Assembly (NCBI GenBank): GCA_026393985.1
Contig: JAPKZB010000087.1
Coordinates: 18,556 to 82,555, forward strand
Direction of reading: 5' to 3'
DNA from: Acidobacteriota bacterium
GTDB lineage: Bacteria; Acidobacteriota; Terriglobia; Bryobacterales; Bryobacteraceae
DNA length: 64,000 nucleotides
Below the pieces are notes generated by a model that saw nothing but the letters and a program-made list of their open reading frames with translations, searched no databases and was not told the DNA's origin. This document shows, piece by piece, positions 1-64,000 of this stretch (its first letter is position 1; each line of letters begins with the position of its first letter). Position numbers and translations under genes: made by a program.

Positions 1-1
1 T

Positions 2-289
2 CTGGGGCAGTCGGCGATCTCGACCGGGGACAACTTTTTTGACCTGGGGGGGCACTCGCTGCTGGCGGTGCTGCTGGTGACGCGGGTGCAGGAGGAGTTT
101 GGCATGGAGCTGTCGATGGACGATGTCTACTCGGCCGATACCACGCTGGCCAAGTTGGCGATGATTGTCGAGACGCAGCAGTTGCGCACGTATGACCCGG
201 CGGAGGTAGCGGCGGTGATTCGCGAAATTGAGACGTTGTCGGAAGAAGAGGTCCGGTTGGAAATCTCCCGCCTATGCGCGTTCTTTTAA
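2..289 (+). CDS. C-terminal end of a non-ribosomal peptide synthetase (peptidyl carrier domain), 5' partial
   Basis: The open frame runs in from the left edge, so the gene start lies outside the window. It contains the phosphopantetheine attachment motif DNFFDLGGHSLL near its visible N-terminus; the serine would carry the 4'-phosphopantetheine arm. A helical carrier fold follows, then a short acidic tail of about 35 residues. The ORF-track start at 68 lies inside the carrier domain and is not a real start. The stop overlaps the start of the next gene by 16 bases, so the two are probably translationally coupled. It could be a stand-alone carrier protein, but the motif at the very edge of a longer open frame fits the last module of an NRPS better. 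No thioesterase domain follows in the same polypeptide; one occurs in the next gene. Confidence 0.85.
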   Translation: MGQSAISTGDNFFDLGGHSLLAVLLVTRVQEEFGMELSMDDVYSADTTLAKLAMIVETQQLRTYDPAEVAAVIREIETLSEEEVRLEISRLCAFF

Positions 290-3200
290 CTTCCAATGCT
301 TCGTACGAGCCGCCGCGGGGCGGTTCGACGCGGAGCAATCTGATTTGGCTTGAGGCGCTGGCGGCGGCGGGGCATGCGGTGCGGGTGGTGTGCCCGGCGC
401 ACGACGAGGCGGGCGAGACGACGCGGCGGGGGATTGCGATTTTGCGGGTGCCGGAGTTGACGCGGCACGTGGAGCGGTTGGCGGCGGAGATCGAGACGTG
501 GAAGCCGGACTGGGTGCTGGTTTCGAGCGAGGACCTGAGCCACGTGCTGCTGCGGGAGGCGTTTCGCGTGGCGCCTGGGCGGTTGATTTTCGTGGCCCAC
601 ACGCCGCAGTTTCTGCCGTTCGGGCCGGAGAGCTGGTACCCGGACGCGGCGGCGACGGTGCTGGTGCGGCAGGCGCGGGGCGTGGTGGTGATTGGCCATC
701 ACATGGCGGGTTACGTGCGGGAGCACCTGGGGGTGCGGCCGGTGGTGATCCATCCGCCGATCTACGGGACGGCGCCGTGGCGGAGGCTGGGGCGGTTCGC
801 GAACCGCTATGTGCTGATGGTGAACCCTTGCGTCGTGAAGGGCGTGACGGTGCTGGCGAGTCTGGCGCGGCGGATGCCGCAGCTTGAGTTTGCCGCGTTG
901 GCGGGATGGGGCACGACGGCGGCGGACCGGGCGCTGCTGCGCGATTTGCCGAACGTGACGCTGCTTGAGACGGTGCCGGATATTGAAGACGTGCTGGGGC
1001 AGGCGCGGCTGCTGCTGATGCCTTCGCTTTGGTACGAGGGCTTCGGGCTGATTGCGATGGAGGCGATGCTGCGGGGCTTACCCGTGGTGGCGTCGAATTC
1101 GGGAGGCCTGGCCGAGGCGAAGGCGGGGACGGGGTATGTGATCCCGGTGCAGCCGATTACGAACTACCGGGCGGAGTTCGACGACAACCACATGCCGCGG
1201 CCCGTGGACGTGGAGCAGGACCTGACGCTGTGGATGGCGGCGATTGCGGAGCTGACCACGAACGAGACGGCGTGGGAGGCCGAGGCGGCGCGGTCGCGGA
1301 CGGCGGCCGAGCGGTTTGTGGGGGCGCTCGATGCGCGGGATCTGGAGCGGTATTTGCAGTCGCGGCGGAAGCTGCGGGTGCTGTTGGCGCATAACTCGCT
1401 TTACTATCCGTCGGCGGGGGGCGGGGACAAGTCGAACCGGCTGCTGATGGAGGCGCTGGCGGCGCGGGGGCATCAGGTGCGGGTGGTGACGCGGGTGGAG
1501 TCGTTTGGCGAGGCGGACCACGCTGCGTATTTAGAGGCGCTGGCGTTGCGGGGGGTGAGCCCGGCGGTGGGGGAGAGTGAAGTTAGCTTTTCGCTGCGCG
1601 GCGTCGACGTACGGACGTTGACGCGGAGTCCGTTGTGGCGCCCTTACTTCCAACAGCAGATTGACGATCTTGATCCGGACGTGATTGTGACGTCGACGGA
1701 TGACCCGGCGCAGCTGTTGTTTGACCTGGCGGTGCGGACGCCGCGGGCGCGCGTGGTGTATCTAATCCGGGCGACGATTGCGGTGCCGTTTGGGCCGGAT
1801 AGCTCCGGGGTGAATGCGGAGCGGACGCAGTGGTTGGCGCAGGCGGACGGGGTGGTGGGGGTGTCGCACTACGTGGCGGGTTATGCGCGGGAGCATGGGG
1901 GATTGACGCAGGCGATTCACGTACCGATTTCGCTGCTCGAGCCGGGGCCGGCGCCGTTGTTGGGCCGGTTCGATAACCCGTATGTGCTGATGGTGAACCC
2001 GTGCGCGGTGAAGGGAATTGCGATTTTGCTGGGGCTGGCGGACGCGATGCCGGAGGTGACCTTCGGGGCGGTGGCTTCGTGGGGCACGACGCAGGAGGAC
2101 CTGGCGGAGCTGGCCAAGCGGCCGAACATCCGGCTGCTGCCGCGGACCGACAACATTGACGAGCTGCTCGCGCAGGCGCGGGTGACGCTGGTGCCTTCGG
2201 TGTGGGCGGAGGCGCGGAGCCGGATGGTGCTCGAGAGCCTGTCGCGGGGCGTGCCGGTGTTGGGCGCCAACGTGGGCGGGCTGCACGAGGCGATGCTGGG
2301 CGTGCCGTATCTGCTGCCGGTGAACCCGGTGACGACGTACCGGGGTACGGTGGACGAGCACATGGTGCCGGTGGCGGAGGTGCCGCCGCAGAATCTGGAG
2401 CCTTGGATGGAGGCTCTGCGGCGGTTGACGACGGACCGGCGGCATTGGGAGAAGCTCTCGGCGTTGTCGCGCGAGAAGGCGCTCGCCTACATGGAGAACC
2501 TGACCGTGCTGCCGTTTGAGGCTTACTGCGAGAGTTTGCAGCATGTGGACAAGCGCGGGGTGGCGGCGCGGGGCCCGGAGGCGGGGCCGCTGGTGGGGCT
2601 GAGCCCGGATCGGCGGCGGCTGCTGGAGCTGCGGCTGCGGGAGCGGGCGGCGTGGATGCCGGTGGTGCCGGCGAGCGGGCGGCGGGTGTTTTGCTTTCCG
2701 TGGGCGGGGGCGGGGCCGCTGGCTTACCGCGGGTGGCAGGAGCGGCTGGGGGCGGAGTTCGCCGTGATCCCGATCCGGCTGCCGCAGCGGGAGTGGGCCG
2801 GGATTGATGAGTTAGTCGAGCAGTTGGCGCGGCAGGTGAAGCCGCTGCTGACGGCGGACGCGGTGTTTTTCGGGCATTCCATGGGGGCGGGGCTGGCGTT
2901 TGAAGTCGCGCGGCGGGTGGCGCCGGGGCGGCTGGTGGTTTCGGCGGCGCGGGCGCCGAAGTTTCGGATCGGCTACGTACCGCCGGCGGAGCCGAGCGAC
3001 GCCGAGTTGCTTGCGCAGTTGGAGCGGCTGGGGGGTGCGCCGAAGGAGCGGCTGGAGGCGCTGCTGCCGGCTTTCCGGCGGGATACGCGGCTGTTCCGGC
3101 GGTGGGTGTACGCGCCGGGCGAGCCGTTGGCGATGCCGGTGGTGGCGCTGGGCGGGGAGGAAGATCCGCAGGTGACGGCGGAGCATCTGGCGCCGTGGGC

Positions 3201-3309
3201 CGAGGTGACGACGGCGGCCTTTGCGCTGCGGACGTTCGCCGGGGGGCACTTTTACTTCCAGACCGGCAGCGCGTTTTTCGGCGAGCTGGCGGCGATGCTC
3301 CGCGACTAG
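274..3309 (+). CDS. Tandem glycosyltransferase (two GT4-like domains) fused to a type II thioesterase
   Basis: This 1011-residue protein has three parts. Residues about 1-365 and 366-765 are two homologous GT-B glycosyltransferase halves. They share a repeated YVLMVNPC...KG segment and a WGTT motif, and each keeps an EX7E signature (near residues 254 and 645). Residues about 800-1011 form an alpha/beta-hydrolase thioesterase like the type II editing enzymes of NRPS clusters: FPWAGAGP start, GHSMG nucleophile elbow near 866, an aspartate in GGEEDP near 963 and a histidine in GGHFYF near 991. The ATG overlaps the NRPS stop, so the protein belongs to that biosynthetic cluster. Inference: it glycosylates a peptide product and removes misprimed groups from carrier domains. 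The substrates are unknown. All three domains keep their recognisable catalytic residues. Confidence 0.85.
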   Translation: MRVLLTSNASYEPPRGGSTRSNLIWLEALAAAGHAVRVVCPAHDEAGETTRRGIAILRVPELTRHVERLAAEIETWKPDWVLVSSEDLSHVLLREAFRVAPGRLIFVAHTPQFLPFGPESWYPDAAATVLVRQARGVVVIGHHMAGYVREHLGVRPVVIHPPIYGTAPWRRLGRFANRYVLMVNPCVVKGVTVLASLARRMPQLEFAALAGWGTTAADRALLRDLPNVTLLETVPDIEDVLGQARLLLMPSLWYEGFGLIAMEAMLRGLPVVASNSGGLAEAKAGTGYVIPVQPITNYRAEFDDNHMPRPVDVEQDLTLWMAAIAELTTNETAWEAEAARSRTAAERFVGALDARDLERYLQSRRKLRVLLAHNSLYYPSAGGGDKSNRLLMEALAARGHQVRVVTRVESFGEADHAAYLEALALRGVSPAVGESEVSFSLRGVDVRTLTRSPLWRPYFQQQIDDLDPDVIVTSTDDPAQLLFDLAVRTPRARVVYLIRATIAVPFGPDSSGVNAERTQWLAQADGVVGVSHYVAGYAREHGGLTQAIHVPISLLEPGPAPLLGRFDNPYVLMVNPCAVKGIAILLGLADAMPEVTFGAVASWGTTQEDLAELAKRPNIRLLPRTDNIDELLAQARVTLVPSVWAEARSRMVLESLSRGVPVLGANVGGLHEAMLGVPYLLPVNPVTTYRGTVDEHMVPVAEVPPQNLEPWMEALRRLTTDRRHWEKLSALSREKALAYMENLTVLPFEAYCESLQHVDKRGVAARGPEAGPLVGLSPDRRRLLELRLRERAAWMPVVPASGRRVFCFPWAGAGPLAYRGWQERLGAEFAVIPIRLPQREWAGIDELVEQLARQVKPLLTADAVFFGHSMGAGLAFEVARRVAPGRLVVSAARAPKFRIGYVPPAEPSDAELLAQLERLGGAPKERLEALLPAFRRDTRLFRRWVYAPGEPLAMPVVALGGEEDPQVTAEHLAPWAEVTTAAFALRTFAGGHFYFQTGSAFFGELAAMLRD

Positions 3310-3326
3310 TGATAGGCTGAGGCGAG

Positions 3327-4721
3327 ATGCTGGCGCTGTTGCCAATGCTGCTGTGGACCGGGCCCGAGGTCACGCTGCTGGGCGGACCGTCGCGGGATGG
3401 GCGCGTGCTGTCGAACGTGCAGGCGCCGTCGCGGGACCTCGTGCTGTATGACGTGGCGGCGAAGCAGGCGCGGACGGTGGCGGCGGCCGAGGGGGGCGAG
3501 TACGCCTACTTTTCGATTGTCTCGGCCGATGGGAAGCGGGTGGCGTATGCGTGGAAGAACCGGGAGGGCTTCTATGAGCTGCGCGTGGACGGGCGGACGG
3601 TGTACCGGAACGAGGAAGCGGGCTTCGTGCAGCCGTGCGCGTGGAGCCCGGACGGCCAGGCCGTATTGACGCTGCTGTTCCGGCGGGACAATACGAGCCA
3701 GATTGCGATGGTGCCGCTCGCGGGGGGCTTGCCGCGGGTGCTGAAGTCGCTGGCGTGGGTGTATCCGAAGCGGATGGATCTGTCGGCGAATGGGAAATGG
3801 ATCGTGTATGACACGCTGGCGGGCGGGGAGCGGCGGTTGTATGTGCTGGCGGCGGACGGGTCGGGGGAGCGGATGGTGGGGGAGGGGGTGTTTCCGCTGT
3901 GGCGGGCGGACGGGCGGCGGGTGGTGTACGCGGTGGGCGAGGATTTGTGGGAGTTGACGGTGGAGACCGGGGCGCGGCGGCGGCTGCGGGAGGGATTGGG
4001 GCGGTTTCTGCCGCTGGGGATGACCGCCGGGGACGTGCTGGTGTACGGGGTGCGGGCGGGCGGCACGGAGGTCTACTACGGGGCGCGGCAGCGGGCTTCG
4101 CTGCGGTTTCCGGGGCGGAACGCGGCGCCGGCGTGGAGCCGGGACGGGAAGTGGCTGGCGTTCGTCTCGCGGCGGGGGGAGGAGAATTTCGGCGAGGAGG
4201 CGCGGGTGCTGGTGGTGCGCGAGATGGCGTCGACCGTGGAGCGGGAGATTGACCCGGGCCTGGCGCTGGTGGACGCGCCGGCGTGGAGCGGGGACGGGCG
4301 GCGGCTGCTGGTGCGGGGGGCGGACCGGCAGGGCCGAGCGGGCGTGTTTGTGGTGGACGTGGCGACGGGGAAGGTGACGCCGGTGGAGCGGGAGGCGGGC
4401 TTTGAGCCAGGGCTGTTCCGGGCGGCGTGGGGGGAGGGCGATACGATCTGGGTGCAGCGCGGGACGGAGCTGCGCAACGGGGAGCGGGTTTACCGGGAGG
4501 TGCGGGCGTTTGCCGTGCAGGGGAAGCGGCTGGCGGTGCTCTATAGCAATGGGCGGCTGGAGGTGGATGGCGAGGAGCGGGGGACGAGCAGTGCGCGGGA
4601 GATTGTCTGGCGGGGAGAGAAGCTGGTGGGCGGCGGGGCGTATGATGCGAGCGGGGAGCGGGAGGCGTGGACGGAGTCGGACGCGCGGAACGAGATCTGG
4701 CAATGGGAGCTGCCGCGATGA
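3327..4721 (+). CDS. PD40/TolB-type beta-propeller protein, probably exported
   Basis: The 464-residue protein begins with a short hydrophobic segment (LALLPMLLW). It then repeats a WSPDG / WSRDGKWLAF / WSGDGRRL pattern about every 45-60 residues, which is the mark of WD40-like TolB (PD40) blades. Such proteins bind partners or ligands in the periplasm and have no catalytic residues that can be read. GAGG a few bases before the ATG is a plausible ribosome binding site. The gene lies 17 bases after the NRPS-linked fusion and overlaps the next gene by four bases (ATGA), so it heads a three-gene operon with the peroxidase and the TPR protein. Its role in that operon is unknown. Confidence 0.7.
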   Translation: MLALLPMLLWTGPEVTLLGGPSRDGRVLSNVQAPSRDLVLYDVAAKQARTVAAAEGGEYAYFSIVSADGKRVAYAWKNREGFYELRVDGRTVYRNEEAGFVQPCAWSPDGQAVLTLLFRRDNTSQIAMVPLAGGLPRVLKSLAWVYPKRMDLSANGKWIVYDTLAGGERRLYVLAADGSGERMVGEGVFPLWRADGRRVVYAVGEDLWELTVETGARRRLREGLGRFLPLGMTAGDVLVYGVRAGGTEVYYGARQRASLRFPGRNAAPAWSRDGKWLAFVSRRGEENFGEEARVLVVREMASTVEREIDPGLALVDAPAWSGDGRRLLVRGADRQGRAGVFVVDVATGKVTPVEREAGFEPGLFRAAWGEGDTIWVQRGTELRNGERVYREVRAFAVQGKRLAVLYSNGRLEVDGEERGTSSAREIVWRGEKLVGGGAYDASGEREAWTESDARNEIWQWELPR

Positions 4722-5587
4722 GCGCGTGGTGGCTGGCGGCGATTGTGACGGTGCCGTTGGGATTGGATCAACTGATTCCGGCGCCGGCGGAGAACCCGCT
4801 CGAGCCGGGGCGCGTGAAGCGGGGGCGGGAGCTGTTCTTCGATAAGCGATTGTCGAGGGACGGGACGGTGGCTTGCGCGACGTGCCATGATCCGGCGCGG
4901 GGGTTTGCCGATGGCGCGGCGCGGGCGGTGGGGATTGGCGGGCAGGTGGGGCCGCGGCGGAGCCCGCGGATTGTGAACCGGGCGTATGGGAAGACGTTTT
5001 TCTGGGACGGGCGGGCGGCGACGCTCGAAGAGCAGGTGGTGCAGCCGATTGCGAATCCGGTTGAGATGGGGATGCGGGTGGAGGACGCCGCGGCGCGCGT
5101 GGGGTTGACGCGGGAGGAACTGGTACGGTCGCTGGCGAGTTACGTGCGGACGATTCTGGCGGGGGATAGCCCGTATGACCGGTTTATCGCCGGGGACCGG
5201 GGGGCGTTGACGGCGGAGCAGCAGGCGGGATTGAAGCTGTTCCGGGGCAAGGCGAACTGCGTGGCGTGCCATTTGGGTCCGAATCTGACGGATGAGGAGT
5301 TTCACGCAACGGGGCCGGTGGGGGCGGACCCGGGGCGCTTCGAGGTGACGCGGCGGGAGGGGGACCGGGGGGCGTTCAAGACGCCGTCGCTGCGGCAGGT
5401 GGCCGAGACACCGCCGTATTTGCACGACGGGTCGAAGGCGAGCTTGGAGGAGGTGGTCGAGTTTTATGACCAGGGGAAGGGAAGCGACCCGGAGATCCGG
5501 CCGCTGGGGTTGACGGCGGAGGAGAAGCGGCAGTTGGTGGCGCTGCTGCGGGCGTTTACGGGACGGGTGCAGGAGGGGTGGCCGTGA
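4718..5587 (+). CDS. Di-heme cytochrome c peroxidase (CCP/MauG family)
   Basis: Two c-type heme motifs are visible, CATCHDPARGF near residue 52 and CVACHLGPNL near residue 180, as expected for bacterial di-heme peroxidases that reduce hydrogen peroxide or modify proteins in the periplasm. Other family marks are FFDKRLSRDGTVAC before heme 1 and KTPSLRQV...PYLHDGS before the C-terminus. I chose the ATG at 4718 (ATGA overlap with the upstream stop) over the ORF-track start at 4667. It gives a 289-residue protein whose first 20 residues form a hydrophobic export signal. The protein is somewhat shorter than the roughly 320-350 residues of typical members. The next gene overlaps it by four bases. 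A multiheme cytochrome lies on the opposite strand nearby, but a functional link is only a guess. Confidence 0.88.
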   Translation: MSAWWLAAIVTVPLGLDQLIPAPAENPLEPGRVKRGRELFFDKRLSRDGTVACATCHDPARGFADGAARAVGIGGQVGPRRSPRIVNRAYGKTFFWDGRAATLEEQVVQPIANPVEMGMRVEDAAARVGLTREELVRSLASYVRTILAGDSPYDRFIAGDRGALTAEQQAGLKLFRGKANCVACHLGPNLTDEEFHATGPVGADPGRFEVTRREGDRGAFKTPSLRQVAETPPYLHDGSKASLEEVVEFYDQGKGSDPEIRPLGLTAEEKRQLVALLRAFTGRVQEGWP

Positions 5588-6339
5588 TTGGGCTGCTGCT
5601 GGCCTTTCAGTTGTGGCAGCCGGTGGATTGGCGGGCGCTTCTGCCGCTGTACGAGGCGCGGGCGACGAATGAAGCGGGGGTGCGGGATCTCTCGCTGTTT
5701 CTGCTGCGCGAGCAGCAGTGGGCGCTGGCGGAGCCTTGGGTGCGGCGGCTGGACGATGCCGAGATGCTGGCCGATTGCCTGGCGGCGATGGGGCGGAATG
5801 CGGAGGCCGAGGCGGAGTATGCCAAGGCGCCTTCGACGCGGGCGCTGGCGCGGCGGACGGAGTTGACGGGGGATCCGCAATATCTGGAGCAGGCGGTGCG
5901 GCGGGAGCGGAAGCCGGGCTACCTGAACGATCTGGCGCTGCTGCTCAAGGGTTCGGCGCGGGCCGAGGGGCTGCTGCGGGAGGCGCTGGCGGCGCAGGAG
6001 AAGACGCTGGGGCCGCTTCATCCCGAGGTGGGGACGACGCTGAACAATCTGGGCAGTGAGCTGTTTGCGCAGGGCAAGCTGGGCGAGGCGGAGGCGGTGC
6101 AGCGGCGGAGCCTGCGGGTGCTCGAGACGGCGCTGGGGCCGCGGCATGTGCGGACGGGGTTGGGGGCGAGCAACCTGGCGGATGTGCTGGCGGCGGTGGG
6201 GAAGCCGGCCGGAGCCCACTATGAGCAGGCGTGGCGGATTTTCAACGCGCAGCTGGGACCGCGGCACCCCTGGACCGTAGAAGCGGCAGCAGCGGCTTCC
6301 GCGGCGCGTACACCCCAATCCAATGGTTTGAAAAAGTAA
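5584..6339 (+). CDS. TPR-repeat protein (kinesin-light-chain-like repeats)
   Basis: The 251-residue protein has tetratricopeptide repeats in its second half, with the pattern LHPEVGTTLNNLG and LGPRHPWTVEA typical of TPR_10/TPR_12 scaffolds that mediate protein contacts. The GTG at 5584 is preferred to the upstream GTG at 5578: AGGAGG at 5571-5576 sits 7 bases before 5584 but only 1 base before 5578, and GTGA overlaps the peroxidase stop. The last 98 bases overlap the 3' end of the convergent cytochrome gene, and both reading frames look like real protein in the overlap. No enzyme function can be assigned. Confidence 0.75.
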   Translation: MIGLLLAFQLWQPVDWRALLPLYEARATNEAGVRDLSLFLLREQQWALAEPWVRRLDDAEMLADCLAAMGRNAEAEAEYAKAPSTRALARRTELTGDPQYLEQAVRRERKPGYLNDLALLLKGSARAEGLLREALAAQEKTLGPLHPEVGTTLNNLGSELFAQGKLGEAEAVQRRSLRVLETALGPRHVRTGLGASNLADVLAAVGKPAGAHYEQAWRIFNAQLGPRHPWTVEAAAAASAARTPQSNGLKK

Positions 6340-7120
6340 GCTGGGGGCTGGCGGCGACCTTGGGCATGTGGCAGGACTCGCAGGCTTGGCCGGCGGGGAG
6401 CTTCGTCGTGTGGCGCACGGCGGGGTGACAGTTGGCGCAGGTGGATTTTGCTTCGCCCGAGTGAGCGTCGTGGCAGGTGGTACAGCTCAGGGCGCCTTTC
6501 TGAAAGCAGGCGCTTTGGGAGAGGGAGACGGGTTGGTGGCGGACGTTCCAGGGGTCCTGCCAGTTGATGTCTTCGCCGGGTTTGGGGGGCTGGCGGTGGC
6601 AAGAGCCGCAGAGGTCGTTGAGGCCGGCGGGGTTGAGGATTTTGGGGTTGAGGAGTTGGCTGTGCTGGGCGCCGGGCCCGTGGCAGGCTTCGCACTGGAC
6701 GCCGTGCTCGGCGGGTTCGACGCCCTTTTCGGGGGTGAAGCGGAGGGCGCCGGTGGAGTGGCACTGGAAGCAGCGGAGGATCTGGGCGCCGGGATCGAAG
6801 ACGCGGTATTTGACGCCTTGCGGGGTGGTGTGGCCGGGGGTGAGGGCTTTGGAGTTGGGGGTGGTGTACTGCGACAGGCCGTGTTCGAGGTAGTGGTCGG
6901 GGTCGAGGCGGGAGACGGGGGTGGTGGCCTGGCGACCGGCGCCGAACAGCCAGAGGTCGTTGCGGCGGGAGAGGGCATAAGAATGGGCCGAGCTTTTCTG
7001 CGCGGCCCATTGGGGTTGATGACATTTGGCACAGGCCGCCGAGCCGGTGAACTGGGCGGCGGCCGGTACGAGAAACAGGCTAGAAAATAATGCGGCCTGA
7101 ATACTGAAGCTGACGGCCAA
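6242..7120 (-). CDS. Heptaheme c-type cytochrome family protein
   Basis: Seven CxxCH heme-attachment motifs can be counted: CAKCH, CFQCH, CEACH, CGSCH, CTTCH, CANCH and CESCH. A signal peptide (SFSIQAALFSSLFLVPAAAQ) points to periplasmic export, and the protein is likely to carry electrons. I prefer the TTG at 7120 to the ORF-track GTG at 7132, because GGAGG lies five bases before the TTG and would otherwise fall inside the coding region. With either start the gene begins inside the last codons of the TonB receptor, so the pair may be translationally coupled. The C-terminus (SNHWIGVYAP then a short tail) overlaps the end of the convergent TPR gene. The family is widespread in Acidobacteria; redox partners cannot be named from sequence. 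Confidence 0.85.
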   Translation of the reverse strand: MAVSFSIQAALFSSLFLVPAAAQFTGSAACAKCHQPQWAAQKSSAHSYALSRRNDLWLFGAGRQATTPVSRLDPDHYLEHGLSQYTTPNSKALTPGHTTPQGVKYRVFDPGAQILRCFQCHSTGALRFTPEKGVEPAEHGVQCEACHGPGAQHSQLLNPKILNPAGLNDLCGSCHRQPPKPGEDINWQDPWNVRHQPVSLSQSACFQKGALSCTTCHDAHSGEAKSTCANCHPAVRHTTKLPAGQACESCHMPKVAASPQLTFSNHWIGVYAPRKPLLPLLRSRGAAVPAAR

Positions 7121-10100
7121 AGAATCCTCCACGCTGGGTGACGACGCGACCGAAGGTGGGCGAGTTCACGTTGAGATCCGGGTCGGACCCGAAGAAGCTA
7201 TTGGCCACATTGTACGCCTCCATGCGGAGTTCAAACTTCACCTTTTCGGTGATGGGGAACTCTTTGGCGAGCGTGGCATCGAGGTTGAGCGTGTTCGGGC
7301 CGACCAGTTTCGGATACTGGAAGGGGTTCGACCGGCGGGTGAAGGCCGGCAGGATGGCGAACTTCGAGGTGTCGAACCAGCGGCTGCGGGTTGGATTCTC
7401 GATGGTCGGGTCGCCGCTGGCGAGTAGGCCACCGAAGCGGAGGAAGAGACCCGTGTTGTAGGTGAACAGCGGGGCTACGGACCATCCGCCGAAGGCGAGG
7501 TCGACGGCCTTGGGCGCGCTGGCCATGAAGCGGCGGCCTTTGCCGAAGGGGAGTTCGTAGATGGCGGCGCCGGTGAGCCGGTGTCGGGCGTTGCGCGCCG
7601 GCTGGAAGGTGAGGGTGCGGGTGAAGTAGTCCTGCTCGTCGTAGAACTCTTCGTTGCGTTCGCGGTTGTAGTTGTAGCCGATGGTGAAGTTGAAGCCATT
7701 AGCGAAGGGCCGCTGGAACTGCATCTGGAGCGAGCGGTAGTAGTTGCGCGCGCCGGCGTTCAGGGTTTCGTTGAGGTCGCCGTACTGCGGGTAGGGGCGC
7801 AGGAGCTGGCTGACCGGAAGGTTCGCCTGGGTGCGGAGCTGGCCGGGGAACTTATCGGCGCCGAGCACGTTGAAGAACGGGTTGGGAACCGATTGGGTGA
7901 CGGCGGTTTTGACGTTGTAGCCGATGCGGGGGTCGATTTGGTTGAGGTTGTAGGTGTAGGGCTGGTTCCGTCCGGTGTTCATGAAGAACGTGATGTCGGC
8001 GAGGATCTGGCCGGGGAGTTGCCGCTGCAGCGAGACGTTGAAGCGGTAGTTGACGCCGGGGGTGAAGTCCTGCTGATACCAGGTGGCGGGGGCGCCGAGG
8101 TTGGTGTAGCGGCCGAGGGTTTTGCCGCTGACGGGAACGAGGCCTCCGGGGAAGGGGTTCGACAGGCGCTGCTGCGGGACGCCCTGGATTTCGGCGATCG
8201 AGTTGCTGGTGGCGTCGAAGCCGGGCAGCGGGACGGAGCCGAGAATGTTGAGGCCGTCGGTGAGGGTGGCCGGAACGATGTAGCGGGCCCAGCCGATGCG
8301 GAGGGCCGATTTATCGTTAATGCGGTAGGCGATGCCGGCGCGGGGCATGAGGAGCGTCCTGGGGGCGTTCCAGCTGCCGCGATTGTTCGAATCGGTGAAG
8401 ACCCAGGCGCCGTTGTAGATGGGGGCGGCGGTGCGGAGGGCGGAGACGGCGGCGGGCATGCGGGGAGCGTTGGCGCCCTGGAACTCGGGGATGGGACTGG
8501 TGAGGTCGAGGAAGCGGGAGAAGCGGTCTTCGGGGTCGGTCATCGGTCCGAAGTATTCGTAGCGGATGCCGAGGTTGAGGGTGATGCGCTGGGTGAGTTT
8601 GTAGTCGTCCTGCACGAAGAGCGAGTAGAAGTTGACCTGAGGGCGCTGGATTGGAATGGAACTGAAGTTGGAAGATCCATTCATGGCGCCGAGCAGCATG
8701 GTGGCCCAGCCGTCGCCGGAGAGGTTGACGTTGGGGTTCAGGAATGTGTTCGCCGTGACGGCGGGAACGAAGCTGAAGACGGGCGGCCGGGGCCGGGAGG
8801 CGACCACGTTTTCGCGGCGGTACTCGCCGCCGAACTTGACGTAGTGGCTGCCGATGTTCTTAGACATCTTGGCTTCGACGTTCCAGGATTTCGGCTCCTG
8901 ATACCAGTAACCGGTGCGGCCGAGGGTGGTGTTGGAGCCCTGGGTGACGTTGACGCCGGGGTAGTAGATATCGGGCAGGCCGCCGAGGTAGGGCTTGTAC
9001 CAGGCGTTGCCGGGCCAGAACTTATCGAGGTCAGACTCTTTGAGGGTGGCCGAGGGGACGCCGAAGGAGTCGACGATGGCGTTCGAGGCGCCGCGGATGT
9101 TGAGCACGGTGCTGGAGTTCAGGGCGTAGACCATGTCGCCCGAGAAGCTGAGCGAGTGGCGCTTGGAGCCATCCGGGGGTTGGGCCTTGGAGCCGCCGGT
9201 GTAGTCGTCCTGTGCGGTGAAGGTGCGGAACTGGTTATAGCGGCCGAAGAATTTGAGTTTGTCGGTGGCGTTGTAGTCGACGCGGTCGCTGAGGTTCCAG
9301 TAGCGGAAGCGGTTGGCGAAGCCGGCGATGAAGTTATTGACCTGCGTGGGGCCGGTACCGGGGCCATTGGGTTTCCAGAGGTCGTTCATGATGATACGGG
9401 AAGTCGGGTCAATGCGATTAGCCGGAATCACGTTGCCGGCAAAGGGCATGCGGCTGGCGACGCCGTTGGTGACGGTGGTGGTGTAGGGGTCGAAGATGGT
9501 CCGCTGGGCGCCGGCCGTGTTGAGCGACCGGGAGAAGTCGCCGGTGCGTTCGAGATCGGTGGGCAGGGTGTTGAAGGTGCTGCGCGGCTCAATGGTGCGC
9601 CAACCTTCGTAGGAGACGAAATTGAAGAGTTTGTTCTTCTTGATGGGGCTGCCGAGGGTGGCGCCCCAGGTGTTCTGCCGCGTGAGGTTGGCGCGTTGTG
9701 TGATGCGGTCGGCGAGCGCGTTCAAGGCAGGGTTGCGGCCGAGATAGTAGGCGGTGCCGTGATAGTTGTTCGTGCCGGACTTCATCGAAACGCTCAGCAC
9801 GCCGCCGGCGGAGTGGCCGAATTCGGCGTCAACGGCGTTCTGCTGGAGGTTGACCTCCTGCACGGCGTCCATGGGGGGCGTGTAGGAGGACTTCTGGCCG
9901 GTCATGGACGGGGAGCCGTCGAGAATGATGTCGTTTTTGGTACTGGTGTTGCCGCCGACGTCGAACTGGGAAGCGGCCCAGTGGTGGAAGGGGCTCTGTT
10001 CGGTGGAGGAGCGGATGACGGTGGCCGGGTTCAGGCTGACCAACAGGAAGGGGTTCCGATGGATGATCGGGAGGTTGTTGGTCATCTTGGTGTCGAGGGT

Positions 10101-10502
10101 GAGGCCCATGGTCGAGGTGTTGAACTGGACGGCGACGGGGGTGGCTTCGACGGTGATGGATTCTTTGGTGGAACCGGCTTCGAGGCGGGAGTCGACGGTT
10201 ACGTCGGCGCGGGCCTGCACGAGAATGTTCTTCTGGACGAACTTGCGGAATCCGGCTAACTCGACGGTGAGGGTGTACTTACCGGGCAGGACAAGGTCGA
10301 AGATATACTGGCCGGTGGCGTTGGAGACCTGCGTGGACTGAATATTCGTGTTGTCGTTCTGGAGAACGACCGTGGCTCCGACGATGACGGCGTCCGTGGC
10401 GTCGGTGACGCGACCCTGGACGCGGCCGCGCGTATCCTGCGCGAGCAGCGGAAGCGAGAACAGGGCCATTAAAATTACTAAATGGCTTCTGGTGTGTAAC
10501 AT
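7080..10502 (-). CDS. Oar-like TonB-dependent outer-membrane receptor with carboxypeptidase-regulatory domain
   Basis: The 1140-residue protein starts with a signal peptide (LVILMALFSLPLLAQ). A CarboxypepD_reg beta-sandwich follows (GRVTDATDAVIVGATV ... FRKFVQ, residues about 25-110), then a TonB plug region with the NAVDAEFGHSAGG segment, and a long beta-barrel ending in phenylalanine (SGRIIF), the usual outer-membrane insertion signal. The ORF track extends to 11159 only because the frame stays open through the upstream gene; the ATG at 10502 has AGGAGG four bases before it. Proteins of this type are greatly expanded in Solibacter-like Acidobacteria and are thought to import large substrates such as oligosaccharides or peptides. 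The substrate here is unknown. Confidence 0.92.
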   Translation of the reverse strand: MLHTRSHLVILMALFSLPLLAQDTRGRVQGRVTDATDAVIVGATVVLQNDNTNIQSTQVSNATGQYIFDLVLPGKYTLTVELAGFRKFVQKNILVQARADVTVDSRLEAGSTKESITVEATPVAVQFNTSTMGLTLDTKMTNNLPIIHRNPFLLVSLNPATVIRSSTEQSPFHHWAASQFDVGGNTSTKNDIILDGSPSMTGQKSSYTPPMDAVQEVNLQQNAVDAEFGHSAGGVLSVSMKSGTNNYHGTAYYLGRNPALNALADRITQRANLTRQNTWGATLGSPIKKNKLFNFVSYEGWRTIEPRSTFNTLPTDLERTGDFSRSLNTAGAQRTIFDPYTTTVTNGVASRMPFAGNVIPANRIDPTSRIIMNDLWKPNGPGTGPTQVNNFIAGFANRFRYWNLSDRVDYNATDKLKFFGRYNQFRTFTAQDDYTGGSKAQPPDGSKRHSLSFSGDMVYALNSSTVLNIRGASNAIVDSFGVPSATLKESDLDKFWPGNAWYKPYLGGLPDIYYPGVNVTQGSNTTLGRTGYWYQEPKSWNVEAKMSKNIGSHYVKFGGEYRRENVVASRPRPPVFSFVPAVTANTFLNPNVNLSGDGWATMLLGAMNGSSNFSSIPIQRPQVNFYSLFVQDDYKLTQRITLNLGIRYEYFGPMTDPEDRFSRFLDLTSPIPEFQGANAPRMPAAVSALRTAAPIYNGAWVFTDSNNRGSWNAPRTLLMPRAGIAYRINDKSALRIGWARYIVPATLTDGLNILGSVPLPGFDATSNSIAEIQGVPQQRLSNPFPGGLVPVSGKTLGRYTNLGAPATWYQQDFTPGVNYRFNVSLQRQLPGQILADITFFMNTGRNQPYTYNLNQIDPRIGYNVKTAVTQSVPNPFFNVLGADKFPGQLRTQANLPVSQLLRPYPQYGDLNETLNAGARNYYRSLQMQFQRPFANGFNFTIGYNYNRERNEEFYDEQDYFTRTLTFQPARNARHRLTGAAIYELPFGKGRRFMASAPKAVDLAFGGWSVAPLFTYNTGLFLRFGGLLASGDPTIENPTRSRWFDTSKFAILPAFTRRSNPFQYPKLVGPNTLNLDATLAKEFPITEKVKFELRMEAYNVANSFFGSDPDLNVNSPTFGRVVTQRGGFFGRQLQYSGRIIF

Positions 10503-10560
10503 AAACCCTCCTAAAGATCCGGGCATTACATCACACAGGGTCCCTCGAAGACAAGTCGGC

Positions 10561-11616
10561 TTACGGTTTGCGGGGCGGGCGGCGGCGGGGCATAGGGCAT
10601 TGGGAGATGCGCATCGGGTTGGGCATGGCCGGCAGGCCGTCGTCGAGCTCCCAGGGGGTGATTTGGCGCAGGGCTTCGGCGACGGTTTGGACGCTGCCGC
10701 AGGGGACGCCTGCCGTGTTGAGCCGCTGCTGCCAGTCGGCGCGGGTGCGGGTGAGGAACAGGGGGGCCAGCAGAGGGAGTAATTGGTCGCGGTGTTGCAC
10801 GCGGAGGGCGTTGCTCGCAAAGCGGGGGTGGGCTTTCCAATCCGGCCGCTCCATGACGTCGCAGAAGCGGAGCCAGAGGCGTTCATTGGGGACGCCGACG
10901 GCAAGTTGGCCATCGGCGCAGGTGAAGACCTGATAAGGAACGATGCTGGCCAGACCGAGGCCGGCGGGCGCCGGGTCGACACCGGCCAGCAGCGCGGCCG
11001 AGGTGAGCGGCGACATCCCGGCGAGCAGGCTTTCAAACAAGGATACGTGAATCCGGGCACCTTCTCCGGTGCGCTCGCGGCGGAACAGCGCCGCGAGAAT
11101 CGCCTGGCTGGTGAAGAGCGAGGCGAGGACGTCGGCGACGGGGAAGGAGGTTTTACCAACGGTGTTCCCGGGCAGCGCGCTGGTGTGCATCAGGCCGCTG
11201 AGGGCCTGGATCATCAGGTCGTAGCCGGGCTGCGGAGAATCCGGGCCGAAGCCGCTCACCGAGGCGTAGATCAGCGCAGGCTGCGTCAGTTGCTCGTAGC
11301 CGAAGCCGAGGCGGTCCATCACGCCGGGGCGGAAGTTTTCGACGAGCACGTCCGAGTCGGCAATGCGGGCGCGGACGGCGGCCGCGTCGGCTTTGAGATC
11401 GAGCGCGATGCTGGTCTTATTGCGATTCAAACCCAGCCAGTACGTGCTGTCGTCGCCGTGGAAGGGCGGGCCCCATTGGCGCGTTTCGTCGCCGGCGCCG
11501 GGCTCTTCGACCTTGGTCACTTCGGCGCCGAGGTCGCCCAGCATCATCGTGCAGAACGGCCCGGCCACCGCCCGGGTAAGGTCGAGCACCCGGATGCCCG
11601 CTAGCGGCAGACTCAT
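10561..11616 (-). CDS. Class III CoA transferase (CaiB/BaiF family)
   Basis: The N-terminus GIRVLDLTRAVAGPFCTMMLGDLGAEV is characteristic of family III CoA transferases, which move CoA between carboxylic acids through an aspartyl-linked intermediate. GLNRNKTSIALDLK and DVLVENFRPGVMDRLGFGY are further family motifs. At 351 residues it is shorter than the 390-430 usual for the family; the missing length is at the C-terminal side. The ATG forms an ATGA overlap with the end of the upstream methyltransferase gene, so the two are probably co-transcribed. The actual acid substrate cannot be deduced. Confidence 0.88.
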   Translation of the reverse strand: MSLPLAGIRVLDLTRAVAGPFCTMMLGDLGAEVTKVEEPGAGDETRQWGPPFHGDDSTYWLGLNRNKTSIALDLKADAAAVRARIADSDVLVENFRPGVMDRLGFGYEQLTQPALIYASVSGFGPDSPQPGYDLMIQALSGLMHTSALPGNTVGKTSFPVADVLASLFTSQAILAALFRRERTGEGARIHVSLFESLLAGMSPLTSAALLAGVDPAPAGLGLASIVPYQVFTCADGQLAVGVPNERLWLRFCDVMERPDWKAHPRFASNALRVQHRDQLLPLLAPLFLTRTRADWQQRLNTAGVPCGSVQTVAEALRQITPWELDDGLPAMPNPMRISQCPMPRRRPPRKP

Positions 11617-13119
11617 ACCGCGGAGGGCTCGGGGCCGGGGGGCAGCAGGGAGACCGGAATGAGGTAGCCTCGCTGCAGCAACCCGCGCAGGATCGGCAGC
11701 GCGGCTTCGACAATTTCGGCGAAGCTGACGCCCACGGCGTCGCCCATGGCGGCGACCAGTTCCCGCAGGGGGACGGTCCCGTCGCAGCGGGCGAGCAGCC
11801 CGGCGGTGTACTGATCGATGCGCCCGCTGTAGGGCAGCGGCTCTTCGAGAAAGATCTCCGCTTCGGTCGACGACCAGCGGCTACCCACCTGCTGGTAGAC
11901 GTGGCGCATGCGGGCGGCGCTGGCGAGCTGGTAGGGTTGGTCGAGCAGCTCGTCTACCGTAGCTTGGTGGAGCAGCGTGTGGATCGCGAATAACTGCAGC
12001 AGCGTTTCTCCCCAACGGCCGCGGATCACCGGGGGCGCTTCGTCGATGTACAGCCAGTTACCGCCGGCGCGCTTGCGTAGAACGACGAGTCCGGTTTGGA
12101 TCCCGGTCATTAGGAGATCGTCGTAGTAGTCCAGCCAGCGATTGTAGGTGCGGTGGAACTCCTCGGGGGAAAGGTGGGCGCGGTAGGCGCGCAGCCAAGA
12201 CATGGCGTAGGATGGCAGGTCCTCTCCCTTGCTCGTCGAAACCCACACATCGCACCCGCTTCCGGCCGTCCATTGTTTGAGCCGGTCGTGCGGCTCAGCG
12301 CCTTGCACCATGGCCCACTCGCAAATAATGATGGCGATGCCGCCGTCGGCCAGATAGTTGCTGGCGTTGCGGATGACGGTTTCAGTAACCCGGTCGGCGC
12401 CGAGGCCGCCGTCGCGGTAGTGGAACTCCGACTCTGGCGAGATGACAAAGGGAGGGTTGGAGATGATCAGGTCGAACTTTTCTCCCTCGACGGCGGCATA
12501 GAAGTTCGACAGCCGGAAATCGATGTTGCCGGTCCGGTTCAAGCGGGCGGCCAGGCGGCCGAGGCTCAACGCGCGGGGGTTGATGTCGAGGCCCACCACC
12601 TCGTCGCAGTGCGTGGCGAGGTGGAAGGATTGAAACCCACCGCCGCAGCCGACGTCGAGAGCGCGACGGTAGTGGCGGCGGGGCGCGGCATTGGCCGGCG
12701 CCAGCGAGCTGGTGCCCATACCCATGACCAGGTATTTGCCCACCGGCGCGAGTTTGGCCGCGACGGGGTCGTAGACGATATAGAAGCCGCGTACCGGCTG
12801 GATGATCACCGGGCAAGCCAGCCCCTGGGGTGTTACCCTCAGAAGGCCGCCGGCGGTGAGCGCGGCGACCAGGCTTTCGCCGAACATTTCGGCCACTGAT
12901 TTCTCGGCTACCGGAGCGGAGAGCAGAAAGAGCCCGAAGCACCATCGGCGCCGCGCCTTCTGCGGTGGCATTTCCGTTCAGGCCGGCCGGCAGAATGGCC
13001 TCGACCGACTTTTCGCGATAGCTGACCCGGTCGAACACCTCCCGCAGCGCGTCGAGCGTACGCGGGTCGAGGCGGGCAAAGGGATCGAGTATGGCTTCTG
13101 TGGTCATCCGGGTATCCAT
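11613..13119 (-). pseudogene. SAM-dependent methyltransferase (PrmC/HemK-like NPPF type) with an apparent frameshift
   Basis: The larger piece (frame 11613-12971) carries the SAM-binding motif LDVGCGGGFQS, an acidic D following GLDIN, and ISNPPFVIS. The NPPF tetrad is typical of enzymes that methylate amide or amino nitrogen. The true N-terminus appears in another frame (from 13119 or the ATG at 13107): MTTEAILDPFARLDPRTLDALREVF and so on, reading into APMVLR. The next sensible residues, LFLLSAPVAEKSVAEMFGES, lie in the frame of the larger piece. Removing one G from the coding-strand GGG (plus-strand CCC at 12933-12935) would join the two smoothly. So the gene is broken by one base, or the assembly has a one-base error. 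If intact it would encode about 500 residues. The substrate is unknown. Confidence 0.7.
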
Positions 13120-13200
13120 TCTTCCCTGATCACTCGCGCGAATGACGGAAAAAGTCCGTCGAGGGAAACGCTGATGGGGTCATGTTACACCTTCCGCATG

Positions 13201-13206
13201 TATAAT
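13201..13206 (+). promoter_or_regulatory. Candidate -10 box (TATAAT) just upstream of the TssB-TssC-like gene
   Basis: A perfect TATAAT ends 10 bases before the ATG at 13217. No recognisable -35 lies 17 bases upstream. If it is used, the transcript would have only a few leader bases. Confidence 0.4.
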
Positions 13207-13216
13207 CGGGAGCGCC

Positions 13217-14716
13217 ATGGCGAAAACTGCAATGCCTGAAGTATTTCTGGATGTCGATCCGCTGCGGCGTTCGACCGCGCGGCCGGAGCCCGACGCGCCA
13301 TTTCATATCTTAATTTTGGGGGATTTTTCCGGACGGACGAGCCGGGGGGTCGTAGAGCCGTTGACCGGGCGCCGCCCGTTGGCTGTCGATCGGGACGAGA
13401 TCGACACCGTGATGCGGAGTCTAAACATCCAGTTGCGCCTTCCCCTGGGCGCCGATGGGGCCGCGGCTGACCTGGCGATCGCGGAACTCGACGACTTTCA
13501 TCCCGATCGCATCCTGGCCACGCAGCCGCTGTTTGCCGCCCTGCAGCAGATGCGCCGGCGTCTCGAAAATCCGGCGTCGTTCCGGGCCGCTACCGACGAG
13601 ATTCTGGGTGGCTTGGCGAAACCACCCGCGCCGCCCGCCGCGGCGCCGGAGGCCGGCATCGTAACCGGCAGCCTGCTCGACGCGATCGTCGACGGTGCCG
13701 AGCCCGCTCCGCAGCCCACCGCCCGGCGAAAGCCCGCCGATGCCCTGCTGGCCTACGTGCACGACCTGGTGGCTCCTCATCTCGAACAAACCAAGGACCC
13801 GCAGCAGAAGGCGCTGCTGGCTGACTTGGACGAGACGATCGCCGGGCAGATGCGGGCGCTTTTGCACCAGCCCCAGTTTCAGGCCCTCGAAAGCTCCTGG
13901 CGAGCGCTCGATTGGCTGGTGCGCCATACCGAAACGGATTCGCAGCTGCGGCTTTACCTGCTCGATGTCAGCAAGGCGGAGTTGATTGCCGACCTCGCCA
14001 CGGCCAGCGACTTGCGGACGACCGCCTTGTACCGGTTGTTGGTAACGCAGCCGACGGAGGGGGAACCCTGGTCGCTGCTGGGCACCGATCTGTACTTCCG
14101 GCCCTGGATCGACGAGATCGAACTGTTCGCTCGGTTGGCCATGATTGCCGACCAGGCTGGAGCGCCGCTGCTGTCGGGGGCGGACCCGTCGGTTCTGGGC
14201 GTGAAAAGTTCCGAGGATCTGCGGCACACCGAGGATTGGGAAGAGGGTGACCCGCTTTGGCGCGAGATGCGGCAACTGCCCGAGGCGCGGCGGATTGGTT
14301 TGGCCCTGCCGCGGTTCCTGGTCCGGTTGCCCTATGGCAAGCTATCGAATCCCGTTGAGCGGTTCGCCTTCGAGGAGATGCCGAACCGCACTTCGATGCA
14401 TGCCGGATACCTGTGGGCCAATCCCATGTATGCGTGTGTGCAACTTACCGCGCACGCCTTCGCCGTCAACCGTTGGCAGATGCGCCCCGGGCAGTTTCAG
14501 AACATCGACGGATTGCCATTGCACGCTTATGTGGACTGTGGCAGCCCCGAGGTGAAGCCCTGCGCCGAGGTGCTCCTGACCCTGCAGGCGGCCGAACGGA
14601 TGATCGCTCAGGGTCTGATGCCGCTTTTAACCATGAAGGGAACCGATACGGTCCGTGTGGGCATGTTTCAGTCGATTGCGGATCCGCCGGCACCACTCGA
14701 AGGGCGGTGGCGGTAA
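13217..14716 (+). CDS. Orphan type VI secretion sheath-like protein, TssB-like N-terminus fused to TssC-like region
   Basis: Residues about 25-135 resemble the small sheath subunit TssB/VipA (PFHILILGDFSGR, then DRDEIDTVMR and a DDFHPD segment). Residues about 190-490 resemble the large subunit TssC/VipB: FQALESSWRALDWLV, LLDVSKAELIADL, ALYRLLV, IGLALPRFLVRLPYG and GLMPLLTMKGTD. Normal TssB (about 165 residues) plus TssC (about 490) would exceed 650 residues, so at 499 the fusion is shortened, mainly by a proline-rich joint and the lack of the far TssC C-terminus. No other secretion genes (TssK, Hcp, VgrG, ClpV) occur in the window. It may work with a dispersed atypical contractile system or have taken another structural role. 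An almost leaderless promoter is suggested upstream. Confidence 0.75.
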   Translation: MAKTAMPEVFLDVDPLRRSTARPEPDAPFHILILGDFSGRTSRGVVEPLTGRRPLAVDRDEIDTVMRSLNIQLRLPLGADGAAADLAIAELDDFHPDRILATQPLFAALQQMRRRLENPASFRAATDEILGGLAKPPAPPAAAPEAGIVTGSLLDAIVDGAEPAPQPTARRKPADALLAYVHDLVAPHLEQTKDPQQKALLADLDETIAGQMRALLHQPQFQALESSWRALDWLVRHTETDSQLRLYLLDVSKAELIADLATASDLRTTALYRLLVTQPTEGEPWSLLGTDLYFRPWIDEIELFARLAMIADQAGAPLLSGADPSVLGVKSSEDLRHTEDWEEGDPLWREMRQLPEARRIGLALPRFLVRLPYGKLSNPVERFAFEEMPNRTSMHAGYLWANPMYACVQLTAHAFAVNRWQMRPGQFQNIDGLPLHAYVDCGSPEVKPCAEVLLTLQAAERMIAQGLMPLLTMKGTDTVRVGMFQSIADPPAPLEGRWR

Positions 14717-14739
14717 CCGGCGGGGGATCCGTTTCGCTG

Positions 14740-14745
14740 TATACT
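14740..14745 (+). promoter_or_regulatory. Candidate -10 box (TATACT) upstream of the DksA/TraR-like gene
   Basis: TATACT lies 16 bases before the ATG at 14762 and is followed by AGGA. No good -35 element is visible 17 bases upstream. Confidence 0.3.
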
Positions 14746-14761
14746 AGGATGAAAGTTCTTA

Positions 14762-15148
14762 ATGAATCAATCTGACAGAAAGAAGTTCCACGCGATGCTA
14801 CTCGCCAAGCAGATCGAGTTGCAGAACCGGCTGGCTCGCCGTGATGACCTGGAGGTTCAGGTATCACCGGACGAATTTGATGCGCGGCTACAGTTGGTAG
14901 ACCGGGAGTTTCAAAGCGGCCTGCTCCATCAGACGGCGTTGGATCTTCGCGAAGTTCGGGCCGCGCTCGTCAGAATTGACGACGAAAGCTACGGTATTTG
15001 CGCCGAGTGCGACGAACCGATCTCTTCTCTCCGCCTGCAGGTGATCCCCTGGGCCAACTATTGCGTCAAGTGCCAGGAGCAGATCGAGATGGAAAAACAA
15101 CTCGAAGATCTCGACGAACGACCGCAGGAGTTAGTTCCGAGCGAGTAA
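14762..15148 (+). CDS. DksA/TraR-family zinc-finger transcription factor
   Basis: The 128-residue protein has an N-terminal coiled-coil region rich in K, E, Q and R, and a C4 zinc finger CAEC-x17-CVKC near residues 80-105. This is the DksA/TraR architecture that enters the RNA polymerase secondary channel and modulates initiation, often together with ppGpp. An earlier ATG at 14750 opens a short frame that stops at once, so 14762 is used. The gene follows the sheath-like gene by 45 bases and converges on the HlyD-type gene. It is shorter than E. coli DksA (151 residues) and closer in size to stand-alone paralogues, so the symbol dksA is not assigned. Confidence 0.85.
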   Translation: MNQSDRKKFHAMLLAKQIELQNRLARRDDLEVQVSPDEFDARLQLVDREFQSGLLHQTALDLREVRAALVRIDDESYGICAECDEPISSLRLQVIPWANYCVKCQEQIEMEKQLEDLDERPQELVPSE

Positions 15149-15179
15149 CTCTGACAGGATACTCGCCCGGCCCGGATAG

Positions 15180-16514
15180 TTAGTGACTGAGCCGGATCTG
15201 CTCGCCCTGTTGCAGACCGCTCAGGATCGAGGCGTGGGTGTCATTGGTCAAGCCAACGGTAACTTGGCGTGCCGCGAACCCCTGGCTGCTCTTGACGTCG
15301 ACAAACGCTTTGCCATCCTGCTGGTAGAGGGCCTGCCGGGGAACAACCAGAGTGTTCTTTACCTGATCGAGAACTACGTCCGCCGAGCCGGATAGGTCCG
15401 GAATCAGTCGGGAATCGGAACCTTCGATGGCGAGCTTGAGCGGAATGCTCCGGATGTAAGGATTCTGCCGCCAACCGCCGGTGGCAATGGCTCCAATGCT
15501 GAAGACTTTTGCCTTCATCACCATACCGGGGAAGGCATCGAGGCGGATCTCGGCCGAATATCCCAGCCGGAAATCATCACTTTCGGCTTGGTTTATCTTG
15601 GTCTCAAGCATCATGCTGCTCGGATTGACAACTTTCATGAACGGCTGACCCGGTGTGACCTGATCGCCCTGTTCAATCGTGCGCATGGAACTGCCGCCCC
15701 AGACCGACTGCAACACCGCCAAGCCATCCATCGGAGCGCTGATTACAAAGCGCTTGACATCGGATTCGTGACGGGCCAGATGGCGCTTGTGCCGCTCCAG
15801 GGTAAAGTTGAGGATCGCCAGCTCAGAAGCCTGCAACTTCTTCGTGTTTTCGAAGTCCGACTGCAACTGCTTGTAGCGGGCCTGCGCCTCTTCGAAGGTG
15901 AGCTGCAGGAGTTGGCGCTCCACCTCGGTGCGCACTTCGGCGGCGGAAGCCTCCAGTCGTGCCTTGTCGAGATCAGCCTTGGCCACGAGGACCGTCTGCT
16001 CCAAGTTTTTCCAGTCAATCTCCAACTCCGCCTTGCGCTTCCGCACATCGGCCAGAGCGGCTTCAACCGTATCCTTTACGTCGTCAATATGGTCCTGCAG
16101 ACTCTGCCCATCAATCCGCGCAATCACGTCACCCTGTTTGACCATCGCGCCCGAACTGACCATGCTGAGGAGAACCATGGGGCGGTTGCCCTCCGGCCCC
16201 CGGATCATCGGGGCGGTGATGGTTGCAAAGTTCTTTGCCGCCGTCGTGCCTGCAATGCGGGTGCGCTTTTCGAGGGCGCCTCGCTCAACTACCGTCGTCG
16301 GAATGACCACGGCAACCGTCTGCGCCTTCTTTGCCTCGAGCGGTTTATAGCCAAACTCGTAGCCGACCCATGCCGCTCCAGCCACCAACGCCACGATCAG
16401 GAATGGTTTCCAGCGGCCTCCGGCCGGAGCATCGGGAGGGGGGAGAGCCGGAGCCAGTTTGGCCGGTTGGCCAGACGGGGTCGGTTGGGGAGTGGGGTTC
16501 AGTATCGCCGACAT
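15180..16514 (-). CDS. HlyD/RND-family periplasmic adaptor subunit
   Basis: The 444-residue protein starts with a proline-rich cytoplasmic stretch, then one transmembrane helix (FLIVALVAGAAWVGYEF). A lipoyl-like half follows (MVKQGDVIARID), then a long coiled-coil hairpin of about 110 residues (VEAALADVRKRKAELE ... HESDVKRF), the second lipoyl/beta-barrel half and a membrane-proximal domain. This is the layout of membrane-fusion proteins linking an inner-membrane pump to an outer-membrane channel. ATG 16514 with GGTGA upstream is preferred to the GTG at 16529. No RND or ABC pump gene adjoins it, so the partner must be encoded elsewhere. Confidence 0.85.
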   Translation of the reverse strand: MSAILNPTPQPTPSGQPAKLAPALPPPDAPAGGRWKPFLIVALVAGAAWVGYEFGYKPLEAKKAQTVAVVIPTTVVERGALEKRTRIAGTTAAKNFATITAPMIRGPEGNRPMVLLSMVSSGAMVKQGDVIARIDGQSLQDHIDDVKDTVEAALADVRKRKAELEIDWKNLEQTVLVAKADLDKARLEASAAEVRTEVERQLLQLTFEEAQARYKQLQSDFENTKKLQASELAILNFTLERHKRHLARHESDVKRFVISAPMDGLAVLQSVWGGSSMRTIEQGDQVTPGQPFMKVVNPSSMMLETKINQAESDDFRLGYSAEIRLDAFPGMVMKAKVFSIGAIATGGWRQNPYIRSIPLKLAIEGSDSRLIPDLSGSADVVLDQVKNTLVVPRQALYQQDGKAFVDVKSSQGFAARQVTVGLTNDTHASILSGLQQGEQIRLSH

Positions 16515-16718
16515 AATTATGTTCACCAACGCCTTCCATCCAGATTAATCGCGTAGAGCAACCGCGGACGCACGGCTTCCCAGGGGACGACGCCTGAAAC
16601 CCAGCGAAGGTTACGCCCTCTTCAGATTATCACCCGGACTACGAACATGGCAGGGGGTAAAGTTTTCCGCGGGGTTGGTCGATATCTCACCAGGATCAGG
16701 GTTACCGGAGTTTTGTTT
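16515..16718. other. Divergent intergenic region
   Basis: About 200 bases separate the HlyD-type gene (-) from the propeller protein gene (+). No clear promoter, operator or RNA structure can be read by eye. CCGGAG at 16705-16710 serves as the ribosome binding site of the + strand gene. Confidence 0.4.
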
Positions 16719-17642
16719 ATGCGCCATCTCAGCATCGGAGTGTTCTTTCCCGCGGCCCTCGTCTGTTGGGCGGGCGAGGGCCGCGTGTTGCCGCCCCCTT
16801 CCGTGGACGTGGCGCTGGAGCCGGAGAGTGGTCATCTGCTGGCGGTGGAGGGTGTGGCGGGACGTTTGAGTTTGGGGCGCCGGATTTGGGATGGCCCGGT
16901 CGAGTCGGTATGGCCGGCGGGATCGCGGGCGCTGGTGCGCAGCGCGGCCGGCTGGCAGCTTCTGACCTGGAATGAATCCCGGACCGTTACCGCTGTGCTG
17001 GACCTTGGATTTCAGGATTGGGTCGCTCCGGTCTGGAACGCCCGGGCTTCGGCCTGGCTCGCCTGCGGCGAGGGGGGTGGATACTGCGGCATTTACCGGG
17101 TGGAGCAGGGTAGAAAGGTGCGGGAGATTCGGCTCGCCGGCGGCTTACGGGCGCTCAGTTTGTCGGACGACGGGATCGTCGCGCTTCTTGGCCAGCAGGA
17201 TCGTGCCGTGCTGTGGCGCGAGAATGACGACCTGGTTCCCGTGGCGACCGGCGAAAGCATCTTGGGCGCTTTTGCCCCGGGTGGCGGCCGGCTGGCTACG
17301 ATCGATTCAGCGGGCACCCTCGCGTTCACGGAGGTTAAGAGCGCCGCCTCGCGCCAGGTGGAGGCTCCGCCGGGCGCGGTCGGACTGGTTTGGTCCAGTG
17401 TGGTGGGGGCTGGGGCTCTTCTGGTGACCGTTCATGGTTCCGGCGAGATCCGCCAGTGGGATGAGCAGGCCATGGAAGTGTTCGCCGGCAATTGCGGATG
17501 TCAGCCGACGGGGGCCTGGATCGCCGGGTCGGGTTTGGTGCGGCTGCATGACTCGCTCAAGCACATCACTCACTTTCTCGATTTCGAGCGGGGCGAAGCG
17601 GCATTTACCCTACTGCCCGCGTTCGCGCCGGAGGTCCGCTGA
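16719..17642 (+). CDS. Exported WD40-like propeller protein of unknown function
   Basis: The ATG at 16719 (CCGGAG eight bases upstream) gives 307 residues starting with a signal peptide (MRHLSIGVFFPAALVCWAGEG). The ORF-track start at 16647 would add 24 residues before it. The body shows repeating beta-rich units with patterns such as SGHLLAVEG, DDGIVALLGQQDRAVLW, GGGRLATIDSAG and GSGEIRQWDEQ, suggesting a degenerate beta-propeller. Two CxC-type cysteine clusters (CGEGGGYC, CGC) are present. It overlaps the next gene by one base (TGATG), so the two large secreted proteins are co-expressed. An 11-bp perfect inverted repeat lies in the signal-peptide codons. No specific family is recognised. Confidence 0.6.
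   Translation: MRHLSIGVFFPAALVCWAGEGRVLPPPSVDVALEPESGHLLAVEGVAGRLSLGRRIWDGPVESVWPAGSRALVRSAAGWQLLTWNESRTVTAVLDLGFQDWVAPVWNARASAWLACGEGGGYCGIYRVEQGRKVREIRLAGGLRALSLSDDGIVALLGQQDRAVLWRENDDLVPVATGESILGAFAPGGGRLATIDSAGTLAFTEVKSAASRQVEAPPGAVGLVWSSVVGAGALLVTVHGSGEIRQWDEQAMEVFAGNCGCQPTGAWIAGSGLVRLHDSLKHITHFLDFERGEAAFTLLPAFAPEVR
16751..16785 (+). repeat. 11-bp perfect inverted repeat inside the start of the propeller gene
   Basis: CGCGGCCCTCG (16751-16761) and CGAGGGCCGCG (16775-16785) are exact complements with a 13-base loop. They lie 32-66 bases downstream of the ATG. In mRNA this would be a strong hairpin covering the signal-peptide codons. Confidence 0.6.
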
Positions 17643-20600
17643 TGCCGGTCAGTCATCGCAAAGATGTCTTGGCGGAGGAGCGGGAGTTCTCCCGGAGTCT
17701 TCTCGCGCTGGCCGGCGCCGTCGAAGAGTGCAGCTCGGGCCAGTCGCCGCTGAAGGCTGAGGGCGAACCTGTCGCCGAACCCGTCAAAGGGCTCTTTAAA
17801 CAGCCGGGCCTCTTGTTGGCCCTCCTGGCGGTTCTGGCCGGTGGGCTTGCCTATCCTCAACCAATGGCAGGTCAGGCGATCCGCGATCTGCCCGGTTTCA
17901 AATCGCGCACGGTGCCACGTAACGATGACGGGTCCGGTCCCTTCGTGCCGCTGCCCTTCCCGATTAATTTTTTCGGCCGCCTGCGGGCCGGTTGCTGGGT
18001 GAACAACAACGGCAACATCACCTTCGACCGGTCGCTGTCCACCTACACACCGTTTGGTCTTGAGAGTACTCGCACCGAAATCATCGCGCCGTTTTTTGCC
18101 GATGTGGATACCCGCGGCGTGCGGTCCCGGTTGGTGACCTTTGGCGAGGATAAGGTTAACGGTCGCCAGGCCTTTGGAGCCAACTATCTGGACGTCGGGT
18201 ACTTTGCCAGTCATGACGACAAGCTGAACCGCTTTCAGGTCATTTTGATCGATCGTTCCGATACTGGATCCGGCAATTTCGATGTTGAGTTCAACTACGA
18301 GCGGATTGTTTGGGAAACGGGCGATGCCTCGGGTGGCTCGGGTGGATTTGGTGGGGTTCCGGCCTCCGTTGGCTGGTCCAACGGATCCGGCCAACCCGGA
18401 ACCAGTTTTCAATTGCCGGGTTCGCTAAGCTCCGGTGCGTTTCTCGACAGCGGTCCCCAAGCGCTCGCACGGCGCCGTTTGAATGTCCCGGTCATCGGCC
18501 GTTATCTGTTCCGGGCCCGCGATGGGCAGTTGAGTCCCGGCTTGCGCATCACCTCGGGCAGCCAACTGCCGAATGGACGGATTGGTGCGGCCTACTCCGC
18601 AGTCTTAACGGCCGAGGGTGGCTCCGGATACCAGTGGAGCCTTCTGCCCGATCCGGGCCAGTCCCTGCCTGGCCTCTCCCTCTCCCCGTCCGGGGTTCTG
18701 AGTGGCACGCCGACGGCGGTTGGTGTTTATCAATTTACCGTGCGGCTGACCACCCGCATCGAGGGGGTCGAGGAGACCTTAGCGCAACGGATAACCCTGG
18801 AAGTCCTGCCGGCAACGCTGCAGATTCTGAGCGGTACCTGCCCGCTGCCCGAGGCGACCGAAGGCTCCATCTACCGGCAAACGCTGCGTGCCGCCGGGGC
18901 GCCCGGCCCGTATCTCTGGTCCTGGGGCGAGAACGGCATGAGCCCGGTGGCTGGTCTGCAGTTGAGTGAGGATGGGGTATTATCGGGTACCCCGGTGACG
19001 GCCGGGTCCTATAATTTTATAGTCCGAGTAGCCGGTAACCCGCGGTCCGACGTGGAACCAGCCTCCCGCGCTTGTTCGTTGAACGTCCGGCCTCGCCTCA
19101 CGCAGTTGACCGTGGCTTCCTGTCCGGCGGCATCGGGCACCGCCGGCGTTGGCTACGACGAACTGGCCCAGGCCAGTGGCGGATTGACGCCGTACCGGTG
19201 GACGGCCTTCGGTGCCCTGCCTCCGGGCATCGGCCTTTCCGGGGATGGGAGATTCGCGGGCATCCCGGCAGTGTCCGGACGCTTCGTCTACGCTCTTGAG
19301 GTGAATGACGCGCTGGGCCGCACCAGCCGATTGACGTGCGACCTCACTGTCGAGGAGCCCGCTTTGAATCTGGAAACAGCCTGTCCGCTGGCTTCGGTTG
19401 AGACCGGACAAGCCGTGCGGATTGCTTTAGAAGCCTCCGGTGGAGCGGCGCCATACTCCTGGAGCGCCGTCGGAAGCCTACCTCCCGGTCTGGTCGTAAG
19501 CCCGGACGGCCAATTACAGGGCACTCCCAACGCCGCCGGGGCGTTTCAATTTCAGATCGTTGTCCGGGACCGCGATGGACTGGGCGCGGGTAAGCCTTGT
19601 GCGATGGGGGTGCGCCGGGCGCCCTTGAGTATCTCCTCCTGTCCACTGCCGCCGGCCCAACTCGGCCGGTCGTTCGAAGCGGCGCTCGCCAGCGAAGGAG
19701 GCGTGGCGCCCTACGTCTGGACGGCGAGTGGCGCGTTGCCGGCCGGATTGACCCTCAGCTCGGAGGGTCGCTTGAGCGGTATCCCGGTTGCCCCGGGCAC
19801 TGCCGTGTTCACCGTTGCGGTCCGCGACGGCAACGGGATCCTAGCCACCCAACAGTGTGAGCAGTTCGTCACCCCCAAGCCGCTCCGGCTCCTTGGTGAC
19901 TGTCCGTTTCCCCCGGCTGCGGTGGGTTCCTTCTACCGGACGCAGGTGATCCCCGATGGCGGCGTCCCACCTTACCGCTTCCGCTCTGAGCGTCAGCTGC
20001 CGTCGGGCCTGGCTCTCGGCACTGACGGTTGGATCTCGGGTACCCCGCAGGTGCCCGGCAAAGCCGATCTGACGGTCCTGGTGGAGGATGCTCGCCGTGC
20101 CGCCGTCAGCCGCACCTGCTCGCTGACGGCGGAGTTGCCGCCGGTCACCGGCTTACGCCTGTCGGGGATGCCCGCCCTTGTCACGCCCGCCGGTGGCAGC
20201 ATTCCCCTGGTGGTGCAGTTCGATCGGGCGTATCCTCTTGCCGTCGGTGGTACCTTGGCGCTTGAAATGCAGCCCGACACGGGCGCCGGGGACGCCCTGG
20301 TCAATCAGGCCGATCCCGCCGTGGTGTTTGCCGCCAATGGCCGCCGCCAGCTCAGCTTCTCACTCGCCGCCGGGCAGCGGCAGTTTGCCGCCACCATTGC
20401 CGGGCCGGGTACGGTTGCCGGTTACCTCACCGCGCGGGTCAGTCGGCTTGAAATTGCCGGCCAGTTGCAGCCGGCGGCGCCCGGGGCGGCCAGAACCACC
20501 GTGCCGCGCACCGCGCCCCAGTTGACCGACGCCTGCTACACCGGAACTGCCGGGCAATTGGCCTTGCGTGTCGCCGGCACGAGCTCGACGCGCGATCTCA

Positions 20601-20833
20601 CGGCCATCTCGGTGGTCCTGAACGGCGCCGAGGTGAAAGACTTGAACATCGCCACCTACGCAGCCGAGTACTTTTCGAGCGAACTCAGCATCCGTACCGG
20701 AGGCGCCTTCCAACTCGAGATCCCCCTCCCGGTGCCCCCTTCGACCAATCTCTTCCGCGTCGACTCGCTCCGCGTCTCTCTAGGGAACAAAGTAGGTTCC
20801 TCGGGAGAAAGGGCTGCCCGGGCCTGCAATTAA
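17642..20833 (+). CDS. Large surface protein: nidogen-like domain plus six He_PIG-type Ig repeats
   Basis: Residues 1-52 are hydrophilic and are followed by a hydrophobic helix (LLLALLAVLAGGLA), so the N-terminus is either a long signal or a membrane anchor. Residues about 85-290 resemble a NIDO domain: PFPINFFG, CWVNNNGNITF, EIIAPFFADVDTR, FDVEFNYERIVWETG. Then come six repeats of about 85 residues with the He_PIG pattern LPPGL-x-LSPDG-x-LSGTP-x-x-G-x-Y-x-F. The last five carry a cysteine near each end (SGTCPLP...ACSL, SCPA...TCDL, ACPL...PCAM, and so on), probably one disulphide per repeat. The final 200 residues form another beta-rich region. The protein is probably displayed on the cell surface and adhesive. 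It is translationally coupled to the preceding propeller gene. Confidence 0.75.
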   Translation: MPVSHRKDVLAEEREFSRSLLALAGAVEECSSGQSPLKAEGEPVAEPVKGLFKQPGLLLALLAVLAGGLAYPQPMAGQAIRDLPGFKSRTVPRNDDGSGPFVPLPFPINFFGRLRAGCWVNNNGNITFDRSLSTYTPFGLESTRTEIIAPFFADVDTRGVRSRLVTFGEDKVNGRQAFGANYLDVGYFASHDDKLNRFQVILIDRSDTGSGNFDVEFNYERIVWETGDASGGSGGFGGVPASVGWSNGSGQPGTSFQLPGSLSSGAFLDSGPQALARRRLNVPVIGRYLFRARDGQLSPGLRITSGSQLPNGRIGAAYSAVLTAEGGSGYQWSLLPDPGQSLPGLSLSPSGVLSGTPTAVGVYQFTVRLTTRIEGVEETLAQRITLEVLPATLQILSGTCPLPEATEGSIYRQTLRAAGAPGPYLWSWGENGMSPVAGLQLSEDGVLSGTPVTAGSYNFIVRVAGNPRSDVEPASRACSLNVRPRLTQLTVASCPAASGTAGVGYDELAQASGGLTPYRWTAFGALPPGIGLSGDGRFAGIPAVSGRFVYALEVNDALGRTSRLTCDLTVEEPALNLETACPLASVETGQAVRIALEASGGAAPYSWSAVGSLPPGLVVSPDGQLQGTPNAAGAFQFQIVVRDRDGLGAGKPCAMGVRRAPLSISSCPLPPAQLGRSFEAALASEGGVAPYVWTASGALPAGLTLSSEGRLSGIPVAPGTAVFTVAVRDGNGILATQQCEQFVTPKPLRLLGDCPFPPAAVGSFYRTQVIPDGGVPPYRFRSERQLPSGLALGTDGWISGTPQVPGKADLTVLVEDARRAAVSRTCSLTAELPPVTGLRLSGMPALVTPAGGSIPLVVQFDRAYPLAVGGTLALEMQPDTGAGDALVNQADPAVVFAANGRRQLSFSLAAGQRQFAATIAGPGTVAGYLTARVSRLEIAGQLQPAAPGAARTTVPRTAPQLTDACYTGTAGQLALRVAGTSSTRDLTAISVVLNGAEVKDLNIATYAAEYFSSELSIRTGGAFQLEIPLPVPPSTNLFRVDSLRVSLGNKVGSSGERAARACN

Positions 20834-20871
20834 TCAGGAAAAAACTACCGACATCTAGGCACTCTTGCTGA

Positions 20872-20900
20872 TTGGGCACTTGGCGCTTTCTTTCTACAAT
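20872..20900 (+). promoter_or_regulatory. Candidate sigma-70-type promoter for the small HTH gene
   Basis: TTGGGC (20872-20877), a 17-base spacer and TACAAT (20895-20900) form a reasonable promoter. AAGGA follows before the ATG at 20933. Confidence 0.5.
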
Positions 20901-20932
20901 CAAAGAAAGATCAAAGCCAAGGAACCCCTTTC

Positions 20933-21130
20933 ATGCTAGCTACTCGAGCATTCAAGTCCTATTATTCGGAATCCGAAGCTGCGGAAGCTTTGGGCGTTTC
21001 GATCGAGCAATTCCGCTCTCTCGTTCGCACCCATGTCGCCCATTCTGAAGAGGAGCAGCAGATGATCCCCTCGACCACCTTCCAGCCCTCGGACCTCGTT
21101 ATCCTGCGGCTTCTCGCCAACCTCCGATAG
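20933..21130 (+). CDS. Small helix-turn-helix protein
   Basis: The 65-residue protein contains YYSESEAAEALGVSIEQF, which looks like the MerR/excisionase type of winged HTH. A short polar linker and a C-terminal helix (SDLVILRLLANLR) follow. A promoter and AAGGA ribosome site precede the ATG. It lies 18 bases before the dehydrogenase gene, which also has its own -10-like box. Such short proteins may be DNA-binding regulators, but a target is not evident. The coding frame, isolated promoter and HTH pattern support a real gene. Confidence 0.6.
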   Translation: MLATRAFKSYYSESEAAEALGVSIEQFRSLVRTHVAHSEEEQQMIPSTTFQPSDLVILRLLANLR

Positions 21131-21133
21131 CGA

Positions 21134-21139
21134 TACAAT
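21134..21139 (+). promoter_or_regulatory. Candidate -10 box (TACAAT) for the beta-hydroxyacid dehydrogenase
   Basis: The decamer GATACAATAG places TACAAT nine bases before the ATG at 21149. The same decamer precedes nadE. There is no clear Shine-Dalgarno sequence between box and start. Confidence 0.4.
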
Positions 21140-21148
21140 AGCGGGGTT

Positions 21149-22054
21149 ATGGCGAAACTCGGCTTTCTCGGATTGGGCATCATGGGTTATCCCATGGCCC
21201 GGCATCTTCTCGACGCGGGTCACGATGTGGCCCTTTGGTCCTACTCGACCTCCAAGGTCACCGACTTGGCCCAAGGCCGGTCTAACGCTCGCCCCTGCGT
21301 CACTCCCAAAGAGGTGGCAGAGAACGCAGATTGCGTCTTCCTGATTGTCGGCGACACCGCCATGTCGGAAGCCGTTATCTTCGGCCCCAACGGTCTGCTC
21401 GAAGGCGCCAAGCCTGGTACCGTCATTGTCGATGCCTCCACGGTTGCCCCCTCCTACAGTCGCTCCGCAGCAGAACGCTGCAATGCCAAGGGCGTCGAGT
21501 TCCTCGATGCGCCCTGCACCGGCTCCAAGCCCGGCGCCGAAGGCGGCACTTTAACCTTTATGATCGGCGGCGACCAGAACGTCTTCGCCGCCGTCAAGCC
21601 CTACTTCGAACCGATGGGCAAGCAACTGTATTACTGCGGCGGACCCGGCCTGGGCATGAACGCCAAGCTCACCCAGAATCTGATCCTGTCCAACCTCCTG
21701 CAGGCTTTCAACGAAGGCATGGTGCTCGCCACCAAGGCCGGCGTCGATCCCGACCTCATGGTCGATATCCTGAGCAACTCCGCCGCCCGCAGCGGATTAA
21801 TCTCCTTCAAGGCCCCCTACGTCTTCCGCCGCGACTTCTCCACTAATTTTTCCGTCAAATGGATGCACAAGGACATCGGCCTCATGCTGGACTCGGCCAA
21901 AGAGATCGGCGTACCCCTCCCGCTCACGGCTTTAACCCAGCAGATGTTCCAGGCCGCCATCTCGCTCGGCTCCGGCGATGAGGATATCTGCAGCACAATC
22001 AAGGTCTTAGAGGGAATCGCCGGCGTCGAAGTGAAGAGCAAGACGAAGGCGTAG
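21149..22054 (+). CDS. NAD(P)-dependent beta-hydroxyacid dehydrogenase (3-hydroxyisobutyrate dehydrogenase / GarR family)
   Basis: The N-terminus LGFLGLGIMGYPMARHLLDAGHDV is the Rossmann dinucleotide-binding signature of the family. DAPCTGSKPGAEGGTLTFMIGG is the substrate-binding motif, and the lysine in GLGMNAKLTQNLIL is the catalytic residue. With 301 residues it has the normal family length. Members oxidise or reduce 3-hydroxyisobutyrate, tartronate semialdehyde or related compounds; the sequence does not decide between them. It is probably cytosolic. Neither neighbour suggests a pathway. Confidence 0.88.
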   Translation: MAKLGFLGLGIMGYPMARHLLDAGHDVALWSYSTSKVTDLAQGRSNARPCVTPKEVAENADCVFLIVGDTAMSEAVIFGPNGLLEGAKPGTVIVDASTVAPSYSRSAAERCNAKGVEFLDAPCTGSKPGAEGGTLTFMIGGDQNVFAAVKPYFEPMGKQLYYCGGPGLGMNAKLTQNLILSNLLQAFNEGMVLATKAGVDPDLMVDILSNSAARSGLISFKAPYVFRRDFSTNFSVKWMHKDIGLMLDSAKEIGVPLPLTALTQQMFQAAISLGSGDEDICSTIKVLEGIAGVEVKSKTKA

Positions 22055-22086
22055 GCCGCCGTCTCCATTTTTTCAGAAAAAAACTC

Positions 22087-22115
22087 TTGCGATTCCAAAA
22101 ATCATATTCTAATAT
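22087..22115 (+). promoter_or_regulatory. Candidate promoter in the AT-rich patch upstream of dxr
   Basis: TTGCGA (22087-22092), a 17-base spacer and TAATAT (22110-22115) lie in a strikingly AT-rich patch about 160 bases upstream of dxr. This would start transcription near 22122, just before the G-run of the possible RNA. Confidence 0.35.
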
Positions 22116-22121
22116 TGAAAG

Positions 22122-22215
22122 TAAGACGGGGGGGCAACTCCCACCAAAGCGAGACTAACCTCAATATAGACCCCTGAAGCATCCCTCCCGTCGCCCTTCG
22201 GGGTTCCTTCTCTCC
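22122..22215 (+). ncRNA. Possible structured non-coding RNA or dxr leader
   Basis: Directly after the candidate promoter, GACGGGGG (22125-22132) can pair with CTCCCGTC (22185-22192): eight pairs including one G-U, enclosing about 52 bases. A small CCCTTCGGGG hairpin follows at 22194-22203. No ORF of note crosses the region. It could be an independent small RNA or a 5' leader controlling dxr. I do not recognise it as a known riboswitch class. Confidence 0.3.
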
Positions 22216-22253
22216 CGGTGCTTCCGACCTCCGAACTTCTCCTAACCGAGTGA

Positions 22254-22259
22254 TACGAT
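22254..22259 (+). promoter_or_regulatory. Candidate -10 box (TACGAT) for dxr
   Basis: GATACGATAG resembles the GATACAATAG decamer seen before two other genes in the window. It ends 16 bases before the dxr ATG. Confidence 0.3.
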
Positions 22260-22275
22260 AGAGTTGTCTGCTTGG

Positions 22276-23433
22276 ATGAAGACCCTCACCCTACTCGGAT
22301 CGACTGGTTCGATCGGCACCAGCACCCTCGACGTTGTCCGGCGCCGTCCCGACGAGTTTTCCGTCTATGCCCTCGTCGCCGGAACCAACCTGGACCTGCT
22401 GGTCGAACAGATTCGCGAATTCGCTCCCGCCGTGGCCGTCGTCGCCACCGCCGATTTGTGTGACGAACTGGCCCGCAAACTCTCTGCCGCCGGCGTACGA
22501 CCTCCAGAACTGACCCACGGCGCCGCCGGACGTCTCGCTGCGGCCATCGCCCCAGAGGTCGACATCGTCATGTCCGCCATCGTAGGCGTTGCCGGCCTCG
22601 AGGCGACCTACGAGGCCGTGCGCCGCCGCAAAATCATCGGACTGGCGAATAAAGAGGTCCTCGTCGCCAGCGGCCAACTCGTCATGGCCGCCTGCCGCGA
22701 AGCCGGTACCGAGATGATCCCGGTCGATAGTGAGCACAACGGCGCCCACCAATGCCTACGCGCCGGCCGTCGGGACGAGGTCACTAAGCTGATTCTCACG
22801 GCATCCGGCGGTCCGTTCCGCCGCACCCCGCAGGCCGACCTCGAGAAGGTCACCGTCGCCCAGGCCCTCAACCACCCCACCTGGAAAATGGGCCAGCGCA
22901 TCACCATCGATTCGGCCACCATGATGAACAAAGGCTTCGAAGTCATCGAAGCCTGCTGGCTCTTCGATTTCCCCCCGGCCGAAGTCGAGGTCGTCGTCCA
23001 CCCGCAGTCTTCGATTCACGCCATGGTGGAGTACAACGACGGCTCCGTCATCGCGCAGGTCTCCGCCACCGATATGCGGATGCCCATTCAGTACGCCCTT
23101 ACCTACCCCGCCCGCGCCTCCGCCCCCGTGCCCCGCATGGACTGGAAAACCGCCCGCACCTGGGAGTTCGAACCCCCGGACCTCGACCGCTTCCCCCTGC
23201 TCGCCCTCGCCTACGCTGCCCAAACCGCCGGCGGGTCCGCCACCTGCACCTTGAACGCCGCCGACGAAGTCGCCGTCGAAGCCTTCCTGGCCGGCCGGAT
23301 CTCGTTCCCAAGCATCGCCCGCATCGTCAGGGAAACCCTCGAAAAGGTACCCAATCGCACCCCCCGCACCGTCGAAGAGGTGCTCGAGATTGATTGCGCC
23401 AGCCGCCAGATGGCCCGCGCACTCGTAGGATAG
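22276..23433 (+). CDS. dxr: 1-deoxy-D-xylulose 5-phosphate reductoisomerase
   Basis: This enzyme converts DXP to 2-C-methyl-D-erythritol 4-phosphate with NADPH, the committed step of the MEP isoprenoid pathway in the cytosol. The NADPH-binding start LTLLGSTGSIGTSTLDVV, the metal-binding VDSEHNGAHQCL near residue 150, TASGGPFR, NHPTWKMGQRITIDSATMMNKGFEVIEA and the His of VVHPQSSIHAMVEY are all present. The ATG at 22276 gives 385 residues, the usual length; the ORF-track TTG start is four codons earlier. rseP follows within nine bases, a common pairing in bacteria. The usual GATACGATAG-like box lies just upstream. Confidence 0.96.
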   Translation: MKTLTLLGSTGSIGTSTLDVVRRRPDEFSVYALVAGTNLDLLVEQIREFAPAVAVVATADLCDELARKLSAAGVRPPELTHGAAGRLAAAIAPEVDIVMSAIVGVAGLEATYEAVRRRKIIGLANKEVLVASGQLVMAACREAGTEMIPVDSEHNGAHQCLRAGRRDEVTKLILTASGGPFRRTPQADLEKVTVAQALNHPTWKMGQRITIDSATMMNKGFEVIEACWLFDFPPAEVEVVVHPQSSIHAMVEYNDGSVIAQVSATDMRMPIQYALTYPARASAPVPRMDWKTARTWEFEPPDLDRFPLLALAYAAQTAGGSATCTLNAADEVAVEAFLAGRISFPSIARIVRETLEKVPNRTPRTVEEVLEIDCASRQMARALVG

Positions 23434-23441
23434 CCAACTCT

Positions 23442-24773
23442 ATGGTCTTCTTTCAAAACGTCTGGTGGGTCCTCGTCCTGCTGGGCATCATGATCCTCAT
23501 TCACGAACTGGGTCATTACTGGGCCGCCCGCTACTTCGACGTCCGCGTCGAAGCCTTCTCGTTCGGCTTCGGTCCCCGCCTGTTCGGCTTCCGCCGCGGC
23601 GAGACCGATTTCCGCGTATCGCTGATTCTGTTCGGCGGCTACGTCAAGATGACCGGCGAACAGGCCGCCGATGAGGACTCCCCCGATGGCGCCGCCGCCG
23701 ACCCCCGCAGCTTTCTCGCCAAACCCCGCTGGCAACGCATGATCATCGCCTTCGCCGGTCCCGCCATGAACATCCTGCTGGCCCTCGTCTTGCTGACCGG
23801 GCTCTTTGTCTACCGCTACCCGAAAATCGTCGGCGCCGACGGCCCGGCCGTCGTCGGCTTTGTCGCCAAGGACTCGGTTGCCGCTAAAGCCGGCGTCCTC
23901 CCTGGCGACCGCATCGCCCGCTTCGACGATATCGCCGACCCCACCTGGGAGGACGTAACCATCGCCGAAGTAGCCGCCACCAACCGCCCCGTCCCCGTCG
24001 TCCTTGTGCGCGGGTCCGGGCAGGTCATCGTCACGGTCACCCCGGCCCTCGATGAACAGATCGGTGTCGGCTCCCTCGGCTGGGCCGCGCAGCATGAGAT
24101 TCAACTCGGCGGCGTCAGTCCCGATATGGAAGCCGCCCGCGTCGGCCTACGGGCCGGCGATCTGCTGGTCGCCCTCGACGGTGTCGCCCTGCGCTCCACG
24201 CAGATGCTGCTGTCCCTGCTCAAAGAGGGCCAAGGTACACCGGTTGACCTCACCTACAGCCGAAACGGTGAAATCCGCAAGGCGCAGGTGACGCCCCGCG
24301 CCGTCGGCGAGGGCGACGCCAAGCGTTACATGCTCGGCGTCCAGCTCTCTCCCCGTGTCACCTTCGTCTCCCTGCCCTTCGCCGAAGCCCTCCGCGAATC
24401 GGCCCGCCAGAACTACCGCAGCGCCGGATTGATCGTCCAGTTCCTCCGCGGCATGGTCGAGCGCCGCATGTCTCCCAAAAACCTCGAAGGACCCGTCGGC
24501 ATCGCCCGGCTCAGCGGCGATGCCGCCCGCGAAGGCCTCGCCTCCTTCGTCGGCCTCATGGCCGCCGTCAGCCTGAACCTGGCTATCTTTAACCTGCTGC
24601 CAATCCCGATCCTCGACGGCGGCACCATCCTCATGCTTGCCATCGAGATCATCATGCGCCGCGATCTGAGTCTTCAGGTGAAGGAGACCGTCTTCAAGCT
24701 CGGCTTTGTTTTCCTCATCATGCTCGTCGTCTTCGTCCTTTATAACGACATCTCCAAACTGCTACCCGGCTAG
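23442..24773 (+). CDS. rseP: RIP site-2 zinc metalloprotease RseP
   Basis: This is an inner-membrane site-2 protease that cuts transmembrane substrates such as anti-sigma factors and remnant signal peptides. The zinc-binding HELGH lies near residue 20 in the first membrane helix, followed by FGFGPRLFGF and FGGYVKM. Two PDZ-like regions occupy residues about 120-300 (VAAKAGVLPGDRI and ARVGLRAGDLLVAL). NLLPIPILDGG near residue 388 provides the third metal ligand. The ATG at 23442 gives 443 residues. It is very probably co-transcribed with dxr, eight bases upstream. Confidence 0.95.
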   Translation: MVFFQNVWWVLVLLGIMILIHELGHYWAARYFDVRVEAFSFGFGPRLFGFRRGETDFRVSLILFGGYVKMTGEQAADEDSPDGAAADPRSFLAKPRWQRMIIAFAGPAMNILLALVLLTGLFVYRYPKIVGADGPAVVGFVAKDSVAAKAGVLPGDRIARFDDIADPTWEDVTIAEVAATNRPVPVVLVRGSGQVIVTVTPALDEQIGVGSLGWAAQHEIQLGGVSPDMEAARVGLRAGDLLVALDGVALRSTQMLLSLLKEGQGTPVDLTYSRNGEIRKAQVTPRAVGEGDAKRYMLGVQLSPRVTFVSLPFAEALRESARQNYRSAGLIVQFLRGMVERRMSPKNLEGPVGIARLSGDAAREGLASFVGLMAAVSLNLAIFNLLPIPILDGGTILMLAIEIIMRRDLSLQVKETVFKLGFVFLIMLVVFVLYNDISKLLPG

Positions 24774-24802
24774 AACCTGAGTCTCCCCTGCTAAAATATT
24801 GC

Positions 24803-24831
24803 TTGACAATGGATCGCGCAGATTCAATACT
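24803..24831 (+). promoter_or_regulatory. Promoter of the dnaK-dnaJ-hspR operon
   Basis: A consensus TTGACA (24803-24808), a 17-base spacer and AATACT (24826-24831) form the best sigma-70-like promoter in the window. No sigma-32-type or CIRCE element is visible. Confidence 0.6.
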
Positions 24832-24846
24832 TGTAGTACACTAAAG
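24830..24846 (+). promoter_or_regulatory. Imperfect dyad at the dnaK transcription start, possible operator
   Basis: CTTGTAGT-AC-ACTAAAG is an imperfect inverted repeat covering the expected start point. Its half-sites recall the HspR HAIR element (CTTGAGT-N7-ACTCAAG), but the spacing is much shorter, so the link is tentative. Confidence 0.25.
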
Positions 24847-24867
24847 CAGGAGGCAAAAGTTCTAGTC

Positions 24868-26781
<1,914 letters not shown>

Positions 26782-26797
26782 CGACCAGTCACGGAAC

Positions 26798-26825
26798 GGC
26801 GGGGCCGCTGCTGAGCGGCCCCGCC
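26798..26825 (+). terminator. Strong 12-bp hairpin between dnaK and dnaJ (attenuator or processing site)
   Basis: GGCGGGGCCGCT, loop GCTG, AGCGGCCCCGCC form a perfect 12-bp stem. No T-run follows, so it is not a classic intrinsic terminator. It probably reduces read-through or stabilises the dnaK message, giving less DnaJ than DnaK. Confidence 0.55.
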
Positions 26826-26838
26826 TCCGAGGTGTGCC

Positions 26839-27999
26839 ATGCCGGAACGCAAAGACTATTACGGCACCTTGGGTGTCGAAAAGAAAGCATCGGAGGACGA
26901 GATCCGGAAGGCCTATCGCCGCCTCGCCCGCAAGTATCATCCCGACCTCAACCCCGGCGACAAAGCCGCCGAAGACAAGTTCAAAACCGTTCAGGAAGCC
27001 TACGACATTCTCAGTGAGCCCAAAAAACGGGCCATGTTCGATCAGTACGGCTTCTACTCCGATAGCGGCGTCCCGCCCGGCGGACCGCCTCCCGGCAGCG
27101 GCCCCGGCATGGGCTTTGAAGGCTTCGATTTCTCCGACTTCGTCAACCAGCAGGCCGGCCGCCGCTCCCCCCCCGGTGCCGACACCGGAGGCCGCTTCAG
27201 CGACATCTTCAGCCAGTTTTTCGGCGGCCGCTCCGGCGCTCAGCCCCAGCAGCCCGAAAAAGGCGCCGATCTGGAATACACCCTCAACATCGACTTCTGG
27301 CAGGCGATTCGCGGCACCCAGGTGCGTTTAAGCATCTCTCGCCAGGAGTCCTGCGCCACCTGCCACGGCTCCGGATCCGCCGGTGGCAACATCGCCTCCT
27401 GTCCGGAGTGCAACGGCACTGGCCAGGTCAGCCAGACCGCCGGCGCCATGAAGTTCAACCTCAGTTGCACCCGCTGCAACGGCGCCGGCCGCCTCCGCAA
27501 CGTCTGTCCGGGCTGCCGCGGCGAAGGCCGCACGGCGAACATGGATTCGGTTGAGGTTCGCCTCCCGGTCGGTGTCGCCACCGGCTCGCGCCTGCGCGTA
27601 GCAGGGAAGGGAAACGCCGGGCGCATGGGCGGCCCGGCCGGCGATCTCTACATCACGGTGCGCGTCGAAGAGCACGCCTTCTTCAAACGAGACGGCGATA
27701 CCATCGAAATCAAAGTCCCCGTCACGGTCCCAGAAGCCGTCCTCGGCGCCAAGATCGAAGTGCCCACCATCGACGGCCGGGCCATTCTCAAAATTCCCCA
27801 GGGCACGCAGAACGGCCAGAAGTTCCGCCTGCGCGAAAAGGGAGTCCCCAACTCCCGCAAGGATTCGCGCGGCGATCAGATTGTCGAAGTCGTCCTCCAG
27901 GCCCCGCCAGCCAACGACGAGCGCACCCGGGAACTGCTGCGGGAACTCGCCACGCAGTATCCGCCAGACCCCCGTAGCGAGTTGTGGACCAAGGTATAA
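26839..27999 (+). CDS. dnaJ: Co-chaperone DnaJ (Hsp40)
   Basis: DnaJ delivers substrates to DnaK and stimulates its ATPase. The J domain is complete (DYYGTLGVEKKASEDEIRKA, with HPD at about 34-36). A Gly/Pro/Phe-rich linker runs to about residue 135. The zinc-finger domain has four CxxC modules (CATCHGSG, CPECNGTG, CTRCNGAG, CPGCRGEG), followed by the C-terminal beta domains ending in PPDPRSELWTKV. The length of 386 residues is normal. GAGGTG five bases before the ATG is the ribosome site. It is in an operon with dnaK and the HspR-type repressor. Confidence 0.97.
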   Translation: MPERKDYYGTLGVEKKASEDEIRKAYRRLARKYHPDLNPGDKAAEDKFKTVQEAYDILSEPKKRAMFDQYGFYSDSGVPPGGPPPGSGPGMGFEGFDFSDFVNQQAGRRSPPGADTGGRFSDIFSQFFGGRSGAQPQQPEKGADLEYTLNIDFWQAIRGTQVRLSISRQESCATCHGSGSAGGNIASCPECNGTGQVSQTAGAMKFNLSCTRCNGAGRLRNVCPGCRGEGRTANMDSVEVRLPVGVATGSRLRVAGKGNAGRMGGPAGDLYITVRVEEHAFFKRDGDTIEIKVPVTVPEAVLGAKIEVPTIDGRAILKIPQGTQNGQKFRLREKGVPNSRKDSRGDQIVEVVLQAPPANDERTRELLRELATQYPPDPRSELWTKV

Positions 28000-28018
28000 A
28001 GGTAGAAGGCCAACGCGG

Positions 28019-28471
28019 ATGCCGAAACGGAACAAAGCTGCCTACATGATCTCGGCCGTCGCCGAGCAGTACAATCTGCATCCCCAGACCCTCCGCATGT
28101 ACGAGCGCGAAGGCCTGTTGAAACCCTCCCGCAGCGACGGCAATACCCGCCTCTATACCGAGGACGATGTCGAGCGCCTCGAAGTCATCCTCCAACTCAC
28201 CCGCGAACTCGGTGTCAACCTCGCCGGAGTGGAAATCATCCTCAACATGCGGGAAAAAATGGAGGAAATGCAGCGGCAGATCGAACAGTTTGTCGCCTCG
28301 CTCAACTCAGAAATCGCCCAGCGCGTCCGCCAGCCCGCGCCCGGTCCGGATTCGCAGGCGCTCGTCCCCGTGATCAGTGTCGCTTCCCTCGTCCGCGTCG
28401 AATCGGAATCCGCTCCGGTCGAGCCCGCCCCGGCCGAGTTCCGAGTCCGCCGGAAGAAAGTCACCCTCTAG
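28019..28471 (+). CDS. hspR: MerR-family heat-shock repressor, HspR type
   Basis: The ATG at 28019, 19 bases after dnaJ, gives 150 residues. YMISAVAEQYNLHPQTLRMYEREGLLKPSRSDGNTRLYTEDD is a MerR-type winged HTH close to HspR, which represses the dnaK operon by binding HAIR repeats and is kept active by DnaK. A dimerisation coiled coil follows (LNMREKMEEMQRQIEQFVASL), then a Pro/Glu-rich tail ending in RVRRKKVTL. The ORF track starts 46 codons earlier, inside dnaJ. Location in the dnaK-dnaJ operon strongly supports the assignment, although no perfect HAIR site was found upstream. Confidence 0.85.
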   Translation: MPKRNKAAYMISAVAEQYNLHPQTLRMYEREGLLKPSRSDGNTRLYTEDDVERLEVILQLTRELGVNLAGVEIILNMREKMEEMQRQIEQFVASLNSEIAQRVRQPAPGPDSQALVPVISVASLVRVESESAPVEPAPAEFRVRRKKVTL

Positions 28472-28477
28472 CCCCGA

Positions 28478-28483
28478 TACAAT
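28478..28483 (+). promoter_or_regulatory. Candidate -10 box (TACAAT) for nadE
   Basis: GATACAATAG occurs again, with TACAAT ending ten bases before the nadE ATG. No Shine-Dalgarno sequence lies between. Confidence 0.4.
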
Positions 28484-28493
28484 AGTAGTCTTC

Positions 28494-30143
28494 ATGCGGA
28501 TTGCCTTGGGGCAGATCAATACCACGGTTGGCGACCTGGTCGGGAACGCCAGCTTAATCCTGCGCTATGCGCGGCGCGCGGCCGAAGGAGGCGCCGAAGT
28601 GGTCGTCTTCCCGGAGTTGGCGCTCACCGGCTATCCCCCCCAGGACCTCCTCGAACGCCCCGCGTTCCTCGAAGCCGCCGAAGCCGAACTCAACCGCCTC
28701 GCCGTCGAAGCCGCCCCCCTGCGCATCGCCATTCTCTGCGGCACCGCCGAAGTTGCCCCATGCAACGAGGGAAAACGGGTCTGGAACACCGCCGCCCTCC
28801 TCCAACGCGGCAAAGTCCTCTTCCGCCAGCACAAAATGCTGCTCCCCACCTACGATGTCTTCGACGAGCAGCGTTACTTCCGCCCCGCCGAAAACCAGTC
28901 CCTCGCCACCATCGGCACCACCCCCGTCGCCATCACCATCTGCGAAGACGCCTGGAACGACCAGCACTTCTGGCAGAACCGGCTCTATCAACGCGACCCT
29001 GTCGAAGAGCTCATCGGTGCCGGCGCCAAAGCCATTCTCTCCATCAACGCCTCGCCCTACCACCTCGGCAAACGCGCCCTCCGCCAGCAGATCTTCTCCG
29101 CCACCGCCCGCCGTTATCAAACTCCCCTCGTCTACGTCAATCAGGTCGGCGGCAACGATCAGTTAATCTTTGATGGCTCCAGCTTCGCCATGGACTCGAC
29201 CGGCAAAATCATCGCCGCCGCCTCCAGCTTCTCTGAAGAACTCATCTTCGCCAACTTCCATACCGGCACCGGCGACCTCCACGCCTCCCATCCCGAAGAG
29301 ATCGACGCCGTCTACCAAGCCCTCGTCCTCGGCACCCGCGACTACTTCCGCAAAACCGGCTTCCGCAAAGCCCTCCTCGGCCTCTCCGGCGGCATCGACT
29401 CCGCCCTCGTCGCCTGCCTCGCCGTCGAAGCCCTCGGCAAGGAGAACGTCACCGGCGTCGCCATGCCCGGACCCTACTCCTCAGACCACTCCCTCACCGA
29501 CGCCCACGCCCTCGCCGCCTCCCTCGGCATCTCCTGCCCCACTGTCTCTATCAACCAAGCCTACGCCGCCATGCTCGATACCCTCGGCCCGGTCTTCGCC
29601 GGTGCCCCGCCTGACGTCACCGAAGAAAATCTCCAATCCCGCCTCCGCGGCCTCACCCTCATGGCCCTCTCCAACAAAACCGGCGCCCTCGTGCTCACTA
29701 CCGGCAACAAAAGCGAAACCGCCGTCGGCTACGCCACCCTCTACGGCGACATGTGCGGCGGCCTCGCCGTCATCAGCGACATCCCCAAAACCCAGGTCTA
29801 CGACCTCTGCCGCGTCGCCAACCGCCGCCTCGCCAACGCCATCCCGGAATCCGTCTTCGTCAAGCCCCCCTCAGCCGAACTCCGCCCCGACCAGAAAGAC
29901 TCCGACTCCCTGCCCGAGTACCCCGTCCTCGACGCCATCCTCGCCCTCTACGTCGAACAGATGGTCTCCCCCGCCCGCATCGCCGAAAAGCTCAACCTCC
30001 CGCTCACCCTCGTCCGCGATGTCACCCGAAAAGTGGATCGAAACGAATACAAGCGCCAACAGGCCGCGCCCGGCCTCAAAGTAACCACCAAGGCCTTCGG
30101 CTTCGGCCGCCGCCTTCCCATCGCCCAGGGGTATAGCGAATGA
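28494..30143 (+). CDS. nadE: Glutamine-dependent NAD+ synthetase
   Basis: This enzyme makes NAD+ from deamido-NAD+ and ATP using ammonia released from glutamine. Residues 1 to about 260 form a nitrilase-type glutaminase with the triad E (VVFPELALTGYP), K (RQHKMLLPTYDVFDE) and C (AITICEDAW). The synthetase domain follows with the PP-loop LSGGIDSALVA near residue 297, TGNKSETAVGYATLYGD and RVANRR. The ATG at 28494 gives 549 residues, normal for the fused form; the ORF-track start lies inside hspR. It overlaps the next gene by ATGA and may head the long + strand transcription unit. Confidence 0.96.
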   Translation: MRIALGQINTTVGDLVGNASLILRYARRAAEGGAEVVVFPELALTGYPPQDLLERPAFLEAAEAELNRLAVEAAPLRIAILCGTAEVAPCNEGKRVWNTAALLQRGKVLFRQHKMLLPTYDVFDEQRYFRPAENQSLATIGTTPVAITICEDAWNDQHFWQNRLYQRDPVEELIGAGAKAILSINASPYHLGKRALRQQIFSATARRYQTPLVYVNQVGGNDQLIFDGSSFAMDSTGKIIAAASSFSEELIFANFHTGTGDLHASHPEEIDAVYQALVLGTRDYFRKTGFRKALLGLSGGIDSALVACLAVEALGKENVTGVAMPGPYSSDHSLTDAHALAASLGISCPTVSINQAYAAMLDTLGPVFAGAPPDVTEENLQSRLRGLTLMALSNKTGALVLTTGNKSETAVGYATLYGDMCGGLAVISDIPKTQVYDLCRVANRRLANAIPESVFVKPPSAELRPDQKDSDSLPEYPVLDAILALYVEQMVSPARIAEKLNLPLTLVRDVTRKVDRNEYKRQQAAPGLKVTTKAFGFGRRLPIAQGYSE

Positions 30144-32638
30144 GAACTCTTCTCCTCACCATCAGCGGCACCCTCCTTGCCGCCTTCCTCCTCGTCTCCC
30201 AGTCCGGCGTCACCGAACGCGTCGGCCCCCGGCCCGATGGCGCTTTCCTCCTCAACAGCGGCGCCCTCCTCACCCCCGCCGGCCGCCAGCAGGCCACCGA
30301 CACCTTCCCCATGGCCTCCGCCCTGTCGCCCGACAAGCGCTGGCTCCTTGTCCTCCACGGCGGCTATAATCCCCCCGCCGTCGTCGTCTTCGACGCCCAG
30401 TCCATGGCCGAAAAAAGCCGCGTCAACCTCCCCGACGCCTGGCTCGGCCTCACCTTCTCCCCCAACGGCAAAATGGTCTACGTCGGCGGCGGCAGCCAGG
30501 CCAACGTCCACGAACTCAGCTTCGACCCCACCGCCGGCGCCCTCCAACTCCTCCGCTCCATGCCCATCGTCCCCGCCGCCGACCGCAAGCACACCGACTT
30601 CATCGGCGACGTCGCCCTCTCCCCCGATGGCCGCCTCGTCTACGCCGCCGCCCTCTTCCAAAACGCCGTCCACGTCATCAACCCCCAGTCCGGCCGCGTC
30701 ATCGAAACCTGGAAAACCGGCCGCCGCCCCTACCGCATCCTCTTCCACCCCGACGGCCAAAGCTTCTTCGTCTCCCACTGGGCCGACGCCTCCGTCGGCC
30801 ACTACGCCGCCAATACCGGCGTCCGCCTCGCCCTCCTCCGCGCCAGCCAGCACCCCACCGACATGCTCTGGAGCAGCCGCCAGCCCGACGCCGACGAAGG
30901 CGACGCCCCCAAACTCGCCGGCCGCCTCTTCGTCACCAACGGCAACGCCAACTCCGTCACCGTCATCGGTGTCAACGACAGCAACACCGCCACGCCTCTT
31001 GAATCCATCAACGTCTCCCTCTCCCCCGAACAGCCCGCCGGCATGACCCCCAGCGCCCTCGCCCTCAGCCCCGACCAGAAGCAGCTCTACGTCGTCTGCT
31101 CGGACGCCAACGCCGTCGCCGTCGCCGATATCAGCCGCTCCCGCAGCCGTGTCCGCGGCTTCATCCCCACCGGCTGGTACCCCCTCGCCGCCCGCGCCCT
31201 CGATTCCCAACTTCTCGTCTTCAATGGCCGCGGCCCCCGCAGCTACCCCAACCCTAAAGGGCCCAACCCCACCCTCCGCCCCGCCCCCGTCCACCAGGGC
31301 AACGTCGCCGTCGAATACGTCGGCCGTCTCCAGCGCGGCTCGGTCTCCCTCATTCCCCCCTTCGACGACGAACAACTCGACAAGTGGACCACCACCGTCC
31401 GCCAGAACCTTCCCTACGAAGACCGCCGCCTCTTCCTCGCCCACTCCAACACCACCCTCGCCCCCGTCCTCCCCGTCCGTCCCGGCGATCCTTCCCGCCT
31501 CGAACACGTCATCTACATCGTCAAAGAAAACCGCACCTACGACCAGGTTCTCGGCGACCTCGGCAAAGGCAACGGCGACCCCTCCCTCACCCTCTTCCCC
31601 GAACGCGTCAGCCCCAACCACCACAAACTCGCCCGCGAGTTCGTCCTCCTCGACAACTTTTACGTCTCCGCCGACGTCTCCGCCGACGGCCACAACTGGA
31701 CCACCGCCGGCATCGCTCCCGACTACGTCCAGCGCATGTGGCCCAACAGCTACGCCGGCCGCCGCCAACACTACGACTACGAAGGCGGTGAACCCGCCGC
31801 CCTGCCTCCCGCCGGCTACCTCTGGAACAACGCCCTCGCCGCCGGACGCACCGTCCGCAACTACGGCTACTTCGTCGAAAACACCCCGCTCAAGGACGTC
31901 ACCGGCTCCACCCCCCACGTCAAACTCGTCCGCGACCCCGCTCTCCTGCCCCACACCCATCACCCCTACCGCGGCTTCGATATGGACTACCCCGACGTCG
32001 AACGCGCCAAAACCTTCCTCGCCGATCTCGCCAACCTCGAAGTCGCCGGCAAGTTCCCCCACCTCTCCGTCGTCCGCCTCGGCAACGATCACACCAGCGG
32101 CCTCGCCGCCGGCAAAATCTCCCCCCTCGCCGCCATGGCCGACAACGACTACGCCCTCGGCCTCATCGTCGAAGGCCTCTCGAAAAGCAAATTCTGGGAG
32201 AAAATGGCCATCTTCGTCATCGAAGACGACGCCCAGAACGGCCCCGACCACGTCGACTCCCACCGCTCCCCCGCCTTCGTCATCTCCCCCTACACCAAAC
32301 GCGGCGCCATCGACAGCTCGTTCTACAACACCACCTCCATGCTCCGCACCATCGAACTCATCCTCGGTATCCGCCCCATGACTACCTTCGATGCCGGCGC
32401 CCGCCCCATGACCGGCGCCTTCCAGCTCACCCCCAACGTCAGCGCCTACTCCGCCGAAAAGCCCCGCTACCCCCTCGACGAACGCAACCCCGGCCAGGGC
32501 GCCCTCGCCGCCCGCTCCGCCCGCATGGACTTCGACGAAGCCGACGAAATCGACGACGACGAACTCAACGCCATCCTCTGGGCCGCCCTCAAAAAGACCC
32601 CCTACCCCGTCCCCGTGCGCAGCTACTTCGGAAAGTAA
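30140..32638 (+). CDS. YncE-like beta-propeller fused to a phosphoesterase (alkaline phosphatase superfamily)
   Basis: The protein begins with a signal peptide (LLLTISGTLLAAFLLVSQSG). Residues about 30-420 form a seven-blade-type propeller with PDKRWLLVLHGG, SPNGKMVYVGGG, SPDGRLVYAAA and LSPDQKQLYVV repeats. From about residue 450 a phosphoesterase domain of the PF04185 type begins with HVIYIVKENRTYDQVLGDLG. It continues with DNFYVSADVSADGHNW, GNDHTSGLAAG, VIEDDAQNGPDHVDSHRSP and YTKRGA. Metal-binding residues typical of the family (E-N, D, D-D, H) are visible. The fusion is common in Acidobacteria. It is likely periplasmic and hydrolyses phosphate esters or phospholipids; the substrate is unknown. 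It overlaps nadE by four bases and lies five bases before the GH57 gene. Confidence 0.82.
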   Translation: MRTLLLTISGTLLAAFLLVSQSGVTERVGPRPDGAFLLNSGALLTPAGRQQATDTFPMASALSPDKRWLLVLHGGYNPPAVVVFDAQSMAEKSRVNLPDAWLGLTFSPNGKMVYVGGGSQANVHELSFDPTAGALQLLRSMPIVPAADRKHTDFIGDVALSPDGRLVYAAALFQNAVHVINPQSGRVIETWKTGRRPYRILFHPDGQSFFVSHWADASVGHYAANTGVRLALLRASQHPTDMLWSSRQPDADEGDAPKLAGRLFVTNGNANSVTVIGVNDSNTATPLESINVSLSPEQPAGMTPSALALSPDQKQLYVVCSDANAVAVADISRSRSRVRGFIPTGWYPLAARALDSQLLVFNGRGPRSYPNPKGPNPTLRPAPVHQGNVAVEYVGRLQRGSVSLIPPFDDEQLDKWTTTVRQNLPYEDRRLFLAHSNTTLAPVLPVRPGDPSRLEHVIYIVKENRTYDQVLGDLGKGNGDPSLTLFPERVSPNHHKLAREFVLLDNFYVSADVSADGHNWTTAGIAPDYVQRMWPNSYAGRRQHYDYEGGEPAALPPAGYLWNNALAAGRTVRNYGYFVENTPLKDVTGSTPHVKLVRDPALLPHTHHPYRGFDMDYPDVERAKTFLADLANLEVAGKFPHLSVVRLGNDHTSGLAAGKISPLAAMADNDYALGLIVEGLSKSKFWEKMAIFVIEDDAQNGPDHVDSHRSPAFVISPYTKRGAIDSSFYNTTSMLRTIELILGIRPMTTFDAGARPMTGAFQLTPNVSAYSAEKPRYPLDERNPGQGALAARSARMDFDEADEIDDDELNAILWAALKKTPYPVPVRSYFGK

Positions 32639-32643
32639 CCCGC

Positions 32644-34659
32644 ATGGCCCAAATCGATCTCTGCTTCGTCTGGCACATGCACCAGCCTTTCTATAAGGAT
32701 CTGGTCACCGGCGAATACAAACTGCCCTGGACCCGCCTCCACGGCCTCAAAGACTACTACGGCATGGTGGAGATCCTCGCCGCCTTCCCCTCCGTCCACC
32801 AGACTTTTAACCTCGTCCCCTCCATGGTCGCCCAGCTCGACGAGTACGCCGCCGGCGCCGCCGAAGACCCCTTCCTCCGCCTCGCCCTCAAGCCCGCCGA
32901 AGAGCTCACCGAAGCCGACCAAGCCTTCCTCCTCCGCTACTTCTTCCAGGCCAACCTCGCCCGGATGGTCTACCGCTACCCCCGCTACGGCGAACTCTAC
33001 GAACTCAGCCTCAAAGCCGGCCGCTTCTTCGGCGTCCAGGAGTTCCGCGACCTGCAAATCCTCTCCCAAATCGCCTGGTTCGACGAAATCTTCCTCGCCG
33101 CCGACCCGGAAATTCGCGATCTGGTGGCCAAAGGCCGCCACTTCTCCCTCGCCGACCAGAAACTCATGGGGCGCAAACAGCTCGAAATCCTCGGCCACGT
33201 CGTCCCCGTCTACGCCAAATACGCCGCCACCGGCCAGATCGAAGTCTCCACCACCCCCTACTACCACCCCATTCTCCCCCTCCTGTGCGACTCCGATATC
33301 GCCGCCGTCGCCCACCCCCACGTCCCCCTCCCCACCCCCTTCCGCTACCCCGAAGACGCCCGTCACCAGCTCCTCACCGCCCGCGACTACATGCAGAAGC
33401 GGCTCCACCTCACCCCCCGCGGCCTCTGGCCCTCGGAAGGCTCCGTCTCCGACGAAGCTCTCCTCCTCGCCGCCGACTGCGGCTTCGAATGGTTCGCCAC
33501 CGATAACGGCGTCCTCGCCCGCACCCTCGGCCGCGCCGCCGGCGCCGCCGAAACCTACCGCCCCTATCTCTGGCAGCACCAGGGCCGCCAACTCCACTGC
33601 CTCTTCCGCGATCACTACTTAAGCGACCTGGTCGGCTTCGTCTACTCGAAAATGGCCCCCGAAGAAGCCGCCGACCACTTCCTCGGCCGCATCCGCGAAA
33701 ACTGCAACGGCCGCGACTCCCTCGTCCCCATCATCCTCGACGGCGAAAACGCCTGGGAGTACTTCCCCGAAAGCGGACGCGAATTCCTCCGCCAACTCTA
33801 CACCCGCATCGCCGCCGACCCCGGCATGCAGGCCGTCACCGTCAGCGAAGGCATCGCCCGCCACCCCGCCCACACCCTCGACCGCATCTTCCCCGGCTCC
33901 TGGATCAACGCCAACTTCGATATCTGGATCGGCGCCGACGAAGACAACCGCGCCTGGGAGTATCTCCGCCTCGCCCGCGCCGCCTTCGACCAACACAAAG
34001 ACAACGTCACCCCCGAACAGCGCGACCTCGCCTACGAAGAGATCCTCATCGCCGAAGGCAGCGACTGGTGCTGGTGGTACGGCCCCGAACACGAATCCGC
34101 CAACCGCACCGAGTTCGATCAACTCTTCCGCGACCACCTCGCCAACGTCTACCGCGCTCTCGAACTCCCGCCCCCCGCCGAACTCTCCCGCCCCATCCTC
34201 CGCCTCGAGTTCCTCGAACACCACCACCTCCCCACCACCCACATCCAACCCACCCTCGACGGCCAGATCAGCAGCTACTTCGAATGGATGGGCGCCGGCG
34301 AATACCACGTCGACCAGCGCCAGGGCGCCATGCACGGCGGCCGCGTCGGCCTCCAGCAACTCCTCTACGGCACCGACGGCCAACGCATCTTCCTCCGCTT
34401 CGACTTCGACCCCCTGCCCGACTGCACCCACCTCGAAATCCGCATCAAAGCCGGCGACGCCGAAACCACCCTCCCCCCCGGCCGCTTCGCCGTCGGCCGC
34501 ATCGTCGAAGCCGCCGTCCCCCTCGCCAGCCTCGCCCTCGCCCCCGGCTCCCTCGTCCGCTTTCAAGTCTTCCTCTGGCTCTCCGGACTCCCCGTCGAAT
34601 CCCTCCCCCGCCAGGGCACCTTCGAATTGGATACCCTTACCCACAAAGACTGGAACTGA
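32644..34659 (+). CDS. Glycoside hydrolase family 57 protein (alpha-amylase / glucanotransferase type)
   Basis: The N-terminus CFVWHMHQPFY carries the GH57 motif 1 HxHQP. Motif 3, GLWPSEGSVSDE near residue 260-270, contains the predicted nucleophile glutamate, and LDGENAWEYFPESG near residue 365 supplies the predicted acid/base aspartate and motif 4. A C-terminal beta-sandwich (residues about 510-671) follows. The 671-residue length and lack of a signal peptide fit an intracellular alpha-glucan enzyme acting on glycogen or maltodextrin. Specificity (amylase, branching or transferase) cannot be fixed from motifs. It sits in a close-packed operon-like run, eight bases before the DapA-family gene. 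Confidence 0.88.
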   Translation: MAQIDLCFVWHMHQPFYKDLVTGEYKLPWTRLHGLKDYYGMVEILAAFPSVHQTFNLVPSMVAQLDEYAAGAAEDPFLRLALKPAEELTEADQAFLLRYFFQANLARMVYRYPRYGELYELSLKAGRFFGVQEFRDLQILSQIAWFDEIFLAADPEIRDLVAKGRHFSLADQKLMGRKQLEILGHVVPVYAKYAATGQIEVSTTPYYHPILPLLCDSDIAAVAHPHVPLPTPFRYPEDARHQLLTARDYMQKRLHLTPRGLWPSEGSVSDEALLLAADCGFEWFATDNGVLARTLGRAAGAAETYRPYLWQHQGRQLHCLFRDHYLSDLVGFVYSKMAPEEAADHFLGRIRENCNGRDSLVPIILDGENAWEYFPESGREFLRQLYTRIAADPGMQAVTVSEGIARHPAHTLDRIFPGSWINANFDIWIGADEDNRAWEYLRLARAAFDQHKDNVTPEQRDLAYEEILIAEGSDWCWWYGPEHESANRTEFDQLFRDHLANVYRALELPPPAELSRPILRLEFLEHHHLPTTHIQPTLDGQISSYFEWMGAGEYHVDQRQGAMHGGRVGLQQLLYGTDGQRIFLRFDFDPLPDCTHLEIRIKAGDAETTLPPGRFAVGRIVEAAVPLASLALAPGSLVRFQVFLWLSGLPVESLPRQGTFELDTLTHKDWN

Positions 34660-34666
34660 ACAACTT

Positions 34667-35593
34667 ATGAACGTCTCCTGGCACGGCGTCTACCCCGCCC
34701 TCACCACCCAATACCGCCCGGACCTCTCGGTCGACCTCCCCGCCACCGCCGCGCACCTCGAAAAACTCATCGCCGCCGGCATCCACGGCGTCATCCTCCT
34801 CGGCAGCGTCGGCGAAAACACCGCCCACGAATATGAAGAAAAATTAATTATCCTCCGCGAGCTCAAAGCCGTCGTCGCCGGCCGCATCCCCGTCCTCTCC
34901 GGCGTCGCCGAAAACACCACCATGGTCGCCGCCCGCTTCGCCCGCGACTGCGAAAAGCTCGGCCTCGACGGCCTCATGGTCCTCCCCGCCATGATCTACA
35001 AAGCCGACCGCCGCGAAGCCAGCGCCCACTTCCGCACCGTCGCCCAGTCGAGCGGTCTGCCCGTGATGATCTACAACAACCCCCCGGCCTACTACGTCGA
35101 CATGCCCCCGGACGCCTTCGTCGAACTCGCCGAAGAGCCCACCATCGTCGCCATCAAGGAGTCCTCGGACAATGTCCGCCGCATCACCGACCTCCGCAAC
35201 GCCGTCGGCCGCCGCTTCATTTTGTTCAGCGGGGTGGACGACCTGGTCCTCGAAAGCGCCCTGCTCGGCGCCGAAGGCTGGGTCTCCGGCCTCGTCAACG
35301 CTTTCCCGGACGAGAACCGCGTCCTCTGGCAGTTAGCCCAACAGGGCCGCTGGGCCGAGGCTCGCGAGCTCTACCAGTGGTACACCCCGCTCCTCCACCT
35401 CGACACGAAGATCAAGCTCGTCCAGTACATCAAGCTCTGCATGGCCGAAGTCGGCCTCGGCTCGGAACTCACTCGCCCGCCCCGCCTCCCCATCGCCGGC
35501 GCCGAAAGAGAGGAGGTGCTCGGCATCATCCGCCACGCCCTCACCCACCGCCCCGATCTCACCCGCTACGCGCACCCCCATGCGAACGATTGA
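34667..35593 (+). CDS. DapA-family aldolase/deaminase, probably pyrroline-4-hydroxy-2-carboxylate deaminase
   Basis: This is a 308-residue class I aldolase-fold protein. [15 protein letters not shown] holds the substrate carboxylate-binding motif; [12 protein letters not shown] supplies the catalytic tyrosine, and [10 protein letters not shown] the Schiff-base lysine. The family includes dihydrodipicolinate synthase, N-acetylneuraminate lyase and the deaminase of hydroxyproline breakdown. The next genes are a 4-hydroxyproline epimerase and a three-subunit D-hydroxyproline dehydrogenase, so the deaminase role (giving 2,5-dioxovalerate) is favoured by context. Its C-terminal codons PHAND-stop contain the ATG of the following reading frame, giving tight translational coupling. 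Confidence 0.82.
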
Positions 35594-35750
35594 CGTCATC
35601 GACTCCCACACCGGTGGCGAACCCACCCGCCTCGTCCTCGCCGGCGGCCCAGACCTCGGCCCCGGCTCCATGGCCGAACGCTTGGCTTCGTTTCGCAAAA
35701 CGCACGATCGGCCCCGCCGCCCCGGCCTCACCCCCCATGCCAACGATTGA
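35580..35750 (+). pseudogene. Truncated duplicate of the 5' end of the hydroxyproline epimerase gene
   Basis: The ATG at 35580 opens a 56-codon frame whose first 44 residues ([20 protein letters not shown] and on to THDR) match the start of the full epimerase gene with five base differences over 131 bases. It then runs into new sequence and stops at PHAND, the same ending as the upstream DapA-family protein. The duplicated block includes the coupled stop/start junction. The piece lacks both catalytic cysteines and cannot be an epimerase. It may now act only as a translated bridge keeping coupling between the deaminase and the intact epimerase gene. Confidence 0.8.
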
Positions 35751-35867
35751 CGTCATCGACTCCCACACCGGCGGCGAACCCACCCGCCTCGTCCTCGCCG
35801 GCGGCCCCGACCTCGGCTCCGGCTCCATGGCCGAACGCCTGGCTTCGTTTCGCAAAACGCACGATCG
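35580..35867 (+). repeat. 131-bp imperfect tandem duplication (period 157 bp)
   Basis: Copy 1 is 35580-35710 and copy 2 is 35737-35867. They differ at five positions (about 96% identity): three silent third-position or leucine changes and two that change an amino acid. The 26 bases between the copies are unrelated to either. Confidence 0.9.
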
Positions 35868-36639
35868 CTTCCGCGCCGCCGTCGTCAACGAGCCCCGCGG
35901 CTCCGACGTCCTCGTCGGCGCCCTGCTCTGCGCACCCGTCGACCCCACCTGCGCCGCCGGCGTCATCTTCTTCAATAACGTCGGCTACCTCGGCATGTGC
36001 GGCCACGGCGCCATCGGTCTCGTCGTCACCCTCGCCCACCTCGGCCGCATCTCCCCGGGCCGGCACCGCCTCGAAACCCCGGCCGGCGAAGTCGCCGCTA
36101 CGCTCAATCCCGACGGCTCGGTAACCATCGCCAACGTCCCCAGCTACCGCGCCGCCCAAACCGTCGTCGAAGTCCCCGGCGTCGGCCTCGTCGCCGGCGA
36201 CATCGCCTGGGGCGGCAACTGGTTCTTCCTCTCCCACTGCCCCGGCCTCGGTCCCGTCGACGCCCTCACCGAATACGCCTGGGCCCTCCGCCAAGCCGTC
36301 AACAACCAAGGCTACCCCGAAGTCGACCACGTCGAACTCTACGACGGCAACCGCAACTTCGTCCTCTGCCCCGGCAAAGCCTACGACCGCTCCCCCTGCG
36401 GCACCGGCACCAGCGCCAAACTCGCCTGCCTCGCCGCCGACGGCCTCCTCGCCCCCGGCGAAGTCTGGGTCCAGGAAAGCATCATCGGCAGCCGCTTCCA
36501 CGCCACCTACGAAGCCGCCGGCGACCGCATCCTCCCCACCATCACCGGCACCGCCTTCGTCACCGCCGAAGCCCGCCTCCTCATCGACGACCGCGACCCC
36601 TTCGCCTGGGGCTTCGGCCCGCCCCCCGCAACACCGTGA
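35737..36639 (+). CDS. 4-hydroxyproline 2-epimerase (proline racemase family)
   Basis: This enzyme interconverts trans-4-hydroxy-L-proline and cis-4-hydroxy-D-proline, the first step of bacterial hydroxyproline catabolism. Two catalytic cysteines are visible: GMCGHGAIG near residue 88 and [12 protein letters not shown] near residue 221. A cysteine (not threonine) at the second site argues against the related trans-3-hydroxyproline dehydratases. The N-terminus [15 protein letters not shown] carries the family SHTxGEP motif. The ATG at 35737 gives 300 residues; the ORF-track extension to 35377 only reads through the duplicated segment in another frame. It overlaps the next gene by GTGA. Confidence 0.92.
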
Positions 36640-37697
36640 CCACCGACGTCCTCATCGCCGGCGCCGGCATCGTCGGCGCCGCCCTCGCCGCCGCCTTCCG
36701 CGCTGAGGGCGGCAAGTGCCTCGTCGTCGAGCCGGACCTCGTCGGCGGCGGCGCCACCGCCGCCGGCATGGGCCACGTCGTCGTCATGGACGATTCGCCC
36801 GCCCAACTCGCCCTCACCGCATACTCCCGCCGCCTCTGGGACAACCTCGACCTGCCCTCCAACGTCGAACGCGAACACCGCGGCACCCTCTGGGTCGCCG
36901 CCGACGCCGAAGAAATGGCCGAAGTCGCCCGCAAGCACGCCCTGTTTCCCGCCAGCGAAATCCTCGACGAACGCGCCCTCTACGCCGCCGAACCCGAACT
37001 CCGCCCCGGCCTCGCCGGCGGCCTCCTCGTCCCCGGCGATAGCGTCCTCTACGCTCCCTGCGCCGCAGCCTGGCTCCTGCGCCTCACCCCCGTCCGCTAC
37101 GCCGCCATCGCCGAACTCACCCCGGACGGCGCCCGACTCTCCGACGGCACCACCGTCTCGGCCGGGCTCACCATCCTCGCCTGCGGCGCCGGCATTACCC
37201 GCCTGCTCCCCCAACTCCCCATCAAACCCCGCAAAGGCCACCTCGCCATCACCGACCGCTACCCCGGCTTCCTAAACCATCAGCTCGTCGAACTCGGCTA
37301 CCTCAAAAGCGCCCACGGCCACAGCGCCGAAAGCGTCGCCTTCAACGTCCAGCCCCGCTCCACCGGGCAAATCCTCATCGGCAGCTCCCGCCAATACGGC
37401 GACGAGAGCCCGGGCATCCGTCCCGAACTCCTCTCCCGCATGCTGCGCCGCGCCGTCGACTACATGCCCCGGCTCAAAGACCTGCAAGTCATCCGCACCT
37501 GGACCGGCTTCCGCGCCGCCACCCCCGACAGCCTCCCCCTCATCGGCCCCGTCACCGACCGCCTCTGGGTCGCCGCCGGCCACGAAGGCCTCGGCATCAC
37601 CACCTCGCTCGGCACCGCCGCCCTGCTCCTCGACCGCCTCCTCGGCGATCCCCCCGCCATCCCTCCCGAACCCTATCTCCCGGACCGCTTCGCATGA
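36636..37697 (+). CDS. FAD-dependent amino-acid oxidoreductase, beta-type subunit of D-hydroxyproline dehydrogenase
   Basis: The GTG at 36636 gives 353 residues. [20 protein letters not shown] is the FAD-binding Rossmann motif, and the DAO fold continues to [20 protein letters not shown] at the C-terminus. [19 protein letters not shown] is typical of sarcosine/glycine/D-amino-acid oxidases. With the small [2Fe-2S] protein and the second flavoprotein downstream it matches the three-subunit D-hydroxyproline dehydrogenases known from pseudomonads, which yield pyrroline-4-hydroxy-2-carboxylate. The ORF track begins far upstream inside the epimerase gene; that portion is arginine-rich read-through and not real. 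Its stop forms ATGA with the first of three repeated start-like segments. Confidence 0.88.
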
Positions 37698-37862
37698 TCC
37701 CCGTCACTCGCAACAGCCCACCCCCCGTCCTCGCCCCGATGCACCCGCCGCGTCCCACCCGCCGGAGTGCGCCGCATGATCTCACCCGCAACAGCCAACT
37801 CCTCGTCCTCATCCCAACGATTTCCCCCGCGTCCCACCCGCCGGAGTGCCCCGCATGATCTC
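37694..37862 (+). repeat. Degenerate tandem repeats of a start-codon region (about 80-bp period)
   Basis: The segment CGCATGATC recurs with ATGs at 37694, 37776 and 37855 (spacing 82 and 79 bases). The block from CCGCGTCCCACCCGCCGG to CATGATCTC (37748-37783 and 37827-37862) is repeated over 36 bases with one mismatch and includes GGAG eight bases before each ATG. The ATG at 37694 opens a 54-codon Pro/Arg-rich frame to 37858 with no protein-like character. The block between the flavoprotein and the ferredoxin-like gene therefore appears to be made of decayed copies of the latter's ribosome site and start. Confidence 0.75.
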
Positions 37863-38088
37863 CCTCACCGTCAACGGCCAGCCCCTCACCGTTCCCCCCG
37901 GCACCACCGTCGCCGCCGCCGTCATGCGCATCCAGCCCGCCTTCCGCCGCTCCGTCACCGGCGAATCCCGCGGCCCCCTGTGCGGCATGGGAATCTGCAT
38001 GGAGTGCCGCGTCACCCTCAACGGCCACCCCCACGAGCGCTCCTGCCAGCTCCTCTGCGCCGCGGGCATGGAGATCACCACCCCATGA
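37855..38088 (+). CDS. [2Fe-2S] ferredoxin-like subunit (gamma) of D-hydroxyproline dehydrogenase
   Basis: The 77-residue protein starts with MISLTVNGQPLTVPPGTTVAA, the opening of the plant-type ferredoxin fold seen in small subunits of heteromeric sarcosine/hydroxyproline dehydrogenases. Cysteine ligands lie in PLCGMGICMECRV and SCQLLCA. It would pass electrons from the flavin subunits. The ATG at 37855 with GGAG eight bases upstream is chosen over the ORF-track GTG at 37846. It overlaps the next gene by ATGA. The upstream start region is a decayed repeat of its own initiation site. Confidence 0.88.
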   Translation: MISLTVNGQPLTVPPGTTVAAAVMRIQPAFRRSVTGESRGPLCGMGICMECRVTLNGHPHERSCQLLCAAGMEITTP

Positions 38089-39212
38089 CCCGCACCCTCG
38101 TCATCGGCGGCGGCCCCGCCGGCCTCGCCGCCGCCTGGGCCGCCGCCCAGTCCGGCCAAGCCGTCACCCTCCTCGACGACAACCCCGCCCTCGGCGGTCA
38201 AATCTGGCGCGGCCACATCCCCGCCCGCTACCGCCGCTTCCTCGATCCCCGCATCACCGTCCAAACCGGCGTCCAGATCCACTCGGCCTCCCAACTCCCC
38301 CCCGCCGACCGCATCATCCTCGCCACCGGCACCCGTGAACTCTTCCTCCCCTTCCCGGGCTGGACCCTCCCCCACGTCCTCGGCGCCGGCGGCCTCCAGG
38401 CGCTGGTCAAGGGCGGCCTCCCCATCGCCGGCAAACGCGTCGTCGTCGCCGGCTCCGGGCCCCTGCTCCTCGCCGTCGCCGCCTACCTCCGCCGCCGCGG
38501 CGCCAAAATCCTTCTGGTCGCCGAACAGGCCCCCTACCCCCGTATCGCCGCCTTCACCCGCGGCCTCTGGCGCCACCCCGCCAAGCTCCTCGAAGCCGCC
38601 CAACTCGGCTTCGGCCTCCGCTACCGCCCCGACTCCTGGCCCCTCCGCGCCGACCCCGGCTCCGTCACCCTCCAGGGTCACGGCGTCCTCCGCTGCGACT
38701 ATCTCGCCTGCGGCTTCGGCCTCGTCGTCAATACCGAACTCCCCGAACTCCTCGGCTGCCGGGTGGAGAATGGCCGCGTCCTCACCGACCCCGACCAGCG
38801 CACCACCGTCCCTCACATCTACTTCGCCGGCGCCGGCAGCGTCGACCGCTCTCTCCTCGAAGGCCAGATCGCCGGCTTCGGCCCCGCCCGCGGCCGCGCC
38901 CTCCACGCCGCCCGCGCCGCCGCCGTCACCTTCGACCGCTGCATCGACATAGCCTTCGCTCTCCGCTCGGAGCTCTTGAGCCTCACCACCCCGGAAACCA
39001 TCGTCTGCCGCTGCGAAGACGTCCCTTTCAGCGCCATCTGGCCCCAGCGCGACTGGCGCTCGGCCAAGCTCCAAACCCGCTGCGGCATGGGCCCTTGCCA
39101 GGGCCGCATCTGCGGGCCCGCCCTCGCTCACCTCTGCGGCTGGCCGGCCGCTTCCGTCCGGCCGCCCATCTTCCCCACCCGCCTAGAGAACCTTCTCGAT
39201 CTCCGGGATTAA
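38085..39212 (+). CDS. FAD/NAD(P)-dependent oxidoreductase, alpha-type subunit of D-hydroxyproline dehydrogenase
   Basis: The 375-residue protein begins LVIGGGPAGLAAAWAAAQSGQAVTLLDD (FAD-binding) and has a second dinucleotide-binding motif at VVVAGSGPLLLAVAAYL. The C-terminal domain is BFD-like, with cysteines in IVCRCEDV and RCGMGPCQGRICGP, likely another [2Fe-2S] site. This arrangement matches the large subunit of three-component D-hydroxyproline or opine-type dehydrogenases. Together with the preceding two genes it would form the membrane- or cytosol-associated dehydrogenase. It is somewhat shorter than the 450 residues or so of characterised alpha subunits. Its last 30 bases overlap the convergent thioredoxin gene. 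Confidence 0.87.
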   Translation: MTRTLVIGGGPAGLAAAWAAAQSGQAVTLLDDNPALGGQIWRGHIPARYRRFLDPRITVQTGVQIHSASQLPPADRIILATGTRELFLPFPGWTLPHVLGAGGLQALVKGGLPIAGKRVVVAGSGPLLLAVAAYLRRRGAKILLVAEQAPYPRIAAFTRGLWRHPAKLLEAAQLGFGLRYRPDSWPLRADPGSVTLQGHGVLRCDYLACGFGLVVNTELPELLGCRVENGRVLTDPDQRTTVPHIYFAGAGSVDRSLLEGQIAGFGPARGRALHAARAAAVTFDRCIDIAFALRSELLSLTTPETIVCRCEDVPFSAIWPQRDWRSAKLQTRCGMGPCQGRICGPALAHLCGWPAASVRPPIFPTRLENLLDLRD

Positions 39213-40088
39213 CTCCGCCGCCGTCATCTTACCCGGATGATACATCCGGACCACGCCGGCCTTGTCGATCAGCACCAGCGTCGGCGAGGTCGACGAGCCG
39301 TATAACTTAAAATTCTCGTTGCTCAAGGGCGCCGGCACCCGCGTGAGATCCGGGTAATACTGCGCCCGCACCTTCTCGATATACGGCACCTCCACCGTCG
39401 GCCCCGCGTCCTCGCCGTTGGCCACATAGCCGTAGGTCTGCGTCGGAGCCACAATCTGCAGCGCCGGGTACTTCGCCTTCAACTCGGTCAGCACCGGACC
39501 CTGCTGCTTACAGTCGCCGCACCAGTGCGCCCAGAAGAAAAGCACCACCGGCTTGCCCTTCAGTCCCCCGAGCGCCGGCAGCTTCGGGCCAGACAGACAC
39601 CGCGCCACATCCAGCGCCGGCGCCGGCTTGCCCACCAGGCTCAGCAGATGGATGTTCTTCTGAATCCGCGTCCGAATCGACGTAGTGTAGTAAGTCTTCA
39701 ACTCCCGGTTCAGCATGGCGAGCGCCTCGCTCAGCCGCCCCGTGGCGGCCAAGGTATGTCCCTCCACCTCAATCGCCGCCCCCAGCGCCAGCGGCACGCT
39801 CTTCTCGGCGTCAAGCGGCCGTTTCTTCAACTCCCCCTGCACCAGCCGCCGTGTCTCGGCCGAGTAGGCCGCCGCCTTGTCCCACATCTTATTGGCCTGC
39901 GCCCCGCGCCCCAGCCACGAGTAGGCTTCCACATACTCCGGCGTCACCCCGTTCTGCTTCCGATACGCCTCCAGCACCCGCTCGCCCCCGGCGAAATCCT
40001 TCGCCGCCAGAGCCCCGCGCACCGCCGTCACCAACTGCGCCGGCGCCAGCCCCGCCGCCATCAACATCACCAGAACAAGCCGCATCAT
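39183..40088 (-). CDS. TlpA/ResA-like periplasmic thioredoxin with helical N-terminal region
   Basis: A signal peptide (LVLVMLMAAGLAPAQ) precedes about 140 residues of TPR-like helices. The thioredoxin fold begins near residue 150 (LVGKPAPALDVARCL). The active site is VVLFFWAHWCGDCKQQGP, a CxxC of CGDC type, followed by the cis-proline in STSPTLVLIDKAG. It is probably a periplasmic thiol-disulphide reductase. The nearby start of the isomerase gene and the overlap with the + strand dehydrogenase do not reveal a pathway. It could be co-transcribed with the upstream galU operon, since only ten bases separate it from the isomerase gene. Confidence 0.8.
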   Translation of the reverse strand: MMRLVLVMLMAAGLAPAQLVTAVRGALAAKDFAGGERVLEAYRKQNGVTPEYVEAYSWLGRGAQANKMWDKAAAYSAETRRLVQGELKKRPLDAEKSVPLALGAAIEVEGHTLAATGRLSEALAMLNRELKTYYTTSIRTRIQKNIHLLSLVGKPAPALDVARCLSGPKLPALGGLKGKPVVLFFWAHWCGDCKQQGPVLTELKAKYPALQIVAPTQTYGYVANGEDAGPTVEVPYIEKVRAQYYPDLTRVPAPLSNENFKLYGSSTSPTLVLIDKAGVVRMYHPGKMTAAELIPEIEKVL

Positions 40089-40098
40089 AACTTAGAGC

Positions 40099-41130
40099 CT
40101 AACTCAGATTCCGCAGCCATTGGATCGACGCTTCGAGGTCCTCCCGCTCCTTGGCCGCGGCCAACTCCTTGGCCACCGCCGGACGCGCCGCCAGCGGCTT
40201 CCCCTTCTCGGCCAGCGCCGCAAACCGCGCAAACTCCCACGCCGGCGTCGTGCGAAACGCCTCCCAGAACTTCGGATCGAGATACGGAAACGGCCGCGTG
40301 CCGGTGACGATAATCTCGAGCGACAGCGCCTTGCCCGGGCACAACTGCGCAAACCTCTTCACCCACCCGCCGATGTCCACATTGCCCTCGCCCATCCGCG
40401 TCCACTGCATCGCCGCGCCCTCCGGCGTCCGCCACACGGCCGAATCGCGCACGTGGCTCGTCAGCACGTAGGGCGCCAGCGTCTCGAGCGTCAGATGCGG
40501 ATCTTCAATCGCCCAGGTCGGATTGCCCGAATCGATGCAGGCGCCCACCACGTCCCGCCCCGCCTCCTCGATCAGCATCTTCAACTCCCGCGCCTGCAGG
40601 TCCCCGCCGTGGTTCTCGACAGCAATCCGCTTGCCCGCGTCCATCGCCCGCGTCCGCACGGCCCGCAGCGTCTTCACCGTATTCTCGATGCTCTGCGCCA
40701 GCGGCGTCTTACTCGCCCGGTCGCGCCAGTCGCCCAGCACGCAGCGTACGAGCGGCGCCTCCACCACCTTGGCCGCCTCAATCATCCGCTTCAACTGCTC
40801 CTCGGCCGTGCCCTGCGCCGCGTCAAACCGCGCCGCCGTCGGGCAGATCGACAGCATGCCGATCTCGAGCTCAATCCCTAGCCGCCGCGCATGGTCCCGC
40901 ACTTTTTCAAGATGCGCTCTTTCTAGACCCCCCAGAAAACGGATCTCGGAAAAATGGACTACCTTCGCCCCCTGCCGCGCACAGTAATCGAGCAGCTCAA
41001 ACGGACTCCAGCCCTGCGAGCGCAAGCTGAACAGGTCGATGCCGAACTTGGCCGGAAACGCGCTGCCGGCGGCCAGCATCGGCGCTGCGGCCAGACCGGC
41101 CTGAAAGGAACGTCGGGACACCATACTCAT
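40099..41130 (-). CDS. Sugar phosphate isomerase/epimerase-type TIM barrel with Tat signal
   Basis: The ATG at 41130 forms TAATG with the upstream stop and gives 343 residues. It opens with SRRSFQAGLAAAPMLAAGSA, a twin-arginine signal, so the protein is probably exported folded. The barrel shows FGIDLFSLRSQGW, VHFSEIRFLGG, RIAVENHGGDL, VVGACIDSGNPTW and LTSHVRDSA. The E, D and H residues of the AP-endonuclease family 2 (xylose-isomerase-like) metal site are in place. The substrate is not predictable. It shares an operon with galU and an unknown gene. The ORF-track N-terminal extension (36 residues) reads through the end of the upstream gene. Confidence 0.8.
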   Translation of the reverse strand: MSMVSRRSFQAGLAAAPMLAAGSAFPAKFGIDLFSLRSQGWSPFELLDYCARQGAKVVHFSEIRFLGGLERAHLEKVRDHARRLGIELEIGMLSICPTAARFDAAQGTAEEQLKRMIEAAKVVEAPLVRCVLGDWRDRASKTPLAQSIENTVKTLRAVRTRAMDAGKRIAVENHGGDLQARELKMLIEEAGRDVVGACIDSGNPTWAIEDPHLTLETLAPYVLTSHVRDSAVWRTPEGAAMQWTRMGEGNVDIGGWVKRFAQLCPGKALSLEIIVTGTRPFPYLDPKFWEAFRTTPAWEFARFAALAEKGKPLAARPAVAKELAAAKEREDLEASIQWLRNLS

Positions 41131-42116
41131 TAGCCTCGCAAGCATCCGGCGATCTCGGCAAGCCGCTCGACGGGTTGCTCCGGATGCATTCGATAATATA
41201 GCCTCCCCGTCGTCGCCGCGCCCAGCGCCGTCAGCCACCCCTCGGTGTGCTCGGGCGATCCTTCCACCCGCAGCAGCGCGCCGAACTGCCGCGCCATCTC
41301 CTGCATCTGCCGCACCTCGGCGCCCAACTCCGCCGGCACCCGCACGGTAATCGCCTGCACCGCCACGTCCTCATCGCGCACCCGCCGTAGGATCACCCGC
41401 ACCTCCTCGGCCGTCCCCGGCGTCCCTTCCTGCAGATTCAAATTGATGTCGAGAAGCCGTGACTCCCGCCGCAACGCCACCGCCCCGGCCAGGTCTGTGG
41501 CCTCCCGCCGCGTTACGCCCAGCGCGCTGTAGCCATCCCGCCAGCCATGCCGCGCCGCCGCCCACGTCAACTCCACCCCGGCCTCGGTTTCAAACGCCGC
41601 CACGTTCACGCCGTACTTCCGGATCACGGCCCGGAACTGGGCAAACGCGGCGTCCGGCGCCCCCACGGCGGCCACCAGCAGCGACTCGCTCCCCTGCGGC
41701 CGCGGCTGAATCGTCCGGTCCAGCCGTTCGGCGTAAGTCTTGATCGCCTCGATGTGCGACGGTCCAAACGGAATCGCATTGACCACCACTTCGACCCCGC
41801 CGGGCGTGCGCATCCGCCCGATCAGCGTCGGTTTGGGAAACAGCGCGCTGGCCGGAGATGCCTCCGAGGCAATGTGCAGCAGCCAGGGCTCCTTGGCGTC
41901 CACGGCAACGTAAACGGTACGTGGCGCGCTCGGGTCGGCGGTCAGCGACCACGGCAGCACCGTAAAGCTGGCGAGTGACAACGAATGCAGGCGGGCTGCC
42001 AATTGGTGCCGTGCGGCGTCGGTAACCGGCCCGCGGCCCGCCACCTGCAGCACCAGATCCGCCAGCGCCGCCGCGTCGGCCGCCCGCACGGGAAGAGTCA
42101 GCGGCACGGCATTCAT
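41130..42116 (-). CDS. Uncharacterised protein in the galU operon
   Basis: The 328-residue protein has no signal peptide or membrane helix. The first 200 residues are alpha/beta mixed, with LLHIASEASPASALFPKPTLIGRM and VVVNAIPFGPSHIEAI. The rest contains LLDINLNLQEGTPGTAEEV, VRVPAELGAEVRQMQEMA and a C-terminus GRLYYRMHPEQPVERLAE. I cannot place it in a family. It overlaps galU by four bases (ATGA) and the isomerase gene by the TAATG junction, so it is translated with them. A role in sugar metabolism is plausible only from context. Confidence 0.65.
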   Translation of the reverse strand: MNAVPLTLPVRAADAAALADLVLQVAGRGPVTDAARHQLAARLHSLSLASFTVLPWSLTADPSAPRTVYVAVDAKEPWLLHIASEASPASALFPKPTLIGRMRTPGGVEVVVNAIPFGPSHIEAIKTYAERLDRTIQPRPQGSESLLVAAVGAPDAAFAQFRAVIRKYGVNVAAFETEAGVELTWAAARHGWRDGYSALGVTRREATDLAGAVALRRESRLLDINLNLQEGTPGTAEEVRVILRRVRDEDVAVQAITVRVPAELGAEVRQMQEMARQFGALLRVEGSPEHTEGWLTALGAATTGRLYYRMHPEQPVERLAEIAGCLRG

Positions 42117-43009
42117 AGCGGCAGCTTCTTGAGATACTCGCGGAACGGGCCTCCCAGATCGAAACGCTTCAAGGCAAACTCCACCGTTGCCTGCAGAAAA
42201 CCCAGCTTGTCGCCGGCGTCAAAGCGTTTGCCTTCAAACTTGAAGCCGTAAATGGGCCGGCTGCGCAGCAGATGTTTGAGCGCGTCCGTCAGCTGGATCT
42301 CGCCCCCCTTGCCCGGCTCAATCGACTCGATCGAGGTAAAGATCTCCGGCGTCAAAATGTAGCGGCCGATAATCGCCAGGTTCGACGGCGCCTCCTCGGC
42401 CTTCGGTTTCTCCACCAGATTGCGGATCCGGAACAGCCGCCCACTCCCCCCTTGGTGGTCAATCGGCTCGGCATCCACCACGCCGTAGGCCGAAATGCTC
42501 TCTCGCGGCACCTCCATCAGTGCCACCACCGAGGCCCCATAAAACTCGTAGATATCGCTCATCTGCCGCAAACACGGAATCTCGGCATCGATGATGTCGT
42601 CCGAAAGCACCACCGAGAACGGCTCATTGCCCACCAGTTCCTTGGCCCGCAGCACGGCGTGGCCCAGGCCGAGCGCCTCTTTCTGCCGCACGTAGCTCAC
42701 ATCGATCATGTCCGAAATGCTGCGCACCTGCTGCAGCAGATCTTTCTTCCCCTTCGATTCAAGCAGGTGCTCCAGCTCAAAGCTGACGTCGAAATGATCC
42801 TCAATCGCGCTCTTGCCCCGTCCCGTGACGATGATGATGTTGCTCATCCCCGAGTGCAGCGCCTCTTCGACGCCATACTGGATCAGTGGCTTGTCCACTA
42901 GAGGCAACATCTCTTTGGGCATCGCCTTCGTCGCGGGAAGGAATCGGGTTCCCAATCCGGCAGCGGGAAAAACTGCCTTGCGTGGTTTCGCAATCATTTG
43001 ATTTTTCAT
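42113..43009 (-). CDS. galU: UTP-glucose-1-phosphate uridylyltransferase
   Basis: This enzyme makes UDP-glucose from glucose 1-phosphate and UTP. KAVFPAAGLGTRFLPATKAMPKEMLPLVDKP is the nucleotide-binding signature. YVRQKEALGLGHAVL, VVLSDDII and VEKPKAEEAPSNLAIIGRYI are further GalU motifs, and the lysine-containing FEGKRFDAGDKLGFLQA lies near the C-terminus. The ORF track starts at 43156, too early. ATG 43009 (GAGGAG immediately upstream, spacing zero) and ATG 42997 (spacing 12) are both possible, giving 298 or 294 residues. It heads a three-gene operon with the unknown protein and the isomerase. Confidence 0.96.
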   Translation of the reverse strand: MKNQMIAKPRKAVFPAAGLGTRFLPATKAMPKEMLPLVDKPLIQYGVEEALHSGMSNIIIVTGRGKSAIEDHFDVSFELEHLLESKGKKDLLQQVRSISDMIDVSYVRQKEALGLGHAVLRAKELVGNEPFSVVLSDDIIDAEIPCLRQMSDIYEFYGASVVALMEVPRESISAYGVVDAEPIDHQGGSGRLFRIRNLVEKPKAEEAPSNLAIIGRYILTPEIFTSIESIEPGKGGEIQLTDALKHLLRSRPIYGFKFEGKRFDAGDKLGFLQATVEFALKRFDLGGPFREYLKKLPL

Positions 43010-43135
43010 CTCCTCATTTCTGACCTGATCCGGGTTTGGGCTTTTGCAGGCGAATGGCACAGTCGGTACTGGTACGAATCCCGCCGCAGTACTTACCAAA
43101 AGTGCAATTGCATCCCGGCACTTGGCCCCGCACAC

Positions 43136-43141
43136 TATAGT
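43136..43141 (+). promoter_or_regulatory. Candidate -10 box (TATAGT) for the hybrid sensor/receiver gene
   Basis: TATAGT ends 13 bases before the ATG at 43155 in the galU/sensor divergent region. No ribosome site follows it. Confidence 0.3.
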
Positions 43142-43154
43142 AACTTCCCCGCGC

Positions 43155-44507
43155 ATGGAGAAATCGGAAAACCATCTTTGGCCCTCCCGTGAGGTCGCAC
43201 GGCTCCTCTCACTCGTCGAGGCCGACCGGCGTTACTACGAGGATATCCTGACGGTCTTGCCCGTCCCGGTAGCCATTGTGAAAGCCCACGGCCAGTTCGT
43301 TTCGGCCAATCGCGCCTTTCTGCGGCAGCACCAACTCACGATCACCGAACTCGGCGCCCTGTCGCTCCCGCGCGTCCTGCCCGCCGTATCGCCCGAGCCC
43401 GGCGTCCACGGCGACTGGCACCTGCTCCGTATCGAACGCTGGGACGATGAAGCCTCCGACCTCGTGCTGGTGCACTGTCCGGCTGCCGTTGCGGCGGAGA
43501 CGCCCGCGGCCGGAGCGGCCCTCACGGCCTTCGCTCTGCAGGAGGCCGCCACCCTCGCCTCGGCCAAACTGGCGGGCCGCGTGCTTCACGAAGCCAACAA
43601 CCTGCTCATGGTCCTCTCCGGCTACGGCGAAGAGATCCTCGACGCCCTGCCCCCGGCCAGCCCCCTGCGCGAGGACATGCGGGAGATCCTGCGCTCCACC
43701 GACCGGATCAAAGGCATGTCCGCCCAACTGAATTCCCTCGCGGCCCCCCCCAAAGCCGTCCGCACCTCCTTCGATCTTCCTGCGTTTCTGCGGGCCGTCT
43801 CCGCCCGGGAGCCCGGTCTGGCGCTGACGAGCGCGCTCCCGTCGCTCAGCGTGACCGCCGACCGCAGCCACCTCGAGCAGGTCTTCCTTACCCTACTGCG
43901 CTACGCAGCCCGGCCTGTGCAAGTTTCCGTCCAGTCTCGGGAGGCCGTAGTCCTCTCCGGCCTGCCGGGCTCGCTCGCCGAGGACCTGGAGCTGCTCAGT
44001 CCGGCGGCCCGGGCCTCTAATGGCGCGCTCTCGGCCGTGCCCGCCCTCCTGCTGGCCTCGCGCGTCCAGTGGCGCGTTCTCCTGGTGGCCGGCGAATCCT
44101 CGCTCCACCTCGCGTTTTCAAACGATGCGGTCAGCGCCGGCCCCGCCAAGCGCATTCTGGTTGTGGACGACGAAGAAGGCATCCGCACGCTGGTCCGGAA
44201 GGTGTTGGAGCGCCAGGGCTTCCAGGTCAGCGAGGCCGAATCGGGCGCCGCGGCCCTCGGCTTGCTCGAACGCGAAGGCGCGGCCTACGACCTGCTGATC
44301 AGCGATATGATGATGCCCGGCATGGATGGCCGCACGCTGGCCGGCCGCATCGCCCAACTGCGGCCCGGTATCCGCACCCTGTTCATGTCCGGCTACACCG
44401 ACGACGCCGAGGTGCAGTCCGGTCGTCTCCCCGCCGGAACCGGCTTTCTCCCTAAGCCCTTTCCGCACTCGGCACTGGTCGATGCCGTCAACCGCCTATT
44501 GGCCTAG
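43155..44507 (+). CDS. Hybrid PAS / degenerate histidine kinase / receiver protein
   Basis: The ATG at 43155 gives 450 residues. Residues about 25-130 resemble a PAS domain (ILTVLPVPVAIVKAHGQFVSANRAFL). VLHEANNLLMVLSGYGEEIL near residue 150 resembles the dimerisation box HE-x-NN-LL with its histidine. The ATPase region is reduced: LEQVFLTLLRYAARPVQV stands where the N-box LNLVxNARDAM should be, and no clear G-boxes are seen. Residues about 330-450 are a complete receiver domain (ILVVDDEEGIRTLV, LLISDMMMPGMDG with the phosphoacceptor Asp, FMSGYTDD and FLPKPF). It therefore probably cannot phosphorylate itself normally. Its last 12 bases overlap purN, which is convergent. Confidence 0.8.
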   Translation: MEKSENHLWPSREVARLLSLVEADRRYYEDILTVLPVPVAIVKAHGQFVSANRAFLRQHQLTITELGALSLPRVLPAVSPEPGVHGDWHLLRIERWDDEASDLVLVHCPAAVAAETPAAGAALTAFALQEAATLASAKLAGRVLHEANNLLMVLSGYGEEILDALPPASPLREDMREILRSTDRIKGMSAQLNSLAAPPKAVRTSFDLPAFLRAVSAREPGLALTSALPSLSVTADRSHLEQVFLTLLRYAARPVQVSVQSREAVVLSGLPGSLAEDLELLSPAARASNGALSAVPALLLASRVQWRVLLVAGESSLHLAFSNDAVSAGPAKRILVVDDEEGIRTLVRKVLERQGFQVSEAESGAAALGLLEREGAAYDLLISDMMMPGMDGRTLAGRIAQLRPGIRTLFMSGYTDDAEVQSGRLPAGTGFLPKPFPHSALVDAVNRLLA

Positions 44508-45098
44508 CACCACCCGCCGTTCCTCAATCCGCCACGGCCTCGTGAACAGCCGCCGCAGTGCCTCGCTGTAGATCCGATGTTCCTCGGTCAAAATTCGCCC
44601 CGCCAGCGTCTCCGCCGAATCGCCATCCTCCACCGCCACCGCCGCCTGCAACACAATCGGCCCGTGGTCGAGCTCTTCATCCACAAAGTGCACCGTGCAG
44701 CCGGCGACCTTCACCCCATAGGCAAACGCCTGGTGCTGCGCATCCAGCCCGGGGAAGGCCGGCAGCAGCGATGGATGGATGTTCAGAATCCGCTGCGGGA
44801 ACGCCCGAATGAACCCGGCGCTCAAAATCCGCAGATAACCGGCCAGGATCACCCAGTCCACCTCATGCTCGCGAAGAGCGGCTTCGAGACGCCTGTCGTA
44901 CTCTTCGCGGTCCATACCTCTCGAAGGCAGGGACAGCGCCGTGAAACCCCGTTCCCGCGCCGCCGCGAGGCCAGCTGCCCCGGGCCGGTTCGAAATCACC
45001 ACGGCGATCTCCGCCGGCACCCGCCCCTGCTCGATCTGATCGGCAATCGCCAGAAAATTCGAGCCGCGGCCGGAGAGAACAATCCCCAGTCGGGTCAT
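44496..45098 (-). CDS. purN: Phosphoribosylglycinamide formyltransferase
   Basis: PurN transfers a formyl group from 10-formyl-THF to GAR in de novo purine synthesis. LGIVLSGRGSNFLAIADQI is the phosphate-binding start. LAGYLRILSAGFIRAFPQRILNIHPSLLPAFPGLDAQ carries the catalytic N-x-H, and VHFVDEELDHGPIVLQ the catalytic D. The ATG at 45098 (ATGA with the purM stop) gives 200 residues, normal for the family. It is translationally coupled to purM, a classic pair. Confidence 0.95.
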   Translation of the reverse strand: MTRLGIVLSGRGSNFLAIADQIEQGRVPAEIAVVISNRPGAAGLAAARERGFTALSLPSRGMDREEYDRRLEAALREHEVDWVILAGYLRILSAGFIRAFPQRILNIHPSLLPAFPGLDAQHQAFAYGVKVAGCTVHFVDEELDHGPIVLQAAVAVEDGDSAETLAGRILTEEHRIYSEALRRLFTRPWRIEERRVVLGQ

Positions 45099-46135
45099 AC
45101 GTAGCGCACGCGCGCGCCGCGCCGCACCGGGTCCACTCTCCCGATGACAAAGCACGGCTCACCCATCGCCTGCAGTGCCCCCATCGCCTTGGTCGCCTGC
45201 TTGGCGCCCACGCACAGAATCATCCCTACTCCCAGGTTGAACGTCCGGCGGTAATCCTCGTCCGGCACATTCCCAAGTTCGCGCATGTGTGCAAACAGCG
45301 GCGGCACCTGCCAGGAGTTGAGTTCAATCGTCGCGCCCAGACCCTTCGGCAGCATCCGGGGCGTGTTATCGCTGATGCCGCCCCCCGTGATGTGCGCGGC
45401 GCCTTTCAGTAGTTTAGCCTTGAGCAGACCCTGTATGGCCTTCAGATAACTGCGGTGAACCTTCAGTAACGCATTAGCTACCGTGCCGCCCAGCGCGTCA
45501 ACATGCTGATCCGGCCGGTAACCGGCCACATCAAACAACAGCTTCCGCGCCAGCGAGTAGCCATTGGTATGCAAGCCCGTCGAGGGCAGGCCGATCAGAA
45601 CATCCCCGGCCTCGATGCTTTTGCCGTCCAGCATCTTGTCCCGCTCCACCGCGCCCACAATGAACCCGGCCAGATCGTACTCTCCCGGCAGGTACATCCC
45701 GGGCATCTCGGCCGTCTCCCCGCCGATCAATGCACAGCCATTGGCCTTGCATCCGCGGGCGATACCCTTTACAACATCACCGGCAATGCGCGCTTCCAGC
45801 TTGCCCACCGCAAAGTAGTCAAGGAAGAACAGCGGCACCGCACCCTGCACCGCGATATCGTTGACGCAGTGGTTGACCAGGTCCTCCCCCACCGTGTCAT
45901 GCCGCCCCGTGACAAAGGCCACCTTCAGCTTCGTGCCCACCCCATCAGCCGAACTGATCAGCACCGGCTTCTTCCAACCCTGCAGCAGATAGCCGGCGCC
46001 AAAAGCGCCGATGTCCGTCTTTACGGAATCGGTAAACGTCTTACGGGCGTGGGAACGGATCAACGCTACCGCTCGATCGGCTTCGTCAATATCCACTCCC
46101 GCGTCTTTGTACTCAATCGGTTTCAAACTTGCCAT
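45095..46135 (-). CDS. purM: Phosphoribosylformylglycinamidine cyclo-ligase (AIR synthetase)
   Basis: PurM closes the imidazole ring to form AIR with ATP. YKDAGVDIDEADRAVALI, the DGVGTKLKVA motif, HDTVGEDLVNHCVNDI, FFLDYFAVGKL, ALIGGETAEMPGMY and GLPSTGLHTNGYSLARKL are diagnostic. The 346 residues are normal length. It is cytosolic. It lies immediately upstream of purN with overlapping stop and start, so the two purine steps are made together. Confidence 0.97.
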   Translation of the reverse strand: MASLKPIEYKDAGVDIDEADRAVALIRSHARKTFTDSVKTDIGAFGAGYLLQGWKKPVLISSADGVGTKLKVAFVTGRHDTVGEDLVNHCVNDIAVQGAVPLFFLDYFAVGKLEARIAGDVVKGIARGCKANGCALIGGETAEMPGMYLPGEYDLAGFIVGAVERDKMLDGKSIEAGDVLIGLPSTGLHTNGYSLARKLLFDVAGYRPDQHVDALGGTVANALLKVHRSYLKAIQGLLKAKLLKGAAHITGGGISDNTPRMLPKGLGATIELNSWQVPPLFAHMRELGNVPDEDYRRTFNLGVGMILCVGAKQATKAMGALQAMGEPCFVIGRVDPVRRGARVRYV

Positions 46136-46169
46136 GCGATACGGAAACTTCTAGGGTACCGTATACCCG

Positions 46170-46424
46170 CTAATCGACAAAACCACGCCAGGCGTTCCCC
46201 CGCTCATCCCGCAGCAGAATCGCATGACCATCGGAAATCCCGGACATGGTGGACCCCTTCGGACTGCGGAATCGGTAGCGCGTGATACCACCATCCTGCA
46301 TCTCTGCCGTGCCCGCCCACTCCATGCCGTACTCGTCCCGTAGTCGGACTACGCCCTCAATGCCGAATCCCGTTAACTTCGCCTGTCCGCGGACATTCTC
46401 AAACCGGTAACAGCCGTCGCCCAT
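46170..46424 (-). CDS. Small uncharacterised protein
   Basis: The ATG at 46424 has AAGGAAGAG upstream and gives 84 residues; starts at 46457 or 46493 are also in frame. The sequence is beta-rich with GYRFENVRG-like turns: YRFENVRGQAKLTGFGIEG, RLRDEYGMEWAGTAEMQDGG and AILLRDERGNAWRGFVD. The repeated RDE-x-G pattern suggests a small beta-sheet protein. There is no signal or membrane segment. It sits between purM and the GHMP kinase on the same strand. Low similarity to anything I recognise; the ribosome site and protein-like composition support expression. Confidence 0.5.
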   Translation of the reverse strand: MGDGCYRFENVRGQAKLTGFGIEGVVRLRDEYGMEWAGTAEMQDGGITRYRFRSPKGSTMSGISDGHAILLRDERGNAWRGFVD

Positions 46425-46528
46425 AGACGAACTCTTCCTTGAGCGCTTGTAGATCATACTGAGAATTGTCCAGATATCCTGCCCGTACTGCAATAAGGCA
46501 AAGCCCTACGCCAGCTCAAGCGTTCCCC

Positions 46529-47533
46529 TTAGATCATCTTCGGCCGAATAACCCCCACCCCCACGCTCGCCAGTTCGCGCCGCAACAGCTCCAACTGCCC
46601 CTCGCTCTCGTACAGCCCCACAATCGCCCCCCCGGAACCAGCAAAGTTGGCCGATACCCCGCACCCCCGCGCCACCCGAATCATCTCCAGGTTCCCGGCG
46701 CCAATCTCATACAACTTCGTCCGCAGATCAAAGTTGGCATCGATCAACGCATGCAGTCGCGGCCGGTCGCCCGCTAAGATCGCCGCCCGCCCCTGCTCAG
46801 CGTAGGACGCCCAGGTTCGCATCGCTTCGACCACCTCCGGTTCTCCCCGCCGCCAGCGCTCCCGGATGTTGTTGTGAAACAGTTCGGTCCCTTCGCTGAG
46901 CGAAGTTCGGTAGGCAACATAAACCTTATTGAGAAGCGCCGGGTCCAGCGGTTCGTAATAGCCATAACCCTGGCGTTTCATGAGGGCTTCTTCGAAGTCC
47001 ATGTAGACCAGGCCGCCGTAGGCCTGAATCACGCGATCCTGCAGCCCGGCGCTCACTCCCAGTTCGCGCGTCTCGGTCTCGAGCACCAGGTTGGCCTGGA
47101 TCGGCGCCGGTATCTCGATGGCGTAGTACTGCATCAGAGCGCGGAGCGCCGCCGTGATAATCGCGCTGCTGCCGCCCATGCCCAACCGCAGTGGCACCGT
47201 CGATTCATACTCCAGCGTGAAATTGCGCTCAGGCAGTTCGAACCCGTTCTCCTTGCAGTAGTCCATAAAGCGGACAATTAGCGCCTGCACAATCCGAATA
47301 CCGCCGTAGTAACCTCGCCAACGGGTGGAGGTATAAAGATCGTCCAGGCTCTCAAAAACAGGGAGATCGGTCTTGGCCGGCTTTATCTCCAGCCGCGCAC
47401 TCGGATAGAGCAGCACGCGCGCCCGGAAGTTTCGCACCAACAGCGAGATTGTTTTACCGAAATACCCGTCGCTGGGATTACCGAGCAGGCCGGCGCGGGC
47501 GTAAGCATAGGTCTCGATCATCTGGCCTCTCAT
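46529..47533 (-). CDS. GHMP-family kinase resembling plant glucuronokinase
   Basis: The start ARAGLLGNPSDGYFGKTISLLV and the segments GYYGGIRIVQALIVRFMDYCKENGF, LRLGMGGSSAIITAALRAL (the GHMP ATP-binding motif), ELGVSAGLQDRVIQAYGGLVYMDF and GCGVSANFAGSGGAIVG closely resemble, from memory, Arabidopsis-type glucuronokinase. That enzyme phosphorylates D-glucuronate at C1. ATG 47533 (GGGGGA upstream) or 47521 (GAGAGG upstream) are both possible, giving 334 or 330 residues. galU is 3.5 kb away but no UDP-sugar pyrophosphorylase adjoins. The exact sugar substrate is an inference from resemblance. Confidence 0.82.
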   Translation of the reverse strand: MRGQMIETYAYARAGLLGNPSDGYFGKTISLLVRNFRARVLLYPSARLEIKPAKTDLPVFESLDDLYTSTRWRGYYGGIRIVQALIVRFMDYCKENGFELPERNFTLEYESTVPLRLGMGGSSAIITAALRALMQYYAIEIPAPIQANLVLETETRELGVSAGLQDRVIQAYGGLVYMDFEEALMKRQGYGYYEPLDPALLNKVYVAYRTSLSEGTELFHNNIRERWRRGEPEVVEAMRTWASYAEQGRAAILAGDRPRLHALIDANFDLRTKLYEIGAGNLEMIRVARGCGVSANFAGSGGAIVGLYESEGQLELLRRELASVGVGVIRPKMI

Positions 47534-47570
47534 GATCCCCCGGCCGACCCACGCCACGCAACCGGCCGGG

Positions 47571-47576
47571 CATACT
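47571..47576 (+). promoter_or_regulatory. Candidate -10 box (CATACT) for dtd
   Basis: CATACT ends eight bases before the dtd ATG. No -35 is clear. It would give a nearly leaderless message like other genes here. Confidence 0.25.
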
Positions 47577-47584
47577 GGAATCCT

Positions 47585-48079
47585 ATGCGTGCTCTTCTCC
47601 AGCGGGTTCTCCGCGCCGATATCAAGGTCGATGGGGTAGTCACCGGGTCCATCGGCCCCGGTCTGTTGGTATTCTTAGGCGTCGGACAGGGCGACTCCGA
47701 GCAGGATGTTGACTACCTGGTCGACAAAATTCTGCACTTGCGAATATTTTCTGACGAAAACGGCCGCATGAACAGAAACCTTTGCGAGATATCGAACGCC
47801 ATCCTAGTTGCCTCGCAGTTCACCCTGTATGCCTGCACCAGACGGGGAAGAAGGCCCGGCTTTGACCTCGCCGCTCCGCCCGACTTAGCCCGTCGCCTCT
47901 ACGAATGCTTTCTCCAGCGCGCAGAGGCGGCCGGGGCCAAGGTGCAGTCCGGAGTCTTCCAGGCTCATATGTCCGTCTCTTTGGTCAATGATGGTCCGGT
48001 GACAATTTTGATTGACTCGCTTGACAAAACAGGATCAAAGCTTGACAAAACGAAGGTTAAGATCGAACCTAATAACTAA
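47585..48079 (+). CDS. dtd: D-aminoacyl-tRNA deacylase
   Basis: Dtd frees tRNAs mischarged with D-amino acids (and Gly-tRNA(Ala)). MRALLQRVLRADIKVDG, LVFLGVGQGD, LVASQFTLYACTRRGRRP (the SQFTL active-site strand) and VSLVNDGPVTILID (the cis Gly-Pro motif) are all present. The typical length is 145-150 residues; here the protein extends to 164 through a lysine-rich tail containing two similar units (SLDKTGSKLDKTK). A 10-base repeat TTGACAAAAC encodes this. The start lies 52 bases from the divergent GHMP kinase gene. The tail ends four bases before the next + strand start. Confidence 0.93.
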   Translation: MRALLQRVLRADIKVDGVVTGSIGPGLLVFLGVGQGDSEQDVDYLVDKILHLRIFSDENGRMNRNLCEISNAILVASQFTLYACTRRGRRPGFDLAAPPDLARRLYECFLQRAEAAGAKVQSGVFQAHMSVSLVNDGPVTILIDSLDKTGSKLDKTKVKIEPNN

Positions 48080-48083
48080 TAGT

Positions 48084-48395
48084 ATGGCTAAAATAAACCT
48101 GCTCGTCGACAATGTCGCGCTGTACGAAGCGGCTCTAGAAGGTTTGGAGCTGCAAAAACAGCGCATCGAGGAACAGATCCGGCAAGTCCGGGCTGTCCTG
48201 AGTGGCCGGAAAGGCACCACCGTTCCGTCGGATGCAGCGCCTGCCGCTGCCGCAACCGAAAAAAAGAAGAAAGTTAGCGCTGCGCCTTCTGCCAAGAAGC
48301 CGCGGAAGCGGGTCCTCAGTGAAGAGGCCCGTCAACGCATCGCAGCCGCTCAGAAGAAGCGTTGGGAATCCTTCCGCGCTGCGCAGAGCAACTAA
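48084..48395 (+). CDS. Small basic protein, possibly nucleic-acid binding
   Basis: The ATG at 48084, just after dtd, gives 103 residues; the ORF-track start lies inside dtd. Residues 1-45 form a helical or coiled-coil segment (YEAALEGLELQKQRIEEQIRQV). The middle is Ala/Lys-rich (KKKKVSAAPSAKKPRKR), and the end has VLSEEARQRIAAAQKKRWESF, a pattern seen in small DNA-associated proteins. It has no recognisable enzyme fold and is highly basic overall. No clear ribosome site is seen, so it may rely on coupling to dtd. The function is unknown. Confidence 0.6.
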   Translation: MAKINLLVDNVALYEAALEGLELQKQRIEEQIRQVRAVLSGRKGTTVPSDAAPAAAATEKKKKVSAAPSAKKPRKRVLSEEARQRIAAAQKKRWESFRAAQSN

Positions 48396-48409
48396 GTTTC
48401 TTCTGCCTC

Positions 48410-49129
48410 TCAAACCCTCTCAACCACGCGCCAGCGATAGCGGGAACCCAACTCGGTAACCATGCCGCTATCGCTCACGCGTCCGTCTCTCAGAAACACG
48501 CCCCGCTCCGTGGTAGCCTCCGCAAAGTCCATATCGTGTGTTGCGATCAACTTAGCCTGCGGCAACTCGCCCAACAGCGCGATCAGTTCTCTCTGCCCCG
48601 GCGGATCGAGAAACGTCGTTGGTTCGTCCAACACCAGAATTGCCGGCTCGAGAATCAACACCCCGGCCAGCGCCACCCGCTTCTTCTCCCCCGCGCTAAG
48701 TTGAAACGGTGCCCGGTCGCGCAGCTCTCCGATTCCCAGTCGGTCCAGCATCCCCTCGGCCCGCACCCGCGCCTCCTCGGCGCCCATCCCCCGCTGCCGC
48801 AGGCCAAAGGCCACGTCCTCCCACACCGTCGGCATAAACAACTGATCATCGGAGTCCTGAAAGATCAGCCCCACCTGCTCTCGGATCCGCCCCATCGTCG
48901 CCGTCGTTAACTCCTCGCCCGCTACCGTAATGCGCCCCTCGCCCCGCAACAGCCCGTTCAGGTGCAAAAGCAGCGTCGTCTTACCCGAGCCGTTGGCGCC
49001 CAGCAGCGCCACACCTTCCCCGGCAGCCACCGACAGATCCACCCCGGCCAACGCTTCCCGGCCATTGGCATAACGGTGGCGCAACCCCTCCACCCGCAAG
49101 ATCGTCTCCGCTCCTATCTTCTCCGCCAT
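48410..49129 (-). CDS. ECF/cobalt-type ABC transporter ATPase (CbiO-like)
   Basis: The 239-residue ATPase has Walker A LLGANGSGKTTLLLHLNGLL, the Q-loop LIFQDSDDQLFMPTVWEDVAFG, the signature LSAGEKKRVALAGVL and Walker B ILVLDEPTTFLDP, with the switch His in IATHDMDF. The QDSDDQLF Q-loop is typical of CbiO/EcfA ATPases that power uptake of metals or vitamins. No permease, substrate-binding or second ATPase gene adjoins, so it is either an orphan subunit or works with a transporter encoded elsewhere. It is convergent with the small basic protein gene. Confidence 0.9.
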   Translation of the reverse strand: MAEKIGAETILRVEGLRHRYANGREALAGVDLSVAAGEGVALLGANGSGKTTLLLHLNGLLRGEGRITVAGEELTTATMGRIREQVGLIFQDSDDQLFMPTVWEDVAFGLRQRGMGAEEARVRAEGMLDRLGIGELRDRAPFQLSAGEKKRVALAGVLILEPAILVLDEPTTFLDPPGQRELIALLGELPQAKLIATHDMDFAEATTERGVFLRDGRVSDSGMVTELGSRYRWRVVERV

Positions 49130-49160
49130 AGCCTGCTCTCCATTCTACTTGCCGGACCAT

Positions 49161-49185
49161 CCGTGCGAGACCGACCGTGCGAGAC
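49161..49185 (+). repeat. Short direct repeat upstream of acpS
   Basis: CCGTGCGAGAC occurs at 49161-49171 and 49175-49185 (period 14). It may be chance or a small regulatory site. Confidence 0.35.
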
Positions 49186-49194
49186 AATAAGAGC

Positions 49195-49587
49195 GTGATT
49201 CTCTCTGTTGGTACCGACCTCGCCGAAGTTCCTCGCATTGCCCACGCCCACGACCGCTTCGGAGACCGCTTCCTCCACCGCGTCTTCACCCCCGGCGAGA
49301 TCGCCTACTCCCTCCGCAAAGCCAACAAACACGAACGCCTCGCCGCCCGCTTCGCCGCCAAAGAGGCCCTAATGAAGGCCATCGGCACCGGACTCACCCA
49401 CGGCGTCACCTGGCAGGACATCGAAATCGTTAATCTGCCCTCCGGCAAGCCCACCCTCCGCCTGACCGGCCAGGCCGCCCGCCACGCCGAACGCCTCGGC
49501 ACCCGCCAAATCCATCTCTCCCTCACCCACACGGCCGCCTACGCCATGGCCGTCGTCATTCTCGACGATCAGGCCCCGGCTATCTGA
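49195..49587 (+). CDS. acpS: Holo-[acyl-carrier-protein] synthase
   Basis: AcpS attaches 4'-phosphopantetheine to ACP for fatty-acid synthesis. VGTDLAEVPRI holds the metal-binding Asp, and FAAKEALMKAIGTG the Glu and Lys. HLSLTHTAAYAMAVVIL is the C-terminal motif. The GTG at 49195 is preferred to 49177 because VILSVGTDLAEV is the natural N-terminus; it gives 130 residues. Two copies of CCGTGCGAGAC lie just upstream, and GACAAT resembles a -10 box. Its 3' end overlaps the convergent phosphatidyltransferase gene by eight bases. An Sfp-type enzyme for the NRPS is not in the window. Confidence 0.93.
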   Translation: MILSVGTDLAEVPRIAHAHDRFGDRFLHRVFTPGEIAYSLRKANKHERLAARFAAKEALMKAIGTGLTHGVTWQDIEIVNLPSGKPTLRLTGQAARHAERLGTRQIHLSLTHTAAYAMAVVILDDQAPAI

Positions 49588-50212
49588 CCGCCGCTCCGCT
49601 CTTACTCGCCGGCCGTAGCTGAGCCTCTTCCAGCCGCTTAGCTTGTTGATAGGTGTAAATCATCCGATGGATCACGGTCAGATTCGCCAAAATGGCAATT
49701 ACCCACAACACCGGCGCCATGCGGTCAAACAACGCCCCGATGATCAACAGCACCACCCGTTCCGGACGCTCCGCAAAGCCTACTTTACACTGCGGAATCG
49801 TATTCTCCGCCCGCGCCCGCGTGTAGCTCACCATCACCGATCCGGTCATCACCACCGCCGTCAACACCACATAGAAAAACCGGTCAATCGAGGCGTAGTA
49901 CACCAGCAGGCCCATAAGTAGGCCTAAATCCGAATACCGATCGAGTACGGAATCAAAAAAACCGCCAAACATCGTAACTTGGTTCGTATGACGAGCTACC
50001 CGCCCATCCACCATATCGAACAGCCCCGCCCCTAGCACCACCAATCCCCCGGCGAAAAATTCGCCCCGGCCCAACAACACCGCCGCATAAACATTAATCA
50101 GCAGACCAATGAAGGTCAGCATATTCGGATGGATTTTCGAAAGGGCCAAGCCCCGGACGATCAACAGAATGATCCGGTTACAGGCCTGCCCGATGGCGCG
50201 CGTTACGGTCAT
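49580..50212 (-). CDS. CDP-alcohol phosphatidyltransferase (phospholipid synthase)
   Basis: The 210-residue membrane protein has about five hydrophobic helices. The catalytic CAP motif is complete: DMVDGRVARHTNQVTMFGGFFDSVLDR (D-x2-D-G-x2-A-R-x8-G-x3-D-x3-D). Such enzymes transfer a phosphatidyl group from CDP-diacylglycerol to glycerol phosphate, inositol phosphate or a similar alcohol. The length resembles phosphatidylinositol-phosphate or phosphatidylglycerol-phosphate synthases, and specificity cannot be decided. It lies six bases after greA on the same strand and overlaps acpS at its 3' end. Confidence 0.88.
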   Translation of the reverse strand: MTVTRAIGQACNRIILLIVRGLALSKIHPNMLTFIGLLINVYAAVLLGRGEFFAGGLVVLGAGLFDMVDGRVARHTNQVTMFGGFFDSVLDRYSDLGLLMGLLVYYASIDRFFYVVLTAVVMTGSVMVSYTRARAENTIPQCKVGFAERPERVVLLIIGALFDRMAPVLWVIAILANLTVIHRMIYTYQQAKRLEEAQLRPASKSGAAVR

Positions 50213-50218
50213 TGGAAT

Positions 50219-50695
50219 TTAGCCCTCCAGAGTCTCACCGTGGATGGTGACAATCCGCACTACTTCGTATTCCAGCGCCCCGCCGGGAACCTGAATCTTG
50301 ATCTCCTCACCCACCCGCCGGTTCAGCAGACCCCGCCCAATCGGCGAACTCGTCGACACCATGCCCTGCTTGGCGTCAGACTCCTCGCTCGTCACCAACC
50401 GGTACTCAAGCTCCACCGATTTGATGATGTCATACACCACCACCGTCGATCCAAACCCCACCCGGTCCTTCGGGACCTTCGTCAGATCGATCATCGACAG
50501 CTCCGCCAATCGCTTCTGCAACTGGCCCAACCGGGCATTCACCAGCCCCTGCCGCTCCTTGGCCGCATGATACTCCGCGTTCTCGCTCAAATCGCCCAAC
50601 TCCCGGGCACGCAGGATCTCCTTGGGCAACTCGTTGCGGAACTCGTACTCGAGCGCCGCAATCTCTTCCAACAGTTTTTTCTTCAGGGCTTCCAT
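50219..50695 (-). CDS. greA: Transcription elongation factor GreA
   Basis: GreA reactivates backtracked RNA polymerase by stimulating transcript cleavage. The N-terminal coiled coil contains ARELGDLSENAEYHAAKERQGLVNARL, which includes the acidic tip (the D and E of GDLSENAEY). The C-terminal FKBP-like half ends with SPIGRGLLNRRVGEEIKIQVPGG and YEVVRI. The length of 158 residues is normal. The ATG follows the region that carries the 16-bp tandem repeats and is therefore downstream of them on the - strand. Confidence 0.97.
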   Translation of the reverse strand: MEALKKKLLEEIAALEYEFRNELPKEILRARELGDLSENAEYHAAKERQGLVNARLGQLQKRLAELSMIDLTKVPKDRVGFGSTVVVYDIIKSVELEYRLVTSEESDAKQGMVSTSSPIGRGLLNRRVGEEIKIQVPGGALEYEVVRIVTIHGETLEG

Positions 50696-50773
50696 GGAGA
50701 CAACGTCCGGTAAAAATCGGTCTTTTCAGTATACTCCTGCCGCCGCCCGCGAACCGCAGACTACAATTCTCCC

Positions 50774-50833
50774 CTACAGGCCAGTCCCCCTACAGGCCAG
50801 TCCCCCTACAGGCCAGTCCCCCTACAGGCCAGT
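50774..50833. repeat. 16-bp tandem repeat (3.75 copies) overlapping the stop of the S8 protease gene
   Basis: CTACAGGCCAGTCCCC is repeated exactly at 50774-50789, 50790-50805 and 50806-50821, with a 12-base partial copy at 50822-50833. On the - strand the partial copy encodes the final Thr-Gly-Leu-stop of the upstream protease. The array lies about 80 bases before the greA ATG. Confidence 0.95.
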
Positions 50834-53143
50834 AATGTAGGCCCGCGCCTCCGCCGCCCCGCACCGGATCAGAAATACGTTGTCCACGTCCCGTCCCGGT
50901 CCCAGGCGCACCTTCACCTGCACCAGCCCCGGCGCCAGTCGCGGCACCCGCTGCACCTCCACTACCGCGCCCCCGCCCTCTTCCACAATCACCCGTGGCT
51001 CCTCGCTTATCGCCGCCACCCCAATCGCGTCTGTCGTCACAAACCACAGATCCAGAGTCGAACCCGCCTCGGCCTCGGCTGTTGGATAGGGCAGAAAGGT
51101 GATGTTGGCCGCCTCCGGCCGCGGCACCCCGTACCAATAGGGAATCCGGATTACCTCCTCTCCGCTTTCCGCTCGGCGAATCAGGAGCCGGCCAAAATGC
51201 GCCCCCGCCCCCAACCCGCCCGGCCAACTCAGCCGCAGCCGCGTCGCGCTACCCGCCGCCAGATCAAACTCGGCCGGCTCCACCACCGGAACGCCTCCCT
51301 GGCCCGACTCCACCACCGCCGTGAAGCGCCCCGCCTCCTGGCCGATGTGCTCGATGGCGATCTCCGCCGCCCCCGGACCGCCGGCGCCGCCCGTGCCCAG
51401 GCTCAGCACCGCAGGCTCCGCCGTCAGCGGACTATCCAACGCCCGCAGCAGATCCAGCCGTCCCGCCCCTACCCGCTGTGGCACGTCATCGGTATCGTCC
51501 AGCCTCCTCGCCGGCGCCGTCGCGTTGATCAGCAGCGATCGGTACTGCCGGGCGCGAAAACCCGGTCTCGCCTGCTTGAGAACGGCGTAGGCCCCCGCCA
51601 CGAGCGGCGCAGAAAAACTCGTCCCCCCCATAATCCGATATCCGCTCGGGTCATAGACCGCCCCCCGCGGCTCCGCCGTCCCCGCCGCCGTGGCCAAAAA
51701 CTGCCCCACCGCCACCACATCCGGCGCAATCCGCCCTTCAATCGTCGGCCCGCGCGAGGAAAACCCGCTCAAAGGCGTCCCCGGCAAGGGAAACGCCACC
51801 GTCGGGAAAAAGCTCAGCCGCACCGCGGTATCCGGAACCTCCTGCAGCCGCCGCTTCAACCAGAGACCGTTCGCAAAGCCCACCATCAAGGCCGGCAACC
51901 GGGCGTCGCCCACCCCCATGGGGAACGGATCAGGGTCCAGGCCATGCGTGTACACCACCGCCGCTATCGCCCCCGCCGCCTCGGCATTTATCAGCTTCTC
52001 ACTGAACAGGCAGGTCCCCCGCAGAATCAGCACTACCGCCCCGCGCAAAGCGTCTCCCGCCAGCGGCCCGCATGCCAGGCCCGAAGGGTCTGTCACGCTC
52101 ACATCCACCAGCCTACCCGGCACCGGCTCCCGCGGCCGCGCCCCGCTCGAGGCGACCGCCACCAGGTTCTCTCCCCCTTCAATTGACACTGCCTCAGCAA
52201 ACGCCCGGTTGTTCCGGATCGCCCCCACGGCGATCCCCACCCCGGCCACCGTCGGCGAATCCACCGAAGCGATATCGGGTCCCTCGTTGCCCGCCGCCTT
52301 CACCACCATCACCCCCTTCTCCACGGCCCGTTTCACGGCATCGGCCAGCGGATCAATCTCCTCGCGAAACGGCGGGTTGAAGCCCAGGCTCAGGTTCACC
52401 ACGTCCATTCCGTCGGCCACCGCATCGTCCAGCGCCTGCAGCAGCGCCGCTGAACTCCCTCGCCTTCCCTCCACCCCGCCAAACACCCGGTAGGCCCCCA
52501 GCCACGCCCCCGGCGCCGCCCCCGCCATCTCCCCGTACGGACTCCGCACCCGCGCCCCCGCCGCTACCATCGCCACCGCCGTCCCGTGCCCCGCGCCATC
52601 GACCATCGACTCCGGCGTCCGGTTCAGCGCATCGTAGCTCCGCTGCACAATCACCTTGCCGTTGGTTGCCTCCCGGAACGCCTCGTTCGAGACCTTCGGA
52701 AAACCCTCGGGCGCCTGCATCCCTTCCCCCAGAAACGCCGGGTGCCGGGCGTCGATACCCGTATCGAGAATCCCGATCTTGATGCCCGCCCCCGCCTTTC
52801 CCGCCTCCGGCAGCCGCTCCCACGCCGCCCGAATCTGGTGCAGCTCCACCGCCCGGTCCAGACTCGTCCGCAGCTCCACCACCGGCGTCACCCGCCGCAC
52901 CCCCGCCATCCGCCCCAACTCCTCGCCCGCCGCCGACTCCACCACCAGCGCGTTCGCCACCACCTGCACCCGGCTCCGCACCCGGTGCCGCGTCCCCATC
53001 GCCCGCGCCACCCGGTCCTGCGCCGCCCGCCGCGCCGCCACCGTCGCCCGCGGGCCCTCCGTCAGTTCGACGATATACCAATTGGGAACAATCTGCGCCC
53101 CCGCCAGGGCGGGCAACAGCCAGATCATCAGGAAACGCAGCAT
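50822..53143 (-). CDS. Secreted subtilisin-like serine protease (S8) with PA insert
   Basis: The ATG at 53143 gives 773 residues with a signal peptide (FLMIWLLPALAGA). An inhibitor-like propeptide covers about 20-110. The S8 triad is GILDTGID (Asp near 127), GAGHGTAVA (His near 186) and GGTSFSAPLVAGA (Ser near 508). A protease-associated (PA) domain (RGAVVLILRGTCLF ... AAVVYTH) is inserted before the serine. The C-terminal 220 residues are beta-rich. The protein is exported and probably degrades extracellular protein. It lies ten bases after a second, related S8 gene; the two likely form an operon. GAGGAG lies just upstream of the ATG. Confidence 0.9.
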   Translation of the reverse strand: MLRFLMIWLLPALAGAQIVPNWYIVELTEGPRATVAARRAAQDRVARAMGTRHRVRSRVQVVANALVVESAAGEELGRMAGVRRVTPVVELRTSLDRAVELHQIRAAWERLPEAGKAGAGIKIGILDTGIDARHPAFLGEGMQAPEGFPKVSNEAFREATNGKVIVQRSYDALNRTPESMVDGAGHGTAVAMVAAGARVRSPYGEMAGAAPGAWLGAYRVFGGVEGRRGSSAALLQALDDAVADGMDVVNLSLGFNPPFREEIDPLADAVKRAVEKGVMVVKAAGNEGPDIASVDSPTVAGVGIAVGAIRNNRAFAEAVSIEGGENLVAVASSGARPREPVPGRLVDVSVTDPSGLACGPLAGDALRGAVVLILRGTCLFSEKLINAEAAGAIAAVVYTHGLDPDPFPMGVGDARLPALMVGFANGLWLKRRLQEVPDTAVRLSFFPTVAFPLPGTPLSGFSSRGPTIEGRIAPDVVAVGQFLATAAGTAEPRGAVYDPSGYRIMGGTSFSAPLVAGAYAVLKQARPGFRARQYRSLLINATAPARRLDDTDDVPQRVGAGRLDLLRALDSPLTAEPAVLSLGTGGAGGPGAAEIAIEHIGQEAGRFTAVVESGQGGVPVVEPAEFDLAAGSATRLRLSWPGGLGAGAHFGRLLIRRAESGEEVIRIPYWYGVPRPEAANITFLPYPTAEAEAGSTLDLWFVTTDAIGVAAISEEPRVIVEEGGGAVVEVQRVPRLAPGLVQVKVRLGPGRDVDNVFLIRCGAAEARAYITGL

Positions 53144-53153
53144 CCCTACTCCT

Positions 53154-56100
53154 CTAGCGAACCGGCAGCGAGGCCGTCTTCGCAGCCACTCCATTCATAG
53201 TAATCACAACCGGCTGAATCCCCGCCGGCACGTCCATGGGGACCAGCGCGTTCACCTGATACAAACCCACAAATCCCGGCGCCAGACCGGCAAACAGTAC
53301 CGTCGCATTCCGTCCCCCAATCGTCACCTGCGGCGCAATCCGGCACGTGGCCAACGGCGAGGACGGCGCCGCCTCCCCCGTCGCCGGCTGATTGTCCACC
53401 GGCCCCAAGCCGTTGGCGTACATCTGCACCACCTCGCCCCGCGCCACCGGCGCCGCACTCGTCACCAACTGAAACCCCTGGTTCAACGCCGCAATCAGCT
53501 GCCGTCCGCTTCCGGCGTCTGTATACTCAAAAAACGCCGGCGATACTTCGTTCAGCACCACCGTCAGCCGCGCACTCGAATACAACCCGTTGCTGACCTT
53601 CAATTGCACCTGCGACTGCCCGGCCAGCTCCCACGGCACCTGCACGTTGATTTGCCCCGGGCTCACAAACGAGATCACCCCCGGAAAGCTCCGGTTGGTC
53701 TGCCCCGGCACATCGAAGCCCACGCTCACGTCCGCCAGCGAGAGCGGCAGATAGTTCGTTCCAAATACCCGCGTCTGATCGCTAAACGAAGCCCCGAACA
53801 GCGAAATGTAGGACCCCGGCGCCAAACCCCGGCCCAGCTGCCCGCTCGCCGCGTTTACAATCCCGTCCGCCCGCAACGCCGGCTCCTGCACCACCCGCCC
53901 CCCAAACGTAACCTTCGGATCCCCGCCGCTGACGGGCTCCACCGAGAACCGGTGGTCCCCCAGCGCCGAACCCACCACCACCCGGGCCTCGGCAATCCCC
54001 AGCTCATCAGTCGCCTCCGTCGCTTGGTTAATCGTACCCCCGGTCTCGGCGCGAAAACGAACCCGCAGGTTCGTCACCGGCGCCCCGAACTGATCCACAA
54101 ACTTCGCCGTCAGCCGGTGCTGCCGCCCCGGCGCCCGCGTAAACCCGTCGCCCTCCAGAGCAAACGCGTTGAAAGCGACATTGTCACTCACCACGTAAAG
54201 GTAGGGAATCCGCAGCGCCGTCTCTCCCCCCTCCACCCGGATCACGCCCTCGTACAGGCCCGCCCGCGGACGCGTACCCTCGAGACGCAGCGTAAACACC
54301 GCCTCCTGCCCCGCACCCGCCGTCGCTGAGGCCGCGCTGAGCGTCACCCGCGCACTGGCATCCGTATCCCGCGGCACCACCGTCAGCCGAAGATTCGCCG
54401 CCGCCGTTGCCTGATTCCGCAGCCGCAGCGTCCGCGTCACCGGAAACGGCGAACTCGCCGTCACCTGTCCAAACGACACCGTCGCCGGGCTCGCCAGCAC
54501 CGTCGCGCGCAACGCGCTCGCCGCATCCAGTTTCCCCGCGCCCATCGCCACCGCCCGCGCCTCCATCGCCCGACCTTGATAGTCAAAATCCGTCACCCGC
54601 GGATCCGCCGTGTTCACCACCGCCGATTTCAGCCCCGCCGGCGCTAGCCCGGGATTCCGCTGCTTGACCAGCGCCACCGCCCCGGCCACCATCGGCGCTG
54701 AAAAACTGGTCCCCTCCACGCTCCGGAACCGCGAAACGTCGAACATATCTCCGTTCGGGTCGTAGTTCTGCGTCGCCGCGTAAACATCGGTGCCCACCGC
54801 GACAATCTCCGGCTTCACCAGCGCATCGCCAATCGAAGGACCCTGCGAACTGAAAATCGCCGTATCGTCCGCCGTCGCCTCCACCGCCCGCAGCGCGGCG
54901 TCAAAACTCACCCGCGCCCCCCGGTTGGCCGCCACGTACTCCTTCAATCGCAAGCCGTCCCGGTTGCCGATCATCGCCAGCGGAATCGTCGTGCCCTCTA
55001 AGCCGGTAGCCACAAACACCGCGTTGCTGCTCTGCTGATAGACAATCACCCCCACCGCGCCCGCCCGCTGCGCGTTCGTCAGTTTCTGTAAGAAGGAGCA
55101 CTCGCCACGCACCACCAGCGCCACGGCATTCGTTAAAGCCCCGGCGCCCAGCCCGCTGCACCCCACCCCCGTCGTATCGAGCGTCGCCACGTCCGTCACC
55201 GGCTCCGGACCCGCCCCGAACGTCTGCGCCCCGTTGCCCAACCGCGCGTCAATCTGCCGCAGATTCGCGGGCCCGTTCTCCACCCGCACCGTCTGCAGCA
55301 GCACCCGGCTATTGGTCGTCGCCCCCACCGTAATCGCCGAAGGCGCGCTGCCCGGCGAGGCAATCGTGTTCCGCGCCGGCACCTGCGCACCGATGTCGCC
55401 ATCGTTGCCCGCACTCACCACCACCGTCATCCCGGCCCGCGTCGCGTTCTCCACCGCCTCCACCTGCAAATCGCACGCCGCCTGCCCCTGCTTGCCGCAA
55501 ATCGATCCCCGGTCGTTCGGACTCCACACCGCTGCCTGCCCCAAACTCAGCGAAACAATGTCCATCCCATCGGCGAGCGCCGCTTCCATGGCCCGCAAAA
55601 CCGTGAAATCGTCTGAAAAGTCATTGATGCCCGGCGAACCAAAGACCTTGTAGTTGCCCAGGTAGGCCTTCGGCGCCACCCCCGTCACCCGCCCACCCGG
55701 CCCCTGCATCGCTCTTCCCGCCGCCAGCATCGCCGCCGCCGTCCCGTGGCCCACCCGGTCCCGCGGCGTCAAATCATCCGGCCGCGTATCATCCGGGTAG
55801 CTGTAAACGAGCAACTCGACAAAACTCCGCGCCGCAATCACCTTCGTGCTCGTGAAGTTGCACGCCGCGCCGGAGCACTTCGGGTATCCCACCGGCATCG
55901 TCAGCCCCGGGTCCTGCAACGTCGGATGGGTGTGGTCGATCCCCGAGTCGATGATCCCGATCTTCACCCCCGCCCCCGCACTGGTCTCCCCGCCGGCGAT
56001 CGCCCACGCCGCCGGCACCCGCGCCAAGTCCGCCGCCGGCTGGTCCAGGCGCTTGTAGCGCCGCAGCCGCTGGACATACTTCACCCCGGGCAACCCCCGC

Positions 56101-56336
56101 AGCTCCGCGGCCTGCTCCTCGCTGGCCTCGAGGAATACGGCGTTGACGAGCGTCTCGGTCGCCCCCATCTCCCGGACCTTTATCCGGCTGAAGTTCCGGC
56201 GCAGGCCGTTCTGGGCTTCGAGCACCCGGCTTCTTCCGGCCCTCGCCACCGCAACCGGAGGCTCCTCGAGAACCACGGCGTAGCGTTCCTCGGCAAAAGC
56301 AGCGGCACTGGCGGCCAAAAGCAGCAGCAATCTCAT
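53154..56336 (-). CDS. Secreted S8 serine protease with PA domain and Solibacter-type C-terminal domain
   Basis: The 1060 residues begin with a signal peptide (LLLLLAASAAAFA). The triad is GIIDSGIDHTHP (Asp near 133), GHGTAAAM (His near 195) and EGTSFSAPMVAGA (Ser near 543). A PA insert lies between (AVALVVRGECSFLQKL ... GVIVYQQSS). Beta domains of about 100-150 residues follow. The last 220 residues, starting at VNAASGQLGRGLAPGSYISLFGASF and containing VSPGQINVQVPWEL and QMYANGLGPVD, fit the Solibacter C-terminal domain (TIGR03437), probably for cell-surface retention. Export and extracellular proteolysis are expected. The upstream gene region is divergent, with GAGGGA before the ATG. Confidence 0.92.
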   Translation of the reverse strand: MRLLLLLAASAAAFAEERYAVVLEEPPVAVARAGRSRVLEAQNGLRRNFSRIKVREMGATETLVNAVFLEASEEQAAELRGLPGVKYVQRLRRYKRLDQPAADLARVPAAWAIAGGETSAGAGVKIGIIDSGIDHTHPTLQDPGLTMPVGYPKCSGAACNFTSTKVIAARSFVELLVYSYPDDTRPDDLTPRDRVGHGTAAAMLAAGRAMQGPGGRVTGVAPKAYLGNYKVFGSPGINDFSDDFTVLRAMEAALADGMDIVSLSLGQAAVWSPNDRGSICGKQGQAACDLQVEAVENATRAGMTVVVSAGNDGDIGAQVPARNTIASPGSAPSAITVGATTNSRVLLQTVRVENGPANLRQIDARLGNGAQTFGAGPEPVTDVATLDTTGVGCSGLGAGALTNAVALVVRGECSFLQKLTNAQRAGAVGVIVYQQSSNAVFVATGLEGTTIPLAMIGNRDGLRLKEYVAANRGARVSFDAALRAVEATADDTAIFSSQGPSIGDALVKPEIVAVGTDVYAATQNYDPNGDMFDVSRFRSVEGTSFSAPMVAGAVALVKQRNPGLAPAGLKSAVVNTADPRVTDFDYQGRAMEARAVAMGAGKLDAASALRATVLASPATVSFGQVTASSPFPVTRTLRLRNQATAAANLRLTVVPRDTDASARVTLSAASATAGAGQEAVFTLRLEGTRPRAGLYEGVIRVEGGETALRIPYLYVVSDNVAFNAFALEGDGFTRAPGRQHRLTAKFVDQFGAPVTNLRVRFRAETGGTINQATEATDELGIAEARVVVGSALGDHRFSVEPVSGGDPKVTFGGRVVQEPALRADGIVNAASGQLGRGLAPGSYISLFGASFSDQTRVFGTNYLPLSLADVSVGFDVPGQTNRSFPGVISFVSPGQINVQVPWELAGQSQVQLKVSNGLYSSARLTVVLNEVSPAFFEYTDAGSGRQLIAALNQGFQLVTSAAPVARGEVVQMYANGLGPVDNQPATGEAAPSSPLATCRIAPQVTIGGRNATVLFAGLAPGFVGLYQVNALVPMDVPAGIQPVVITMNGVAAKTASLPVR

Positions 56337-56410
56337 AATTCCCTCGACGCTCCCCGGACTCCGTTCGTTTCAAAACCCCGTGTTATCATAGCGTTTAGGA
56401 GTTCATCGAT

Positions 56411-56653
56411 ATGGCCGCAAAACCCGCATTCGCTACTGGCGCACAAGTAGAACATCCCAAATTCGGCCTCGGCAGCGTGGTCCTGTGTACCGAAGATCAC
56501 ATCACCATCAAGTTCGACGATAGTGGCGAAAAAAAGTTCGTCCTCTCGATCGTCCTGCCGAACCTGACCAAATCGAACCGGACCCCTCCGCCGGAAAAGA
56601 AGCGCGCCGCGCGCAAAAAGGCCGCCCCCGCTGCTGCTGCCGCCGCGGAATAG
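56411..56653 (+). CDS. Small protein with a UvrD/PcrA-C-terminal tudor-like domain
   Basis: The 80-residue protein contains GAQVEHPKFGLGSVVLCTEDHITIKFDDSGEKKFVLSIV. This matches the tudor-like domain at the C-terminus of UvrD/PcrA helicases, which binds RNA polymerase (HPKFGxGxV ... VxFxxxGEKK). It is followed by a basic Lys/Arg/Ala tail. The domain stands alone here, without a helicase. AGGAG ten bases before the ATG is the ribosome site. It is divergent from the S8 protease gene and convergent with mnmE with a one-base gap. A role in transcription or repair is an inference. Confidence 0.75.
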   Translation: MAAKPAFATGAQVEHPKFGLGSVVLCTEDHITIKFDDSGEKKFVLSIVLPNLTKSNRTPPPEKKRAARKKAAPAAAAAAE

Positions 56654-56654
56654 C

Positions 56655-57962
56655 TCACTTCCCGATACAGAACGTCGAAAAGATCCGGTTGAGGATGTCA
56701 TCCGCGGTGGTCGCTCCCGTCACGGCGTCGAGCGCCCAGAGCGCCTCGTAGAGGTCGAGCAGCAGCATCTCGTGGGGCACCCCGTTGCTGGTTGCCTCCC
56801 GCGCCCGCCCCAGCGCCTCCGCCGTTGTGCGGAGTAGTTCGGCCTGCCGTAGCGAAGTGATAAAGGGTGCCTCCAACTCATTGGCGGCAGCGTGGCCAAT
56901 CGCCGTCAGAATCGCCTCCCGCACCTCCTCCACGCCCAGGCCGGTTTGCGCCGAAACCCGCAGGCCCTCCTGCTCGGTGCCCGGCTCCAGGTCGGCCTTG
57001 TTCAGCACCACTAGATGCCGCCCCTGCCGCGCCGCCCGCTCGAGAATCTGCTCATCGTCCGCCGTCAGCGCCACGCTCCCGTCGAGCACCACCATCGTCA
57101 GGTCGGCATCCGCCATCGCCTGCAGGCTCCGCTCGATCCCGAGCACCTCCACGCGGTCCTGCCCCTTCCGGATGCCGGCGGTATCCACGAACCGCACCGG
57201 AATCCCGCCCAGACTCGCCGTCTCCGCCACCAGATCCCGCGTCGTGCCCGGAATTTCAGTCACAATCGCCCGCTCCTGTTCGAGCAGCCGGTTGAACAAC
57301 GAACTCTTTCCCACGTTTGGCCGTCCGACAATGGCCAGCGTCACCCCGCCCTGTACCAGCCGCCCGTAGGCAAAACTCCGCGCCAGGCGGTCGGTTTCGC
57401 AGGCGATCGGCTCCAGGCGCCGCAAAATCTCGGCCGCTGGCGCCACGCTCACATCGTCCTCGGCAAAGTCGATGCCGGCCTCGAGCAGCGCGATCAGTTC
57501 GAGTAACTGCTCCTTCACCGGCCGCACCACCCGCGCCACCGATCCCTCCACCTGCCGCGCCGCCACCCGCGCTTGGTAAAGCGTCTCGGCGTGAATCAGG
57601 TCCCGCACCGCCTCGGCCTGTGGCAGGTCGAGGCGGCCGTGCATCATCGCCCGCAGCGTAAACTCCCCCGGCCGCGCCAGCCGCGCCCCCGCCGCCACGC
57701 ACCGCTCCACCGTGTGGCCCAGAATCACCGGCGCCCCGTGACAGGAGATCTCCACCACATCCTCGCCCGTGTACGAGTGCGGCGCAACGAAGTAGGTAAC
57801 TAACACCGGGTCTAACAGTTTCCGCAGCGTTGCCACCCGCGCCGGACCCAACGCCGCGCCGAGCACCCGCTCGGCAATCGGCCGGGCATCGCTGCCTGAC
57901 AAACGGACTACTCCGATGCCGCCCCGCCCCGGAGGCGTAGCCAGGGCAACAATCGTCTCCAC
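56655..57962 (-). CDS. mnmE: tRNA uridine-5-carboxymethylaminomethyl synthesis GTPase MnmE
   Basis: MnmE, with MnmG, modifies wobble uridines in tRNA. The GTG at 57962 gives 435 residues starting [23 protein letters not shown], the normal N-terminus; the ORF track reads on into the jag gene. The G1 motif [15 protein letters not shown] lies near 215-228, then IPGTTRDLV and [10 protein letters not shown]. The C-terminal end [13 protein letters not shown] carries the conserved cysteine of C-(I/L/V)-GK. The order mnmE-jag-yidC-yidD-rnpA-rpmH is the classical origin-linked cluster. Confidence 0.96.
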
Positions 57963-57972
57963 TTCCGCCCCG

Positions 57973-58617
57973 CTACTCGTCGCGGCGCGGCCGCGGTCCC
58001 CGGCGCGGTCCCCGGTCTCGCCGGTCGCCCCGCTCCTCGCGGCTCCGCTCGGTGGGAGGCGCGCCAAACGGCCGCCGCGGCGGCGGCGGCGGCAGCAGCG
58101 GAATATTCGGCTTCGGCTGCCCCGCCAGGTAGATCACCACCTGCCGGGTTGGACCCGTGCCAAAGCTCTCGCTTGTTAGCGCGGTCTCGCTCCGCAGCGC
58201 CATGTGCACAATGCGCCGTTCCCGTGAAGTCATTGGCGAAAAACGAAATGGTTCGCCAGTTTTTTTTACTCGTTCCGCGGCGGCGAGGGCGCTGAGCCGC
58301 AGTTCTTCCATCCGCAGGATCCGGTAGTCGTTGGCGTCGAAGCAGATCAGCGAATGTTCGTCGGAGGGCACCCGGAGCAACTCGAGCGTTAGATGCTCGA
58401 GCGCCAGCATGAGCTCGGCCCGGTTTTCAAGCAGCATGTCGACGTCCTTGCCGCTGAACTTTACCATCAGATCCGGGTTCTCGATCTCCGGGTGCAGGCT
58501 CGCGCCGGGCGTTACGGTGAAGCCGAGTTCCAAGCCGGCCTTGGCCACCAGATCGCCCAGAAACTGTTCGATGCGCGGACCGTAAGACTCTACCGTGTAC
58601 TTCTTTGCTTCACTCAT
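57973..58617 (-). CDS. jag: Jag/KhpB family RNA-binding protein (KH plus R3H)
   Basis: A KH-like region ([32 protein letters not shown], about residues 50-85) is followed by an R3H motif ([16 protein letters not shown], near 125-140). The family binds RNA and is linked to the YidC insertase and cell-wall regulation. The last 50 residues form a disordered Pro/Arg tail ([11 protein letters not shown] ... [11 protein letters not shown]) not found in short homologues. The N-terminal jag domain is present only in part ([16 protein letters not shown]). It lies nine bases from yidC upstream and ten bases before mnmE. Confidence 0.88.
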
Positions 58618-58626
58618 CGGCGTTGG

Positions 58627-60333
58627 CTACTTACCCTTTTTTTTCGGGGCGGCCGGCGCCGCCGTCACTCCCGTCGACGGGGTCAGCTGATTGAAAAACA
58701 GCTGCTGGACGATCCCGACGACGTTTCCGGTAAGCCAGTATAACACCAGGCCGCTCGAGGCATTCCAGAACAGAAACGCCATCATTACCGGCATCATGAA
58801 CATCATCATCCGCTGCTGGGCGGGGTCGCCGCCGGTGGAAGGCGTCATCTTCTGCAGATAGATCTGCGAGCCGAGCATCAGCAGCGGCAGAATCCGCAGA
58901 GCAATTGTTTCTGGCCGCGACAGATCCGTGACCCACAGCCACTCGGCCCCTCGCAACTCGGTGGCCACTGAAAGCACTTTGTAGAAGCCGATGAAGAACG
59001 GAAACTGGAGCAGCAGCGGCACGCAGCCGCCGGCCGGGTTTACGTTGTTCTTCTTGTACAGATCCATGATTTCGGTGTTTTTGTCGTTGGCGCGCGGATC
59101 CTTGAGGCCGACGCCTTTGTACTTATCGTTGATGGCCTGAATCTGCGGCTGCAGCAGCGCCATCTTCTTCATGCTCTTCATGCTGCTGAGCTTGAGCGGG
59201 ACGAGCGCGACATTGATCAGCACCGTTACCGCCACAATGGCCCAGCCCCAGTTGCCGCCCGTGTAGGACTGCACCCAGCGCAGCATCGCAAACAACGGGC
59301 GCGCAATCCAGCCAAACCAGCCCCAGTCCACCACGGATTCGAGCCGCGGATCGGTGGCCTTCAGGAGTTCGAGATCTTTCGGGCCCACGTAGAGACCAAA
59401 CTCGTTCCGTCCCGCCGCGCCGACGCCGGCGCCGACAAACGGCAGAAAGTCCTTCGACCCGGCCGGGTAGGGCAGCTTGTCGGTGAATGTTTTGATCTCG
59501 ATCGTCTGACCCGCTTTGGGCAGGAACAGCGCGGCGAAGTAGGCGTCCTGCAGTCCGGCAAAGCGGTAGTTGCCGGCGTTGGTCACGGGACCGCTTTCGC
59601 CGGCGGCGCTTTCGAGCGTCGTGGGATAGTTTTCATTCGGCTCCTGCCGCAGCGAGAACTGCGCCGCGTAGGCCTTATCCACGCTCTGGTCGCCGAAGCC
59701 GCCGCGCCAGAGGAGCAGGTGCGAAAGCGGCGCGCCGTTGACGGTCACATCGCTTTCGACGGCGGTCAGATAGCTCTTGGGCTCGAAGCGGAAGCGCTTG
59801 CGGGCCGAAACCTTGCCGTCGGAGTAGGTGAAGGTGATCGACCGCCCATCGGCGCCCTTTTCAATGGCGAACAAGGCTTTGTTGAGATCGGTTGGCACGC
59901 CCTGGTCCTTCACGTCGTAGGCGAAGGGGCGCAGCCCGATGAGCGTCGTATTGGCGGCCGAAACCAGGTCGAGCGGCCTACCCGTGTTGTCCTTGAAGTT
60001 CTTCAGCACCCAACTGAGGACGACCGCGCCGCGGTTGGCGAACTGGATCCGGTACAGGTTGGTGTCGATGAAGGGGAACTCCTCGCGGGTAGCGAGGGTT
60101 GCTTCGGCCGGGGTGTTGGGTGCTGCTGGCGTTGTTGGCGCGGCCGGAGAGTTTGTCGCCGCTGGCGAAGCGGCTGGCTTAGCGGGGGCCGGGGCTTCTT
60201 TCTTGGCTGGCGGCGGAACCGGCGGCTTGGGAAGCAGATACTGGGAGGCGAAGATCACTACCCCCATCAGGACAAAAGCCAGCAGCAGCCGCTGCTCCAT
60301 CGAGAGCTCTTTTTTGGGGTTTGGATCAGCCAT
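58627..60333 (-). CDS. yidC: Membrane protein insertase YidC
   Basis: The 568 residues begin with a membrane helix (LLLAFVLMGVVIFASQYLL), then a Pro/Ala-rich stretch and a periplasmic beta domain (FPFIDTNLYRIQFANRGAVVLSWVLKNF ... SAAGESGPVTNAGNYRFAGLQDAYFAALFL). The conserved C-terminal insertase region runs from about residue 340 (YTGGNWGWAIVAVTVLINVALVPL, the hydrophilic-groove Arg/Lys region, MALLQPQIQAINDKYKG and NPAGGCVPLLLQFPFFIGFYKVL) to the last helices. This is the Gram-negative type with an Arg in the groove. It inserts and folds inner-membrane proteins, alone or with SecYEG. It is followed by jag. Confidence 0.97.
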   Translation of the reverse strand: MADPNPKKELSMEQRLLLAFVLMGVVIFASQYLLPKPPVPPPAKKEAPAPAKPAASPAATNSPAAPTTPAAPNTPAEATLATREEFPFIDTNLYRIQFANRGAVVLSWVLKNFKDNTGRPLDLVSAANTTLIGLRPFAYDVKDQGVPTDLNKALFAIEKGADGRSITFTYSDGKVSARKRFRFEPKSYLTAVESDVTVNGAPLSHLLLWRGGFGDQSVDKAYAAQFSLRQEPNENYPTTLESAAGESGPVTNAGNYRFAGLQDAYFAALFLPKAGQTIEIKTFTDKLPYPAGSKDFLPFVGAGVGAAGRNEFGLYVGPKDLELLKATDPRLESVVDWGWFGWIARPLFAMLRWVQSYTGGNWGWAIVAVTVLINVALVPLKLSSMKSMKKMALLQPQIQAINDKYKGVGLKDPRANDKNTEIMDLYKKNNVNPAGGCVPLLLQFPFFIGFYKVLSVATELRGAEWLWVTDLSRPETIALRILPLLMLGSQIYLQKMTPSTGGDPAQQRMMMFMMPVMMAFLFWNASSGLVLYWLTGNVVGIVQQLFFNQLTPSTGVTAAPAAPKKKGK

Positions 60334-60338
60334 ATCGG

Positions 60339-60581
60339 TTATTGTCCTGGAACGGGATCAACTCCACCGGGGCAAAACGGATGGCAACGGCCTAAACGGC
60401 GCAAGCCCAGCGCGATGCCGCGCAGGGCGCCGAACCGGGAGATTGCCTCCATCATGTACACGGAGCAGGTAGGGTGAAATCGGCAAGCCGAGGGGAGCCA
60501 GGGCGAGATGCCCAGCTTGTAGAGACGCAGAGCGGCGAGGCAGACGGCGGCGGTGCTGAGCGGGTGGATCACGCGCTGCAT
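60339..60581 (-). CDS. yidD: Membrane protein insertion efficiency factor YidD
   Basis: The 80-residue protein carries the conserved [31 protein letters not shown] core and [15 protein letters not shown] end of the YidD family, which aids insertion of membrane proteins. The N-terminal amphipathic helix is [17 protein letters not shown]. It overlaps the end of rnpA by 13 bases and lies five bases before yidC. The length is normal. Confidence 0.93.
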
Positions 60582-60907
60582 CGGGCCAGTACCTTATCCA
60601 GTTCGCGCGCCAGCACGGCAAAATCCGCACCGTAGACGGAACGGCGTGGATTGAACACTATATCGCAGTCCACACTGACCCGGTCGATACGGGAACGCAG
60701 CAATTCTCGCAACCGACGCCGGATCTTATTGCGGACGACCGCCTTGCCGACTGCGCGAGGGAGGGTGATTCCGAAGCGTGGTCCGCTTGCGCGGACAGCC
60801 GAATCCGGTTCCTCACAACGATGCCGCAAGCAGAAAGCCACGAAATAGGTACTCGGATACCGCACCCCTTGATCATAAACCCGGCGAAAGTCGCCGGGTT
60901 TCCGCAA
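60569..60907 (-). CDS. rnpA: Ribonuclease P protein component
   Basis: RnpA binds the catalytic RNA of RNase P, which matures tRNA 5' ends. The core [23 protein letters not shown] and [21 protein letters not shown] (the RNR motif) are present. I use the TTG at 60907, which gives 112 residues starting MRKPGDF, the family norm, but no ribosome site precedes it. The ORF track starts at 61018 inside rpmH, giving a 149-residue form with a long Ser/Pro N-terminus. Such rpmH-rnpA overlap is known in Thermus. The frame stays open through rpmH, so the start is uncertain. Confidence 0.88.
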
Positions 60908-60929
60908 GCGATGGGCAGGGAGGGAACCG

Positions 60930-61097
60930 TTACTTGGCGGCGCGGACGGCGGGCTCGTCACTGACGGTGAGCTTCCAACGGCCCCGCGCGCGGCGGCGAG
61001 CCAGTACGGCACGGCCATTCTTGGTTTTCATGCGCTCGCGGAAGCCATGCACTTTGGCACGCTTGCGATTGTTGGGCTGAAATGTACGCTTCGGCAT
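60930..61097 (-). CDS. rpmH: 50S ribosomal protein L34
   Basis: [23 protein letters not shown] is the diagnostic L34 start. [21 protein letters not shown] follows, with an extra C-terminal tail that brings the length to 55 residues rather than the usual 44-47. It is missing from the ORF track because it is short. It is the first gene of the rpmH-rnpA-yidD-yidC-jag-mnmE cluster on the - strand. The upstream 90 bases are intergenic. No dnaA gene or DnaA-box cluster is seen beyond it. Confidence 0.96.
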
Positions 61098-61187
61098 TGT
61101 CTTTTAGATTCCTGTAGGCATAGGCGCACGAACGCACACCCTGTCCAATTTTTCATTATAGGCACAGTTGGTTGGTAACGCAACCGG

Positions 61188-62123
61188 TCAAGGCGTGAGC
61201 AGCACCTTCAGGCAGCCCTTTTCCCCGGCCCGCGCGAAGGCCTGTTCGGCCTCCCGCAGCGGAAACCGGTCGGCGATCATGGGCTGCAGCAGCAGTTTTC
61301 GGGCTGCGAGCAGGCGCATGGCCGGGGCAAACCGTCCGCAGCGCGACCCGACGAGGCTGATCTCTTTGACGATCACGGGAGCCATGTCGAGGCTGACCGG
61401 TTCGGCCACGGTGGATTTCATGACGACGCGGCCGCGAGGGCGGGTCATGCTGACGGCGGTTGCCAGTCCGGCCGGCGACCCGGTGGCGTCCACGGCGACG
61501 TCGAACTCGCCATCTCCTCCGACCTGCACCCCCAACTGCGCGGCAATGGCCATCTTGGCGGAATGCCGCCCGAACAGATGGACGCGGGCGCCACCGAGGT
61601 GCAGCACCTGGGCGATGAGGAGGCCCAGTTTGCCATCGCCCAGGACGGCGACGCGTTCGCCCCGCAGGCGGCCCAACTGCTCCTGGATCTCGCAAGCGGC
61701 CGCGATGGGCTCGCAAAACACGGCCTCTTCGTCGGGCACCTGGGCGGGGACGGCGAGGAGGTTTTCTTCGGGCAGGGTGAGCCATTCGGCGAAGGCTCCC
61801 GGATGTTTGACGATCCCGAGGACGGTCCGCGCCGGACAGTGTCTTCCGAGGCCTCGCGCGCACCAGTCGCACTTTCCGCAGGCCAGGTTGATCTCGCCGA
61901 CGACGCGCTGGCCGAGCCAGTGCGCGGAGTCGGCCTCTTCGACCACGCCGACGAACTCATGGCCCGGCCGGCCGGCGAAGCTGTAATAGCCGCGCAGGAG
62001 CTCCAGGTCCGTGTTGCAGATGCCGGCCATGGTCATGCGGATCCGGGCGAATCCGCGGGGGCGCCGCGGGCGGCTCGCCTGTTCCACCCACACTCGTTTG
62101 TCGCCGATTCGGACCGCTTGCAC
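61188..62123 (-). CDS. Zinc-dependent alcohol dehydrogenase (medium-chain MDR family)
   Basis: The 311 residues show a catalytic zinc site (GICNTDLELL with its Cys, GHEFVGVVEE with its His/Glu) and the structural zinc cluster CGKCDWCARGLGRHC. The NAD(P)-binding motif is VLGDGKLGLLIAQVLHLGG, and SPAGLATAVSMTRPRGRVVM follows. FCEPIAAACEIQEQL is the usual third catalytic zinc region. Such enzymes oxidise sugars or alcohols; those with this short N-terminus often act on polyols or threonine. The location next to rpmH, where dnaA would be expected, is unusual. It is a single gene with no operon partners. Confidence 0.87.
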   Translation of the reverse strand: MQAVRIGDKRVWVEQASRPRRPRGFARIRMTMAGICNTDLELLRGYYSFAGRPGHEFVGVVEEADSAHWLGQRVVGEINLACGKCDWCARGLGRHCPARTVLGIVKHPGAFAEWLTLPEENLLAVPAQVPDEEAVFCEPIAAACEIQEQLGRLRGERVAVLGDGKLGLLIAQVLHLGGARVHLFGRHSAKMAIAAQLGVQVGGDGEFDVAVDATGSPAGLATAVSMTRPRGRVVMKSTVAEPVSLDMAPVIVKEISLVGSRCGRFAPAMRLLAARKLLLQPMIADRFPLREAEQAFARAGEKGCLKVLLTP

Positions 62124-62237
62124 CCTTCTATTATCGGGCCATTCCCTGGTGGCCGGATAGGAGGCACGTTGGCCGGTGGGGGTGCGGATGTGGGGGTTGG
62201 CGGGTAGAGGATGGGCCGCTGGTTTGGCGGGTCCTGG
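62124..62237. other. Short intergenic region between ADH and terminase
   Basis: About 110 bases with no ORF, promoter or repeat that I can support. Confidence 0.3.
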
Positions 62238-63716
62238 CTAAATGAGGCGGCTTTGGGGTAACGGTCCGGCCGATTCGGGGAGTCCCAACAGGCTGGGATG
62301 GTCGGTGGTGGCCTGCCAGGCGGCGAGGCCCAGGGCCATGACGAGGTCGTCGTGCTCGGATTGGTGGCCGGCGGTTTCAAAGTGCAGGAGCTCGCGCTCC
62401 AGGATCTCCAGGCCCGGGGCACAGCGCTCCAGCTTGAGCTGCCCCCGCTCAAACAAGAGCTTCAGACGGGTCAACAGATCGCTACGGGGGATGCTCAGGT
62501 AGCTGTCCTTGAGGTGCTTGGCTGTCCGGCCGCTCGAGATACAGACCGGCAGCAGCCGGAGACCGTGCCGCTCGCGCCGGAGTAGTTCGATGACGGCGTG
62601 GCCGTTGCCCGTGGCGTCCACGAGCAGGGTCTGCGGCACTTTTGGCCGGCCGAATTCGCCGTCAAAGCGCTGGGTCGCAGCGCGCACAAAGCCGGGGATG
62701 CTGACGAGTTCCGTATCGAGGGCCAAGCGCGGGGCGTAGCGGACGGTCAGCGTCGGGTGCATGGGGGTTCGCTGCGTGGCCGGGTCCTTGACGCCGTATT
62801 GCCAGGTGAGTTCGAGGACGACTAAGGCGGTATGATCCTGCCGCTTGCCGAGGTCGAGGCCGTAGTAGCGCTCGGTCTTCTCCCATAAGCCGAGGACGGG
62901 AACGGGCGCGTGGTCGATGAGCGCGGCGGCTACCTGTTCGCGGGTCAGCAACTGGAGGCCGTGGCTGATGAAGCGGCAATCATACTCCTGGGCGTACGAG
63001 AGTTCGCCGTGCAAGCGGAGTTCGGAGGCCAGAAAGTCGGGGGTTAGCCGGGGACAGTCCGTGGCGCGGATGGCAAAGCGGGTCCAATCGGCTTGGTGAT
63101 CGTGCCAGATTTCGGCGAATAGGTTGTTGCGGCCATAGGGGGTGGACAGCACCCATAAGTGGCCCTGCGAGACGGCCAGAATGGGCGACAGGGCCCGGTA
63201 AGCCGCGCCGTGGACAAAGGCGGCTTCGTCGATGATGATGAGCGAGGCTTTCGAGAAGCCGCGGACGGAGCGCGCGACCGCCGAACGGGCGACGATGCGG
63301 GAGCCGTTGGGCAGTTGCAACGAGCGAGGATTGTTGCCGTCGCCCCGGAGGGGAAAGTCCAGCTCCGCGGCGAATTCCTTGAGTTTCTGGAGAATTTCGC
63401 CGGCCTGGGTATGGATGGGCGCGACCATGAAGATGAGCGATTTGGGTTGATGGACTGCGATATAGAGTGCGCGCAGGGCCGCGATGGTGCTTTTGCCGAC
63501 CTGGCGGGCGGTTAACAAGATGACCCGGGGGTCGGCGCAATCGAGGATGGCGGCTTGTTGGGGATCCGGAAGGAAGTTGCAGCGCCGGGCGGCCCATTCG
63601 GAGGGTTTGAGCGGCGCCGGCGGGTCGGGCGCCGGGTCCCGGGCTGGCGGACCGGGCGGATGGGCCTCCGGCTTGGCCGACAGGCACCATCGGGGCATCC
63701 ATTCCAGGAGCGACAT
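62238..63716 (-). CDS. Phage-type terminase large subunit
   Basis: The 492-residue protein has a Walker A-like RVILLTARQVGKST (about 63-76), Walker B ASLIIIDEAAF (near 160), an ATPase coupling motif STPYGRNNLF, and nuclease acidic residues in YYGLDLGKRQDHTALVV (near 285) and HDDLVMALGLA. This is the gp17-like ATPase-nuclease that packages phage DNA. The proline-rich N-terminus is unusual. No portal, capsid or tail gene is in view, but the window ends here, and a partial gene follows on the same strand. The terminase may mark a prophage that begins or ends at this edge, or a stranded phage gene. Confidence 0.87.
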   Translation of the reverse strand: MSLLEWMPRWCLSAKPEAHPPGPPARDPAPDPPAPLKPSEWAARRCNFLPDPQQAAILDCADPRVILLTARQVGKSTIAALRALYIAVHQPKSLIFMVAPIHTQAGEILQKLKEFAAELDFPLRGDGNNPRSLQLPNGSRIVARSAVARSVRGFSKASLIIIDEAAFVHGAAYRALSPILAVSQGHLWVLSTPYGRNNLFAEIWHDHQADWTRFAIRATDCPRLTPDFLASELRLHGELSYAQEYDCRFISHGLQLLTREQVAAALIDHAPVPVLGLWEKTERYYGLDLGKRQDHTALVVLELTWQYGVKDPATQRTPMHPTLTVRYAPRLALDTELVSIPGFVRAATQRFDGEFGRPKVPQTLLVDATGNGHAVIELLRRERHGLRLLPVCISSGRTAKHLKDSYLSIPRSDLLTRLKLLFERGQLKLERCAPGLEILERELLHFETAGHQSEHDDLVMALGLAAWQATTDHPSLLGLPESAGPLPQSRLI

Positions 63717-63720
63717 CGCT

Positions 63721-64000
63721 TCAGGCCGCCCGCGGCAGCCGCGGAATTTCGAGGCGGCCGTCGATTGTTTTGCGATTGTCGCGGCGAGCGATGATTTCGA
63801 CTAACTCCTTGTTATTCAGCAGTGTGTCGACCCATTCGGGGGCCCGATAGCTGGGTTCGCTCTGGACGCGGGCGGCATGCTGGATGGCTTGGTCGACCAT
63901 CATGGTCGAGGGAAGTTCGGACTGGTCGGGCCGCATTTCGCGGGCGACGCTGACCGGTTCCGGCGGCACGAGCGGGATATCCCGGCGCAGGGTCCGGAAG
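63721..64000 (-). CDS. Uncharacterised protein upstream of the terminase, 5' partial
   Basis: The frame is open to the right edge of the window, so the gene start is outside. The visible part (about 93 residues) is polar, with PPEPVSVAREMRPDQSELP, HAARVQSEPSYRAPEWVDTLLNNKELVEIIARR and a basic end. Its stop is four bases before the terminase ATG, which suggests an operon. In phage genomes the small terminase subunit or a DNA-binding protein often lies here, but I see no motif to confirm that. Confidence 0.45.
   Translation of the reverse strand, partial: FRTLRRDIPLVPPEPVSVAREMRPDQSELPSTMMVDQAIQHAARVQSEPSYRAPEWVDTLLNNKELVEIIARRDNRKTIDGRLEIPRLPRAA

Follow-up and report, generated by a model that had tools for sequence, protein, structure and literature searches.

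A compact TssB-TssC fusion without the handshake domain is a probable accessory of the resident type VI secretion sheath

What does a contractile-sheath protein do in a place where it has no partners? The gene at 13217..14716 of the window (the whole stretch of 64 kb of Acidobacteriota DNA analysed here) carries signatures of both sheath subunits of the type VI secretion system (T6SS), and the window contains no other T6SS gene. The preliminary description of this DNA offered a minimal contractile device, a dispersed one, or a sheath protein recruited to a new task as possible answers. We examined the gene, the rest of its genome, and its relatives.

The coding sequence, defined by its ORF and by Pfam and NCBIfam matches, lies on the forward strand, as do all features given below, starts with ATG and encodes 499 residues. 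Its TssB-like (VipA) domain (residues 24–118; 13286..13570) matches PF05591 with 47.7 bits against a cut-off of 24. The N-terminal domain of TssC (VipB; residues 200–481; 13814..14659), identified by Pfam and Foldseek, matches PF05943 with 196.8 bits against a cut-off of 27. The Pfam scan of the 499-residue protein detected no other family. Both domains were found in all 65 homologues. The joining of the two subunit signatures in one gene, as claimed in the preliminary description, was thus confirmed; the homologues keep the fusion, and the N-terminal region, for which a failure to match TssB would have refuted the claim, did match it. The protein is neither a typical TssB nor a typical TssC, since it scored below both NCBIfam equivalog cut-offs (195.5 bits against 271.5 for the TssC model TIGR03355, and 44.3 bits against 97.25 for the TssB model TIGR03358); moreover, TssB is a separate small protein, whereas the TssB part here is fused into the 499-residue chain. 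The ELDDFHPD signature in the TssB part (residues 90–97; 13484..13507) is invariant over the 65 homologues. Further upstream, EVFLDVD (residues 8–14; 13238..13258) is, from its hydrophobic pattern, a candidate equivalent of the N-terminal handshake donor strand (beta1) of TssB. Such an alternating hydrophobic pattern occurs at the N-terminus of 49 of 67 homologues, as against 18% expected in shuffled sequences, and the segment, which has a low pLDDT in the structural model, could be a TssB donor arm. In addition, a TATAAT box, separated from the ATG by about 10 bases, overlaps a GGGAG stretch resembling a ribosome site (window 13180-13217); this overlap could indicate a near-leaderless transcript or be due to chance.

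In the published sheath, the C-terminal strands of TssC and the N-terminal strand (beta1) of TssB form the handshake, TssB and TssC strands jointly form the middle layer, and helices form the outer layer (PMC5807055). The C-terminal gpW/gp25-like handshake domain of TssC (PF18945) is absent from the fusion and from all 65 aligned homologues, in agreement with the preliminary description, which had noted the loss of the far C-terminus of TssC. The same domain was detected in the controls, the TssC of the same genome and a TssC40 homologue, and a genome-wide search for a split-off copy found PF18945 only within TssC. An AlphaFold2 monomer computed with the family alignment gave a confident predicted fold (pLDDT 84.7 and pTM 0.84), and its best PDB matches by Foldseek were TssC/VipB structures (E about 1e-18 to 1e-20). 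The preliminary description had proposed structure prediction as a test for a handshake-sheath fold; the fold predicted for the monomer is sheath-like. Judged from the alignment, the fusion keeps the middle and outer layers in a single chain and has lost the TssC handshake strands.

The end of the protein is itself conserved. The C-terminal tail FQSIADPPAPLEGRWR (14666..14713) stops just short of the point where the handshake domain of TssC starts, and most homologues stop at most about 10 residues from a conserved (G)RW. Among the 65 homologues, S486 and W498 are nearly invariant and 20 alignment columns are invariant. Comparison with three relatives of 84–88% identity gave dN/dS values of 0.054–0.078, showing that the gene is under strong purifying selection. 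The shared end and the low dN/dS led us to conclude that the truncation is a fixed, conserved feature and not damage. In one relative (L009:10001-11456), the fusion is broken into two frames (317 and 191 residues), reflecting either a sequencing error or a broken copy.

The source genome (5.9 Mb, 96 contigs, 97.9% complete) contains a complete T6SS. On contig C1, tssB, tssC, hcp, tagJ, tssA, tssE, tssF, tssG, clpV, and vgrG follow one another, and contig C16 carries two tssK genes, tssL, and tssM; the fusion is apart from both, on contig C73. The TssC of C1 scores 468 bits with PF05943, as against 199 bits for the fusion. The presence of a conventional T6SS with a better-matching TssC rules out the minimal stand-alone device, and the isolation noted in the preliminary description holds within the 64-kb window but not genome-wide. 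The word "dispersed" was partly right, since the T6SS genes are distributed among three contigs, but the complete ordinary T6SS argues against a separate device. The immediate neighbours of the fusion (a DksA-like gene at 14762-15148, a methyltransferase gene, and an HlyD-like gene) are common to its closest relatives only and are therefore uninformative on its function. No promoter motif common to the upstream sequences of the fusion, C1, and C16 was evident by eye. The two tssK genes on C16 (130700-131989 and 133779-135068; L093:10646-12013 and 13725-15080) encode full-length proteins that are 39% identical to each other and flank a proline-rich gene without a Pfam family, with tssL and tssM following. 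Within the class, about 24 genomes with a T6SS have two tssK copies, whether or not they carry the fusion; the pairing suggests a two-TssK baseplate, and we rejected it as a fusion-linked trait because it also occurs in T6SS genomes lacking the fusion.

The association between the fusion and the T6SS extends beyond this genome. In raw counts that ignore kinship, the fusion was found in 17 of 151 genomes of the class, and 16 of these 17 also encode a true TssC, the single exception being an 86%-complete assembly; 118 of the 151 have neither gene. Counted in the same way, a true TssC was present in 46 of 50 further fusion-carrying genomes, which were picked mostly for a fusion located away from the T6SS core genes. 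These results strongly support a near-obligate co-occurrence of the fusion with a complete T6SS, and the absences are soft because many of the relatives are metagenome-assembled genomes. About half of the T6SS-bearing genomes among the 151 lack the fusion, indicating that it is not essential everywhere. One genome of the same genus as the source (G097, 97% complete) has TssC and the fusion and gave no TssK match, reflecting either an assembly gap or a loss.

Comparison of the gene neighbourhoods of 80 relative loci showed that the fusion is placed inside T6SS clusters in many of them, from several phyla. It lies directly after clpV in one locus (L014), between clpV and vgrG in sulfate reducers and related bacteria (L013, L023, L026, L029, and L032), immediately upstream of tssB in three loci (L012, L021, and L022), and next to tssK in six (L060, L066, L069, L076, L080, and L084). 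The fusions of roseobacter plasmids and of Eleftheria are also within T6SS clusters, the Eleftheria copy adjoining tssK. In Pyrinomonadaceae and their kin, the fusion is directly upstream of an mnmG-like gene followed by parA and parB; this conserved order was observed in about ten loci (L035, L036, L037, L039, L040, L042, L045, L047, L061, and L062).

A fusion of this kind has been described before. A 2022 study gave the name TssCL to a roseobacter protein of 1,684 residues that contains two VipA domains and a single VipB domain, reporting that it was undetected outside Alphaproteobacteria and assigning no function (PMC9515649). In our tree of TssC-like domains, all 85 fusions form one clade apart from TssC and TssC40 (SH-aLRT 100), and the roseobacter plasmid fusions (L086, L097, and L098) fall inside it. 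The source gene is therefore of the TssCL kind, in a compact form. The rows of the tree represent Acidobacteriota, Thermodesulfobacteriota, Myxococcota, Planctomycetota, Gemmatimonadota, Verrucomicrobiota, and Pseudomonadota; one further bin, labelled Chloroflexota, is nearly identical to an alphaproteobacterial one and may be misbinned. The phylogeny thus shows that TssCL-kind fusions are spread over many phyla, which corrects the published picture of a recent event in Alphaproteobacteria. The two forms share a VipA domain and a VipB N-domain in one gene that is additional to separate tssB and tssC genes, and the roseobacter fusions also lack PF18945 (L086). They differ in that the published form has 1,684 residues and two VipA domains and is encoded inside a T6SS cluster, whereas the source fusion has 499 residues and one VipA domain and is encoded far from the T6SS genes, in an acidobacterial genome.

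The linker between the two domains gave a hint of how the fusion might engage the machine. In V. cholerae, an N-terminal helix of TssC with the motif LLDEII docks on ClpV (PMC4239648). SLLDAIV in the fusion (residues 152–158; 13670..13690) aligns with this LLDEII-type motif in the TssC chains of the PDB entries 5urw and 5ojq, and the AlphaFold2 model has a short helix at residues 153–158 in an otherwise disordered linker. SLLDAIV is thus an apparent candidate for a ClpV-docking helix. In 35 of 36 genomes, the class of the linker motif matches that of the TssC of the same genome: LLD-type TssC accompanies LLD-type fusions, and EFxxLLxKEF-type TssC accompanies variants such as TIERLLG and DFQRLIG. 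This concordance is suggestive and not proven, because the classes were set after inspection of the sequences and the tree contains only 2–4 independent changes; some members lack the motif or have a degenerate form of it. The distances among TssC proteins and among fusions are also correlated (Spearman 0.62, with none of 2000 permutations as high), a correlation that may arise from shared ancestry alone.

Taken together, we propose, with a probability of about 60%, that the fusion is an accessory sheath protomer that lacks the handshake domain and acts on the sheath or ClpV of the resident T6SS. The new job offered in the preliminary description is accordingly the answer that survives and is favoured here. 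The protein would be a single-chain copy of the TssB/TssC protomer that retains the middle and outer layers, domains 2 and 3, but not the inner handshake domain. We infer that it cannot propagate the sheath lattice, since the TssC strands that accept the handshake and pass it on are missing. Through the surfaces that it keeps, perhaps helped by the N-terminal TssB-type arm, it may bind the true sheath, either along the outside or at one end, and would present the putative ClpV-docking helix, thereby modulating the growth of the sheath or the point of ClpV engagement for its disassembly. As to the exact step, a role as a cap, an adaptor, or a ClpV regulator is our best guess. A wider claim, that the fusions constitute a third, phylum-spanning class of sheath-derived T6SS subunits with a defined place on the sheath (a cap or the ClpV start site), is offered tentatively and may well not hold. 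If it is true, many environmental bacteria rely for the length or the recycling of their sheaths on a part that is absent from the model systems.

A motif of the ClpV type in a flexible linker, the agreement of its class with the cognate TssC, and the position directly after clpV in L014 would also suit a soluble regulator or decoy that stays out of the sheath, competes with TssC for the N-domain of ClpV, and tunes recycling. We consider this unlikely, because the conserved and strongly selected protomer fold (domains 2 and 3) exceeds the needs of a motif carrier and because the fusion is placed by tssK or tssB in several clusters.

The adjacency to tssK in the six loci listed above and in Eleftheria would instead fit a place on the baseplate side, where the sheath fold would seed or chaperone TssBC together with TssK, TssA, or TssE. 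This adjacency is lineage-specific, however, the fusion has no domain known to bind TssK, and about half of the T6SS genomes of the class build the machine without the fusion; we therefore regard a baseplate-side or assembly factor as rather improbable. A contractile device of its own, minimal or dispersed, would explain why the gene is alone in the window and why the Pyrinomonadaceae keep it stably outside T6SS clusters, upstream of mnmG-parA-parB, but this explanation is largely refuted by the lack of the handshake domain in every member and of any stand-alone PF18945 in the genome, by the complete ordinary T6SS, and by the near-obligate co-occurrence with TssC. The truncation, the position outside the T6SS operon of the source genome, and the split frame in L009 might bring to mind an old tssB-tssC duplication of which the fusion is a decaying remnant. 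This is refuted by the dN/dS of 0.05–0.08, by the 20 invariant columns, and by the same truncation and C-terminus across many phyla.

The accessory protomer that we favour matters because models of how the T6SS sheath is assembled and disassembled rest on a few Proteobacteria, which were not found here to carry the fusion. A conserved mimic of the protomer that has a docking motif and lacks the interlocking domain would be naturally suited to act as a stop, a start, or a timer; the control of sheath length and the timing of ClpV become testable in culturable roseobacters.

The fusion can also be set against other known sheath-related proteins. In its TssB core and TssC N-domain it resembles canonical TssB/VipA and TssC/VipB in both fold and sequence, and it has an LLDxI-type motif like that for ClpV docking; it differs from them in being a single chain without PF18945, in scoring below the NCBIfam equivalog cut-offs, and in forming a separate clade. 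Agrobacterium TssC40/ImpD, which is needed for Hcp secretion (PMC3702570), is likewise a second TssC-like protein besides the true TssC. We rejected it as an orthologue because TssC40 homologues keep PF18945, have no TssB part, and group with TssC; TssC40-like and fusion genes occur together in some genomes (L099 with L046). TagJ/HsiE1 is an accessory thought to connect ClpV and the sheath (PMC4239648), similar to the role proposed for the fusion, but it consists of an unrelated domain (ImpE, PF07024), and the source genome encodes TagJ as well. An LLD-type motif in TssC and the presence of TagJ have been described as mutually exclusive, except in Solibacter usitatus (PMC4239648). On contig C1, a TssC with the motif LLDQIV is encoded alongside TagJ (L003:11293-12777 and 13477-14220), and the same pairing of an LLD-motif TssC with TagJ was observed in four other loci from Acidobacteriota (L012, L021, L022, and L069).
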